64,000 nucleotides of DNA. Origin: Viridothelium virens. Lineage: Eukaryota; Ascomycota; Dothideomycetes; Trypetheliales; Trypetheliaceae. Each line of letters opens with the position of its first letter. The stretch's first letter is position 1. Location: the NCBI GenBank assembly GCA_010094025.1, contig ML991857.1:1-64000 (forward strand), written 5' to 3'. The translations under genes were made by a program, and so were the position numbers. Under the pieces are notes generated by a model that did not search any database, was not told the DNA's origin, and saw nothing but the letters and a program-made list of their open reading frames with translations. This document shows, in pieces, positions 1-64,000 of this stretch.

Positions 1-1323
1 CGTACTGGGCACAGAACCAGCTCGCGCACTACACGGACTCGCAGATCGGGTGGATCCCATCGGTGTTCGTGTTCCTCTCGCTGCTGCTGGGCGTGCAGTT
101 CGGGCCGCTGTTTGACCGGTACGGACCGCGGTGGATCAACCTGATAGCGAGTGCGGGGTATGTGGTGTGCTTGGTGCTGCTGGCCGAGTGTACCGAGTAC
201 TGGCAGTTTATGCTGACGTTGGGGGTGTGGGGGGGCGTTTGCTGTGCGGCGCTATCGACGACCGGTCTGGCGGTGCTGAGTCATTGGTTTCGCATGCGGA
301 GGGGCTTGGCGAATGGGATTGCGATGGCGGGGAGTAGTTGTGGGGGTGTTGCATTTCCCTTGATCTTGAGACCTGCGCTGGATCAGCTGGGCTGGAAGTG
401 GAGTATGCGGTTGATTGCTTTGGTCGTGCTGGTCTTGACTGCAGTCGCGAATCTACTGATCAGAGGGCGTTTGCCAGTCGGGAAGAGAAGTGGTGCGATA
501 GACCCGAGATGCTTAAGGGACTCGAGATTGGCGTGGGCTGCCGTGGGAACATTTTGTGAGTTTCCATCATCGTCTGCGCAATCTGTTTCGCTCTTCGTTT
601 TGCGCACTTCAAATTGCTTTTCTCCGTTGTATCGGTATAGTCAAAGTCAGATTGACCATTGACCATTTGTAGGTCTAGAGTTCACCTTGTTCGGATCTTT
701 GGGTCTAATACCAACGTATGCTATTGGCCAGGGTTTCAGTAATCAGACAGCATTCATAATCATAGCCGTTCTTAATGCGTGAGTTGAGACTTGATGATAT
801 TGGATTATTGACAAATGCTTGCTAACCTATGCTAGTGGATCTGCGGTTGGTCGATACGCAAGTGGCATCCTGGCTGATATGTACGGGCATTTCAATACTA
901 TGGGCCTCATGATAGCTTCCAGTATTATTGTCATTGCCGGTGTCTGGTTCTCCGTCGGTCATAAATTGGCTGTCCTTTATCTCTTTGCAGTACTCTTTGG
1001 AGCTTTCACAGGTGGTTACATTAGCCTAGCCCCTTCCTGCATCGGTCAAATTTGCACTGCCGATCGGTTCGGAGAAGTTTTCGGAACCTGCTATTGTGTG
1101 GTCAGCTTTGCGTGAGTGACACCTCCGATCCTGTCTCAGTAAATGTACTGACAAGAGAAGTAACTTGCTTACCATACCAATTGGTGGAGAAGTATTAAAG
1201 GCTGCGGGTTCGGAGGTTCTAATCGGCGTAATGGTTCTTTCGGCCGGAATCGCTCTAGTGTCGTTTTCAATGGCTCGTTGGGCATGTCTAGACTATAAAT
1301 GGAAATGGGCCATCAAGATCTGA
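1..1323 (+). CDS. MFS monocarboxylate transporter-like protein, 5' end outside window
   Basis: This is the 3' part of a Major Facilitator transporter of the fungal monocarboxylate (MCT/Mch) type, which would move a small organic acid or related solute across a membrane. I join exons 1-555, 673-778, 836-1111 and 1161-1323. The reading frame opens at base 3 and stays open to the TGA at 1321-1323. The start codon and first helices lie outside the window. Visible family signs are GWIPSVFVF, the loop FGPLFDRYGPRW (motif-A like), the stretch LSHWFRMRRGLANGIAMAGSSCGG that is typical of MCT proteins, and later hydrophobic helices. The three introns are 57-117 nt with GT..AG ends. The substrate cannot be told from sequence, and the Mch family in fungi includes members that do not carry monocarboxylates. 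Confidence 0.85.
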
Positions 1324-2309
1324 CCATAAGATTTGGATTTTTGTGAAAGCTTTTAGACAGGACTGTCATTTGGTTTGATATTGGTTGATTTGTCCGACAG
1401 GTGAGTATCCTTCCGAGTCGACTTTGGAGGTTGGGATACTGAAGCAGCGGGATGTGCCAAATTTTTCTCTTTTTGACAGCTTTCAGCTTCGTTATTGCAG
1501 TCGTTCTTAGCTGGCCAAAAAAGCTCGCCTACCAATGAGGCTAAGGTAGACGATGTCAGTTGTGGTGAAGCTAGACCCGTAACGTGGACTTATTCTTCGT
1601 GAGAAATCAGAGACAACTGTCCAGCTTGTAGCGATTGCAAGCCCAGCGCTGATATAGATACTGGATGAAGTGGCACAATGTTCGGAATAGGAAGCTCAGG
1701 TGACGCTGGACAATCTTACCGCCTGGTGCCGTGTACATGTGGATGCTTGCTATGGGAGATCCGTCCGAAACCTTGATTCCACATGTAGGCAGTCATCGGG
1801 ATATGGGGTAATGAGATACCTATCTACATGCGTTGTTTGCTCACACACCGATCTCATCTAACTGACATCTGAAAGTTTGTTGGGATCAAGGAAAGATCAT
1901 ACATACCTCAAAAGGCTTCTTCAACGCAGCTCAGCGCTTCTATGAGCGCGCACACCATGCCGGGACCAACTGATTCGTCGGAGTCATCCTGCTGTGGCTG
2001 TTTCTCCCCCAACTCGAGAAGAGGCTGCACCACTCATCGCTGTTGGCAGTGACTTGGCCGCAGTTCCGATCAGCAGTCCGTGCTTCACCAGGGTCTGAGG
2101 TCCCACAATGCTCTCTCGTCCGATCGACTGGGACCAATAATTGATGTGGAGACGGCTTTCAAAGCCAAAGGTCCAGGAATATGAGATTAGCTTCTAAACC
2201 GAGAACGGTACTGTGCGCATGGCTAAGATAAGCCCGATCCGTCTGGAACATTCTATCGTTAATTTGCTTATTCTAGCTGCTGTGTTGACAAAGCTGCACC
2301 GTGACCCTC
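1324..2309. other. Intergenic, tail-to-tail
   Basis: About 1 kb between the convergent ends of two MFS genes. Only short chance frames are present. No repeat, tRNA or conserved protein segment was recognised. Confidence 0.5.
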
Positions 2310-4124
2310 TCACTTCGCCTCTCCCTGCTTCCCTAGTCTTGGCAACTTGATGACCGATAATAAACCTACTACAACCAAAAAAACGACAATGGCGGACCCA
2401 AATGTTAGCGTAAGTGTTTGACGGTAGGCTTCAATAACCTCTTTTTGATGTATCCCCTTCAAGTCCCTGATAGCCTCGACGCTCTTCCTGGCTAATTTGA
2501 TGACTTCCTCTCTCCCTTCGCCGGTGACATTCTGCTCCAGCAATTGCCATAGGGCATTTTGAACAATTAGACTACTCACCGAAACGCCGAGAACGGTGCC
2601 TAGGCTGCGATTAAGTATCAGAGTAGACGTGACGACGGCCTGATCTTCCTGCTTGCAGGTTGCCAAGACAGCCAGGCTTGTGGCGGGAAATGCCAGACCT
2701 TGGCCAATATTTGGAGGTATCAGAAATGTCGTTGCAAGCCAAGGGGGAATTGTAGGCCACATTGCTGTCAATAGGACTGCTCCGATCAACATGGAAAAGC
2801 TCCCAATTACCAATAGAGGTTTCATGCGTCGGGTTGCTGTCATTATGAAGCCTGCTGAAACACCACAGACAGTAGCTGCTATCCATGGTGCGGTGAGGCG
2901 AAAGCCTGACATACTGGGTGTATCGAGGAGGACGGCCTGAAAGAATAGTGGGGCATTGAAGAGTATTGTGTTGATCCCCACCATAGAGAAGAAGTTCGAT
3001 AGGACAAGGTTCGCATGTGGAGGGCGGGATAAGATCCATAGGGGCATGACAGCACGCTCTGCACGCTTTTCTGCATATCCGAGGAAGGGAATACTAACAA
3101 GTGCCAAAACTAGCGAAGTAATAACAAGGGGATGATTCCAAGGTAATATGGCACCGCCGACGTTCAGACCCAAGATGAGAAGCCCTACAGTGAGTGTCAA
3201 CAGGATGGAGCCCGTAATATCGAAGCTGGCGATGAGCTGCCTCGCAGTTTTGTCGCTATTTCGAGCCAAATGTGGCCCCAGGGAAGATGGTATCGTAAAG
3301 GCAGAGAGAATCATAACAAGTGCAATGACCGGAACCTGCATTCCAAAGGTCCAGCGCCAACCTAGTCTGTCACACAGGAATCCTCCAAACGCAGCTCCTG
3401 CAGCAGATCCAGCTCCAAAGAACAAGTTTAAGTAGGACTGAAACACTCCTCGTATCTCGATTGGAACCATATCGTTGATCATGATTGAACCCATCGCCGT
3501 AACGCCTCCTCCTGCTAGTCCAGCAACAGCTCTACCCGCGATGAAGATACCAATAGTTGGAGCAAGAGCACAACCAGTCGTGGCCAACCCGAAAACAAAG
3601 AGAGACGCAAGATGTAGCCATTTGCGACCAATGGTGTCTGACACGCGGCCGAAAAGAGGTTGAAAAGCGGTTGATGTCAACAGAAACGCAGTAGAGAGCC
3701 ATGCCGCTGCATTTGAAGCATTGAAATAGGAAGTAATAACGGGATGACTAGAAGCCATTAACGTAGAATCGAAGTTGGTGATTAGAATCTGAAGGCAGAT
3801 GGAGATAAATGCAACCCAGAATTGCGTAATCCCAACGCCGCCCATGTAAGGATTCTTCCTTTTGCGGACATCATCTTGGGAAACACCATTTCGAGGCTCT
3901 TGACTAGCTTGGCTGCTTCCGTAGTCAGCTTTGGCTTGAGCAGGCTCAGGTATTGGCTGTACAGCAAGGCCGCCCTCTACAACGTTGGCAAAATCTGGTG
4001 ATGCTGCTCTCTCGACGAGAAACCCATTCCGATGGTCCTCACCAAAGTGCTCGCGAAAATTTCCTCGGCCCAGAAGTGGCGTCCTCTCATCATCGTGTAT
4101 TCTCGTGCTTCGCAAGTTACTCAT
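2310..4124 (-). CDS. MFS transporter of the vacuolar basic amino acid (Vba/DHA2-like) type
   Basis: A single-exon gene for a 604-residue Major Facilitator protein. Full-length MFS proteins of the Vba/DHA2 group have about 14 helices and this length fits. The soluble N-terminus carries ERTPLLGRG, an acidic dileucine-like element common in vacuolar fungal transporters. Motif A is seen as FGRVSDTIGRKW, followed by a GRAVAGLAGGGV segment typical of helix 4/5 of the family, and a second half resembling Vba/Fnx1 proteins. From the family, a role in uptake of basic amino acids into the vacuole, or drug efflux, is expected; the choice is inference. It is divergent from the glutamine amidotransferase gene, with about 470 bp between the two starts. 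Confidence 0.85.
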   Translation of the reverse strand: MSNLRSTRIHDDERTPLLGRGNFREHFGEDHRNGFLVERAASPDFANVVEGGLAVQPIPEPAQAKADYGSSQASQEPRNGVSQDDVRKRKNPYMGGVGITQFWVAFISICLQILITNFDSTLMASSHPVITSYFNASNAAAWLSTAFLLTSTAFQPLFGRVSDTIGRKWLHLASLFVFGLATTGCALAPTIGIFIAGRAVAGLAGGGVTAMGSIMINDMVPIEIRGVFQSYLNLFFGAGSAAGAAFGGFLCDRLGWRWTFGMQVPVIALVMILSAFTIPSSLGPHLARNSDKTARQLIASFDITGSILLTLTVGLLILGLNVGGAILPWNHPLVITSLVLALVSIPFLGYAEKRAERAVMPLWILSRPPHANLVLSNFFSMVGINTILFNAPLFFQAVLLDTPSMSGFRLTAPWIAATVCGVSAGFIMTATRRMKPLLVIGSFSMLIGAVLLTAMWPTIPPWLATTFLIPPNIGQGLAFPATSLAVLATCKQEDQAVVTSTLILNRSLGTVLGVSVSSLIVQNALWQLLEQNVTGEGREEVIKLARKSVEAIRDLKGIHQKEVIEAYRQTLTLTFGSAIVVFLVVVGLLSVIKLPRLGKQGEAK

Positions 4125-4590
4125 TGCGACACCATTAGTCCGTGAGGGAACTCCGGAAATCGTAACACAGTGCAGATGTGGGGGAAGGAGCTTCTATATT
4201 TCAGGGCGGTAAATGCATCCCCACGCTCCGCTGCAGCATGCTAAAATGATCGAGACGAAAAGAGATCCGTGATGACAATTGTTGTGGAGGTCTTCAATGG
4301 ATCGGCCAATGAACAGAGCTGTTGAGATTAGCGTTCCCTTCGAGTGCCTGTTAGGGTACTCAATTCCGGTGATAGCCGTAATCGATAACATGGAATTGAG
4401 GTAACCAGTACCAGTGAATGAAGAGAAGCTATCTTACCAACCTCAAGGTTCCTACAGGAACCTAATGTATTGGGTGATTTACTCTCTTCGGTCATTCTCG
4501 TGACATCCTCTCATTCACGATTGGGCAATCGCAACTTATCTCGTGTCTTCCAAATCTACCTAGTACCTTGAGTGTGAAAATCCGATCAGG
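4125..4590. promoter_or_regulatory. Shared divergent promoter region
   Basis: The 466 bp between the start codons of the Vba-type transporter (minus) and the glutamine amidotransferase (plus) must hold both promoters. A pyrimidine-rich stretch precedes the plus-strand ATG. No specific factor site is claimed. Confidence 0.5.
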
Positions 4591-5421
4591 ATGAAACCGC
4601 CTCTCCGCATCGCCGTTCTCGAATGCGATACACCTCTCGACCAAACGCGCCACAAATACGGTGGCTATGGCGGGGTCTTCAAAGCGCTCCTCGAAGCTGG
4701 GGCCATTGCTCTAAACGATCCCAGACTTTCTTCGCTCCCGCACCACGGACTTGAATTGACCAATTTCGACGTTGTCAATGCTGAGCAATATCCTTCACTG
4801 GACGACATCGATGCGATCTTGCTTACTGGTTCGAGGCAGAATGCCTTTGATAACCATCCATGGATCGTAAAGCTCGTCGAGTTCACACGCAAGGTGCTGG
4901 AGGAGCAAGAACGGGTGCGGGTGATAGGAGTGTGTTTTGGACATCAGATAGTCGGGAGGGCTTTAGGAATGAAGGTGGACAGAAGTTATGCCGGCTGGGA
5001 AATCAGCGTGACGCCTATGGAATTAACAGATCGGGGGATGGAGATTTTCAAGGTTGATGGGAAGACAATGGTAAGCTTCACTCTCTAGCTAGCTTCCCTA
5101 TCTGAGCGCAATTGTTAATATTAATGGCAGAGCTTGCATCAAATGCACCGAGATATCATCCTTGAGTACCCAGACGATGTTGAGAAGCTTGGCAGCTCCC
5201 CACGCTGCTTCGTGCAAGGAATGTACAAGAAGAATAAGGTCATAGCTGTGCAAGGGCATCCGGAATTCAACCAGGACATAGTTACGGAGCTGCTAAATTC
5301 CCGACATCACGTTGGTGTGTTCGACGACATTATGTTTAAGGATGGCATGGACAGGGTTGGGAAGAACCACGATGGCGTTGTAGTGTCCCAGGCATTCTTG
5401 CGATTTCTGCTGGATGATTAA
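4591..5421 (+). CDS. Class I glutamine amidotransferase-domain protein
   Basis: Exons 4591-5070 and 5131-5421 encode 256 residues. The protein is a stand-alone class I glutamine amidotransferase fold, close to the yeast YLR126C group and unlike the long GMP synthase or CTP synthase enzymes. The nucleophile elbow is GVCFGHQ with Cys115, and the His-Glu pair of the triad lies in VQGHPEFN (His203, Glu205), so the catalytic set is complete. The usual reaction is hydrolysis of glutamine or a gamma-glutamyl bond to release ammonia, but no synthetase domain is attached and the acceptor is unknown. The 60 nt intron is phase 0. The start gives MKPPLRIAVLECD, where the family normally begins, with a beta-strand ending in a D residue. 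Confidence 0.88.
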
Positions 5422-5996
5422 AATGCGGGAGGGGTGATTCGAACTCTAATGATCTTGACGATGCATTAATGCCTAAATGATACCAATAGATTGCTCGAGA
5501 AGAGATAGAGCTAGATTTAGCTTAATTTTTGAATGGAAAGTCGATGAAACTATACCCGAGATCATCTTGCCTATAAATCGTTCATCAATGAGGCTGTAAG
5601 CTTTCGCGAAAATACTGCGCTATTCAAGTTTTGTGGTAATGCAAAATGCTGGCCGGTTCTCGAACTCACTATTCAAGATTTGCAGAAGCTCATGTTAAGC
5701 CATGCTTAGAGCAATCATCTGGCAATGTTGAACTTCTGAAGCAAATACAAGCACAGCGTGGATAAGCATCGACCAGTAAATACAAAGTACTCAATGAAAT
5801 ACTGTAAATACTATTTCTGTACACCATTTACCCACCTTAACCCTGCGTATAGTTTAGGTTGTTTGCACAATCCAGACTTGGGTGGATACGGCATCCGACC
5901 TGACCGACACCATTCATTTGAAAGAATGGAGTACGGAGTACCTTGTGTACCCAGGCCTTGCAACATTCTCGGGCAACGAGCTTGTAACAGCTGACG
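5422..5996. other. Intergenic
   Basis: About 570 bp of AT-rich sequence downstream of the amidotransferase gene. Nothing supportable was seen. Confidence 0.45.
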
Positions 5997-6332
5997 TCAG
6001 TTCCGTGATGATTGTATTGATGACGTGCTTGCTGAAGCTTCAAGCTTCCTGTCTGTCACCGTAGAGAGACTCGTCGGGCTCGGTGAAATGATGCTAAGGG
6101 CAGAGAAGGATATTTCTGAACTTGCTCTCGGATTCTCCCATGCTGGAGAGCCTGGAGCGATTCCTGAAGCGCCACCAGGGCCTGCATAGACAGCTTCGCC
6201 ACAATCACAAACCGATCTGGTAATGATGTGGGGCACCTGCCATAGTCCTACAATGGTAAAACCAAAAACGGCAATGGACTCAAGGATGAAGAGTCCGAGG
6301 CCGAAGACGAGAAATGGCCGGGTGATGTACAT
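5997..6332 (-). CDS. Hypothetical small membrane protein
   Basis: An open frame of 111 codons starting at the ATG at 6330-6332 (MYITRPFLVFGLG...). An earlier start at 6368 would add 12 residues. The N-terminal third is a hydrophobic helix-hairpin-like stretch (FLVFGLGLFILESIAVFGFTI), followed by a short CDCGEAVYAG segment and a serine-rich tail. It is not recognised as a known family. It sits alone between the amidotransferase and the apyrase, on the opposite strand. The hydrophobic core and low-complexity tail look more like a real small protein than a chance frame, but splice sites upstream could change the start. Confidence is low. Confidence 0.35.
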   Translation of the reverse strand: MYITRPFLVFGLGLFILESIAVFGFTIVGLWQVPHIITRSVCDCGEAVYAGPGGASGIAPGSPAWENPRASSEISFSALSIISPSPTSLSTVTDRKLEASASTSSIQSSRN

Positions 6333-6368
6333 ACTAATTTCTGAAGCGGGTAAGTTGTAAGCAACCAA

Positions 6369-7183
6369 GTGAAAGTTGTCAGAGTGTGGTCAGCAAAATA
6401 GAGAAAATGATAGAATCAAAGTCAGAATTCGAGCAAGGCGAAGAGCTGGCGGCGGTGAAAAAAATATGCGATGGGAAACAATGGAAGCATGTCTGAGATT
6501 TGTGACACCTGTACCTCCGTACCGTGATTCAGAGTTGAGCTCAGTCATGCCGTCAAAGAACTTGAAGTTCAATGGTGACATGGATAGTTACCTTCTGTAC
6601 CTCCGTATTTGGGCAGAGAGCTGATGTAATTTTACGCGAGTGATAGAAATGTATCGCACAGCGACCGTAAGGCAAGTAAGCTGAGGTAGGGGGGCTTAGG
6701 AGGCGTACGAGGCCATAAATGTAGGGGCTAGAAGCGCACTTGCGGAGGAGTCCGTTAGGCGACCGCAGATGAGGCACAGCGGCCCACATTGGAAGGTGCA
6801 TGCATACGGAGTAAAGTAGCAGCGAAGATCAGAGATTGGTCAATGATGATTCAAGAAGTGCTCAAGTTATTCCTGTAACGGAGGTAACGTCGCATGAGCT
6901 TGGACCAAGATGATGTAGCTGCAGATGGGCAGCGCCGCAGCCGGGATGCCGAGACCAGGGCCGCGCAATCACCCCATCGACCACCCTTCAACGCTGTTAT
7001 CACCTGCGATATCTGTCCCTTACGCTTTCATCTGATTGCCTGTCACTCGCTTGCACCTGTTCTGTTCGTTCGGCCTCACCTGTGAATCCGCCGTCCGCCT
7101 TTCTTCACCATTGTACCATTTTGACCTCTCCTCGTATGTCTTCGTAATTGTTGAACGCTGGCGTTCGTTCCTCGTGAACTGCA
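6369..7183. promoter_or_regulatory. Upstream region of the apyrase gene
   Basis: About 800 bp without a supportable gene. The last 150 bp before the apyrase ATG are rich in C and T, as is usual for fungal core promoters and 5' leaders. Confidence 0.4.
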
Positions 7184-9608
7184 ATGGGGAAGTGTAAGGA
7201 CCCTGCGTGCCTGCACTACTTGAACAACCACTAATTTTATTTTTATTTAGGGAGATATGGTGTCATTCTTGACGCGGGCTCATCTGTATGTTCATTGCAA
7301 AACAGTCGCTTTTTTTTCTCTTGATTTTCCAGACTGACAGCCTTTCAGGGGACTCGGTTACATATCTACCGATGGCTCAACAACGCTCGAGCCCGACAAG
7401 ATGCCGGCGCAGAGGACCTTCACTCCCTACCGCGCATAGAAACAAAGAAGAAATGGATCAAAAAGTCTAAGCCAGGTACAAAGTGCATCCGAGGAGCAAA
7501 TCGAATGCGACAATGCTAACGCGATCCCTCTTGTAGGTATCTCAACCTTCGGCGATAAGGCAGCTTTGGTTGGCAAAGAACACCTGGCTCCTCTTCTCGC
7601 ACATGCAGTCGAGCACATTCCCGAACAGGAGGTGGAAAATACGCCAATCTTTCTTCTTGCCACAGCTGGCATGCGACTACTACCAGAATCACAGCAGAAA
7701 GCCGTACTGCAAAGTATATGCGCATATACCCGTGCTACCACCAATTTCATCCTACCGGATTGCGACCTACATATTCAGGTGATTCCCGGTGATACCGAAG
7801 GTCTTTATGGTTGGATCGCAGCGAATTACCTTCTCGGAGGATTCGATCAGCCTGACTCTCATGACCATGGAAAAGATCACCACACATACGGATTTTTAGA
7901 TATGGGAGGAGCATCGGCACAGATTGCCTTTGCCCCGAATCAAACGGAAACGGAAAAGCACGCCGAGGACCTGAAGCTCCTAAGAATGCGGACAATAGAC
8001 GGTGCGGCATCTGAATACAAGGTCTTCACAACCACCTGGCTTGGATTTGGTGCAAATCAGGCCAGGGAAAGATATGTAAAAGAACTGGAAGACGCAAGCC
8101 CAGACGCTCAGGAACTGCCGGATCCTTGCCTTCCTGCAGGACTGAGGGTAAAGAAGAATGGCGATGTCATTGAGCCTGGATCTGCGGAGGACGAAGGAGT
8201 GCGATCACCTTTGATCGGTACAGGGCAATGGGAGGAATGTCTGAGGAGGACCTATCCTCTGCTAGAAAAGGACGTCCCATGTCCCAACGAACCTTGTCTA
8301 GTCAACGGCGCTCACGTACCAACAATCGATTTCGATGTTAATCACTTCGTCGGCGTCTCCGAGTATTGGCATACGACGCACGAGATTTTTGAGATGGACA
8401 AAGCAGACAAGGCCTATGATCTTCATACCTATCAAAATCGAGTGCTGGACTTTTGCAGTAAAGATTGGACAGCCATCGAGAGGGGTATATCCAAGCAAAG
8501 CTGGGGCAAGAAGGTCGATGAATCTACGGCTGCGCATGCCTGCTTCAAAGCGTCCTGGCTGATAAATATGCTGCACAATGGAATCGGTATTCCTCGCCTT
8601 GGTCTCGAAGACGTTCAACATTCTGGCGTCAATGGGACCAAGGAGGTTATCGACAAGGCGAAAGATAAAGGTTTCCTTGATCCTTTTCAACCTATTAACA
8701 AGATTCATGGCACAGAAGTATCATGGACTTTGGGCAAGATGGTTCTCTACGCCGCGTCGCAAATCCCACCAAATACCTCAACATCTTCTGGCTCCCAGAC
8801 TCTTGACGCTTCTAATGCTGTTGGCTTTGGTACAAATACGCGCGCTGGTGTCGCAACTGCTTTCCAATTCTCGGGTGGCAACCCTCTCAATCTTCCCAAT
8901 GACCTTACCGACAACTATGATGGTCCAGCTGGAGACGATGATGGCGACTGGCTTGACACGCTTTTCCACTCTAACTCTTCCCGCAGAATCCCCGGCTTCA
9001 TCTTCTTCATGCTCATCCTTTGCCTCATTGTTTTCCTTCTTTGTGGTCGCGATCGCCGCACATCTTTCTGGCGAAAGATCATCCCCAAGCGCTTCAGACG
9101 GACCGCCACACGCCCTGTCCGACGAAGTGGCACATTCTCGAAACGGCGGAGAGGACTGGCTAGTAAGCTTTTTCCAGGCAGCGGTAGTCCCAGCTACGAG
9201 CGCGTTCTTGAGAACGGAGAGGAAATGGAAGATCTCCGTCTCTCGCCTCTCCCACCTGAGGACTTCGAGAACTTCAGCGACGATAGTGAGAGTAGTAAAG
9301 CTGCTCGAACTTCTGGCTTGGCTACGCCTCAAATTCAAACAAAAGCAACGCCAGGCACGGCGCAGATGTACTCCGATGGATTCAGTCCTCTTGCTGGGCC
9401 CGCCAGCGGCCCTGTCCCTGCTGGCATGACTCCCAGACTTGGCTTGGGACTGAGCCAGAACGCGTTCGAAAAGAGCGGGCTGAGTAGTCGATCAGAGAGT
9501 AAGGAGAAGCTTACACTGGCGCCGAATACATTCAGGGTTAGTCGCCCCGGAAGTCCGACGAAGTTGCGGAGCCCAGGGATACTGCCTGTGAAGGAGGTCG
9601 TGGATTGA
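7184..9608 (+). CDS. YND1: Golgi apyrase / nucleoside diphosphatase, GDA1-CD39 family (Ynd1-like)
   Basis: Exons 7184-7193, 7251-7285, 7349-7475 and 7537-9608 give 747 residues. The family hydrolyses NDPs or NTPs in the Golgi lumen, turning GDP and UDP left by glycosyltransferases into monophosphates that drive nucleotide-sugar exchange. Apyrase motifs are seen in order: DAGSSGTRL near residue 10, ATAGMRLL, LLGGF and FLDMGGASAQIAF. One membrane helix (IPGFIFFMLILCL...) lies near residues 542-562, followed by a basic then serine-rich cytosolic tail of about 185 residues, as in Ynd1 and unlike Gda1. The first exon has only 10 nt (ATG GGG AAG T) and the second 35 nt, yet all four join in frame to read MGKWRYGVILDAGSSG. 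Any use by the UDP-sugar genes 20 kb away is inference. Confidence 0.92.
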
Positions 9609-10800
9609 ATTTCTATGAATATCTTTTCACACCGTGACGCACTGCCTGTGGCGTCTATGGGGCTAGAAAATGGACATGCGCTACGGATCTGATGGCCTGG
9701 ATCTTTGGATATACCAACCGTCTCCATGAGTGATGGGGGATACTGCGTCGACCTCAAGGTCGCATAGGCTTTTCCTAGCGCTATCGTAGGAGCGCTCTTG
9801 CTAATGCCTAATAACCTCACTGTATATAACTAACGAATTCACTTCGATTCAATCAGATTTTCCTATTCTGTACCCAAGTCTGACGGTAAAGCCTGTTGTT
9901 GAGGCAGTATCGCCGCCCAGCTCAGCTCGTAGCAAGTAGAACATGTTCTAAATATGTTCTGAACGCATTGGGACGCCAGCTTATGGTCACTCTCGACGGC
10001 CGTAGCGTTTTCTACAGCATGCCCTTCACATCAAAAGCCATCATGTCCAAACTTAGCTTCATCCCATTCCGAACATATTCAGAACAAGTTGGACGAGATG
10101 GCAAATGGTTTCTCTGCATCGCCGTACAACGCCTCTGCACTCAAAAGGAGCGACTGCAATGTAGCGTCTATTTCTGAAGGAAGCATCAGCAGTGAGGATT
10201 CATCATCGGCATCGTCGCCTCTATTCGGGCGCGTAGGTTTGTACCTCTTCTTTACCCTAATCTCACAGGACGCTCCTTCTCGACCTCCACCATGTGTAGC
10301 GGAATGAACGGCCTTGCCGGTAAATTGGCAACTCCTCGAAGTCATCCGATTGCTCTTCGTCATAGTGAAGTTGGCCACCTCGACCAGAATCTCGACGCCC
10401 TCATCCGGTTCACCTCAATTCCTACAGCCTCGTGAATTTTGAAGTCATGCATTTCAATCAACTGTGCCTTCTTTACTTTCTTTCCTTTCCTGGATAAAAA
10501 CCCAGCCAACGAACTCCATCATGGCCTACCTCGCGAACAAGTCCATCAATTCTCCCTGAATTTCGTCACGTGGTTTATCATCTGAACTGCCCTGATGAGT
10601 TCTTCAAAATACACCACTCTCGTTCAAAATGAATACCTCTGAGCAGCTCTACTGAATCCGCGCCGTGTTCTGTTTCGAGCCTAGAGTAATCTCTATGCAA
10701 AAATGTCCGTGCGCAACAACCTCTGGTGGCCGGACAAAGGATATTCGTGTAGAACACCACAAAGAAATGTTTACTGGCGAATAACTGCATCAACTGTATC
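9609..10800. other. Intergenic, possible small frame on the minus strand
   Basis: About 1.2 kb without a firm gene. A minus-strand frame at 10079-10378 (99 codons, ending AEALYGDAEKPFAISSNLF) has protein-like composition, but no family was recognised and it may be a relic. Confidence 0.35.
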
Positions 10801-11078
10801 CAGAGGCAATCTCAAATAGCGTGGCTAATCCGCACTAGGGTGCGATCCGCTGAGGCAGAACGCGTTACACAGCGTCGCTGCGCCTGGAATGGGGGAGTTC
10901 TGCGTGTTTCCACCTGCAAACGATTCACTGCATGCAGAGGCGATCTAAATGAATCAGCGTAGCTAATTCGGACTAGGGTGCGATCCATTGAGAGTTCCAA
11001 AACCACTCCCGCCCTACAATCCAAAGGGATTTCGCGTGTCTTAATCTGCAAACGGAGATACATGCATGGGCTGCTCTG
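10801..11078. repeat. Imperfect tandem duplication, period about 138 bp
   Basis: Two units lie head to tail, about 10801-10938 and 10939-11078. Both contain the block GAGGCRATCT, then AGCGTRGCTAATYCG, ACTAGGGTGCGATCC at 10834 and 10972, and later a GCGTGT...CTGCAAACG block. Differences are scattered through the units, so the duplication is not recent. It lies about 95 bp before the DUF7924-like gene. Confidence 0.75.
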
Positions 11079-11172
11079 CCAGGTGGCTGGTTCCCACCCC
11101 AAACTTTGTCCTCACCGTCTCTGCTAGCCGTCGATGGCAAACGGAGGATCTCCATACACCCAATAGACGTCT

Positions 11173-12979
11173 TTGACTATGGCGCGGCGCGTTGGTTACG
11201 ACAGGAGGTCTTCTGCTGCTCTGAGGGCTCACCACGAACCTGTCATCAATGCTTCCTACATGCCCGAGCCTCAACTTTCTAATTCGTCTTCATCCAGGAG
11301 GCAGAAGCAGCCCTCACATCACTCTCCAGGATACGTCAGCACACCAGCATTTTGGGACAGCTTATCGAAGGTCTGGTTGACCAAACACGCCTTGAGAGAG
11401 TTCGACCGAAGGAACAGTCGACCACATTCTCCCGGCCGTCAATCCCACAGACCGATTACTCGGAATTTCCTGACTGAGCAGAGGAACGTTCGTAAGCCCA
11501 TATCCGCCGCCGACTTTCTTCGCAACTCTGCACCGGGCCGTTGGAGGGACGTCAAGCGATTCGCCCGGCACGGTGGTCCAGGCTTATCGGATCTCGTTGG
11601 CGTAAGTGCTACGATGCTTCCTTGCGTATAGCGCCGAAACTAACCGCACTGCTCAGTATCCTGAACCTACCCCTCTCAATCGCAAGATGAGCTCAAGCCG
11701 ATCGATTTCGCATCGGAATCATGGCCCGTCTAACTCGAGGATCAGAACCGTCAAAAGAACTTTAGTTGAGCAATCTACAAGTGGGAAAGGCAAAAGCACC
11801 ACGACCTCTAATCCTAACGATGCCAACTATCAGCAGAAGCTCATTGACGATGGCGTCTTTCCATATGGATACAAGTATCCGGACGGCAACCGCCCGCCAT
11901 TACCCCCCAATTGGGACGAGACCTGCAAAAGATTAGCGCAGCGTCGGCCATCCCTTTCTCCTTCTGCATTCCCGGAGGAAGCTTACCAAAAATTCGAGGA
12001 AGCGGATGCGGATGCGTTCAATGAGGATGCAGTTAAAGACACAGTACTTCCTGCAATGCTGCAAGCCATAGGTGCTTCGGCGGGGGCTCAAAAAAACATT
12101 TTGTTTACTAATATCGATCCGATTACGGATAACATCACGCAGGCCAAACCGGATTACTACTATGGCGCACAGCCCGAGCAGATCAATCCACGCGTTTGTA
12201 ATGAGCTCAGCAAACATATTATCCCTTCAAAACACGCTCACCTCCCCGCCGTGCCGAACTTCTTTCTGGAGGCAAAGGGGCCGTATGGGTCTGGCGCGGC
12301 GGCCAAACGCCAGGTTTGCCATGATGGTGCGATAGGGGCGAGAGCTATGCAGAGTCTTCGTTCGTACGGGCGGAGCGAACCGGTCTACGACAACCACGCC
12401 TATACCATTTCAGCAACCTACCATGAAGGGACGCTCAAGCTATATAACCACTGGGTTGCTCAACCAAACGGCCCAGGGACAAGGCCGGAGTATTACATGC
12501 ATCAACTGAATACTTGGAGCATGGCCGGCAACAAGGACGCCTTTCTCCAAGGAGCTACCGCGTTCAAGAATGCTCTGGACCTGACAAGGGAGCAAAGGAA
12601 CGCCGCAATTGGGTACGCGAGCGACGTGGCGGATCAAACAATCGAAGATGAGACTGGAAAAGAGGACGGCGGCGGAAGCGAAGGGGAGGAGGAAGAGAGA
12701 GAGGGAGGGGAAGAGGAAGCGAAGGAGGAAGAGGAAGAGGAAACGGAAAAAGAGGCGGAGGGTACGGTTGATGATGAGGCAGAGGCCGAATCGTCGAACA
12801 CGAAGCCTAGCTTTGACCGCGGTACCAGCCAAATCCTCAGCACACCGGGCGAGGACGAGGAGGAAAGCGAATCGTCCGTGGAAGGAGAAGAAGAATCACT
12901 GAGGCTTCCGCCGGCGAAGCGCCCATCATCATCAAAGTCGCACCGATCTCATCGACAGAAACGTAAGACTGACAATTAG
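11173..12979 (+). CDS. Fungal DUF7924-like protein with PD-(D/E)XK-type signature
   Basis: Exons 11173-11601 and 11657-12979 encode 583 residues. The N-terminal third is basic and low in complexity and includes the family-typical FWDSLSKVWLTKHALREFDRRN region. The central part matches the large fungal group annotated DUF7924: QAKPDYYYG with Asp309, PNFFLEAKG with Glu348 and Lys350, then KRQVCHDGAIGARAMQSLRSYG. The spacing D-(38)-E-x-K, with hydrophobic residues before each motif, resembles the core of PD-(D/E)XK nucleases, so a nucleic-acid role is possible; this is inference. After about residue 475 comes a strongly acidic Glu-rich tail and a basic C-terminus (HRSHRQKRKTDN) that could serve as a nuclear signal. 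The intron is 55 nt, phase 0. It is flanked upstream by the 138 bp tandem repeat. Confidence 0.75.
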
Positions 12980-14746
12980 AAGTGGCAGTGCAGTCGCAGT
13001 CACTGGCCGGAGCAATCACCGGTCATGAATCAGGTGGCGATTTGAATGAAAGTGTCGCTGTTCCTTTACTACGTCGCTTTGTGGTCCCATGCGACAACAG
13101 CTCTCTATGGACTGATATAGACATGCAGCAAGGCAGGTTGTAGGGTTGGATGGCGTTACTAATTGTATGTAGGTTCTTGGAGAGGAGCATCCGGGCAGTG
13201 GAAGCCGAACACCAGAATAGAGTCAGATTGGTGGCCTCTTAGTCGGTCTGCCGGTAGGATGCAGGCCGACGGCTGGGCGAATAAGCTTGATACTCTAGAT
13301 TCGCGACGACAAGATGGCCACTGCTGCAATTGTCAGAAGTCCACCACTCCAGCGCGGATACGCATCTTGAACCATTTTTGGTTGGTAAAGCCCATGATCT
13401 TATGCTCATTTCGTGATGATGCAGGACCATTGTAAACCTGTCCTGCTGAGCAGTGTTTGCTTCTGGTGAAGGGAGTGTGCGATCGCGCGGGAAAAGGAGG
13501 TGAATGTTGGACTTCAGTACCAGGAGATTGGAACTATCACAATATACAATCAGGGACCCAGCCGTTGAGTCAGGTCCTCTCTTTATGGTAAATACTGCCC
13601 CGGCTTTGCTATCATGAATATTGGTTTCTCCTACTTACTGCCACAAATCCATTGCAACTCCGATTGCCACCTTTAACATGCCGTACCCATCTCTTGTTTT
13701 CCCAGCTGGTCATAATCCTATTGAGAATGTTCAACCTGAGAACTGTCAAATATACGTTTGGCTAGTCAATAATGAAAAGGGTAGAGTGTAGATTGGATTA
13801 CCAAACAAGGCTCAGACGCAATGGTGACGGAAATATTGGGAAATCTTTCGGAACTCGATTTAAGTCTAAGGGAAGTACACAATAAAGGTGAACGATAAAG
13901 CAGTTTCTACAATATGCATACTTTAACTTCCAGATTTTTCTGTTAGGCATCATATATTGCAGGCGGTGCGGTTCGTACAGAAGCCTAGATGGTAATGATG
14001 AGAATAAGTACTCAAAGAGAACATGTTCTTATCTTCTTCCAGACACGCTCAAAATAAATTAGAAGTTACCGGTAATTGGTATACCTGCACCGCCAAAGAA
14101 GCCTCTACCATGGTGCACGCAGACTAATTGCCTCTATCCTGACATAGCTGCATTGAGCGGTACTCTAAAATCTGCTGAACAGAAAGCGGCGACGTGCGAG
14201 GCCTTCATGAGGAGGAGAATTTCCTCATCAAACGGATAGCAGAGTGACCTGATGAGACCGTAAGATTTCGTGACAACTTTCAACCACCTACTTTTCCTAG
14301 TGCTCTGGTACTTTTCCTAGTGCTGCTTGCGTGACTGGCTGAAGGCGCACAAGGATTGTCCGGATCACGGCTCCTCCCTCATCAGCCGCGAACGAAATAC
14401 TCTACTCACCACCTTGATTCACCATTGAGCCGAAAGCAAGATTCGTACCTCGCGAGTAACCACTAATACTCATCTCGGGAAACTGTTTTCTCAAGGGTCC
14501 AGTAAAATATACAGGGCGCTCATTTTCCGCAAGGTTCCCCACAGCCTTTTATGACGATCAATCTAAGACACGTCAAGGATCGTCATGCTAAAATCTCGAT
14601 TTCTCCGTGGTGGGTATCGCATTTATCCATATCAGACATGTGCAGTCCAATATTATGCTCTCGTTCATAAATTCTTTGTTCCCCTCTTGAGAATAATTCC
14701 TACAAGCTTCACGTCAGTTCTGACTCTCGTTAACTATCTCCTCGAG
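12980..14746. other. Long intergenic region
   Basis: About 1.75 kb with only short chance frames. The last few hundred bases contain the promoter of the mannanase gene. A short tandem repeat at 14288-14328 is listed separately. Confidence 0.45.
14288..14328 (+). repeat. 21 bp tandem repeat, two copies
   Basis: The unit CTACTTTTCCTAGTGCTCTGG is followed directly by TACTTTTCCTAGTGCTGC. It lies in the mannanase upstream region. Confidence 0.8.
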
Positions 14747-16024
14747 ATGAAGTTCCTTTTTGTTATAAGTTTGTTTCTTACCTCGCTCACACTTGCATCT
14801 GCGGCTCCGTCAAAGCCGGCTGCAGGGCTGCATCAGTGGTCGAAGAGACAGACTAATACTGTCTCGAAGCCGGATGGGCGGCTTTTTAATATCAATGGAA
14901 CGACCCAATATTTTGCAGGTAAGGTGAAGTTAGAATGTCTGAAGAGCACCAGCTAACTCGAACCAGGTACCAATGCCTGGTGGCTCAGCTACCTAACTTC
15001 AGATCAAGATGTTGACACCGTCATGTCCGAAATTGCGGCTGTTCGTTTCTCCCTCCCCCTCTGATCTCCGCAGTCCGCCTCACCACTAACACCATATCTC
15101 TAGACCCAATTGAAAGTCGTCCGCGTCTGGGCCTTTGGCTCCGTAAACTCCATCCCCCAAGCCGGCACGGTCTACTTCCAGATCCTCAACTCCACCGGCT
15201 CCTACCTCAACACCGGCGCGGACGGCCTCGCCCGCCTCGACGCCGTCGTCGCCAGCGCCGAAACCCACGGCATCCAGCTCGTGCTCCCCTTCACGAACAA
15301 CTGGAGCGACCTCGGCGGCATCCCATCGTACAACGCCGCCTTCGGCGACAACGCCACCTCGTGGTACACGTCTGCGCCGTCGCAAGCCGCCTACCGGTCG
15401 TACATCGAGGCGATCGTGAACCGCTACAAGAACAGCAGCGCCATCTTCGCGTGGGAGCTGTGCAACGAGCCGCGCTGCCAGGGCTGCGCCACCAGCGTCA
15501 TCACGAACTGGGCGGCGAACACGAGCAGCTACATCAAGTCGCTCGATGGCGCGCACATGGTGACGCTTGGGGACGAGGGCTGGTTTGCGCCAGCCGACGG
15601 GATCGGCGACGGGAGCTATGCGTATGGTGGCGATGTGGGCGTTGACTTTACGGCGAACCTTAAGATCGATACCCTGGATTATGGCACGTTTCATCTGTAT
15701 CCGGATAGCTGGGGGTATAATTATACGTGGGGTAGCACTTGGATCGAGGAGCATGACCAGGTGGGGAGTCAGATCGGGAAGCCGGTCGTGTTGGAGGAGT
15801 ATGGGACGCCGTTTCCGCATAATCATACGGGCACGGAGGCGCCGTGGCAGACGACGGTGGTGAATGCGACGCAGGTGGCGTATGATAGCTTCTGGCAGTT
15901 TGCGACGATCAACTTGACGTCCGGGAGTCAGTATGATGTGAATAGTATTTGGTACAATGATACCGAGTACACGGTGTTGGCGAGGCAGCATGCGGCAGAT
16001 ATGCTGGCAAAGAAGGTGGCGTGA
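14747..16024 (+). CDS. Secreted endo-beta-1,4-mannanase, GH5 (subfamily 7-like)
   Basis: Exons 14747-14918, 14967-15040 and 15104-16024 encode 388 residues. The enzyme cuts beta-1,4-mannan backbones in plant walls outside the cell. A signal peptide ([19 protein letters not shown]) is followed by a dibasic processing-like site (SKRQT) and the mature start. Family marks are [25 protein letters not shown], acid/base Glu204 in WELCNEPRC, and the nucleophile motif LEEYG (Glu313-314, the second probably catalytic). HLYPDSW and the C-terminal FWQFA also fit. There is no carbohydrate-binding module. The third exon is GC-rich with strong codon bias, which produces a long antisense frame. The second donor is GTTCGT, weaker than usual, but the frame and family alignment support it. 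Confidence 0.92.
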
Positions 16025-16194
16025 AGAGGATGGTAGAGGTGACGGTGCGATGAGGGTGTCTGTGGTGTTGACGTTCAAAACCAATCGTTGGTCTTGTCTA
16101 TTCATGTATATAGTTTCTATACGTACATAAAGATCGTTATCTCGTAAGCCGTTGGGAACCGCCATATTTGAACATGCTGTTTAGCAAACCAGTC

Positions 16195-17201
16195 CTAACA
16201 TTGACCTACCGTCCCTAGGAAAGGCTGATGCTCCTCCGTATTGGCTCCCTCTTTCGCTACAGGTGCAATCGTGGAGCCTCCCAGGCTTGGTTTCCGGTAG
16301 CCTGTCATTGGCCTCTGTGGTCTCCTGCTCTGCGCCTTCATCAGCGGCGGTAAGGGAGGCAATGGCCAGTCATCTCTCTTCAACTCCCGTCCGTCGATCT
16401 CATAACTATCATCCGCGCCCTCGAGGATACTCTGCGAAGCTCGGACGATGCCTCGCCCCATGACCACCCGTTGATTGGGTAGTACGACGTAGGTGCGCCG
16501 AGCCTCATTTGTGGCAACGACTTTAGTAGCTCTACGACGTTCCTGGAAGAGCTTTTTGCGCTGAATGACGCAGACTGTGATTATGATGAAGAGAGCAGCG
16601 CTAAGGGGAATACCGATCGAGACGCCCACGATGACAGGGTCCGGGGGAGAAGAATTATTTTCGGTACAAGAGCTTTGCTGTCTTCGGTAGAGTGGTTTTT
16701 GTGATGAAGTTGGCTCAGAGGCGTGATGGTGAGTGACGTATCCAATGGTCGGATTTATGAAAGGGGGCCGAGAGGAGCCATCGTAGATATTGGTGCACAG
16801 AGAATCGTTGACAGTTTCGTAGGCTGTGCAGCAGAACGCATTGCCTTCATTGTGTACAGGGGAAAGTCGTGACCAAGATGTTGCTATGGTTGATATTAGA
16901 AGTTGATAAGAGTTCAATGTATGCAATGTGACAGCAGCATACCTTCTCTACAGTGTTGGAAGCAAGCCGGATGGTCCCAATTTTGGTCAGTACACCCACC
17001 CACTGCGACCGAGTTATTCGATAGACAGAGGCCATTGCTTAGGCAATAATCCTGTACGCCGCAGCAATGAGACTCCGCTAGTTCTGGATGACATGCGAGA
17101 CTTTGCGTATCTACCTTGCCATTAGGAAGGTAGCATGTGTGTTTGTCCGTTCGAGCTGTCGAAATGAAAAAGGTAACAAGCAAAAAGTTAGATATGTGCA
17201 T
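16195..17201 (-). CDS. Cysteine-rich, single-pass membrane protein of unknown function
   Basis: Exons 16943-17201 and 16195-16883 (minus) join in frame to 315 residues. A signal peptide (MHISNFLLVTFFISTA) is followed by a cysteine-rich extracellular part with TCYLPNG, SHCCGVQDYCLSNGLCL and CFQHCREG. After a Ser/Thr-rich stalk comes one membrane helix (VIVGVSIGIPLSAALFIIITV) and a basic then proline- and serine-rich cytosolic tail. This layout, an ectodomain with a CCG..C..NG.C pattern and one helix, is common in Pezizomycotina and resembles wall-sensing or mid-type membrane proteins, but no function is established. It converges with the mannanase gene, and the two stop codons are about 170 bp apart. 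The intron is 59 nt, phase 1. Confidence 0.82.
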
Positions 17202-18751
17202 CGAGAAGGAAAAGAATGGAGGGGCAATTTCATTGCAAGAGATTAGAGAAAGAGATCATAGGCAAAAACAAGGACATTCGTGAGAGAAACCCATAGTTAT
17301 CATCTCAACTGTGTATCGTGGAGCCAAATATACCGTCTCAATTGTCACAAAGTAAGCATGAACTATTCCTTCTGAGCCCGTTCGCTGGAAACACGCCACT
17401 TCTGACCCTGCGTTCACGGAGCGAGTATCAAGTTCCCGACCACGCAGAGCAGTGGCTAAGCAATAGGATAGGCCTACATCAAAGACTGAGGGTGTGGTTA
17501 CCATTCGCCTTAAGAAGTTGCGTGATGGCATGCAGTTGGTCTTGAATGAAACATCCTACGCGTCAGAGAGCCGCAGCGCTCGGTCGTCGTTGGCAGGCGC
17601 CTTTGGAGATGAGGTACCAATCTTTTCGACGATCGACGATTGTATGGCCCCAATTCGGAACACAATCTTCCTTCGGGCACCCTAGATTATGCACCTACAT
17701 GAGGACGTAGGGAATTGTGATACCTGTGGTACAGCAAGCGAAACCGTAAGCGAAACCATAAGCGAGACGAAAGAAGACAATTACGCGGTCTACGCAGCTA
17801 AGGAAGTCTTGGACAAATCCGCACAATCGATGCACATAGTATGAGTACACAGGACTGCGTCGAGACCTTGAACTTATTATTACCCTCATCTCAAACATGC
17901 CTAGGGTCAACGTTATGGAGAACAAGTGGGGCTGAGCGCCCATTCGCTTGATCTGGCTACGTACCTAGAAACCTAACTCTATATGGTTAGTCAGCATGGC
18001 CTAGCGAACAGTGGGACGCCGATCTCGTCCTTTCAGTTGCTGGATCCTCCGTTCGTTAATAATGAATGACAGTCTCAGTGCAAGTCTCAATTATGGAAAC
18101 TCCGTGGTCACCGTGTATGTATTTATGTCCATCCTTTCCATGGTGCCCGAATCCCCAAACATTACGGTAACCCTAACACGGTCTTGATCCTGCAGTAGTC
18201 TCAGAAGTCTGGTATTCCATTGGGACCGAATTCGATAAACTTGACCGAGGCTTGAAGGTTTCCTAAGAGGATGCTGGACCCAAGAGCCTGCCCAATGAAT
18301 CGGTTTAATCGCTGTAAAGACGAGATGATGGAGCTTTCGATCATCATTTTATCAAGCTTGCCTCCCTCGTATCTAAAGACAATGTTCAGTTTCTCTTTCC
18401 GCGCCTTACTCAGTGACGACTAACAAAAGTAAATGTCCTTCTTACAGACCTGCCGTCATCTCATTTCTTCACTCCCCCAGATCGTCTGTCCTCGTCCACA
18501 GCAGCAGAGTCTTTCTACCCGTTCTCTGCTCTTCGATCACAACGTGGCGACGTCTTCGGTAACCAGAGATCTAAGCTTTAAGCACTTTTGAGCCACATGC
18601 CCACCTTGCGTGTCTGGTTCTTGTCGTGATCGATCAGAACTCACAGAGATTGAGACGTGAAAACTGGAGAATGACGGCGGAGATTGAGGGTGGAAACATG
18701 GAGATGATCGAGCAACAGGCGGAGTGGCCCTTCGAATCATCTCTTTTCGGT
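17202..18751. other. Intergenic
   Basis: About 1.55 kb with no supportable gene. It holds a three-copy 12 bp repeat at 17735-17770. A short GGGCTGAGCGCCCAT block near 17930 is similar to one near 36258. Confidence 0.4.
17735..17770. repeat. 12 bp tandem repeat, three copies
   Basis: The unit GCGAAACCRTAA occurs about three times in a row, the last copy degenerate (GCGAGACGAAAG). Confidence 0.7.
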
Positions 18752-19486
18752 CTACACTCCCAGTCTCTGCTTATTCTGTGGTCTGAGATTGCAAGTGGGC
18801 TCTTGATGCGACGATTTCGGGACGTCTTTAGATCGAATAACAAGCTCGAATGTCCTTTCAGCAGTTCTTTCACCTTTAATTTCCTGTTGCTCTTCGACTG
18901 GCCTATTGCCATGCGTCCGCCGCAGCTGTCTGCGGCTTTTACATGCTTGACGGCCCTTTTGTCTAGCCATTATCCTTGCCCTTTCCCATCCCCTGCCCTC
19001 TCCATTAGAGCCAGCCATATATATTTCGAGACCGTGACATGATAGCTTCTGAGCTCGACTAACGACTCTCTTAATCATTAAGCGGTCGTTCGTACTTTTC
19101 ACCTCGGCAAGACTTGTAGGAGCATGCTTGATGTGGTGATTGATAGATTCAACAATCTTAAATGAGTCGGAGTAGACTGCGACCTTTTGCACCTTGGTGG
19201 CCTGCGAGGAGTGGCGTTTGATCGTTCCGTTAGCAAGACCTAGTGCATGTACAAGAGCGAGCATATGAGCTCTAGCAGGCGTTTTGATGTTTTCAACCAC
19301 AAGTTTCTCTCGACTGAACCCATACTTGTGCTCTTGATCCGGAATTACTTGCTTCTTGTCTATGCCTGTCACTGCGCACTCAGCTCGCTGCACAATGCCC
19401 ACGCCAGCGCCCTGACAATAGACGTAATCCACGGCAGTATGCAAGGCTAGCACAAGCTGAGCGGTTTTCGAACTGTCCTCATCCAT
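18752..19486 (-). CDS. RNase H-like domain ORF, possibly a relic
   Basis: An open frame of 244 residues. The first 160 resemble the fungal RNase H-like fold: an opening beta hairpin (VYCQGAGVGIVQ), a helix rich in Ala/Leu (ARAHMLALVHALGLA), then VAVYSDSFKIVESI, which matches the third core strand with its Asp. The usual catalytic set appears incomplete, so nuclease activity is doubtful. The last third is basic and looks like frame beyond the domain. Such domains occur both as host genes in fungi and as parts of retroelements, and no reverse transcriptase was seen next to it. It is divergent from the NACHT receptor gene, with about 680 bp between starts. Confidence 0.45.
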   Translation of the reverse strand: MDEDSSKTAQLVLALHTAVDYVYCQGAGVGIVQRAECAVTGIDKKQVIPDQEHKYGFSREKLVVENIKTPARAHMLALVHALGLANGTIKRHSSQATKVQKVAVYSDSFKIVESINHHIKHAPTSLAEVKSTNDRLMIKRVVSRAQKLSCHGLEIYMAGSNGEGRGWERARIMARQKGRQACKSRRQLRRTHGNRPVEEQQEIKGERTAERTFELVIRSKDVPKSSHQEPTCNLRPQNKQRLGV

Positions 19487-20165
19487 AGATGGGGGATAGT
19501 TGAAGGCACCACTAAGTTCAATCTCCTCTGAGCGAAGAAGGTGAAGGTGCGGGTTTCTAAGTTAAAGTACCTAAGGTATCCAAGGGTGACTAGGAGAGCT
19601 AGCGAGCTTATACAATCACTATTTTCGGTTAGTTTGGGGCTGCCGCTACTTAGGCCAAAACCTCCGAGCACCGAAATTCAACTCTACCACCCAATTTACT
19701 CCGTAGTGGAGATTCTACAGTATCACTCTCCTAATATAGATATCTTTCTTCCGCCATTACTACTCATCAAGCAAGAACGGAGTCATCTCAATAGTAAGCT
19801 CTTCTAGGAAATCGCTGCTTTCTATCTTTACTTTAGTCGATCTCATATTCGGCTGTGCTTTCGGCCCCTGATCTACACGTATCTTTACATAATATGCGTC
19901 CGAGCGCAGCAGACAGAATAGCTGAAATCCTTGGTCATGCTTATTGGTTCAACACAACCCAGCCGTAACCCTTTCGGGTCGCAGATGCTGTGCGATCCGC
20001 AAGGCTGAATCTAAACAAAGATTTAAAATGAGAGAAACACGCCCCTACCCTTTGGACCCCAATTTCTTAACCACCGCTGGGAGAATCTTGCCAGCTGGAG
20101 TGGCTGGCCCTACTGAGAGCTTCCGTGATCATTTCCTCCTTGCCACAGGCCTTCGACGCTAAAAA
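19487..20165. promoter_or_regulatory. Divergent upstream region of RNase H-like ORF and receptor
   Basis: About 680 bp without a firm gene. A short plus-strand frame ends at 20162, three bases before the receptor ATG, and is not part of it. Confidence 0.4.
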
Positions 20166-23100
20166 ATGAATCTTGAGCAATCTCATGGCGAGATGGAAAG
20201 TAGGATAGTGGATTTCGAGACGTCAAATTGGCAGAAGGCCAAAGCTATGTTCGTGGAGGCACGCCGTGACAAGGACGAGGAAGTAAAACTAGGCCAGTTC
20301 CTTCAGGGATGGGTATCTGTGCAAGACGCCAAAGATATGTGCATTGCGACTAAGAATCAGGCAAGCAAGGAGTATGCGCCTATGCTTGGTAGCATACTCA
20401 ACAAAATTGACATGGCCAGCAAAGTCGGAGATTTGGCCATGAAATCCGCTCCAGAAAGCATTGGTCTCGCCTGGATGGGTGTCAAGCTATGCCTCCATTC
20501 TGTAATGGATGACTTTGCGACTTGTCAATCTTTCGGCGTTGCCTGTTCCGATATAATCGGAATCTTAATCTCCTGCGCATGCTATGGAAGGATGTTTGGA
20601 ATACCCAAAGGTCCGAAGAGTTTTCAAGAAATACATTCACAGATCGTTGATCAAATCCCCCAAATCTATTGCAATATTTTGGAGGTATCCTTTTCGGTCA
20701 AAAAATATATGAGCCATAACAAACTTGTTCGCACCGGGAAATACTTCTTCAGATCTGCCAACGAAAAGTTCAAAGACAAGATCCAGGCGCTGCATGAGAA
20801 TGAGGCCAAAATGAGCGACTTCGCTCATACGGCCTCCGAGCAAATGCAGGAGTATTATTCCACAAAAATGCTGGCCAATCAAAGCCGATCTTTTGAGGCT
20901 CAAGATGCAATCGCAAGGGACTTGCAAGTCCTAAAAGAAGAGTTGTCTTCATACGAACACATACGGAAGAGTGATGAGATATCAAATGCCGAGCTACTGG
21001 AACATTTGAGAGGCATTAATACGAAAACCCCGCTAGCTGCTGCCAAGGAGCAGTGCCAGAATTATCGAAAGCAGTTACGCATGGATGCAGTTCAAAGCAA
21101 TATCTTGCAAGCGAAAATCAATGAGAGAAGCCCACCAGAAACCTGTACATGGATATTTCGACATAGAGATTATGAAGAATGGCGTGATGCACCAAGTAAC
21201 AACATTCTTTGGGTCTCCGGCCGTGGTGGTTGTGGCAAATCAATCCTTGTTTCGGCCATCATTGACACCCTTAGGACTGAAGTCGAGGAAGGCAGAAACT
21301 TGCTTCATTATTTCTATTGTGATGCTGGTGACGAATCATCTAAGAAGACCGAAAAAATCCACAAGCATCTGCTGTCCCAGCTACTTGAGATGGTGGAAAA
21401 GACAGACGCGGTTGGCAAGATTGATGAGGCAAATAAAGTCACTAACAAGTTTCTGCAGAAGAGAACCGATACAAAACAAGCCAAACGGATCAGCTCCAAG
21501 GACTCAATCTCTTTTACAGAAGCATATCAAGACCTTGCTCGGATCCTAGGCCAACCCAAAATTTACTTGGTCATTGACGCGCTTGACGAATGCATTGACC
21601 TGGAAAAAGAAGGCTTAATTCAATCCCTGAAAGATATCATTAACTATGAGATTTTGGGAGTTCGTCTCAAATTTCTCATCTGCAGTCGGCCGGAACCGGA
21701 GATTGAAAAGGCTTTGAACGATTACTCGTCCATTGATGTCGAAGGAAATAACAGCCTAGATATTGAGAGCAATGTAAAAGTTGAACTCAGTCAATTATCT
21801 GGTTGGACCGAGGAGGAACGTGACCTTGCCTGCAAAGAAGTCACGCGGAAGGCAGGCGGCTACTTCCGTTGTGTTGCCCTGCTGATTCAGTTTCTTAGAA
21901 AGCCTTGGCAAAGACCATTGAGCCACAGGCTTTCTGAACTTCCTGAGGGATTGAATAACAATTATAGAGAAATCCTCCAAAAGACAGACAAAGCATATAT
22001 CGAACTACTTCGAATATGCATGACGTGGATCACTCTTGCAGAGGACGAAATCAAAGTGGGAGAGATCATCGATATTTATAGCCGGACCTTCTGCGAGCTC
22101 GAAGATGGCTCAAAGATTCCGGAGAATGATGGACCGCACCAGATTGATCAAATTAGAAGCGCCGGCAGCTCTTTTGTGCGCGTGATACCTGACACGAACA
22201 TCATTAAATTGCGACACTATACAGTCAAAGAGTTTTTTCTAGGTTCTCGGAAATCACAGACGATAGGAATAAGCGGAACTAACACCCTATCGAGTGAGCC
22301 AGCCCACTCGGAGGCAGACCAACCTTTTGAAATTTCAGAGAAACATGGTCACATAGAAATTGCAATAACTATCCTAGACCATATATCATCGAAGCTGTTT
22401 CGGGAGACCTATATGAAGTCATACTTGCCAATAATCGGGAATGAGTCTGACGTCCCGAGCGCACCTGACGGAACAGTGAATAGCAGTATGATGGACGAAA
22501 CAGACTCACACGCTGTCGGCATTGTTGCGTTGCCAAATGAGGACCAAGCCGTGAGCCAGGAAACGGATGATTCAAAGATGACCTCAACCACTTCCGATGG
22601 GAGCGTCTCTTCCCATTCCGATGAAACTGAAAGGGAAAACAGCCAAGCACGACTGAACGGTGTTTCGGATGAAAACCTCGATTCCGAGCAACCCAACACA
22701 AACGGCGAAAACGTAGAAGTCTCTACAGACAACCAAGTTCAAGATGCTGATGCGCGTGACGGGTTGGACTCTGACTCTGACGTTGATAGCGACGACCTGG
22801 AAAATAAGCCTGTATTTGACAGCTTTGGTGAAAATGTTCGCATCTTCAGATATGAGCCTCACTATCTAGGTTACCACCTTCAGAAGATTGAAGAGTTGTG
22901 GGGTTCTTCTGCTCATGAGGATGCTTTATGGAAGAAGTTTAGCGAGAGCCTCATGGATTTCATGCGACCAGATTCCGAAGCTTTCCTTACGTGGGTTAAT
23001 TATCTCGCAGAGCGAGGTCAGATGATTGTAAAGTCTGAACGTGGTACCATTACACCCATTCACGTAGCTTGCGGGTACGGCCTTCTTTCTGTCCTCAAAC

Positions 23101-25156
23101 GCCTGATTGACAGAGGTGACGACACCCACAAGTTCACTACGGCAGGCTGGAATGCCTTACATTTCGCTGCTGACGCACCTTCGTGTACACAAAAAACCGA
23201 AATGTTGAAGATTCTGCTGAGAGCTGGCCATGATCCTAACTCCATGAAAGATTGTCTTTTCTCCCCATTCCATCTCCTGTTACTGTGTGGCGCAACGGCG
23301 GAGGAAGTGCGTCTCTTTATTGAGAACGGTGCTGATTGCGACCTACGAAGCTCCGACAAGCGAACTGCCCTTCAAATTGCTTCTCGGTCGAGCGACGACC
23401 TTGATGTCCTAAAGACAGTTTTGGAAGGCGTCCATGACATTAATGTTGGTGACCAATCAGGACAGACCGCCTTACATTTGCTTATGTATCGGGGTAAAGT
23501 GCCTCCAGAGTTTCTCTCTGCATTTTTGGAACGAGGTGCAAATGTCAATGCAGAAGATGAGCATTCGAAAATGCCTCTAGCAATTGCTGCTTCTTGGGGA
23601 CAGGCGGAGACCGTTGAAAGACTTGTAGAAGCTGGCGCTATGATCGACGATGATGATGTCGGCGGCATGACCGCCTTGCATTTTGCAGCACTGAATGGTC
23701 AAAGCTCCAATATTCAGAGTTTACTCAAGAAAGAAGCTGATGCTGAACGGACTGATTTCAAAGGCAATACCGCACTATTCCATGCGTTCGCACATGGGGA
23801 CCTACTCACATGCGAAACTCTTGTGAACTGGTACAAGGCAAACAATCCAAGCATTTTGAAAAGAGCAAATAAGAAGGGAAAGACTCCCTTGAGAAAGGCT
23901 GCTGCTGCTGGCTACACCGGCGCCATAGAAGTCCTCCTGAACACCACAAGCGACGTCGGCATCAACGAAGCAGATAATCGCCTGGGGCATACCCCACTAC
24001 ATGCTGCGGCACGAAGGGGTCACAGTGCCATCGTGCAAAAATTGATTGATTGTGAGGCTGACACTGTCATTAAGGATAGACAAGGTAAGACGGCTTTGCA
24101 GGTCGCTTGCTTAGCATGGAATGAAGATGATATGGAAGGTGACTATGAAGAGGTGCTGCTATCTTTAATGTTAGAGGACCCCGAAACAGCAAGTCAGGAT
24201 CCTATTTTGCTTCACGTCGCAGCGAGTAAAGGCAGTTTGGATATCCTGAGGAGACTGCATGAATTCAATGTCGACTTCAACCGGCAAGACGAGCATGGAT
24301 GGACTGCTTTAGAGTTTGCACGGCAATATGATCAAAAACAAACGATCTATTTTCTTGAGGAGAAGGGAGCCTCCGTCGGCAAGCAACCTAGCAAATGGGA
24401 AATTACGAAACCCCAATATCTACGTGTTTCAGACGACGGTCTTCAAATCAGCTACATTCACAAAGATGAAAAAGGTGAGCAGTATGTTCCATGCTTTGGT
24501 GATGCGGAGTGACTAAATCTGGACAGATCGAGCTTGTGCTCTAACAGACCATCCTCTACCGGCAGGAACGCGGCGATATTATTTTGAAGTGGAGTTGCTT
24601 CGCCTAGCCGGTGAGAAGGGATTTCCTGAGGTCGCCATCGGGCTGTCTGGGAAGCGCAATGCAGTCAAATTATTTAGGTGGCTTCCAGGTTGGCGACGTG
24701 GGGGTCCCACTAGCTGGGGCTACCATGGTGATGACGGTGCTATCGAGTGCTCGACGGAGGATTCAGAGTGGCGTAAAAACGAGAGTAAAAGATACAGGTA
24801 CGGCGACACGGTGGGCTGTGGCTTCGATCGTGACAGACGTGCCATTTTCTTTACTCGGAATGGAGTCAGACTAAGTAAGTCGAAGACCACTCGGTGCCGG
24901 CCCAAAGCTTACAGCTAATCAACATCTAGTGAATGCGGCAAGCACGAATGTCACTGGTCGATTGTACCCGGTGGTGGGTATTAGTGACTCTATTACGTTG
25001 AGAACGAATTTTGGTGCGAGCGAATTCAAGTGGAAGCCGGGCAATATGCGCGATTTTGACGTAGATATCGTCACTGAAGAGGCTCCGGCTACTGACGGAA
25101 AAGAGGAGCAGCAGGCCGCGGCAGGTGCAGAGAGAGGAAACGTTGATCCTAACTGA
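20166..25156 (+). CDS. STAND/NLR-like receptor: N-terminal fungal domain, NACHT, ankyrin repeats, SPRY
   Basis: Exons 20166-24474, 24548-24874 and 24930-25156 encode 1,620 residues. Residues 1-300 form a helical domain like the fungal STAND N-termini (Goodbye-like), with KSAPESIGLAWMGVKLCL. The NACHT NTPase follows: Walker A GRGGCGKS at 352-359 and Walker B IYLVIDALDE at 466-475, then an RPEPEIE sensor-like segment. Residues 760-890 are acidic and disordered. About twelve ankyrin repeats run from roughly 960 to 1,430 (TPIHVACGYG, TALHLL, TPLHAAARRGH). The two small 3' exons add a SPRY domain (RRYYFEVELL, VAIGLS, WGYHGDDG, FFTRNGVRL, GRLYPVVGI) at about 1,437-1,610. Fungal NLR-like proteins sense ligands through the C-terminal repeats and trigger oligomerisation, often in nonself recognition. 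The ligand and effector are unknown. Confidence 0.88.
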
Positions 25157-25288
25157 AATACGGTCCATTAGGAGTCGCCACTATCGAGGAGGCAAGCCAG
25201 ACATTGGCTTGCCCCGTACCTGGTCGTAATCGTGAAAATTAGCCAGTTGAATTATTGATGCAGTACAAGTTCAAACACGAAGAGAAGT

Positions 25289-26117
25289 ATGCCGAATCCC
25301 AATCACGAGACCGATCATGGACATGTATCCATTCCTCTATTCAAGGGTTATCTCAGGACGTATCTAGGAGAAGCTCTTCTTCTGGTCCTTTCCAACGGAC
25401 TATATCCTCGCGGTCTGCTGAAAGGTTATGCTAGTTCACCCAACTTTCTTAGAGGGTTGTTCTCCGGGTTATCCTCCTCGCTGGAGGAAGCTGAATCCAC
25501 TGGAAATTCGGTCATACCTTCCTTCGCAGCGCATAGGTGAGGCCAACGACAAGAGCACGGTCGACATCGTCCACCTTGAAACAAGTACTACTAGGATTTG
25601 TGAGTTCTACGACTCTTTACACAGCTGAGAGGCCTTATATGACGAAATCTTTGAAGATGCTCGTAGTGAAAAGATAGAAGAAGACATCAGAAAGAATCGT
25701 GATACAGACGGACTTATCTTTCAATCCACCCTTTGGTGGAGTGGTCTCGATGCCGCGAATATCTGGAGAATAAATCTAAGCGTCAAAATATGATCCCTCG
25801 AGCAACAATTCATTCTTGACCACCCAAACTATTGGGCCGACAAGGTACCGCAGGTCCAGGAGCTAGCATTCCAGGCTATCGGAAATATCGAACACCACCT
25901 TCAGCCGATGCTCATGAACTCAGAAGCTTTGTACATGCTATTTCCCGCGAGGATTGCATACACGACGCTGAGACGGATCGTTAAGGAAGCTGTCTGGTTG
26001 AGGGTAGTTGCGGAGAAACTCGCGGAGTCGGGAGCCACTGAGTTGGTGAAGAATATCCAGAGGACGAGTATGTGGAGGACGTTCCAGGAACTGGTGGGTA
26101 AGAAATCCTTGGGTTGA
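25289..26117 (+). pseudogene. Decayed host gene of unknown function
   Basis: A chain of protein-like segments on the plus strand. It starts with a frame at 25289 (KGYLRTYLGEALLLVLSNG). It continues through EIFEDARSEKIEEDIRK, TLWWSGLDAANIWRINL and HPNYWADKVPQVQELAFQA. It ends with the helical region around LRRIVKEAVWLRVVAEKLAESG at about 26000. At least two in-frame stops and one frame change interrupt it, and no set of good splice sites removes them all. I do not recognise the family. The intact second half suggests a soluble helical protein. It follows the receptor gene on the same strand within 140 bp. Confidence 0.55.
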
Positions 26118-26917
26118 TTCAGATACCTTATAAATTTGCAAGTCGATCCTGAAACAATTTTCCGTGAAGACGCTACACAACCAATCTGCATCCGATGGCT
26201 TTCGTGGTTAGGTACTCACCCCAGGGACGTTATGTCGACATATTGGGTTTACTAAAGTCGTCTTTTCATTTGGTCAAATCGTACTCTTTCATGAGTCGTC
26301 ATGGCGACCTCTAGACCATATTCCATTGATAGCCATCGCACACGCCTTGACGGTGTATTGCCCCACTTTACTCAGGATGTTTCATCGCTATGTTCCCATA
26401 CAAAATAACCTCTCCATCACCTAACTCGGTTACTGGTGTTAGCGCGCTGACTTGGCAAAATCACGCCCGGCTCATCTCCGGCTCACGCCCGTACCGCCAT
26501 GGCTCATCTGTCCAAGTTTGCTGCGGACGATATGTGGACGATGTACGGATATCGTGCTAATTTGGCTTTAGATCATTTCTTGCTCTCAGTCCTACCGATG
26601 ATAATTTTCGGGTCACTGAGCTCAATGGCTTACTTGGTTTTCGAGTCGAGAAGTGTAATATTTGGGAGAGCTACGGTGCGTAAAAAAGCAGGTTCATATT
26701 GCGAACATTCCTAAGCTGACCATCACAGCCGTCCCTATAAGGTATCTAAAAGAGCTCTTCTTACATAGCATTTTCGCCGAAATTAGATTTTCACGGCGCT
26801 ATACAATATCGAAGGCGAACGCTTCAGCTACTGCAATGGTTGCTCATAACTCATGGATCTCAGTAATACCTCCCAAAATCCAACCATTTGGGCTATCTTC
26901 GAGCAAAGCTAAATGCA
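26118..26917. other. Intergenic with GC-rich repeat
   Basis: About 800 bp between the decayed gene and the 3' end of the dehydrogenase gene. It includes the repeat unit at 26440-26512. A plus frame at 26499-26714 is not supported as a gene. Confidence 0.4.
26440..26512 (+). repeat. GC-rich dispersed repeat, left copy
   Basis: It contains GCGCGCTGACTTGGCAAA, then GGCTCA units and ACCGCCATGGCTCA. The same elements recur in the same order and orientation at 36090-36190, beyond the other end of the UDP-sugar gene group. The family is not known; a non-autonomous DNA element end is possible. Confidence 0.6.
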
Positions 26918-28537
26918 TCATAAGGATTTTCCAATATGTTCCACGCGGAGACCCAGTTTTTGGAGCTCAACAGCGTCAGTGATGTTCCGACCGTCGAACA
27001 CATAGCGCGGTTGTCGCATCGTCTTCGCTACCCGCTCCCAGTCCATTCTCTTCTGTATGGCTGCAGGCATCACAGATGGGTGGTAGACGGCATGAGCCCG
27101 ATGGACATCTTCCTTGGTGGCCCCATTCACCACGGCAGGTTCCACTGGCTGCCTGTTGCTAAATTCGTCCCATTCGGTCAGGATAACAACCGCGTTGACG
27201 TCATGGCAGGCTTGGTAGGCAGTCTCACAGATTGTGATGTTTTCCTCAGTACCCTCGCCGCCATTGCAGACAAGATCGGCCCAAATCTGGTGTTTCGGGA
27301 CCTTTGGGTCGTATAGGGTGATCTGAGCCCCTTCATCAAGCAAGGCTTGGCAAATGGAAATTGCGGGTGATTCGCGTGTGTCGCCCGTGTTCTTCTTGAA
27401 GGCAAAACCAAGGATGGCAATTTTTTTATTTGTCAAGGTAGAGTAAAGGCAGCGAACAATGCGTTGAGCAAATCGGTCCTTCTGATATTCATTCAGTTCG
27501 AGGACGGATGTCCAGTAAGCTGCGATCTCAGGCAGGTGTAGGGTCTCGGCAATGTACGCCAGGCTTAAGATGTCCTTTTTGAAACACGAACCACCAAAGC
27601 CTACAGAGGCGTTTAACATCTTAGGACCAATCCGAAAATCGAGACCCACTGCATTTGACACCTCTTCGATATTGGCACCAGTCGCTTCGCATATCGCGCT
27701 CAATGAGTTGACGTTCGTGATTCGCTGCCCAAGCATTGCATTGGCAGCGAGTTTGGCCAGTTCAGAAGAGAGGAGATGTGTAGTGATGATCTTGCTTTGG
27801 GGTACCCAGGTGCTGTAAAGGTTTCTCAGTGTGTCACAGGCTGATATGCCCGAGGGACTAGACAGCGAGCCGATAAGGATTCGATCAGGCAGGAGTAAGT
27901 CCTTCAGAGCAGTACCTTCAGCAAGGAACTCAGGGTTAGACAGCACTTCGAAATGCACTCCAGGATTCCCTATAGCGTCCAAGATCTCTCGTATTAATCC
28001 TGCTGTCCCCAAAGGCACGGTGCTTTTTTCGACGATGATCTTGTCGGTTTCTGCTACCTCAGCAATCGTCCGTATAGCCGACTCCAGAAAGCCTGTCTCA
28101 GATGCTCTGCCTACCCCTCGCCCACTTGTCTTCGTTGGAGTATTGACAGCGACAAAGATCAAGTCGGCGGCTCCAATGGCGGCTTCTATATCGGTCGTGA
28201 AAAACAGGTTTGGTCGACGCGAAGCAGAGCCATCACGAGCTTCTTGAACGGTCTCAAGTAGACCAGGCTCGAAGATAGGTAATCGGTTGGACTTCCACGC
28301 GCTGATACGACGCTCATTGATGTCCGTAACAGTGACACCGACGCTTGGGTTCTTGCTCGCAATCACAGCTGAGGTTGGTCCGCCCTACAGACTCATTAGC
28401 TGGATCAAGCTTTGGCGGGCCCAAAAAGGCGCACACAAAGCGCGGGATTGACTCACAACGTAGCCTGCGCCAATACAGCAGACATTTCTGACTTTCCACA
28501 ATGGCGAAACGGAATCGCGATGTCCATTGAGCTGCAT
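26918..28537 (-). CDS. UDP-glucose 6-dehydrogenase
   Basis: Exons 28457-28537 and 26918-28384 (minus) give 515 residues. The enzyme oxidises UDP-glucose to UDP-glucuronate with two NAD+ in the cytosol. The Rossmann glycine loop GAGYVGGPTSA spans the intron: exon 1 ends with GAGYV and exon 2 starts with GGPTSA. Further marks are VNTPTK, EKSTVPLGTA, NPEFLAEGTA, the catalytic FGGSCFKKD with Cys294, and GFAFKKNTGDTRESPA. All three domains and the catalytic residues are present and the length is normal. The start at 28537 gives MQLNGHRDSVSPLW; an upstream exon cannot be excluded. It is divergent from the transporter-glycosyltransferase fusion across 1.4 kb. UDP-glucuronate, or UDP-xylose made from it, is a plausible donor for those neighbours. 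Confidence 0.93.
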
Positions 28538-29942
28538 ACCCAACAATGTGATTGAATGTTTCTGCTCTGCGATTGTGCCGGATTGACTGGTTTATGCCAT
28601 GACCCAGAGGTCAAAACGCACTCTTTAAGGAACATGAGCCCAATTGACAAGCTCTTGAACGGGTAGAACGGATTTGTTCAGTTCTTGGCGAGGAGGAGCC
28701 GATGCCATGTTTGCCAAGCCTCGTGTACACTCATTGCAACGACACAGCTTGCAAAGGACCGACACTATGCAGAGCGAGGCCAGCTATGGGGAACGACCAA
28801 GTATGGCAGCACAAATGGCTCGGGAAGCGGCAGAGGACTAGTGTTCACCAGCCACAGGGACGGGCAAGCCACTTGTCGATCTCCGCAGCTAGCGTAGCCG
28901 TTGGATCCGTCTCGCTGGGATTCAAATCTCCATGTCTCGTTTTTGTTCGCACAGTGGTGGAGAGACGTCTCGGTCGCAAATGCAGTCTCGGCAAGGCATA
29001 CCAGATGAGGTTCGGCTATGCATATTGTTTGCCATCTCTTGCGAAGCTTGTTGCATCACCCTTAGCCCTCCTCTCAACGCCTGTTAGCCACTAAGGCTCC
29101 TAATCTGATCGAGGAATTAGCATTAATTATCCTTACCTTGTTGAGGGACTTGTGCCTTATTCGAGGTCGGTAAAGAAGCTTCATGAAGATCAGGCTTGGC
29201 ATGCATGCCAGACAGCTTGAACAACCGCAAAATACTGTTCGTTGGTCTTTCTCCGCGGAACAAAATCGAAATCACTCAAGGCAGACGTCGTCTCCTTCGT
29301 GGATGAATTTTTCCTAGTCGACATCATTAAATACCCACAGTAGGTATCGTGAGCTTCGGTAGAGGAACTATGCCCTTGCATATCATATTCAGCTCGAGCT
29401 ATAGGGTGACTACCGAAGCGACACAATTTCTCTGCATTCTACCCGGGTGCATCTCTCCTATGACCAGAGACGAATGAGGTAGAAACAGATCAGTTCAAAC
29501 TCCTCGGTGCCAAGGCACCAACACTCGCGCTGTACCGTCTGTTCCGTCATCGTCTCGATGATTGCCACAAGCAGCATCAGCTACAACAACGAATGAGACA
29601 CTTCACCGCTCACAGCCACCTCAAACACATACACTAATATTATGCGCCACACATTAAGGCTTGGCAAAAGGTAGTGTATCATGCTCTTCTGGTGCTCGGA
29701 GATCCTTAACGGAGAAAATGCCGTTTTCGTCATTCATGTTTTATCGGTCGACGTTCCGATGAGCCTGCTTTCTGCCATATCAGTCTAATGCTCAGCTCAA
29801 CCCTATTAGTGTCATTAAAATGTTGCCTTCGCTTGTTTTCAAGAACGTAGTTCGAGTCTGAGCTAGAATAAGGCTGTCAGCCTTTCACGCCACTCTATAT
29901 CAAGCCTCTAAGCAGGATCGTCCAACTTCGCGAGCCTTCGAA
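28538..29942. promoter_or_regulatory. Divergent intergenic region between dehydrogenase and fusion gene
   Basis: 1.4 kb shared by two divergent genes of the UDP-sugar island. Only short chance frames are present (the longest, at 28702-29094, has no recognisable family). It should hold both promoters and would allow joint control. Confidence 0.45.
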
Positions 29943-32808
29943 ATGGGTCTCAACGAGCCGCCAAGTGAAGTCTCTGGCATCGACGACAGAATGTTGCCCA
30001 CCACGGCAAGCAACAATGATGAAGTGGTCGGGTTTGACGAAAGTCTCCTTGAGCACAAGCAAGTGCAAGCCGAAGTCGAGAACACCGCTCCCATGACCTC
30101 TGATGTTGATGATGCACAAGAGTACGAGATTTCTACACGAAAGAAGTACAGCTACTTGGCAGCGTACTTTGTGGCAAATCTTTCCCTTACCCTCCTCAAT
30201 AAAGTCATTCTACAGAAGGTACGAATGCGCTTTCTGTATAATCCTCAGACTGACCAGAATCTAGTTTCCTTTCCCTTGGCTTCTTACTACAGTACACGCA
30301 ACCGCGGTTTCGATTGGCTGCTACACCATGCTCAAATGCGGCGTCTTCAAAACGACAAAACTCCATGGACGTGAACATCTGATCTTGCTTGCCTTCTCGG
30401 TCCTGTTTACCGTCAATATCGCTATGTCAAATATATCTCTGTAGGGTTCTCGAAAGGCATCTATTGATTACTTAGCTGATCGCTGAGCAGTGCTCTGGTG
30501 TCTGTGCCATTCCACCAGGTCATGCGGTCAATCTGTCCAGTAATTACCGTGTTTATCTATCGGACATTCTTCCATCGAGGTTACGCTACGCAAACATACC
30601 TTTCTTTGCTCGTCGTCATTCTTGGAGTTGCCTTGACGACTTACGGTGACTACTATTTTACTTTGCTGGGCTTCACACTAACGTTGACGGGCGTCGTCCT
30701 TGCCTCGATGAAGACTATCGTCACCAATCAGCTACTGACAGGCAATCTTTCGCTCCCAGTGTTTGAGCTTTTGTTGCGCATGTCACCTCTTGCTGCTCTA
30801 CAATCTCTATTGATTGCTTTACTCACGGGGGAGGTCTCGAAAGCCCGGCCTTTCCTGAACGCGAAAGATATCAGCCCAACTTTTGGCTTAGTCTTCGCAG
30901 TGAATGCCATCCTAGCATTAGTCTTAAATATTGTATCTTTCCAGGCCAACAAGGTGGCGGGCGCGCTGACGATGGCTGTTTGCGGAAATCTGAAGCAGAT
31001 GCTCTCGGTCCTCCTCGGGGTCGTACTATTCAACCTTGAAGTCTCTCTCTTGAATGGAGCGGGAATGATCACATCACTAGCAGGTGCTGCTTGGTACAGC
31101 AAGGCTGAGCTTGAGGGGAAGAGTAGCAATTTACTATCCCGTGACGGCTGCGATATCGAGCCGAAGTCGTGGACGCAGCTAAGTAACGACATTGTTCGAA
31201 AGTGGGTCGGTAGTAGCAAGATTTACAGTGCTCGCTTCATCTTGGGCTCTATCTACCTCATAGTACTGATTGCCATCATGACATGGACGATGATGACGGT
31301 AAGTGTAGCGGGAACTTCTCCCTCTTGCTTTTCACCTTTGCTGATGCCCATAGAATACCTCTGAATCCATAACTGTTCAGCATTCAACCTCCTCGCGCGC
31401 ACCTGAATTGCATCTTGTAGTGCCTGCGACAAGCAGCAATTTCAATTTATGCCAATTACTGTTTTCTACCGCAGTTCTCGGCTATCCCACACCAACGATC
31501 ATCAACTGGGGTGCGAACAGTGACATTCCACATACAGAGAAAGTATTTCCTATTTTGGCTCAGCTGGAGCAATGGCAAGAGAATGACATCGTGCTCATAG
31601 TCGATGGCTATGATGTGTGGTTTCAACTAGCTCCCGAAGTCTTGCTTCAACGATATTTTGATGCGAACGAGGCTGCCAACGAAAGACTGAGACAAGAATT
31701 CGGTCCCCACCTCGTGCAGCGGCACAATATCCAGCAAACTATTGTTTTCGCAGCTGATAAGCTTTGCTGGCCAGCAAAACCTCGGCGGCCAGCTTGCTGG
31801 GCGGTCCTCGATTCGACTCTAGCCAGCGACGCATTTGGTCCCGAAACTGATCGAGGTGACATGATGCATGACAGACCCAGATGGTTGAACTCCGGAACAG
31901 TCATCGGTCCTGTGCGAGATCTCAAAACCATGTTCAAGGCCTTCACCAAGGATCTCGACATGCCTATCGAGCCTGAGTACCATGGATCGGACCAGATGTA
32001 CCTGGGAGATCTGCAAGGTCGGCAAGACTTTAGTCGCTTTGCAGCTGCTCAACCAGACTATCCTACTTATGGGAATAATCGTATCTGGTCTGAGAGAGAA
32101 TTGCCGCGCATAGAGGCCAGCAGTGACCCTGAGCTTCACATCGGTCTCGACTATGAATCTACCTTGTTCTTCGGCAACGCCGGATATCAAGCTCACTTAT
32201 CCTGGCTGGTACATGGGACGCAACAGCCCCAGGACTACTCCGTCGCTTCAACTCCCAATGGCTCTCGCTCAATAGACTTTCCTGCTGATTTACTTCAATC
32301 GCAACCGCCAAAAGACTTTTTGGGCGATATCATCACCAATGCGGATTTGGAAGCTGCACCATCGTCTTCCTGGCTCGATGTACCGCTTGGCACAAATGTG
32401 ATCACTGGGCAAATCTTTGCTTCGATCCATTTCACCGGCTCAAAAGAACTTCGCGAGCTTTGGTGGAGTCGCATGTGGTTCTTTCCCAGAGCAAAAGAAC
32501 GCCTCCGATTCGCTTCGCTTAAAGGTAGTCAGACAGTCACGGGGCCTATAGGTGGTCAGCAGTTCTGGTGGCCACTGAAGCCAAAAGGTGCGCAAGTAGG
32601 CAGTGCCGTGAGCGATAACGATGTTGTTCTGCCGTGGAATGAGATTTGTAAGGAGCATGAACCTGCCTTGTTTGGTGAGACGCCTTTGGAAGTCAACCTT
32701 CCATTAGAATTCCTGAAACCTGTTGATGCTCCTACGACACTCAATGCTACCAATCACACCATTGAAGAGAATCTTCAGCGTCGAAAAATATCAAACTTAC
32801 GAGCTTGA
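29943..32808 (+). CDS. Nucleotide-sugar transporter fused to a DGYD-type glycosyltransferase
   Basis: Exons 29943-30218, 30265-30440, 30491-31298 and 31354-32808 form one frame of 904 residues. Residues about 70-370 are a TPT/DUF250 nucleotide-sugar transporter (NLSLTLLNKVIL, FPFPWLLTTVHA, SVPFHQVMRS, KQMLSVLLGV, GAAWYSKAEL). A hydrophilic basic linker and one further helix (ARFILGSIYLIVLIAIM) follow at about 400-420. Residues 421-904 are a glycosyltransferase with a DxD-like DGYD at 504-507, PRWLNSGTVIGP, HGSDQ and MWFFPRAKERL. This part is paralogous to the next gene and resembles the PLOD-type glycosyltransferase fold. The linker plus helix looks like the tail and signal anchor of a type II enzyme, so the catalytic part would face the lumen. 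No start codon exists for a separate enzyme upstream of its anchor. The sugar and acceptor are unknown. Confidence 0.85.
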
Positions 32809-34096
32809 TGTGTCACTGCTGGGCGCATCATCGCCCAAAGAGCAAAATCAGCGGGATAATTACATTCGAACCTCGAACTAGGAAACGAAGAGAGAGACAG
32901 TGAAACTCGACTTGAGCCGTCAGCAGAATGTGACCTCGAAGAGCTGTTCAACATGACGCAACGGTCATTCGGGCATGTTCACTAAGACTTGGGCTCCCAA
33001 CCGGCCTACTTCTCAAATTTCTATACCAGAATGTATCCAATCTAATTCTACTTCCACATTTCCGACACGTTACTAGTCATGACCATCAGCATGTAGCAAT
33101 AAGTAAACCCAGCATACCCTCTCACAATACCCCAAATCTGCCAATCCTGAGACCAGAGTCGCCCAAAATCTACAGCATACCGCAGAAGCATACAAAGTCT
33201 ATAGAAACCGCGTCTCACAATACTATTATACTTCCAACACATTACTATGCTTAAGCACATGCTCTCTCACCCAGGACTCATGCTCGTCTCGTGTACAACC
33301 CTATCCGCTCCATTGCCAAATCTCCATCACCACCCTCACCGGAGGCTTCTCCCCTTCTGCTTGCCCCTGCCAAGACCCCAGCCACGTAGTCCTCCGCTCG
33401 GCCCGACCATGGTGGCGCATTGCACCTCATGTGATCGGGTCCGGCCTCGAAAGCGGAAGGCGCAGCCGTCCAGTCCTCTGTGTGATCTGCAATTGTTTGT
33501 GGAGATCTCGATTTGGGAGAAAAGGTACCTGGCAGGATGCTTGGCATTACGTCCCCCAGCGGTGCAGACAGCCGACGGTGGCCGAAGAGGTTGGATTAAT
33601 TAGGTAAAAGGACGGCGTCGGAAGGTTTTCGGGGAGGGGAGTTGTTCGTTGGGCTTGACGGTGTGAAAGCTTACCTAGTAAGTGAGCTGGAAAGCTTGGT
33701 AGGGTGGTGCAGGGGTGATGGGAAAGTCGGGTGTCGGGATGGGCATCTGGACGGGAAGAGACACCGAGGTGCGGGAAGAGTGGACCTGGCGGGGTGGTGG
33801 GGCGATGGATCTACAGGAACGTGGCTTGGTAGGGCTGTGTGTGTGAGTGTGGGGACGGAGAGTGAAGAAGTGAGTGCCGTTGCTCCGATGTCATCTCTAA
33901 TGTTATTCGGATGTGCAGATGTACGGCTGCAGGAACGCATTATTTGTAATTGCTGTTGTGCGATGTAAGGTACAGGTTTTCTTATCCACTTTTCTTTGCT
34001 CTCGGTGAGAATTTGCTGTCAGCCATTGCTTTTACATTATCTCTGTCTGCTTTCTTACGGAGGTGGAAACACTGTCGTTCTGTTCTTCTGACTTAG
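32809..34096. other. Intergenic
   Basis: About 1.3 kb between the fusion gene and the second glycosyltransferase. It has no supportable gene. The last 400 bp are G- then T-rich and would carry the promoter of the second enzyme. Confidence 0.4.
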
Positions 34097-35835
34097 ATGG
34101 ACCGTATTCGCTCTTTATCCTCTCGAAAGCGCTTGTGGTTCATTCGGTCGCTCATCCTGTCCTTCGTAACTCTAGTCTTCCTGGCGACCTGGGTATGTTT
34201 CTTCCCACTTCGTGCTTTGGAATCACATCCTTTCCTGTGGTCAAATTGCGACTCATATCCTTCAAGCCCCTGGAATATTCCTCTATGTCTTTGCTGACGA
34301 ATTTGATAGAGTCTATACGGATCAAGCCGGTGGTCAATACCTCGTACGACCAGCACGTCGTCATCTTTTCTCCATTTGCTTATTCCGGCGAACCAAGCGA
34401 ATACCAATCTCTGTAAGACTCTTCTGAGTGCTGCCATTGCTGGGTATTCGACACCAGTCTTGATCAACTGGGAAACGGAATTCAATAGCACTGAATTGGT
34501 TGATGGGGGCTCACATTTGGCCAAGATCTCGGGTGTATTAGAATGGTTGGATACACTACGTCCCGAACGGGACGACGATCTTGTGCTGATGGTGGATGGG
34601 TATGACGTTTGGTTTCAGTTGCGACCCGAAACCTTGATCAGACGCTATAATCAGATCAACCAGGAGGCAGCAGCTCGAACAAAACAGCGATTAGGGCCTG
34701 CATTCAAGAAGGAGCGCCTGCAGCAGAGTGTCATTTTCTCTGCTCAGAAGAGATGTTTTCCTTGGTCGGATGACGCAATTCCCTGCTATGCGGTACCAGA
34801 GTCAGCATTACCTCCAGATGTCTACGGGCCTGATACCGACATCCAGATAGACCCTGATTGGCCCTACCAAACGATAAGACCACGGTGGATCAATTCAGGT
34901 ATGTACCAGAGCCTCGCTCGTGAATGAGAGCTAGAGTGAATACTGACTGTGAAGGTATCATTATTGGTCCTGTTGCCCAAATGCGATCCATGTTCCACCG
35001 CACCCTCCAAAAACTTCATGAGGACCCCAATTTCGGCAGTGACCAGCGTCTCTTCAATTCTGTATTCGGAGAGCAGGAATATCAACGAGAAGTCATGCGC
35101 CAACGCTATCATTCACCACTTTCCCATCTCCATTCCTCCAACTCTTTCCTCTCACGCACAGATGTTGCCCAAATGCCACACTACTCGTCGTCCCCGCTCG
35201 ACTTTGGCATCTCTCTCGACTACTTCTCATCTCTTGGACATGCCACTGTTTTTGCCGAGACGGACTCGGCTTGGTTCCTACATTCCGACAAGACCTTGCG
35301 AGGCAGCGAACCCTTGCAACTTCCCGATCCACACCCCCTTGGTGCTTCGCACATTCAGTCACTGTCAGATGATATCAAACAGTCACTGCCTCCATTCGCG
35401 GGAACCGGTAATCAGAAGGCTTGGGAAGATGTCCCACTATATACAAATCTATACACTGGGGTGACGCCAGCAATCATTCATAACAACGCGCATCGCTATG
35501 GGTTGAAGAGCGTCAGGGAGACAGCGTGGGACCAGATGTGGTTCTTCCCCCGCGCCCGCGAAATGCTAGACTTAGCCATTCAGAAAGGCACTCAGCCTCT
35601 TGCGGTGACGAAGGATTTGCGAATGGATCCGGCGAAGAACGAGAACCGTGTGAGGAGGTGGTGGAGTGCGGTAGAATTGAAGGGAGGTGCGTGGAGTGGG
35701 AAGGAGAGAGAGGGGGGGAGATGGTTGCGATTTGGCGACATGTGCCCCGATGCGGAGGCATTGTTTAGGGATCAGAAAGGCGAGTGGGTAGATCCGATAC
35801 AGGACGTGGCGTGGGCGTTGAAGGATAGTCCTTAG
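34097..35835 (+). CDS. Golgi type II glycosyltransferase, DGYD (PLOD-like) family
   Basis: Exons 34097-34192, 34310-34898 and 34955-35835 encode 521 residues. The N-terminus is a classical type II signal anchor: basic tail RKRLWFIRS, then a helix to about residue 31. The lumenal domain matches the second half of the upstream fusion step by step: LLIPANQANTNLC, YSTPVLINWE, VDGYDVWFQLRPE with Asp128 and Asp131, PRWINSGIIIGP, FGSDQRLFN, and MWFFPRAREMLDLA. Both conserved Asp residues of DGYD could bind the metal and UDP-sugar. The first intron follows the anchor exon directly, the same place where the fusion gene has its junction intron. The likely site is the Golgi; donor and acceptor are not known. 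Confidence 0.85.
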
Positions 35836-35968
35836 CGGTGGCGATTGGAAAGAAATGTAGATCGTCATGGGGATCATAATTGTATTGCAATGTCTTCTTG
35901 GATACACTTCGTCAGTGGATAAATTCAGATCAACTCTTAAGTGGCAGAACTGCTCTCTTCGGACTCCT

Positions 35969-36045
35969 GTGTAACTCACGCCCAAAAGCAGAAATAGATT
36001 TTGTATGAGGTTACTTTGTGCTTGAAGATTCTTCACTATGATCGC
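35969..36045 (+). repeat. Direct repeat, left copy, upstream of HET gene
   Basis: The block GTGTAACTCACGCCCAAAAG, then TTTTGTATGAGGTTACTTTG and CTTGAAGATTC. The same block, in the same orientation, lies at 38730-38809. Many of the differences are A/G or C/T changes. Confidence 0.75.
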
Positions 36046-36089
36046 AGACAAAGTGACCTTGCCATACACCTGAATGGCTTGGCGGCCTT

Positions 36090-36240
36090 GGCGCGCTGAC
36101 TCGGCAAATTTCGGCCGGCTCAACCTCAGCTTAACTCAGCTCAGGCTTGCACCGCCATAGCTCAGGCTTGTACCGCCACAGCTCACGCCCTGCTCAGCTC
36201 TGCTCAGTTGCGCTCAGTTGTGCTCAGCTTTACTTATATG
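36090..36240 (+). repeat. GC-rich dispersed repeat, right copy, with GCTCAG-rich tail
   Basis: It starts with GCGCGCTGACTCGGCAAA and contains ACCGCCATAGCTCA, matching the copy at 26440-26512. It then expands into many GCTCAG/GCTCAGTTG units up to about 36230. Confidence 0.65.
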
Positions 36241-37134
36241 GTGTCCAAAAATCATCTAGGGCTGAGCACCCATAAGATCTACTTAATTTTACTACATGTC
36301 CCAGTTTTAGGAACTATTCGTTTTTTATTAAGGGAAGGGACCATGGAAGCGCAGCACGTGACCCACACCACCTACCTACGTCCCGCGTCTTCACCTTCAT
36401 GTTCACCTTGCCAGCTTCTTCATCTTCAGACATCAGACAGAGTGAATTTAGACTACCTTACTACTTTTGTTTCACTATGGGACCCGCCAACACTTTTGTA
36501 CGCCCATTGAAAACATATTCTTACTTTTACGTGACCATTGTAGGGATCCTAAAACTGAGCTCCTGTTAAAGTCTTGGATACCTCAGATCTTTGGCCTCTG
36601 GTGTAGTAGAGTAAGCTACTATAAGCCATCTGCCTCTATCTGAAAGTCTTGGTAAATTCAAGACAAGTTCATCGACTTGTAGGCCAAGTCAAGCTGAAAG
36701 ATTTGAAGGCGGTGGCTTATGGTTTGCTCCGCCACAACTCCCCAACAAACCGCAACAAGCTAAGGCCAAAGTAAACATCACTCCCACATGCATTACGCTG
36801 TATATTGGAGACAATTCCGATTCCGATGTTTGGTTCAATCGGGCAGTGAGTGCAGAAGATGCAGAGAGGAGAACCCATAGGTTTACGCTGTTCTCCGCCA
36901 GAGCCTCACAGCCGCTCAAGAGTGTTACAGGGCTGATTCTATAGATAATTCAGCGCATGGTGACGTCTAACTATCAGGCTGCATCCGACTCAGCCTCGTC
37001 GATAGCAGAGTACTAATAGAGTTCCCTTGACGGATACTGCTTCTCTGGCAGCGGAGAGGATTACTAGCTTTAGGCAAACGTTAGTATCTCCCTTCTTATT
37101 AGCTAAACAGCATCCAGAACTAGCCATGTCGGGC
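36241..37134. other. Intergenic upstream of HET gene
   Basis: About 890 bp. It has GGGCTGAGCACCCAT near 36258, similar to 17930, and no supportable gene. The last part is the HET promoter. Confidence 0.4.
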
Positions 37135-38328
37135 ATGCGATTGCTCAATGTCCATAGCCTTCAAGTTGAAGACTTCACCAAGCGGCCTGCACCACAGTAT
37201 GTCATTCTATCGCACCGATGGGTAGATAACGAGCCCAAGTTTCAAGACTTTGAAGAGATGCATTCACTTCAAGCGACCACCACCAACACACAACGTCTGG
37301 CGGCCTTACGGAATTGCAACAACGGCAACTTTGGGGCGAATGATGGCTTCGCAAAAGTAGCGTGGGCATGCAAAATGGTACGAGAGCGGCAGCACGGTGT
37401 ACAATATCTATGGGCTGATACATGCTGTATCAACAAGAACAATCTTGAGGACCCAAAGGAGACGAGTCGGGCGATCAACTCGATGTTCGACTGGTACCAC
37501 AACGCCGTCGAGTGTTATGCTTACCTTGGAGACACGTCTGGGAAGAATGCTATGCGCAACAGTGTCTGGTTTAAAAGGGGATGGACCCTCCAAGAACTTC
37601 TTGCGCCGTCACGTTTGCAATTTTTTGATCAGCGGTGGACGGATCTGGGTACTCGAAGCGATAATATCGATGCGATTTGGGAAGCAACCTCGATCGACCA
37701 AAAATATCTCAATGGTGATGAGCAGTTCCGAAGTGCCTGCATCGCCACAAAGATGAGCTGGGCGGCGAATCGGACTACTGCCTTGGCAGATGATAGAGCG
37801 TACTGCATGCTTGGCCTGTTTGGTGTCCATATAGAAGCTCCGTATGGTGAAGGCATGAAAGCTTTCCTACGCTTGCAAGAGGAGCTAGTCAACCGGACAA
37901 ACGACGAGTCAATCTTCGCGTGGTACGACGCTTCGATCGTACAAAATGGACTCCTGGCTCCATCTCCGAAGTGCTTTGAGGGCTGCGGACAGTTGACGGT
38001 CAATTCCGCGAAATTTCGGCCACGGAAAAGCTATAGCGCCATTAAAGAGGGCATCGAATTTTGGCTGCCATCTTTCTTGCCAGACCATGCGAACGGTGCC
38101 GACTGGAACGATCTCATAGCCAATAAGCGAAAGTCATTCGATCTTAGGCTCAACTGCTGGAGACCAGATGGAAGAACGGTTGTGATCAAACTTCGGAAGG
38201 AAAAGGGGAAGTGGCGCCGAACGCAGTGTGATCAAGAGTTCACCATCAATAAGGCTCCACGCAGTAGCGAGAGTATTTTCGGAATAGGGACAAAGGCGAG
38301 GCCAGCTCAAATTTCACACAATGTCTGA
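37135..38328 (+). CDS. HET-domain (heterokaryon incompatibility) protein
   Basis: An intronless gene for 397 residues from MRLLNVHSLQ; the ATG at 37126 would add three residues. The HET domain shows its three blocks: YVILSHRW, then YLWADTCCINKNN...AINSMFDWYHNAVECYAYLGD, then SVWFKRGWTLQELLAPSRLQFFD. The C-terminal half contains the DRAYCMLGLFGVHIEAPYGEG segment usual for this group and ends with a beta-rich region. There are no WD, ankyrin or NACHT parts. HET domains trigger a cell-death reaction when different strains fuse and are thought to be TIR-like. This gene lies between two 80 bp direct repeats and beside the UDP-sugar island. The partner is unknown. Confidence 0.88.
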   Translation: MRLLNVHSLQVEDFTKRPAPQYVILSHRWVDNEPKFQDFEEMHSLQATTTNTQRLAALRNCNNGNFGANDGFAKVAWACKMVRERQHGVQYLWADTCCINKNNLEDPKETSRAINSMFDWYHNAVECYAYLGDTSGKNAMRNSVWFKRGWTLQELLAPSRLQFFDQRWTDLGTRSDNIDAIWEATSIDQKYLNGDEQFRSACIATKMSWAANRTTALADDRAYCMLGLFGVHIEAPYGEGMKAFLRLQEELVNRTNDESIFAWYDASIVQNGLLAPSPKCFEGCGQLTVNSAKFRPRKSYSAIKEGIEFWLPSFLPDHANGADWNDLIANKRKSFDLRLNCWRPDGRTVVIKLRKEKGKWRRTQCDQEFTINKAPRSSESIFGIGTKARPAQISHNV

Positions 38329-39133
38329 TGATTGTGCTTACATTTGCATTCTTACGTTTTGCGATCAGGATCGTGTTATCCTGCACGGGGGCTGAATTTA
38401 TTTGCTACAGCGCTAGGTTTTCTTGGAGTAAGGTAAAATACCTATCTACTAGTGGTTCTCTAATTCTATTCTACTATTGTATTTTAAATTGCGTACATAA
38501 GAGTGATACTGATGTCTCCTGCAATTGGGTCGATGGAAGACTGCTGCAAACCTGCGGCTCCTAATTGATCGGGAATGCACAAGGCTCTAGGACTGAGTCC
38601 CGTGGAGAGGTGCTTCAAGGTGCTATCAAAGCTTCAGGATGGCCTCCAGTACGGTACCTTAGAGTAGTCCACGGCATTTGCTCAGTAACATCTCAGGCTG
38701 CCGATTCGGCGTTCAAGTTATAAGGTAATGTGTGACCCACGCCCAAAAGCCGGGGTGAATTTTGTAAGAGGTTACTTTGTCCTTGAAGATTCCCCGCTAA
38801 TACTCTGCGTTGGTCGGCAAAGCAAAGCGTTTGGTGGATGATCTGCGACCGGCGCCATCCCTGCCGCATCCGCTTTTTAACCCTTCAAATTTTCCACATT
38901 GAATTGGCTTCAAAGCGCTGTTTCGAACCGGCTATATTTGATGTACACACAAGTACTGTAATGATCTTCCGCCTCTGATGTCCTACCATTTTAGACGTTT
39001 GATAAGGATGCCCATTCCGCTCGTTTGCGCACTGTCCAGATGCAGTTCTCCCTTGAATTATCTTAGAGTCGCTGTCCATTCACCCTCATAAGCTTTTCAC
39101 CTTGAACCATTTACCATTATAGCCTTTCACATC
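38329..39133. other. Intergenic with direct repeat copy
   Basis: About 800 bp that include the right copy of the repeat (38730-38809) and the promoter of the galactanase gene. No gene was seen. Confidence 0.4.
38730..38809 (+). repeat. Direct repeat, right copy, downstream of HET gene
   Basis: GTGTGACCCACGCCCAAAAG, then TTTTGTAAGAGGTTACTTTG and CTTGAAGATTC. It pairs with 35969-36045; the two copies enclose the HET gene and about 2.7 kb. Confidence 0.75.
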
Positions 39134-40270
39134 ATGCTTGGACGCTTTCTCTTCCGTACGCTGCCGTTTCTTGCAGCTATGAGCGGTGCAGCTACCGCCA
39201 TAGTTCACGGGCATGACCTCTCGTCGGTAACACAGATGGAACAAGACCAAGGAGCCAACTGGTACACTACATCAGGACAGAAGTCGACGATCGAAAGCAT
39301 TCTGGGTGATGGCGGTATGGATAGCGTGCGGCTCCGGTATTATTGAGAAAGCCTTCGAATGCGATACCACTAACTTTTATTGACGCCGAATCATAGGCTC
39401 TGGACAGCAGATGAGTATGGACTCAGTTATACGCTCGCGCTGGCTCAGCGCTTCTACAAAGAAGGCTACAAAATCTACTTGGATATGCACTTCTCGGACA
39501 ATTGGGCAGATCCCAGCAAGCAGGCGATACCCGCGGCTTGGTCTTCCTCGTCCATTACTACACTTGCGAGCCAACTACAAACTTATGTTCGACAGACTCT
39601 GACGTCTTTTCACAACGGCGGGGTCCAGGTCGAGATCCTTGCGCTTGGGAATGAGATCCGCAACGGCATGCTTTGGCCTCTCGGTCAGATCAGCGGCAGC
39701 TCCTACACCAATTTCGCGATTCTTTGGGCTGCTGCTCGCGCAGGAGTCAACGATGCTGTGAGCGCCGGTGTACCGAAGCCACAAGTCATGATTCACCTTG
39801 ACGATGGATGGAATGAGTCGCTCATGGCATCCTGGTTCAAGGGTGTCTTTGCTACCGGCAAAGTCAAGACGTCCGATGTCGATGTGTTCGGCTTCTCCTT
39901 CTACCCGTTTTACGGCACTAGCGCCACGATCTCGAATCTCCAGGCTAGCTTGAACAATCTCGCGAGCACGTACGGTAAGCCGATGTATGTTGCGGAGACT
40001 GACTGGCCTGTTGAGTGCTCGGGCGTTAGTCTGAGCGCCAACTATCCCACAAGTGCGCAGGGACAGACTGAGTGGGTGCAGGCGATCGAAAGTACTCTCA
40101 CGTCTGTACCCAATGGACTTGGGGCTGGATTATTCTACTGGGAGCCGGGTTTTCTTAATGATTCTAGCTTGGGCAGTAGTTGTACTTCCGCGCTCCTATT
40201 CGATGTTGACTGGTCCGGTTGGCCGACTACTAAAGCTACCGCTCTATCTTCGGTCAACATGTATAAATGA
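39134..40270 (+). CDS. Secreted arabinogalactan endo-beta-1,4-galactanase, GH53
   Basis: Exons 39134-39336 and 39397-40270 give 358 residues. The enzyme cuts beta-1,4-galactan side chains of pectin outside the cell. A signal peptide (MLGRFLFRTLPFLAAMSGAATA) leads into HGHDLSSVTQMEQ, MDSVRLRLW and YLDMHFSDNWADPSKQ. The acid/base is Glu154 in ALGNEIRNGMLWP and the nucleophile Glu268 in YVAETDWP. Both are in family position and length is normal. The intron is 60 nt and phase 2. The HET gene is upstream and the class 3 lipase is downstream on the same strand, without signs of a shared cluster. Confidence 0.93.
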
Positions 40271-41539
40271 AAGTTCCCGTGTTGAACTGCGTGAGCCCCT
40301 ATACCCGATTGCATTGGAATATTTCCCTGTACATACTCTCACCCGCAAATTAATGCAATACTATTCGAATTGTATGAGGAATTCAAGCCTGGTCAGCTGC
40401 CACGAGAATTGTGGATTCCAAAAAATGACTTTCATCCAGGTATGACTTCATGCCGAGCCGTGTCAGCTTACCAGAAAGAATGAGAGTTAGTAAGTTTCGG
40501 ATACCTTTTGGGAGCGCACTATTGAGTTGTATGGAATACACTCGCGAACCCGCATTTGCTCAAAGGGATCTTTATGGCATTTTCGTAGTTTTATGCAGTA
40601 ATGCACGTCATACGGCTTGGTGGTGTGTCCCTTACTGATTTCATTCTAAAAGAGGTTAAGACTGCCCCTTTCGTTGGCCGTTGCAGCGTCCCCGCATTTT
40701 CCATGCCACTGCCGAACTCACCGTTCCACCGGTTCTTGCATGGCTCCAACTTCAACCCTCCAGCCTTACCTTTTGGTAGCGGGATTCTTTCCTAATTCAA
40801 CCAGCAAATGATCGACGCAATGTTGCTAGCAAGATCAGGATTTCACAAGTTGCCCCATCATGTGAAAGAAAGCGTACAGGATAGGTAAAGAGTGACGCAG
40901 AACTTGAATCGGGACAAGCAAACACCTGGCCGCTGTTGTGGATGCTCTGCTGTCCAGGTCCTTGTTTACACGCTTGACCTGCCTTGCTTTTCGACAATAT
41001 GGCACTGATGGATCTTGGACAAGCTGAGGCTGGGTACAAATTCAAAGAGTAATTCACTCTATTTGAGTACCTGTCCAGGTTCCTTTCCACTCTAGTCCTG
41101 GAAAGGGGTGCGGCATTTGCCGTGCCCCATTTGTGTCTGCTGTTACAACATTGGTGTGCTGTTGTCCAAGGCACCAAAACTACCTCTCAATGCACCACAA
41201 CCAATCGCAATGGTATGGTGCACGTACAAGCCTCGGCTCACTGAACATGTCTCTTAAGTTAATCGTTCGGGCGACCACCAAAACAGTGAGTATGTTTTAC
41301 ATGTGAAGGCTTGCATGGAACAGTTGGAAATAAAGTTCAGGAACTAGGAAGGATACGGTTGCCTAGTCATTCATGGAAGGGGACAAGTCAAGGGTTCCTT
41401 ATACCAGTACTTCGCCTAAACATAGGGGCAGAACGACTTCAAATACTGCAATATTGAGCCTTTTTTTTTTTTTATTAATTGTCCCGACATCTTTATTATT
41501 TCTCACTCTCTCGAGTATACAGCAGACTATTTCGTAAAT
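40271..41539. other. Intergenic
   Basis: About 1.27 kb with no supportable gene. A T13 run at 41461-41473 lies 67 bp before the lipase ATG, as expected for a fungal core promoter. Confidence 0.45.
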
Positions 41540-42702
41540 ATGCTTTCTGGATTCTTGACTACTATCGTCCTAGCACCTGTCCTGGTGGCTTCAATGCCGG
41601 CGGATCTGGAGAAGAGAGCATTTCCAGGTAAACGCCTCGCGAAAAGATTTACTCAGTCGGCCCCTGCTTAAATTCTTTTTAGCAACTGCATATGATTACA
41701 ATGAGCTCGTCCGTGCTGCCACTCTATCTTCAGCTGCATATGAGTATGTATCGCAACACTTGTTAAGCTCTAAGGAAGCAGACTGACATGAAGATAGCGG
41801 GTGCCAAATCCAGGCCTTCGACGTTAATATCACTCAGCAGCTTTATGATGTGGCCAGCGATACGCAAGGTTATATTGGATTCAGTCCTTCTGAGCAGCGT
41901 ATTTCCGTTGTACTGCGAGGCTCTACAACACGTATGCTCTTCTGTCAAAAACCTTCAGCTCCTAGCTTATGCCTTCGAAGCTCAGGACTTTGCGAATGAC
42001 ATGGATACTGCTCCTGTTACCCCTGTTTTGTCCGGTGTAAACTTCCCACCAGGCACTCAAGTCATGAACGGCGTCTACACCCCTTGGTTATCTGTTCATA
42101 ACCAAACCATTGCAGAAGTCCGACGACTAATTGGGCTCTACCCTAATTATACCCTAGAGTCGACGGGCCACTCACTCGGTGGCGCCTTAACTTATGTCAG
42201 TGGCTTTTGTATTCTCTCCTTCGCTTCTAACAATCTCATTCCACCATCTCCAGGTTCCTGACATTTACTATAGCTTTCGTACATTTCCTTAGCCCAGAAT
42301 TTTCCCGGGAAGAACATCACTAGCAATGCGCTTGCTGCATTTGCAATTGGCAATGACATATTCGCCAACTTTGGCAGCAGTCAGCAAGGTGAGCTAAGAC
42401 GCGGCAACAATGTCGATGATGGGGTACCGGTAAGATCTTATTTTTGAGCTTTTTGCTCGATAGTGAATAGCGTCGCTAAGTTACGAAACTAGAATACATA
42501 CCCACAGTTCACGCATTATGGCATTGAGTTCTATGGAAATGGTACCCTTGCATCTACTGTTCAGTGCGAAGGGGAGACGGATTCCCAATGTTCAGCAGGT
42601 AACGGGCTGACGTACATTACGCCAGGCCATTTCTTCAGCTTCGGTATCGAGCTTGGTACCACCGGTTGCGGAGGTGGGATCCCGAGTGTACCGACGAAGT
42701 AG
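41540..42702 (+). CDS. Secreted class 3 lipase / feruloyl esterase-like
   Basis: Six exons (41540-41627, 41683-41743, 41798-41931, 41981-42195, 42274-42429, 42493-42702) give 287 residues. The protein is an alpha/beta hydrolase of the fungal lipase class 3 group, which hydrolyses triacylglycerols or feruloyl esters outside the cell. It has a signal peptide, a KR site near residue 27, GCQIQAFDV, VVLRGSTT, the nucleophile elbow STGHSLGGAL with Ser159, and FTHYGIEFYG with the likely catalytic His. Acceptors of introns 3 and 4 were chosen by frame: the nearer AG at 41985 and the one before 42253 would shift it. The C-terminus (TPGHFFSFG) matches the family. All five introns are short. Confidence 0.85.
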
Positions 42703-44068
42703 GAGGATCAGAAATGAAGGATGGTAATGTGGCGAAACCCAAACCCAGAATGTCTGGATATCGTATTAATCTCCATTGGACTAGCTTCTGGAGATAAATT
42801 GTCAAGGGCTGATGAAGTGCTATTTTACCACGCTGCAATAACAGTCTCTCAAATTTGATAAAGAAGCAACATCACGAAGCACTTCTCAAAGGTCGATTTT
42901 CGCACCAGGAATCTTGCCAGTCGATTCCTTCTGAGGAATCAACTCTGACTTGCGCTGATCTTGAATTTAGGCAGTATTCATGTCTTCCTGGCCGATGGGA
43001 TTGTAGAAGCGAAAGCGATTATTAGGGGCTTATCGAGACTTGAGGCCACGAAGCCCCTCCATGCGCTACGCCTCGTGGCCATACCATTGTTCCAGACTCT
43101 CGAAGCCGTTGGTGATGCAATCAATAAGGTGATTACCAGTCCGGAAGGGACAGGCTGAGTCATCTAGGCTCTTGCTGGTAACCGCCTCAGTGGAGTAGCC
43201 TTCATGAACAGCAAAGCCTCCGTTGGCGAGCTTAAGGTTCTGCTTAATGTAAGTATTTGCAACTCTTTTATTGCTGGACGAGACAGCCCTCTTCAGTCGT
43301 AGCCTTCGTAGAATGGAGATTGGTGGTGGTACTGGTAGTACAACGGCGAACATGAGATAAGACTGAATTGAGAAGTGCTGGTGGCCACGGGTCAAGACCT
43401 GTAAATCATATGGTAGAAGCTCCTATATTTCAGCCCTTTCGAATACATTGCTCCCAGCGTGGCTCTGGCAATTTTGGCTGCACAGAAATTATCCAAAGAC
43501 TTGGGCGCTCCAAAGCCGTCTACCTGGTATGGCCGTGAGCTACACACCTACCCGGTACCGAGTAGTATTCGGAAATGGTAGTCGTAGTTCAGGACACCTT
43601 TGGTAATGAGACTCTTGGACTTTGACATCTAACGTCGAAAAAGATCGATGTCTTATGCTTCCGCTTAATTAATGTAATTGTAAGTCTCTAGTCTATCTTC
43701 TGTAAATGATGATCTCACAAGCTGTGAGTGACTAGTATTTGTTTAATGAAAGTAGAGACCTTTGCATCACCCACAGCGCCTAATACAATGCGCGTACCAA
43801 ACGAATGACTCTTTGAAATGGTGTAACAAACAGTGGTATTATTCACAGCATCTTAATCCATCCAGTCATTGCTACCACGGCCATGTGATTGTAGAGACGA
43901 GCCTTCGGAACTCCTCTGCTCCCTGAAACTCTTGCTGTAGCAACATGCCCATAATTCATAAGGCTCCTTCCGCGGAAACCTCTGGCATGACCCAAAAGAA
44001 ATTGTTCTCGAACTCAGTGTCTGTTTCATTGGTCAATCACTTCCTTGCCTTATGTCTGAAGGAACGGC
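42703..44068. other. Intergenic
   Basis: About 1.37 kb. Only chance frames were seen, some with short hydrophobic pieces; nothing is supportable. Confidence 0.4.
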
Positions 44069-44323
44069 CTACCTGGAGAGTATCCACCTCTCGATCAGTA
44101 ACCGCACGATCAGGCCGACGATGAGTATGATGAGATAAGGCTGAAGATTGCAGATGTAACAGCCGGGACACGCATTGTTGCATGATTCATTGCTGAGGAA
44201 GAAGATCTGCCGTACCAAATAGAAAATCAGGACTGCTATAATGTACATGGATGCGGCGATGATGCGATTGAGAATGCTACGACGCTCTGCTTCCGAAGTC
44301 CTTTCAGCCATCGTAGTTGACAA
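44069..44323 (-). CDS. Hypothetical two-helix small membrane protein
   Basis: A frame of 84 residues with a basic N-terminus, two long hydrophobic helices (IIAASMYIIAVLIFYLVRQIFFL and LQPYLIILIVGLIVRLLI) and a CNNACPGCYIC cysteine turn between them. It ends in LSR and TAG. The sequence around the stop (CTCCAG|GTAGGC) could also be a splice donor, so another exon may follow. The composition is clearly that of a membrane protein. I do not recognise the family. Confidence 0.5.
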   Translation of the reverse strand: MSTTMAERTSEAERRSILNRIIAASMYIIAVLIFYLVRQIFFLSNESCNNACPGCYICNLQPYLIILIVGLIVRLLIERWILSR

Positions 44324-44640
44324 TACCAGCCGGCGTCCGTCTTAGCCTAGCGTCGGAGTCGAGGAGAGGATAGAGCGATGGTGATAGAACAGGAAATTCT
44401 CAGAAGCTAACGATAACTTTAAGAAGCTTGAAAGATGAGATGGAGAATTTGTCTGCTTTCGGGTTTGAGAAGTCAGGTAGTGAGAGTATCCTCCAGCGAC
44501 ATCCATGGTTTCCAATCGAGATGGCAAGAAGGGTCGTCCATGTTTGGCCGCAAAAACAGAAACCGAGATGGGGCAGGTGTGATGCTGTTTCCTCTCCTAA
44601 ACGCATTGAAGAGATTAAGAAGCGACTCGCAAATCCCAAC

Positions 44641-46098
44641 TCACCCCAGCCTGATCCTTCCCAGCCTATTTCCTCCCATCGTAAACCCTCCAACACTCAA
44701 ACTCCCGGCCCCACCCCCTAAATCATCACCACCCCATCCCAAGGCTCTGTCTCTCTGCTCACTCACCCCCTGGATCCCTGCCACAACTCCGACCACTGTA
44801 TCCACCACCGTATTCCCGCTTCCCCTCCTACCGCGTCCCTCTCTCTCCTCCCTCTCCGCCTGCATCACTCTCATCATATCCTCCCTCCCCACCTCGCCCT
44901 GCCTCCGCGCCACGGCCTCCACCACAATCATCTTACCCCACGACGCCAAAAACTCCTCTTCACTCATACTTGCATAACACCAAGCCTCACTGAATGCCGG
45001 CAACACCTCCCGGTCCTCCTCCCCTTCCCCTCCTCTACCCCCTCGCCGTCCCCGCCTCGCCTCCATCCGCCTCACCACCTCCTGCCTCGGCAGCTTATAC
45101 GGCCACCCCACCTTTACAACCTCAAACCTCGCCGTACACAACCACAGCAACGGCCACGTGAGAACCCACAACTGCAGCACAATGCAAACCCAGTACACCC
45201 ACCGGTTCAGCCGCAGCCGATTCATCCAGTGGTCGCTATACACCACAAACCCCTCGTTCTCCATCTTGATCTCGAAGTCGATTCGTCCGCGGTAGTTCGT
45301 CCCGCCACGCACCATCGCCGTCAGCCGCGACGAGAGCAGCCCCGTGTCCCAGTCCGCGACGTGGCGCGTGAGGCGGAAGGTGCAGGGGAGGGCGGAGTGC
45401 GCGGCGCGGCTGCTGAAGATGTGGCACCAGGTTTTGAGGGCGTGGGTGCGGTCTTCGTCGGGGGTTGGGGGGGCTGCTGTGGAAGGTTGCTGCTGGGCGC
45501 CCGACTCGAGATCGGGCGGGTTGGCGGTGGAGCGATTGGCGCGTTGGCGGAAGAGGGTGCCGCGGTGGGCTTTGGTGTCGTCGGGGATGGTGGAGAGGGT
45601 GGGCCAGATGGTGCGGAGGTCGCCGAGGAGACCGTGGGTAAGGTGGTGGGTGCAGTTGAGGATGATGTGGAAGTCTGTGACGCGTTCTCGCTTGGTTTTG
45701 CCGTCGCTCTGCCGCTTGTTCTCGAGGTGGTGGCCTTGGAAGTGGAGCATTGGTCGAGGTGGAAACTTTGATTGGTGTTCGAGAAGGGCACAGAGTGCGT
45801 TTGGATCTTTTGAGAACATTGGATCCAGAGTGGTTTGCTTGGCTGAGGTCGCTAGTACTGCATCATGCCATGGAGGAGTCTCTGATGACTCTTGATTCGG
45901 GTCAGAAAAGATACCTAGTGGGTCAAAAGAGACGGTTCCAGGATTGTCAGTATAGTTCGGAAGGCCTCCGTTGTCAATTTGTTCCTCATAAGTATGAAGT
46001 GAGACTGCAGAATGCAGTGAAGCAGTCTCTGCCGCTCGTCCTTCACCTACTTCATCTTCATACGAAGGTAGAATTTCTGGCTGGGATGGATATCCCAT
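44641..46098 (-). CDS. Conserved fungal membrane-associated protein of unknown function
   Basis: A single frame of 485 residues. The N-terminus has a PPxY-like LPSYEDE motif, then a long disordered region. The middle contains the block FHIILNCTHHLTH, CTFRLTRHVADWD, and YRGRIDFEIKMENEGFVVYSDHWMNRLRLNRWVYW, directly followed by one helix (VYWVCIVLQLWVLTWPLLWL) and WPYKLP. The C-terminal third is Glu/Arg- then Gly-rich. Proteins with this YSDHWxNRxR plus helix arrangement occur in many Pezizomycotina, but I know no established function. The central part looks lumenal or peripheral to the membrane. The coding region is GC-rich towards the stop. Confidence 0.75.
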   Translation of the reverse strand: MGYPSQPEILPSYEDEVGEGRAAETASLHSAVSLHTYEEQIDNGGLPNYTDNPGTVSFDPLGIFSDPNQESSETPPWHDAVLATSAKQTTLDPMFSKDPNALCALLEHQSKFPPRPMLHFQGHHLENKRQSDGKTKRERVTDFHIILNCTHHLTHGLLGDLRTIWPTLSTIPDDTKAHRGTLFRQRANRSTANPPDLESGAQQQPSTAAPPTPDEDRTHALKTWCHIFSSRAAHSALPCTFRLTRHVADWDTGLLSSRLTAMVRGGTNYRGRIDFEIKMENEGFVVYSDHWMNRLRLNRWVYWVCIVLQLWVLTWPLLWLCTARFEVVKVGWPYKLPRQEVVRRMEARRGRRGGRGGEGEEDREVLPAFSEAWCYASMSEEEFLASWGKMIVVEAVARRQGEVGREDMMRVMQAEREEREGRGRRGSGNTVVDTVVGVVAGIQGVSEQRDRALGWGGDDLGGGAGSLSVGGFTMGGNRLGRIRLG

Positions 46099-47233
46099 GG
46101 CTTACAGGCTTTTACTCACAGATCAGAGTAAGGAAAACGGGAAATGGCAAAATTAAATGAGAGAGAGCAGCTTATAACTAAGACACTTACGAATGATTCT
46201 CTGGGACCGAGCTCAATTAGTGTGCATCATTTTGGCCCTCTTGGCCTTCTTACCATAGCTGAAATCCTCCGACGGGTGCCTATTAGCTGGGGTAAAGGGG
46301 CTTGGCGTAGCGCCACCATTAATGCGGGCTCGTATCTGAGCCCAATGCAGGGTGCTATTTGTGGTGCGACGTCAAGTTCCTCAAAATAATATAGGTGTGT
46401 AAGCAGGGATATTGTCTACAGAGCACAGGCAATGTCGGCAGAATCACTGAACAGCGTGATATCAATCTCTCGCCCGTCCGGGATAAAGGCTTGCAGCCGT
46501 TAGGTATGATCATATGGTTAGAGTAAATCATAGACCAATCGAAAAGTATCGCGAGCTCTGTTGGGTACAGCGTCTTCCAGCGTCTGGTGTCTACAAGTTG
46601 CATGAGTACGGTCTGATTCAAACAATGAAAACCACTGCGTAAGGAGGAAATTTGGAGAATTAAAGAGGAGCTCCTTGGGTTTCGACTCGCCGAGATTCAT
46701 GGGCAAATCTCTTGAAAAGGTTTAAACGACTCCGTTAAAGGATATCATAGACGCTAGAGGCAGGAAGATGCTGTAAATTCACTCCTGTTCAGGAACCAAA
46801 GACCGAGGTATTTAATAGCATGCGATCTAAGAATATAAACTATGAAATTCGCGTGATAGATAAAACGTCTAAATTTCAAGGATGACATGGCGAGGATCTA
46901 GACTTCGCCTTGTAGATAAATTGTAAGGATCAAACCTCAAAGAGTGCGAAAAAAAAAAAAAAAAAGATACCGTATTATAAGCCATATTTACAGATCGATA
47001 TATCCGACTTCAATCGCTCGGTTGGCACCGTCCGTGGATCTCAGCATGTGAATCATCAATAGATCCAACCACGGGTGTGAAACCCCATGCCGTATCTCCT
47101 ACGCCTCCGCCATCGTAGAAATTCGGAACCCGTTATTTTCGCCTTGAACGCCGCGGAGACTAAGTGATGAAAATGTGGGTATTTGAGAAAGAAGAGCAGA
47201 AACGAGTAGATTTTGCCTTCAAGGGCTCGAAGG
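46099..47233. other. Intergenic
   Basis: About 1.1 kb between two minus-strand genes. An A17 run lies at 46949-46965. No gene is supportable. Confidence 0.45.
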
Positions 47234-48720
47234 TCAACCGAAGAAGTATGGAATCGCCGCGCTGCCCAACAGTTAGCACATGTCGCACTTTCATTGATAG
47301 AGTCTCCAAGACTTACGCAATAGTGAAAGTTGCAGTCAATCCGATTAGCGCCTTCGATCTGGCCTTCAGCTGTTCGTGTTCCCTCACCGTTATCTTCGCC
47401 TTCTTCTCAGGCCTTGCACTGCTCGATTCTTGGCCCTCTTCTTCAGCTCCGGTGATCTCTTCTGCCTTCCTCTTTCCCTTCCGCCCAGCTCCCTTACCGC
47501 TAACCTTACCGCTATCATTGCTATCGAGCTTTCTCGCCTCCTCCACCATCTCCTTAGCCGTCCGTACCATCTCTTCTGTGTTTTCCGGGAGTGGTAGATC
47601 TGAATTACCCTTTGGCATCTCCACCTTGACTTTCGTGTTTGTGACTTCTTCGCCGTTTTCGGCAATCGCAACGCTCGTTTCTACGCCCACCTTGACCTTA
47701 TCATCGGCGCCGTCGAGAGCGGGCGGGGATTCGGCGATCGCGTCCTGGAGAGCATTGCTTGTTTCCCTAGTGCTGGCGCCGCGCTGACTGCCTTTTGGCA
47801 CGCGTGGCTTGCGTGGACTGGCTATCTTGCGACTTGGGGTGGCGATCTTGGTTGGCGACACAGAGCGCCGAGTGCGAGGGCGCGTGGACGTCGACTCTGG
47901 CACATCTGATTTGGGTGACTTGGGCGATCCTGCAGTACCATTGACGTTGGTACGCGTATTTTTCGCCATGCGGAAAATTGGAGGACTGGAGATATTATCG
48001 GAGGGGCTTTGGTGGACTGGTTCGGGATCGAGAAGAGCTTGGATCCACAATGTCATGGAATACTCGGTGCCAAGCTCAAGCGCTACGTTGCCAAAAGCAG
48101 TCAGAATGAGCCGTGACGAGTTGTATGCTGTAAGCGTGGAATGTAGGGAGCTTACCCTGATCCGGCGGGATCCAAACATTACCCGCGACTTCATCATCTG
48201 CCGTCGTCTTCAAGCTCGTGATATACTTCCGCTCAGCAGCCTCCTCTTCGAGTGATGCCCAGGGAAACGCGGCCTTGAACATGCCTGTCGCACTGAGATA
48301 ACCGTCACTGCTGCGTCTCTGTACACACAAACGCGTGTTAGTCGGAGAAATTCCGCCGATCGCGACTCACGAATCTCATGCGCTTACCATCAGGAAATAT
48401 GCTTCAGGAAATTTGCGATTAGCCTGCAGCTGGAAAATACCAGTGCCTTTGAGGTCGGCTGGCAGTGGCACGCGAAGATGCGCATAGTCAAAGACGCCAA
48501 GGTTCTCCTTCCTGGTCGCATTCGCTACGCCAACTTGACCGGGTTTCACATCGAGGTTTGTGCTACCAAGGCGACGACGTTCGACGAGGATCTCCACTGG
48601 ATTGTGTGTTAGTGTGTGATGCGGAGTTTTCAGGAAGCTGAGGCTGGACTTGCACTGCGGACTGTGCTCAGGCGTGAGAAGCGGGTTGCGCTTGGAAGGC
48701 AGTGTGCGTCTGGCAACCAT
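47234..48720 (-). CDS. bqt4: Bqt4-like nuclear envelope protein with KilA-N/APSES domain
   Basis: Exons (minus) 48388-48720, 48156-48318, 47317-48082 and 47234-47261 encode about 429 residues. Bqt4 tethers telomeres to the inner nuclear membrane in fission yeast. The N-terminus has the family pattern LVERRRLGSTNL, GVFDYAHLRVPLPADLKGTGIF and [36 protein letters not shown], then NVWIPPDQALELG, a KilA-N/APSES-like fold. A long disordered SP/TPxR-rich region follows. The 28 nt last exon completes a C-terminal membrane helix (LIGLTATFTIAAAIPYFFG). Exon 1 may contain a 66 nt in-frame intron with a weak donor (around 48600-48666). That intron would give LTPEHMEILVERRRLG and about 407 residues, closer to the family. 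Confidence 0.85.
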
Positions 48721-49743
48721 TGCGAATGTTGGTGATGGACTAGTGGGTGATTGAAGCTGGTGTATTTGATGGTGAGCGGTTCGACTCCGGGAAATTTAGA
48801 CTTGGATGCGCCGGCGCGAATTGAGGGTGAGATCCAAGGCCAGTCCCTGGCAAAGAGGATGTCGCAGCACCTAGAGAACCCGATTACACAGGTCAAAAGG
48901 GAAGCGAGGGCAACTCGATATGGCAAATGTGGAGATGGATCGATAAGAATGATGGTGACGATGGAAGTCGAGCTTATGCGATGAAAGGGTGGAAGTGGCA
49001 GGGTGTCCCCAGCCCATCAGAGCCAGTGTCCGTGTGTCCCTCCACCGCTGAGCTGGCCCGCAGTAGGAAGTGTAATTACCTTAGCACCTTAGTCTAATAC
49101 ACCCACTCCGTACCTAGACGTATTGGGGCAAGTGGGTGGCTGGGATGAGATGATCGATGGAGGAAGCAGTTGAAGATGGCTGGCATCCTTCGGTGCTTCC
49201 TCTATATTCTGTCTTTCTCAACGTGATCAATGCAATGATGAATGATAAGCACATAGAAAGATTTTCTGCTGCGACTCCGTCTACAAGGCAAGCTATTGCA
49301 GCATAACTAATAGGTGTTCAGCCAACCTCGTTTAATTGCCAACTGCCAGCTCGACGAGATAGTAACCCATCGTGCTCGAGTGGACCCATCGCATGTTTCA
49401 CTCTCAGACGGACTCACATGAAAAGGGTAAAAGCACAACAGGGAGGGAATACCTGTGCAGCATTTGTGAGCAGGGCGTGGCTTGGTGTTGTCCTTGAAAA
49501 GTGCTTAAGATGACTTTCGCTCGCCAAGCGGTGAGCCTCGTCGCACTCGCCTCGTCGCCTCTAAGCACTTCACCAACCCCACCAAACCCCATTCACTCCC
49601 TACCCATATTCTGTACTCTGTGTCCGTATTCTACTCCCGTAATTCTCTTCTGCCCAGCCTTGGCACACAGTCCAACCTGCGCAGCAAATTTCTGCCCACA
49701 CGGTCAACCTCAAATCTCTTGAGCCCGTAGGCTTCTCATCATC
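48721..49743. promoter_or_regulatory. Divergent upstream region of Bqt4-like and RhoGDI genes
   Basis: About 1 kb with no supportable gene; it must carry both promoters. Confidence 0.45.
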
Positions 49744-52700
49744 ATGTCTGCCGACCATCACGAGGACGATCTCGCTGTGGAGGGCACGGCTGGGTTCAAA
49801 GTCGGCGAGAAGAAAACAATCGATGAGTACCAAAAACTAGGTAAGTCATATTGGCTGCACCGGAATTCAAGGAAGAGCATCCACTCCATCCTCTGGAGAC
49901 GCGATAAGACGACTACGATTGGCGCGTGTGATTGGATCTGGATTTTGGACTCTGGTACCGCCCAAAGGTTGCACAACCAACCTAGGAAACTTCGACCTAC
50001 CATCCACCATAGATTATTACTTGACGTGCAAAGTTCCATTTGTTTCCTTGCACTATGACGAGAAAAGCACAATTCTTACTCTCCTGGTCCACGCCACCCT
50101 ATTTTGGAGACATTCATCGTTGGCCTTGCCAGCGAACTACTCTTCTGGAAACAATAGAAGGTTCCAAGCTTGTGAAGATGGCTCTCAACAGTGAGTGCGG
50201 ACATTTGCCAAATTGCTAGGAGTCCAACTGATCCCTCTTCTGATCTCTCCTTCGTTCTTCCTGATACCCTCGAAACTCCTTCCTGTCAACTTGGGAGTCT
50301 TCGTGCCGTAGATCAGACTATATCACAGTGGAAGACGTTGGACCAGAATCCAAATCCTCCATTTATTTTCGAGCTTTACCGGTGTACTTCTACGTGGACT
50401 CATTCTCCAAGTGTTGTTCTACGGCACACCACGATAACATTTGCCAGTGTTAGCTTGGACAGCGATTATACTTACCTTCGAAATCGAACCAGTTGGATTT
50501 GTGTCCTTTGAGCTCTACTGGTGGTCCTCCATTGCTTACTCTCAAGGCCTGCGTATCGAATCCACCACATTCATCCGCACACTACAGTACCTTCTTGTCT
50601 TATAATTTTAACGAGCATCACTACGTTGCGAGCTTGGAAGAGCCGGTCTCTATTTCGGCAGACTAGCTTCCGTCTTGTACAAGACGCTCGAAAATGGCCC
50701 CCAGTACCGATGACCATGCGCAAGATCCAATGCCGGGCCCTTCATCATCCCGTCGATATCGACTTCCAGACCTTGAGCTCGGATCTGCGGACTTGAAATC
50801 GCCGTCGGCTATTGCATCTGACAACCCAGAGAAAGACCAAGCCAATGATTCTTACGTTTGGCATGATGCTCAGGAGGAAATGGCTGGAAATTCTGGAGAC
50901 AAACTCAACCGTCTTGCACTTGCTAGACATCAGACCAAGCTGCCCTTACCCTCTAAAGAAATTCCCGAACATGAGCTTGCACGTTTTCGGTCCGCACGTT
51001 CCTCCAGATGCTTTCACAACGCACAAGAGTTTGACATCATGTCCAAAAATTTCTTTGACAGGCAACCAAGACTCAACCTGAGATACAAGGCGCCGTCTGA
51101 GAATTTGAGAGGCTCGGACGCACAAAGTATTCAGACATTTCAGACCACGCCCAATGCTTATTTCCTTCCAAATGCAATGTCCATTCCTCCACATATTGAC
51201 TGGATCACTCATGCCAGAAGGTCCTGTGGACCGGTGCGATCTGAACCTTCTTTATATGAGGGGCTGTCTGCTTCTCAAGGGCTTGACCATTTGTCGGACA
51301 CTGCACTTGCTCAGATGAGTGAATTCCATAAACAAGTCTACCACTCGTTATCGAAGCATATTGCGGAAAAGCAGTCAGGCCCGACAGCAGGCTCAAACGA
51401 ATACGATCCTTCACATCAATCCTCAGCCAACGACAATCATCTCAGGAAAGACAGCAGATGGAACGAGAAGCCTCCCTCTCCGTACGTCCAAGGCGGCCAG
51501 CCGATGCAGCAGCCAGGACAACATTCTATGTTGTGCGAGGATCGTATCAACGACAGGACAGTATCGAATTTGGAAGATGCTTCATTTCCTTTTCCAGAGG
51601 CACCTGGTGACCAAAGCTCCTCCAAAGCCGGAAAGCTACCCCTGTCTAACACTGACTCCTCAGAGCAAGCTGCTCGCCAATATTCTGTTGGTATCGAAGA
51701 AGCCACTTCTTCAGTGAACCTAGCGGAAAGCCCCAAAGCTCGCTTGATCCACAATTATCGGCCAACGTATTCACGCTCTTCCAATAAATCTTATGACAGG
51801 AATTGCTTCAAAGCAGTCGCGGAAGAAAGCCGGGAATCCAATACGCGAAGTGAAGTTGCTGAAGGAAGCGCAACGGATCAGCCAAAACTTGTTCCATACG
51901 GAACTGCGACTGGATACTTCGCTTATGATTCACGGAAGCCCCCTCGACCAACTATGCATCGCGGACCAGACAGTTCCGGTTCCGCCAACAGTTTCAATGC
52001 AAAAAAATTCACCTCGAAAGGTGTATATATGAGGGGTGCTCTTGGCGTACCGTCTCACTTGAAGCAATCGAAGCCGAAAAGTGAGGGGAAAGATTCATCT
52101 GCTCCAGACGATGGCGAGCAGCAAAGAGGGACTGACAATGATCAGCCTCCAGATCCTTCTGAAACCAATGCAAGTGCAGTTCCGGCCAAATCGCCCAAAG
52201 GGAAGCCAAAGAAACCAATTGGCATTACTATTGAAGAGCCTAGAGTCAAACCCTCGAAATCTTGGAGGTACTCAGAAGCCTTTACACAGATGAAGAAGCA
52301 TGAGGCCGGACTGAGAAAATTGGTTGCGAAGTTGGCGAGAAAGCCCTCAGTAGACGGTAAGCAAAGCACTGACATGGGGTCTAAGTTGACCAAGACCCGA
52401 TCGCCATACCCGGACGAAAACGTCAAGTCTGGGAGGGTCCCTCTTTTAGCTAAGAAGCTTTCTTCCAAAGTATTGAGGAGAAAGAGCAGTCCGGACTTAC
52501 AATTACATGTTCACCCGGCAGAGAGAGTTCCGCCACCTCCAAGTGCCAACGATGGAAACGCGGCTTCAGATATCAACAACAACAGCAGTATAGAGCTCAT
52601 CCGAATCCGGAGCAAGGACCCTCAAGGACGCCCATGTAAACCCAAGTCCAGAGCATGAGTACTGACGCGTGGTATCTCCTGCAGATCAGAACGACGAGTC

Positions 52701-53499
52701 CCTGCGGAAGTGGAAGGAAAGTCTCGGGCTCGGCACAGGCGAAGACATCAGCGACTCGAGCGATCCACGCCGCGTCATCATCAAGAGCTTGGGACTCGAG
52801 GTTAGCATTTTCCCAGTCCCCTCCTCTCTCTTTCTGCTCCTTTGCCCCCCCCCAAACCCGTTCCTACACACTTCCCTTTCACAGACGACTCTGGAAATTG
52901 ATGTGAGCTAATGCATGCCGCCATGGCGGGTTTCTACTGCAGGTCGAAGGCCGCCCTGACATCATCATCGACCTCACGGGCCCCGGAGCCGTCGAGGCGC
53001 TCAAAGAGAAGCCCTTCACCATCAAAGAAGGCGCCAACTTTCGAATGAAGGCGACGTTCAAGGTGCAGCACCAGATCCTGTCCGGGCTGAAGTACGTGCA
53101 GAATGTCAAGCGGGGGGTCATCAGCAACAAGATGCAGGAGATGATCGGGTCGTACTCGCCCAATACGAAGGAGAAGCCGATCTATGAGAAGAAGTGTGAG
53201 TTTTGTCGGTTCCTTTTTTTTTTCTTCTTCTTTGTGGGAGACTATGATGATTTCCACGGCCTCGTTGGCGGTTGCGACGAGGCGCGGCATGGAATACCGA
53301 AGGCAGAGTTCTTGCTCGTGCTTTATGAAGTCTCGAATAAACATGGCTGATACCCCTGCTCTCTGTAGTTGAATCCGAAACGGCTCCTTCTGGTATGATC
53401 GGGCGCGGCCACTACAACGCTGTCAGTAGATTCATCGATGACGATAAGCACGTGCATCTCCAATTCGAGTGGAGCTTTGACGTTAAAAAGGACTGGTGA
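49744..53499 (+). CDS. RDI1: Rho GDP-dissociation inhibitor
   Basis: Exons 49744-49840, 52685-52800, 52943-53195 and 53369-53499 encode 198 residues, normal for the family. RhoGDI extracts prenylated Rho GTPases from membranes and keeps them GDP-bound in the cytosol. Exon 1 ends with GEKKTIDEYQKL and exon 2 starts with DQNDESLRKWKESLGLG, an unbroken family match across the junction. The immunoglobulin-like part follows (VEGRPDIIIDL, FTIKEGANFRMKATFKVQHQILSGLKY, MIGSYSPNTKEKPI, GRGHYNAVSRFIDDD, LQFEWSFDVKKDW). The first intron is 2,844 nt, far above the usual fungal size, and contains a complete 654-codon frame on the same strand. The other introns are 142 and 173 nt. Confidence 0.93.
50694..52658 (+). 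CDS. Hypothetical protein encoded inside RhoGDI intron 1
   Basis: A single open frame of 654 residues on the same strand as RhoGDI, starting at an ATG in good context (GAAAATGG) and ending 26 nt before the intron acceptor. The protein is rich in Ser, Pro, Lys and Asn and predicted disordered, with islands such as YVWHDAQEEMAG, YFLPNAMSIPPHIDW, LVPYGTATGYFAYDSRKPPRP and KKPIGITIEEPR. It also has a basic helical segment WRYSEAFTQMKKHEAGLRKLVAKLARK. No known domain is recognised. Length, absence of stops and normal codon use argue for a real gene. Its own promoter would be in the 850 bp of intron before the ATG. Confidence 0.7.
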   Translation: MAPSTDDHAQDPMPGPSSSRRYRLPDLELGSADLKSPSAIASDNPEKDQANDSYVWHDAQEEMAGNSGDKLNRLALARHQTKLPLPSKEIPEHELARFRSARSSRCFHNAQEFDIMSKNFFDRQPRLNLRYKAPSENLRGSDAQSIQTFQTTPNAYFLPNAMSIPPHIDWITHARRSCGPVRSEPSLYEGLSASQGLDHLSDTALAQMSEFHKQVYHSLSKHIAEKQSGPTAGSNEYDPSHQSSANDNHLRKDSRWNEKPPSPYVQGGQPMQQPGQHSMLCEDRINDRTVSNLEDASFPFPEAPGDQSSSKAGKLPLSNTDSSEQAARQYSVGIEEATSSVNLAESPKARLIHNYRPTYSRSSNKSYDRNCFKAVAEESRESNTRSEVAEGSATDQPKLVPYGTATGYFAYDSRKPPRPTMHRGPDSSGSANSFNAKKFTSKGVYMRGALGVPSHLKQSKPKSEGKDSSAPDDGEQQRGTDNDQPPDPSETNASAVPAKSPKGKPKKPIGITIEEPRVKPSKSWRYSEAFTQMKKHEAGLRKLVAKLARKPSVDGKQSTDMGSKLTKTRSPYPDENVKSGRVPLLAKKLSSKVLRRKSSPDLQLHVHPAERVPPPPSANDGNAASDINNNSSIELIRIRSKDPQGRPCKPKSRA

Positions 53500-54028
53500 T
53501 GACGGGACAAAATTGGAGAAGCTGGAGTATTTGTGCTTGTGAAGGTGGCCGTAAGTTGCTATGCGTTGCGTTGAGATGTTGCTGGATGGCGTGATGGTTG
53601 ACTCGTGTGAGACGGAGGTTGGCTATCGTTGAGCAGCGCTGATATCGTACAACTTAATACTGGTTCTTGTCTCAAACTCGTCAAGCTATTTCACGACATG
53701 GACTTAAGGCTGCGATATTGATGGGTGTGATGAAAGCTCAATAATCACCCATGCAAGTACGCGTGAGGCTCCTTCGAAAGACTCAACTATGATGAACTGG
53801 CAACCAAAATTGCTACTTTAATGTCGGGATTATGGAGTTAGCGGCGTGTGGAATAGCTAGTCAAATGTCCAACCACAGCAAATATTCTATTAAGGCGGAA
53901 GAAATGTAGCTGATTGTATCATTGATTCCTTTATCGCATAACAAGTAGCACTAACATCATTGTGAAGACCTCATATCCCTCTGTGTAGTCAAGACCACTA
54001 CCTAATACCAACCTCCTCCCATGGTCAG
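53500..54028. other. Intergenic, tail-to-tail
   Basis: About 530 bp between convergent RhoGDI and thioredoxin ends. Nothing else was seen. Confidence 0.5.
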
Positions 54029-54691
54029 CTACTCAGCCTTCGTAGGCTCCCCTCCCTCCGTCTCGACCTCCTTCTTGATGGCGGCCTCGAGCACCTTCGG
54101 GTTGGCGCCGACGACCTCGGCCACCTTCTCGCCATTCCGGAACAGGATGAAGGTCGGCATGGCCCGGATGCCGAGCTCCTGCGCGACGTCGGGGACCTCG
54201 TCGACGTCGAGCTTGTAGAAGGCGGCGGTGGGGTAGGTGTCGGAGAACCTGAAGAACGACGCACCAGCGGTTAGCATTTTGAAATGTATAATTGAAGTAT
54301 ATAGGGAAAGAGAGAGGGGGGAAGGGAGAGATTGAGAAGAAGCTTACTTGACAACTTGCGGCGCGATGATCTTGCAAGGCCCACACCAGGTTGCGAAGCA
54401 GTCGAGCACAATCAGCTTATCTTTCTGTGCAAGGACCTCGTCAAATTCGGTCTTTCTGTGTAAATGCGCAGGTCCGTTAGCCGGTGTTCTCCTCAAGATG
54501 GCGCTGCTGCTTCTTTGATGGTCGACATACTTGCTGAGATTGTGGACCCCCTCTTTACCCATGATGGCGTGGAACTGGCGAATCCCCTGATAGATTGGTT
54601 TCTGAGTAGATAGTGTTGTGGAAGTTGAACCTCGCGCGGTGGTTCTTGTAGCTTGGAATAGACTTCGGCGTAGAACTTGAGGACTGAGCAT
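54029..54691 (-). CDS. Thioredoxin, mitochondrial type
   Basis: Exons (minus) 54531-54691, 54348-54455 and 54029-54248 encode 162 residues. Thioredoxin reduces protein disulfides with electrons from thioredoxin reductase. The active site is [10 protein letters not shown], followed by [33 protein letters not shown], which has the cis-proline. An N-terminal extension of about 45 residues is rich in Arg, Ser and Thr with few acids ([20 protein letters not shown]), as in mitochondrial presequences. A second ATG ([11 protein letters not shown]), exactly where cytosolic thioredoxins begin, would give a shorter form. The tail EGGEPTKAE extends past the fold. Two introns of about 75-100 nt, both phase 2, interrupt it. 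Confidence 0.92.
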
Positions 54692-56292
54692 GAAAGGGAG
54701 GCGGGTTAGCTGGAGGGACGGAGGCTTGATATAACACAAGGCAGGTAAAACAGAACGTTCAGGAATGGGATAGTGGAATTGAGGAGAGTGATAAATAGAG
54801 AAAGGTTGTGTAAGCAGAGGATGCGGGTATTTGAATTGAGTGGCAGGAATTGATTATTCAACCAGGACGGATGATGTGGTGATGTGGTGATGTGTTGATG
54901 GGTGGGATGCCGCGATCAAGGGCAGCGAGAAATTCGCCATTCGCCCTCGGCCCTTGCTCGGCCGGCATTTGGTGGCGGGGCAAATGGCTGTGCTCAGCAT
55001 CGAGAGAGAATTTAAGAGAGCTTGAATGACAAGGGGGAATTTGAATAAGGACACACCTTGTCTGACTTGGTCGTTAATCAATACTTGCGAGCAAGTTGGG
55101 CAAGGTCTAGATGTTTAAACATGTGAGCGCTCTCCAGCGTGGACCGGATTTGGAATCGCTTTTGTCAGCAGCAGGCTGGCTCACTATTTACCTAATCCAC
55201 TCGCCCTCTTGGGCCGCCGATGACGTTCATCGAAAACGACAAAGACGCGGGAAGAGCATTTGGCCTATAGGAATTGAGCTGGAGCAACATTTGCTTCTTC
55301 CCTGAGACGGATTGTTATCTCTGCATGTCAGACTCCTTGCATGTGCTACAAGACTCAATCAAAGCCAAATTGCTTTTCGCTGCCTTTGCATTCATACTGT
55401 CTGCTTGCTAAGAATGCTATCTGATCAATCTGCTGTCGAAACAGAACATTGTTCTAACAGGCACTTGTATTCCTCCATTGGGGTCTCGCCGACCAAACAT
55501 TTCAAAAGATCAGAAAATCAAGTGTCAAGAGTAGCGACTGCAAGACCACCTCTATTGCGTGAAGTAGGTCATTTGGTATCATCCGTTCCGTGCATCCCAT
55601 GTAGGATTATACATGTAAGCCGACAATCAATTCAGGCGCTCCCAAGAAATCGGCGAAAATAACAGCAACAAAATGTGGTATAGAGTAGTGTTACACTCCA
55701 GTGCGCCAAACAAACCAGTGAAAGCCTCGAAAACCGACCGTAACCGCCCGAGCGTCGTAGGGTAGATCTAGTAATTCAGTTTGTGCCAACGTAAAGATAC
55801 TAAGTGAGCCCGATTCAAATTATGGGATTGTCTTCGTAGAAATATGTGATGTGAGTCCAGATGCGGGGCTGCTTTGAGTCGTCGGGGGGAAAGTGAGAAT
55901 TAAAACTGTAGAGGGCGCGCTACATCAACCTCCAGGAGGCAGAGACAACGCAGTATCCACTAGGCCAGGACCATTCAAGGAGCGTAAGACCATGTAATAG
56001 ATGCCAGACGAGCAAGTTCGCAACACAGAAGGAAAGAAATAAGAACAGCCAAACTAAGGAAATTGTAAAGAGTGACTTGATCACCGTGGCATATGGCAAG
56101 ATCGTAGGTTCGTTTTGACAAAGGAAAGATAGATGAGCACGTAGATAAGGAAAATTCAAGGAGTGTGGTGTCTGGCTAAATGAAAGTCTTTTATGGTCTT
56201 TGCCCAATCATGGTCCAAGCCTCGTAGAGAAGTATTCATCCCGCTACTCTTGTATGGTCTTCGTAGCGCCCTCGATGAATAGACCGTAGCTC
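54692..56292. other. Intergenic
   Basis: About 1.6 kb with no supportable gene. A minus frame at 55920-56207 has hydrophobic composition but no other support. Confidence 0.4.
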
Positions 56293-59082
56293 TTAGTTGT
56301 TCGATTCTCCAGGTGACTGACTCGAGATATTAACAAACGACTGACTCATTGGACTCGCTGGATTGGAACTCATTCCAGCGGAAGATGCTCTACTGTTCCT
56401 CTTCGAATCTCTTTTGGGCAATTCAAGTAGCCTCGCACTCCCTGCGCTCACCTGCCTGGAGTGATGCTTCAGATTAATGCTCTCGGCCCGTTTCATCTGC
56501 ACAGGTTCATGTTCTTCTAGCGGAGAATCTGGTTCGTCGCCCTCAGATTCGGCAACTTGAGAATCTATTCTCTCAAGACCATTCGATGGAGAGTCGGTGG
56601 GCGTGGCATAATCCTCTTCGGCACTCTGCGCTTGATGGAATTGGTTTAAGAGACCTTCAGAAGATTTGACACGCTGGGACCGCTCGATCACAGTAGGCCT
56701 TCGTTCCGAACCTGCTCGAAGTAACGTCTGATCCAACCCACGCGGGTCGCGCGGGTCAACGTCAATAGCCTCCGCACCGCCAAGAGCCTGGCCATTTCCT
56801 TTGTTACCGAACTTCCGGTTCCTCGGTATCTGTCCATCATCATCTTCAGGTGCTGGTGTCAATCGCTTGAAGTACTCCTCTTCTGGCATTCCGAGCTCTT
56901 CGTAGCTTCCACTGTAATCATCGCTTCGAGGTCGCTTCTCTGGGCTTTCCCCACTACTGAGTCGGTGCGAGCTCCGTGCCTGTTTCGATGTCCGCCGAGA
57001 TGGTTTTCCGGAGAGCCACGAGCCTTCACTGTCAACCGATGCGAGAGATTGCGACATCAGTGCGCTGGATGCACGTCCTGGAGTTGGGGAAACGGGAGAG
57101 TCGGTCCGTTGCGACAACATAGTATCCCCAGGGGATGCGCGTGAGGAGCCACCGGTGGGCTTTGCTTCAGCACCAGCAACGGCTTGCTTTTCGATGGGTC
57201 GAGGCATTGGTGGTAGAGCGGTCACCTCTGGAGACTGTCTTCGAGAATCAGGGGGCGACAGCGGCATCTCAGGCAGGTCTTCTCTGAATTTGGATTGCGT
57301 ACGGTGAGGTACGCCTGAACTTCGCCGTCGTTCCGAAGGCTGTTGTTGAAGGTGCGCCGGGATCTGTCCACGCATAGACTCTCGCGACGTATTCGAAAAT
57401 GACACTTCGGACGGGTTTCCCTTGTTCTCCGACTCCCGTTTCCTCTGGCTACTTGTGCCACGACGGAAGAAGGAAGTCCACGTTCCTACACGGCGAGAGG
57501 GGCTTGAGCTGAGCTCTGTTGGCGCTTTCCGCTTGACTGCTTCGTTCGGGGGAGCAGCTACGTCTGGAGTACTTGTATGGCGAAGGTCTGTAACTTGGGA
57601 AAGACCTGATGGTGCACGAGTTTGCTCCGGTGATACTGGTGGAGTATGTTGTATACTCGCTTGCGACAAGCGTCCAACTGGCGCCGTCTCCAGCTTGGGT
57701 TCGTCAACTGGTGACTCTGGAGCTGCCTTCGCTTGTGCCTCCATCGAGGTGTACATTGGAGTATCGATGTGCTGCTCTGATTGAGCAGGGTATGCGTTTC
57801 GACTTTCAGCAGTGGCTGCAAAGGGAATTTGCGGAACCGAGTCCTGGCCTATTGACTCAACCGTTGTTGCGGTCTGAGCGATTGGTTCCTGGTTCTCCTT
57901 TTCCCCTTTAGACTTCGGTTCGTCTTCCACGTCCTTGGTAAGCGGTTGCTCAAGACCTAAGCCAACAGGTTCTTTCCTTCCTTTCTTATCCTCCAGTATA
58001 TGTCCAGATCGTTGAGATCTTGCTGGTGACGAGTCACCTCGTTGTCTCCTCATCTCTTGGTAAGCTTGCTTATCTGCCCGCCTTTGTAACCTTCTCCTAA
58101 TCCTTTCTTCCTCCTGTGCCCTCTTCTTCTCTTGTCGCCTCTGATCCCGCTCCATTAACGCACGAAGTCCACCAGCATCAAGATCATCTGCCAAATCGTC
58201 GATGGTCCTGCTCTCCTTAAGCGTTTCCTTTGTAACAGTACGCTGCTTCTCTTTTTTGGAGTCGGACTGTTGGGAGGTTCCATAGATGGTGCTATGATGA
58301 CTATGATGACTCCCAGGCAACACTTGAGGGCTGCTGGAATAGCGCAGGCGAGGTCGAGGAGAGAATGCGTCAAATCCATGAATCATAAAGGTTCGCTGTT
58401 CCGAGATGCCAGACATTGATGAATGGATTGAGTCTTCCAATGGTAATGAGACGTTTGAGTCTGGTCGTTCGCCTTGTCGACTAGAGTTATTCCTGAATTT
58501 TTTGCTTTCCCTTCTCAAGATTCCATTGTCTTGACCAGCCGGTCTTTTGGGGATGGGAATAGGCTTGCTCAAATTTCTGATTTCTTCCTCGCGGATAGGA
58601 TCCGACCTTCTTTTCTTGCTAGACTTACGTCGCTGGACATTAGCCTCACTCTTGGACATGAGCTTGGTAGGACGTTGGAGTTTGCCTCTTTTTTCATTAG
58701 GCGGTGTCTCGGATCCTGAACCACTTTGATGAGAATTGGTCGGTATTTCTGAGCGATCGAGGTTCACTGGTCTTAGGTGTGGACTCGCACCAATTCCTCG
58801 ATCAGCGGGTAGCGCAGTGATGTTTTCGATACTTCCTCTGTGTGGCAAAAGGTCTGTCGGGTATCTCTTAGTATTTTTTTGCGATGCACTATCTTTAGTG
58901 GATGTTCGTCGAGATCGTTGACTCTGCCGACTGCTAATATTCTGAGGATCCGCTGCCTGGAGTGGCCCAGGCCTTACGTCAAAGGAGGATTGTTCCGGCT
59001 TCTTCCCTTCTGCGACAGGCTGTGGCCCCGCCTGCTTCACTTTGCTACGCCGGCCCCGGCGCCCGAAGGGCCACATGGGCAT
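56293..59082 (-). CDS. Large Ser/Arg-rich protein of unknown function
   Basis: A single frame of 929 residues, mostly disordered. It begins MPMWPFGRRGRRSK, an N-terminal WPFGRR motif followed by basic residues. Ser/Arg-rich stretches with many RxxS sites (RRKSSKKRRSD, RRTSKQARSS) suggest phosphorylation by basophilic kinases. A basic coiled-coil-like helix lies around residue 300-345 (LMERDQRRQEKKRAQEEERIRRRLQRRADKQAYQEMRRQ). Before it is a segment TIDDLADDLDAGGLRAL. Near residue 750 is EELGMPEEEYFKRLTPAPEDDDGQIP. No enzymatic domain is visible. Similar long proteins with this N-terminus exist in other Pezizomycotina; the role is unknown. It is divergent from the Nuf2 gene. Confidence 0.78.
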   Translation of the reverse strand: MPMWPFGRRGRRSKVKQAGPQPVAEGKKPEQSSFDVRPGPLQAADPQNISSRQSQRSRRTSTKDSASQKNTKRYPTDLLPHRGSIENITALPADRGIGASPHLRPVNLDRSEIPTNSHQSGSGSETPPNEKRGKLQRPTKLMSKSEANVQRRKSSKKRRSDPIREEEIRNLSKPIPIPKRPAGQDNGILRRESKKFRNNSSRQGERPDSNVSLPLEDSIHSSMSGISEQRTFMIHGFDAFSPRPRLRYSSSPQVLPGSHHSHHSTIYGTSQQSDSKKEKQRTVTKETLKESRTIDDLADDLDAGGLRALMERDQRRQEKKRAQEEERIRRRLQRRADKQAYQEMRRQRGDSSPARSQRSGHILEDKKGRKEPVGLGLEQPLTKDVEDEPKSKGEKENQEPIAQTATTVESIGQDSVPQIPFAATAESRNAYPAQSEQHIDTPMYTSMEAQAKAAPESPVDEPKLETAPVGRLSQASIQHTPPVSPEQTRAPSGLSQVTDLRHTSTPDVAAPPNEAVKRKAPTELSSSPSRRVGTWTSFFRRGTSSQRKRESENKGNPSEVSFSNTSRESMRGQIPAHLQQQPSERRRSSGVPHRTQSKFREDLPEMPLSPPDSRRQSPEVTALPPMPRPIEKQAVAGAEAKPTGGSSRASPGDTMLSQRTDSPVSPTPGRASSALMSQSLASVDSEGSWLSGKPSRRTSKQARSSHRLSSGESPEKRPRSDDYSGSYEELGMPEEEYFKRLTPAPEDDDGQIPRNRKFGNKGNGQALGGAEAIDVDPRDPRGLDQTLLRAGSERRPTVIERSQRVKSSEGLLNQFHQAQSAEEDYATPTDSPSNGLERIDSQVAESEGDEPDSPLEEHEPVQMKRAESINLKHHSRQVSAGSARLLELPKRDSKRNSRASSAGMSSNPASPMSQSFVNISSQSPGESNN

Positions 59083-60942
59083 CGTGGATGTGGATGATGG
59101 TTAGTCTGGGGGGCGCTCCTGGGGGCCCACGGCCAACTTTGGGTCCTGCATAGATCGCACAATGATGGAGACTATTTCATATGGCAGAATTGATGCTCAT
59201 ATCGAATAGTGTCGGAGATTTGTTTCGTCGCGCAGCCACAGGGTGGGCTAATTATGGCGATTTATCGATTTCGCGTTCGATGGCCTTTGCTCCAACCAGG
59301 AAGCGAGTGACAGCGGGCCGGTTATTTAGACTGAAACGGAACGGCCTGTGCTGAGCGTGGGCAATAGTAAGCGCAATGGAGACGAGAGAAGCAAGAGCGA
59401 GCGCTGGCCCAACACACCAGCCAAGTGTGCAATGTAGAGAGTGACGAACCGGACAACGAGCACTGAGAATGCCAATGGTGATGCAAGGGCAAACGGCGAG
59501 GATGAAGTATGTAAGGAGACGGGGCGGGTGGGTTGGGCGGGATGGGTAGGATGGGCGGATAGCGTTAGCAGCTTGGGGTGCAAGTGAGGCAGACACGAGG
59601 GCGCGGCGTGACCTTGCAATGCTTGCCCAGGCTCTGGAACAGCGACCGTCTCCCGTCTCTCTAGCTAGTCTTTTTAGAACCACTGTCGCCCCAGCTTGTG
59701 TGGAGCACGCGCAGAGGAGCCGAGTCGCGGTCGCTTGACTGTGAATAGTATGGACACGGCGATCAGCCCGAAGCCTTCGACGATCGCCCAAGCCAAAAGA
59801 TCTTACCAATTCCAGTACAGCATAAGCAGCATCCGCAAATACATCCACAACGCACTGTGATCTAGCCTGCAGCGAATGACAAGACAAGTTGTGCCACGTC
59901 GGTTATGCAGACCGGCAGACGTGCACCAGGGCCGGGACAGAGATTCCATCTCCTACACGAATGACTTGCTAGGAAGGCAACATAGCAGGCTACTCTTTGC
60001 TGTTCAATACTCGGCTTGGTAAAAGGGATCATCGCTGGCTCGACTGGGTTTGACGTCGCTCCTGATCCTTACCCGCACTGTCCAAGCTAGCATCGCAAGG
60101 TTCTCGTTGAAAGTTTCAAAAAGGAGTTTTTCAGTTGAATTTGATGGGAACAGAGTTTTCTCATTTCCTAGCTTTTCGATCGCTCCGAATTTACGATCCA
60201 ATCGTCAGCTCTGCGGCTCGGTCCCTTACTAGTTGGCATGACTACAGTAGTCCGTATGGACAGCATAAGCCTTCTCCGTCGCAGTGCGCGATGGTTTTAT
60301 CAATGGGTTCTAGGAACGCCCAGGGACGGATACCGGAAGCCATTGCGTTGGAAGCACCTGGGTGGCTGAGCGCGAGTTGCGAAAAGGGAGAACCTTAACC
60401 GCTCGTATTTGAAGAAGGCACCCGGTCTTTACCTACGCGTCTTGATTCGACAATGTTACTAAATTGGCTTACAAAAGCAAAACTGGCTGATTAGAGGCTG
60501 CGAATGAGAGGCCTCTTCAGCTACACATTGCATCAACACGATAAGCCTTGGTACGTAAGCTCAGCAACGCGTTCCTGGGAATTCAATCTTTGTACTCCGT
60601 ACGGAAGTGTGGAAAAGCCCAAGCTTCAGGTACGATTATGTAGGTACCGGTACCTGCAGGCAAATGGCGGGGAATGGTGTGCGTAATCGCTGGTAAGGAA
60701 AGGGATGGATCGAAGACGGAGGTGGTGCGAGGCGTCAACGCACGTGATGCTCCCTCTTGCCTGTGAAAGCGCTATGCTTAAACGGGAACTCTGTTGACCT
60801 CTGAACTCCACGCGCGGTAACCCGCGAATCATGAACAGCTGGATAAGGTAACGAAGTCTTGATCCATCGCAAACGTGATTCTATATTTTGCGCATGTTAG
60901 AACAGTTTCTCAAAAGTGCCACAGCTGCTACCCGTTCCCGGC
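59083..60942. promoter_or_regulatory. Long divergent intergenic region upstream of Nuf2
   Basis: About 1.86 kb. A GC-rich minus frame at 59252-59887 is judged a chance frame. No gene is supportable. Confidence 0.4.
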
Positions 60943-62383
60943 ATGGATTTCAATCCACGCATGAGCGTCGCGCGGGCGTCGCAGAACAACAACCAGCGCA
61001 AGAGGGAGGAGGAGAGTGATGCATTCATGACATTGGTACTGTTGCTCGTCTACAGCATGCGATGACCGCCTACTGATTATCTTCTCACAGCCCGATCGAG
61101 AAATTGCCGGATGTATCAGCGACATCGGAATCAACTTCACAGTCGCAGATCTTCAAAAGCCAAACGCGCAGCAAATACAGAAGGTCTTTGAATGGTTCGC
61201 AGAACTCCTGATGAACACGACACGCGAAGTGGTGGCACCGGCAATGAAGGCAGCAGCAGAAGACATGTGTGGCCCGGACGCAGAGCGCATTTTTACATCA
61301 GACACGCGAGACCTGATGGGCTTTTTCGTGACATTGCGAAAACTCCTCATTGAGTGCGGTATCAACGACTTCACCTTTCAAGACTTGTACAAACCTACGC
61401 ATCCGCGGCTTGTCAAAATATTCAGCTACATAATCAACTTCATCCGATTTCGCGAGAGCCAGACCGGTGTCATTGATGAACATTTCAACAAATCCGAGAA
61501 GACCAAACTCCAAATCGAGCACCTATACGCAGAAAACCAAGAGAAACAAGAGCACCTCGACTCCCTCCAACACAACCGCAAAGCCACCGAACAAGCTCTC
61601 CAAGAAAAAGAAAAGCGCACCTCTGAACTTAAACAACGCCTGCTCGACCTCAAAAAGGGCCAAGAGCGCGTCGCCGAGAAGCTCGAGCTTGCCCGCCAGG
61701 AACAACACCGCCTCAAATCCGTCCTCGAAGACAAGACCACCACCGCCATGACCCTCCGCCACGACGCCGCCAAACTCCGACCCTACACGCAGCAATCGCC
61801 GTCCGCACTTGAATCCGCCCTGCGCGACCTCAGCAACGCGCTGACCACCGACCGGGAGTCGATCGAGAAGCTCGAGCGACGGGCACGCGCTTTGCAGACT
61901 TCGTCGGACACGTTCGGGGTGGTGAAAGGCGACATCGACGGGCTGATACGGCTGCTGACGGAGCTCAGCGCCGACCTGGCGAAGGAGGAAGCCGAGCTCG
62001 CGACGGCGGGGAAGCGTCGGGATGCGCTGTCGGAGCGGTCGAATAACGTGCGCGATGTGGAGCGGCAGGAGCGGCTGCTGCAGAAGCAGTTGGGCAATAT
62101 TACGGCGCGGACGGAGAAGTTGCGGAAGGGGAGTGAGGAGAGGGCGGAGGAGGCGAGGAGGAGGATGGAGGAGCTGAAGGGTGTGCATCGGAGGTTGGCG
62201 GAGGAGAGGGGGGAGAGGGGCAGGGAGATGGAGAGGAGGAGGGTGAGGATTGAGCAGACGGAGAAGAAGATGGCGGATTTGAAGGAGAATATTGAGGGGG
62301 AGGTGGCGAGTGCGAGGGAGCAGTATTTGAAGATGGAAAGTCATATTAAGCTCTACATTACTGAGATGGAGCAGAGCATCTAA
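60943..62383 (+). CDS. NUF2: Kinetochore protein Nuf2 (Ndc80 complex)
   Basis: Exons 60943-61035 and 61091-62383 give 461 residues, the usual Nuf2 size. Nuf2 pairs with Ndc80 to bind microtubules at kinetochores. The N-terminal calponin-homology domain is visible: REIAGCISDIGINFTVADLQKPNAQQIQKVFEWFAELLM, LMGFFVTLRKLLIECGINDFTFQDLYKPTHPRLVKIFSYIINFIRFRE. From about residue 165 a nearly unbroken coiled coil runs to the end, ending KLYITEMEQSI. The 55 nt intron lies just before the CH domain. The coiled-coil codons towards the 3' end are G-rich and create a long antisense frame. Confidence 0.93.
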
Positions 62384-62677
62384 GGGGTTGAGCCTCCATC
62401 TTTTCGTCATGATATTGGAGTTTGGGGAATTGAGGTTTTGATGAGGCGTCAGTCTCAAATTTGATGGACTGATTTTGAGATACCTTTGATGCCTTCGTTT
62501 CAGTCAGTTCGGAGACACTGAAATTAGATGTATGAAACACCCGTGTTGCTATGCTATGCCTGTCTATGAATGCGATATGTACAGTCATTAATAGTAAGCC
62601 CTGGAGGTATCTTGGCGTCCACCGAATACAAACGCCTGGTAAATGACCACATCGCGGTGGTAAAGGATCTCTCCTAT

Positions 62678-63783
62678 TCACAAGAAGTAATCCGGGAGGT
62701 TCTGTCCTCCTTGATTCTGCTGCTGCTGTTGCTGCTGTTCGAGACGATGCACCTCGTTCTCAGGCGCTGCTTCAAATACATTGAAGAATCGTTCTCCACT
62801 ATCGCTCACTTCCAGTACGCTTGCCATGTTACCGCACCGATAACAGTAATTGGGTGCACTCCACACCGTGCTCAATCGATCGTCGTACAAGACTTGGTAT
62901 CCCTCCTGACACAACTGATGTGCACGCAGTATGTGGTTGAAGTTGTTGAGCTGTAAAAACTTCTGGACGACCCGCGCGCCAAAGGTATATCCTGCACCTC
63001 GGGGCGAGAGAGAAAACTCGTCACGACTATCGTCGGGGTCAGACCACACTAGATCTGCCATAGGACCCTCATGAGGTATTTCTCGGAAACGGTCGATGAC
63101 CTTGATCTGATCGATGGAATGGATGCTCGGACTCAGGCCGCCATGTACACAGAAGATGGCGTCGTTGATGACCACGCTAAGTGTCAGGAAGTCGAACAGA
63201 TCAGTGAAGTGGTGCCACACTGCTGCGTTGCCATATTTACGACTGCACTCTGTGTAGAAGCCATAGGATTGAGTGACGCCTCGAGACTCATGATTCCCAC
63301 GAATAAGGTGTACACGTGAGGGATAACGGAGCTTGAGGCAGATGAGAAGAGAGATTGTTTCGACACTGAAGAGCCCACGGTCGACGTAATCACCTGTGAT
63401 GTGGAGACCCGGTTAGCGGAGACAGATCTTTCAGAGTGATTCGACGCGCTCTGGCAACTTCGAGGCTCAACGTACCAAGAAAAAGGTAATTCGTGTCCGG
63501 GCAAAAGCCACCTATACGAAAGATCTCCAGCATGTCAAAGAACTGCCCGTGTATATCTCCTACAACTGTCACCGGTGCTGCAATATGTACCACATTGCTC
63601 TCCTTCATCAACAATTCCTTCGCTTTCGCGCATATTGCTTCAATGACCGAATCCGCAAGGAGTTCTTTCTTGTACAGTCGGGAAATGCATTCGTCCAAGT
63701 CAATACTAGCTTTAGCAAGTCAGCACCATAATCTTTTGCAAATCTCTCGCATTAAGTTTCTGAGTACCTGGGAGACCGGGCAT
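62678..63783 (-). CDS. ppg1: Ser/Thr protein phosphatase catalytic subunit, Ppg1-like (PP2A family)
   Basis: Exons (minus) 63768-63783, 63476-63709 and 62678-63393 give 321 residues. Metal-binding motifs GDIHGQF, GDYVDRG and GNHESR are complete, as are HGGLSPS, WSDP, SPRGAGYTFG and SAPNYCYRCGN. The start region DLDECISRLYKKELL and the segment NVVHIAAPVTVVGDIHGQFFDMLEIF match yeast Ppg1 more closely than PP4 or Sit4. The C-terminus keeps the methylatable DYFL, preceded by a run of eight Gln. The first exon is only 16 nt (MPGLP plus one base). Ppg1 acts with the Far complex in yeast; the partner here is unknown. Confidence 0.9.
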
Positions 63784-64000
63784 CACTCCTACTCGGACCT
63801 GTAATTACCCAAGTGGCAACGAGGTCGTGTGCCAGGTGTTGGCGATCAGCAGAAGGAGAGAAGGCACTTCGCCTGTGAGTCTGGATGTTGAGATCGTGGG
63901 ATCATCCTCATGCGGCTTGATTCACGTCACAAGGCGCGTGCAGAGGGCAGCACAAACATCGTGAACTTTGGCGGGGAAGGCTGCTGTGAAATCAGATTTT
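63784..64000. other. Upstream region of the Ppg1-like gene
   Basis: The last 217 bp of the window, 5' of the phosphatase start. Nothing else was seen. Confidence 0.4.

Follow-up and report, generated by a model that had tools for sequence, protein, structure and literature searches.

The window analysed here is a stretch of 64,000 nucleotides from Viridothelium virens, a fungus that has been compared among lichenized species (PMC8809443, in the cited portion). On its plus strand, positions 29943 to 32808 hold a gene whose four exons, joined by GT/AG splicing, encode 904 residues with a single terminal stop (Table 1), which confirms an earlier note on this DNA in its claim of a stop-free frame running from a transporter into a glycosyltransferase. 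GT/AG introns were enumerated and one terminal stop was required; many versions remain open under this rule (878 to 907 residues), and the 904-residue version was picked because its KVILQK-FPFPWLL and NISL-ALVSV junctions match relatives. All three introns run from GT to AG and have, by eye, a CTGAC or CTGAT branch-like motif ahead of the acceptor. Retention of intron 3 would bring in an in-frame TGA 21 codons on (31362-31364), and the product would be 441 residues long, with helix 11 present and the enzyme absent.

Table 1. Genes and gene parts at the fusion locus (window coordinates) and in the unfused cluster on contig C4 of the same genome (contig coordinates)
Feature	Position	Strand	Remarks
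Fusion gene, exon 1	29943..30218	+	N-terminal tail and transporter helix 1, residues 1-92
Fusion gene, intron 1	30219..30264	+	46 nt; missing in C4 paralogue
Fusion gene, exon 2	30265..30440	+	Transporter, residues 93-150 and part of 151
Fusion gene, intron 2	30441..30490	+	50 nt; at NISL/A, aligns with an intron in the separate C4 transporter
Fusion gene, exon 3	30491..31298	+	Remainder of TPT domain to ~354, linker ~355-395, extra membrane helix ~396-419
Fusion gene, intron 3	31299..31353	+	55 nt, phase 0, directly behind anchor helix
Fusion gene, exon 4	31354..32808	+	LH3-like GT-A glycosyltransferase domain, residues 421-904
Nucleotide-sugar (probably UDP-glucose) 6-dehydrogenase	26918..28384	-	Divergent from fusion gene; short upstream first exon likely
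Second GT_PLOD-type enzyme (GT-B)	34097..35835	+	Exons 34097-34192, 34310-34898, 34955-35835; 521 aa (chosen model)
C4 GT_PLOD-like enzyme	380028-381380	-	
C4 dehydrogenase	~382487-384124	-	ORF L014:3988-5625
C4 transporter	385922-387064		Public model
C4 GT-A-type counterpart enzyme			Own ATG at 388336

The N-terminal half of the fusion is probably a nucleotide-sugar transporter, predicted to carry activated sugar into the secretory pathway. The Pfam TPT domain (PF03151) is matched at residues 71-354 with 105 bits (cut-off 30), covering positions 6-291 of the 291 in the profile, and this half keeps 84 of the 87 columns that are conserved at ≥95% in 42 other rows. The cut-off of TIGR00817 (Tpt phosphate/PEP translocator; 317.9) is missed both by exon 3 alone (54.8 bits) and by the whole C4 paralogue (89.3 bits). 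As far as the cited portions of the reports describe them, NST1 and NST2 of Magnaporthe (PMC10013753) and Uut1 of Cryptococcus (PMC5790919), members of the NST-TPT superfamily, have the TPT domain in common with the fusion, a likeness at the domain level; compared with these fungal transporters, the fusion alone continues into an eleventh helix and an enzyme. In a tree of 45 transporter rows it forms an unplaced branch, with the longest end branch of all (1.47, against a median of 0.46).

The C-terminal half matches Pfam GT_PLOD (PF25342) at residues 487-561, with 30.6 bits in the full chain and 33.7 bits for exon 4 (cut-off 27), a match that spans only positions 59-114 or 59-98 of the 246 in the profile. 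On raw genome frames PF25342 marked a single place, at 34400-34660 in the tandem enzyme, and did not find exon 4, so the paralogues were located by protein query instead. A search of the PDB with the single enzyme sequence returned only matches with E above 0.8; searching by profile retrieved LH3 at E 0.00052, and the test of the enzyme domain for the LH3 glycosyltransferase fold was positive. K483, D504, D507, N599, S600 and D633 of the fusion are the counterparts of the LH3 donor-site residues K89, DxxD, N165, S166 and D191. In LH3, D112/D115 and H253 bind metal, and H779 of the fusion may be the counterpart of H253. This half keeps 32 of 33 conserved columns, and the counts for both halves lie near the medians of the other rows. 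Unlike PLOD/LH3 proteins, the fusion has no Pfam match to a lysyl hydroxylase (dioxygenase) domain within its 904 residues. The fungal GT_PLOD relatives compared have an anchor helix of their own, whereas in the fusion that helix is joined to the transporter. In a tree of 44 enzyme rows the fused domain clusters with 16 others (support 97/93), on an end branch of 1.48 (median 0.58) that three rows exceed. For this fungal branch of the PLOD glycosyltransferase family no described function was found in the literature searched.

Contig C4 holds a cluster with the same kinds of genes as the window, in which transporter and enzyme are separate and lie 1.27 kb apart; from the transporter stop to the enzyme start, each of the three forward frames of this spacer is interrupted by stops. 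Every residue of two public V. virens models, P0012 (584 aa) and P0166 (342 aa), falls within exact 12-residue matches to C4, and P0166, with its single TPT domain, is the C4 transporter paralogue. The C4 transporter ends in YSKVELDAKAAKQNTQTAQEGSS; at that place the fusion reads YSKAELEGKSSNLL...SARFILGSIYLIVLIAIMTWTMMT and then continues. Exon 1 of the C4 enzyme comprises 33 residues (tail and anchor) and ends at a phase-0 intron; intron 3 of the fusion is likewise of phase 0 and directly behind the extra helix, and the tandem enzyme, with an ATG and an anchor of its own, shows the same layout in the chosen model. The transporter intron at NISL/A is common to the fusion and C4, and intron 1 of the fusion and the second C4 intron are unshared. 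Given the missing spacer and the matching intron behind the anchor, the tail of the transporter thus runs directly into the enzyme anchor, which became the last helix of the chain. This bears out the earlier note, which had taken that helix for the former signal anchor of the enzyme: its place is that of the anchor in the separate C4 enzyme, and in both a phase-0 intron follows. C4 also has an enzyme of the GT-B subgroup (clade support 100/99, with long branches), so that the window and C4 clusters agree in all four kinds of genes.

A recent duplication of the C4 cluster is not supported, since the C4 transporter clusters with its Bathelium and Bogoriella counterparts (100/100; all three genera, Viridothelium included, are Trypetheliaceae) and the fusion stands on a long branch without a place in the tree. 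The fusion may thus be an old paralogue or a copy that evolved fast, or it may have been transferred from an unsampled fungus. That the contig of the window (C87) is a contaminant is unlikely, because Nuf2 (61031-62383) has its sole genome match on it.

Between the two domains, the fusion has no in-frame Met between residues 343 and 414, and its last strong hydropathy segment lies at 400-418 (best 19-residue value in the bridge 2.19). AlphaFold, run on exon 3 alone, places the last helix of the transporter at ~337-368 and the extra helix at ~396-419, with a pLDDT of 76.7 overall and of 51-64 in blocks across the bridge and the last helix; as this fold excludes the first transporter helices (pTM 0.63), it says little on the transporter as a whole. 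An amphipathic helix may precede the membrane helix at ~378-391, in a part of the bridge where the confidence of the model is low. The codon score of the bridge (0.080) compares with a mean of 0.095 for coding sequence (587 overlapping segments) and of -0.044 for non-coding sequence, and 6.7% of 3852 overlapping non-coding segments reach it. By itself, the stop-free bridge has no statistical significance. What we judge to go beyond chance is the anatomy of the fusion: the spacer is gone, Met is missing between 343 and 414, a signal-anchor-like helix is intact and conserved residues are kept in both halves. A chance open frame was rejected on this anatomy, the codon statistics of the bridge alone being weak.

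Around the extra helix there are four K/R in the 25 residues before it and one in the 25 after it. Cryptococcus Uut1, which imports UDP-GlcA, is predicted to have ten helices with cytosolic ends (PMC5790919, in the cited portion). With ten such helices and one further crossing, the catalytic domain would come to lie in the lumen, in agreement with the placement proposed earlier.

The dehydrogenase that diverges from the fusion gene belongs to the nucleotide sugar dehydrogenase subfamily TIGR03026 (299.5 bits, cut-off 189.8) and misses the UDP-glucose-specific NCBIfam equivalogs TuaD (297.1 against 700) and AglM (210.8 against 670), which are models built for bacterial and archaeal genomes; its best specific-model score, below the cut-off, is that of the UDP-glucose 6-dehydrogenase TuaD. 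Queried against the genome, it retrieves two loci only, one per cluster, in a search that may miss distant dehydrogenases. Because these only two loci sit in the two clusters, UDP-glucuronic acid is the likeliest cargo, as judged from the gene neighbours. The donor of the fused enzyme could differ from UDP-glucuronate, since LH3 uses UDP-glucose. A dehydrogenase also adjoins a glycosyltransferase in the UGD and GT1 gene pair of Eurotiomycetes and Sordariomycetes, as at the fusion locus; there the glycosyltransferase is of another family, and the cited portion of that report mentions no transporter and reports one Dothideomycete (PMC4059230).

In other fungi, the genes for the two functions were surveyed by comparing by eye the best 120 of 221 enzyme matches with the best 120 of 453 transporter matches, leaving out Hortaea and Aureobasidium, whose clusters mix many contigs. 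Transporter and enzyme lie on one contig in 10 of the 19 species named among both sets of matches listed, contigs being scored as of equal size; a long shared contig is weak evidence. Among the matches listed, sharing was seen in V. virens, Rhizodiscina lignyota, Saccharata proteae, Lecanora helva, Purpureocillium takamizusanense, Tolypocladium paradoxum, Acrodontium crateriforme, Teratosphaeriaceae CCFEE 6253, Bogoriella megaspora and Lecanosticta acicola, and no shared contig in Saxophila, Zasmidium, Dothistroma, Fulvia, Grosmannia, Polychaeton, Aulographum, Cercospora zeina and Septoria linicola. That the genes are near each other is shown only by the locus tags of Lecanora helva (004732/004733), Purpureocillium takamizusanense (009439/009440) and CCFEE 6253 (005908/005911) and by C4 itself, and it is suggested by the short contigs of Tolypocladium (76 kb) and CCFEE 6253 (35 kb). 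Seven of the ten contig-sharing enzymes among the matches listed fall within the clade of the fused domain, those of Lecanora, CCFEE 6253 and Lecanosticta falling outside it; conversely, the Grosmannia and Aulographum enzymes are inside the clade and not on a transporter contig (among the matches listed).

A TPT domain followed by GT_PLOD in one predicted protein occurs in at least five public models (P0019, P0115, P0121, P0122 and P0123), retrieved by searches that scored 8000 candidates each and from which the best 120 of 221, all 8 and the best 120 of 453 matches were taken, so that further fusions could be missed; among the matches listed in these protein searches there is no model for the V. 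virens fusion itself. No membrane-like stretch occurs in the bridge of P0115, P0121 or P0122 (best 19-residue hydropathy 0.34, -0.05 and 0.36, against 2.19 in the fusion), and P0121 and P0122 are identical over their last 430 residues. P0123 (Friedmanniomyces simplex) differs from the fusion in having no bridge and in missing the start of the enzyme; its enzyme part is closer to the GT-B of the window (43.6%) than to the fused enzyme (33.6%), so that the gene next to the transporter seems to be a GT-B one. The simplest reading of these four anchorless models is that they are merged predictions of neighbouring genes, because an enzyme without an anchor would sit in the cytosol. P0019 (Diplocarpon coronariae) has a 176-residue bridge (380-555) with an anchor (2.58, against 2.19 in the fusion) behind a long tract of low complexity; it could be a second fusion that arose independently or one more merged prediction. 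The proteome search that had been proposed as a check does yield chains with both domains, four of the five without an anchor and one with it, and the matches listed do not support the fusion as a common architecture. The view that the two functions are normally separate proved right in itself, but it has to be set beside the common contig in 10 of the 19 species listed and the five public single-chain models. A 1178-residue model of Aureobasidium pullulans, P0001, joins two GT_PLOD-type enzymes; its first part scores higher with the fused enzyme than with the GT-B (280 against 219 bits), and its second part higher with the GT-B (265 against 147 bits).

At the level of sequence the fusion of transporter and enzyme is real, and its existence as one expressed protein is probable. 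The explanation that we favour, with a probability of about 0.7, is a genuine fusion: in one of two copies of a glycan cluster, made up of dehydrogenase, transporter, GT-A and GT-B, the spacer between transporter and GT-A was lost, and with it the transporter stop and the enzyme start. The copy without the spacer would now give one spliced mRNA and one protein of ~100 kDa, with ten transporter helices, a cytosolic bridge, an eleventh helix leading into the lumen and the catalytic domain in the lumen of the ER or Golgi. UDP-glucuronic acid made by the cytosolic dehydrogenase would be imported by the transporter half, and the tethered LH3-like domain would transfer the imported sugar to a lumenal acceptor, the two activities being held at a fixed 1:1 stoichiometry in one place. 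Direct hand-over of the sugar (channelling) is possible, being allowed and not required by this explanation. Considerably more doubtful is a stronger version, in which the chain imports UDP-glucuronic acid and feeds its own transferase bypassing the lumenal pool, with intron 3 retention adding a transporter-only form that tunes the ratio of import to transfer.

The same locus could instead yield two products, the enzyme coming also or only from an internal transcript that begins near M343 (31065) and encodes a type II protein whose cytosolic tail has ~55 residues, and the transporter alone through retention of intron 3. M343 is indeed in frame and ahead of the anchor, so that it could start a separate enzyme, and retention does provide a stop; but the promoter of such an enzyme would fall within a coding exon of the transporter, only with intron 3 retained does the fused transporter gain a stop, M343 sits inside the last predicted transporter helix, and the C4 enzyme and others aligned start shortly ahead of the anchor. 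We regard this arrangement as rather unlikely. The long end branches in both trees make relaxed constraint on the fusion possible, and they would also suit a decaying copy, that is, an accident in a redundant duplicate whose protein is now useless, the intact separate pair on C4 supplying the redundancy. Against decay, 904 codons are open, 84 of 87 and 32 of 33 conserved columns are kept and the counterparts of the LH3 active-site residues are retained, and we hold it to be less probable still. The least probable reading, to which we give very little weight, is an assembly artefact in which a true spacer of ~1 kb was collapsed or lost: the assembly is a draft of 175 contigs, but the loss would have had to hit the very boundary of transporter tail and anchor, keep the frame and remove both the stop and the start.

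Physical association of a nucleotide-sugar transporter with glycosyltransferases is known from mammalian cells, where SLC35A2 forms complexes with UGT8, B4GalT1, B4GalT4 and Mgats and where, according to the cited portion of the report, the biological meaning of such association is still unclear (PMC9368800). These complexes and the genuine fusion favoured here have in common that transporter and sugar user are together in the secretory pathway; as described there, the former are separate proteins held non-covalently, whereas the fusion is covalent (PMC9368800). A literature search, mainly at the level of titles and starts of abstracts and with subscription journals mostly outside it, found no described fusion of a nucleotide-sugar transporter with a glycosyltransferase. 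By their domain matches both parts belong to known families. A natural covalent fusion and an unfused pair in one genome would make a ready-made test of flux, specificity and localisation. The fusion is also an argument that TPT and GT_PLOD genes, often linked in Pezizomycotina, have one sugar in common; the dehydrogenase next to it points to the identity of this sugar, which yields a donor hypothesis for the fungal branch of the PLOD glycosyltransferases.

Glycosyl hydrolase genes also occur in the window, GH53 at 39374-40270 and GH5 at 15104-16024 (both on the plus strand). A GDA1/CD39 nucleoside phosphatase (304.7 bits) lies at 7440-9608 on the plus strand, 20 kb from the fusion; Golgi nucleoside phosphatases convert NDP to NMP, and NMP is a usual counter-substrate of nucleotide-sugar transporters. 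The cluster itself is flanked by a 1449-residue NACHT-type/ankyrin frame (20163-24512) and by a HET-domain gene (37006-38328), both on the plus strand.
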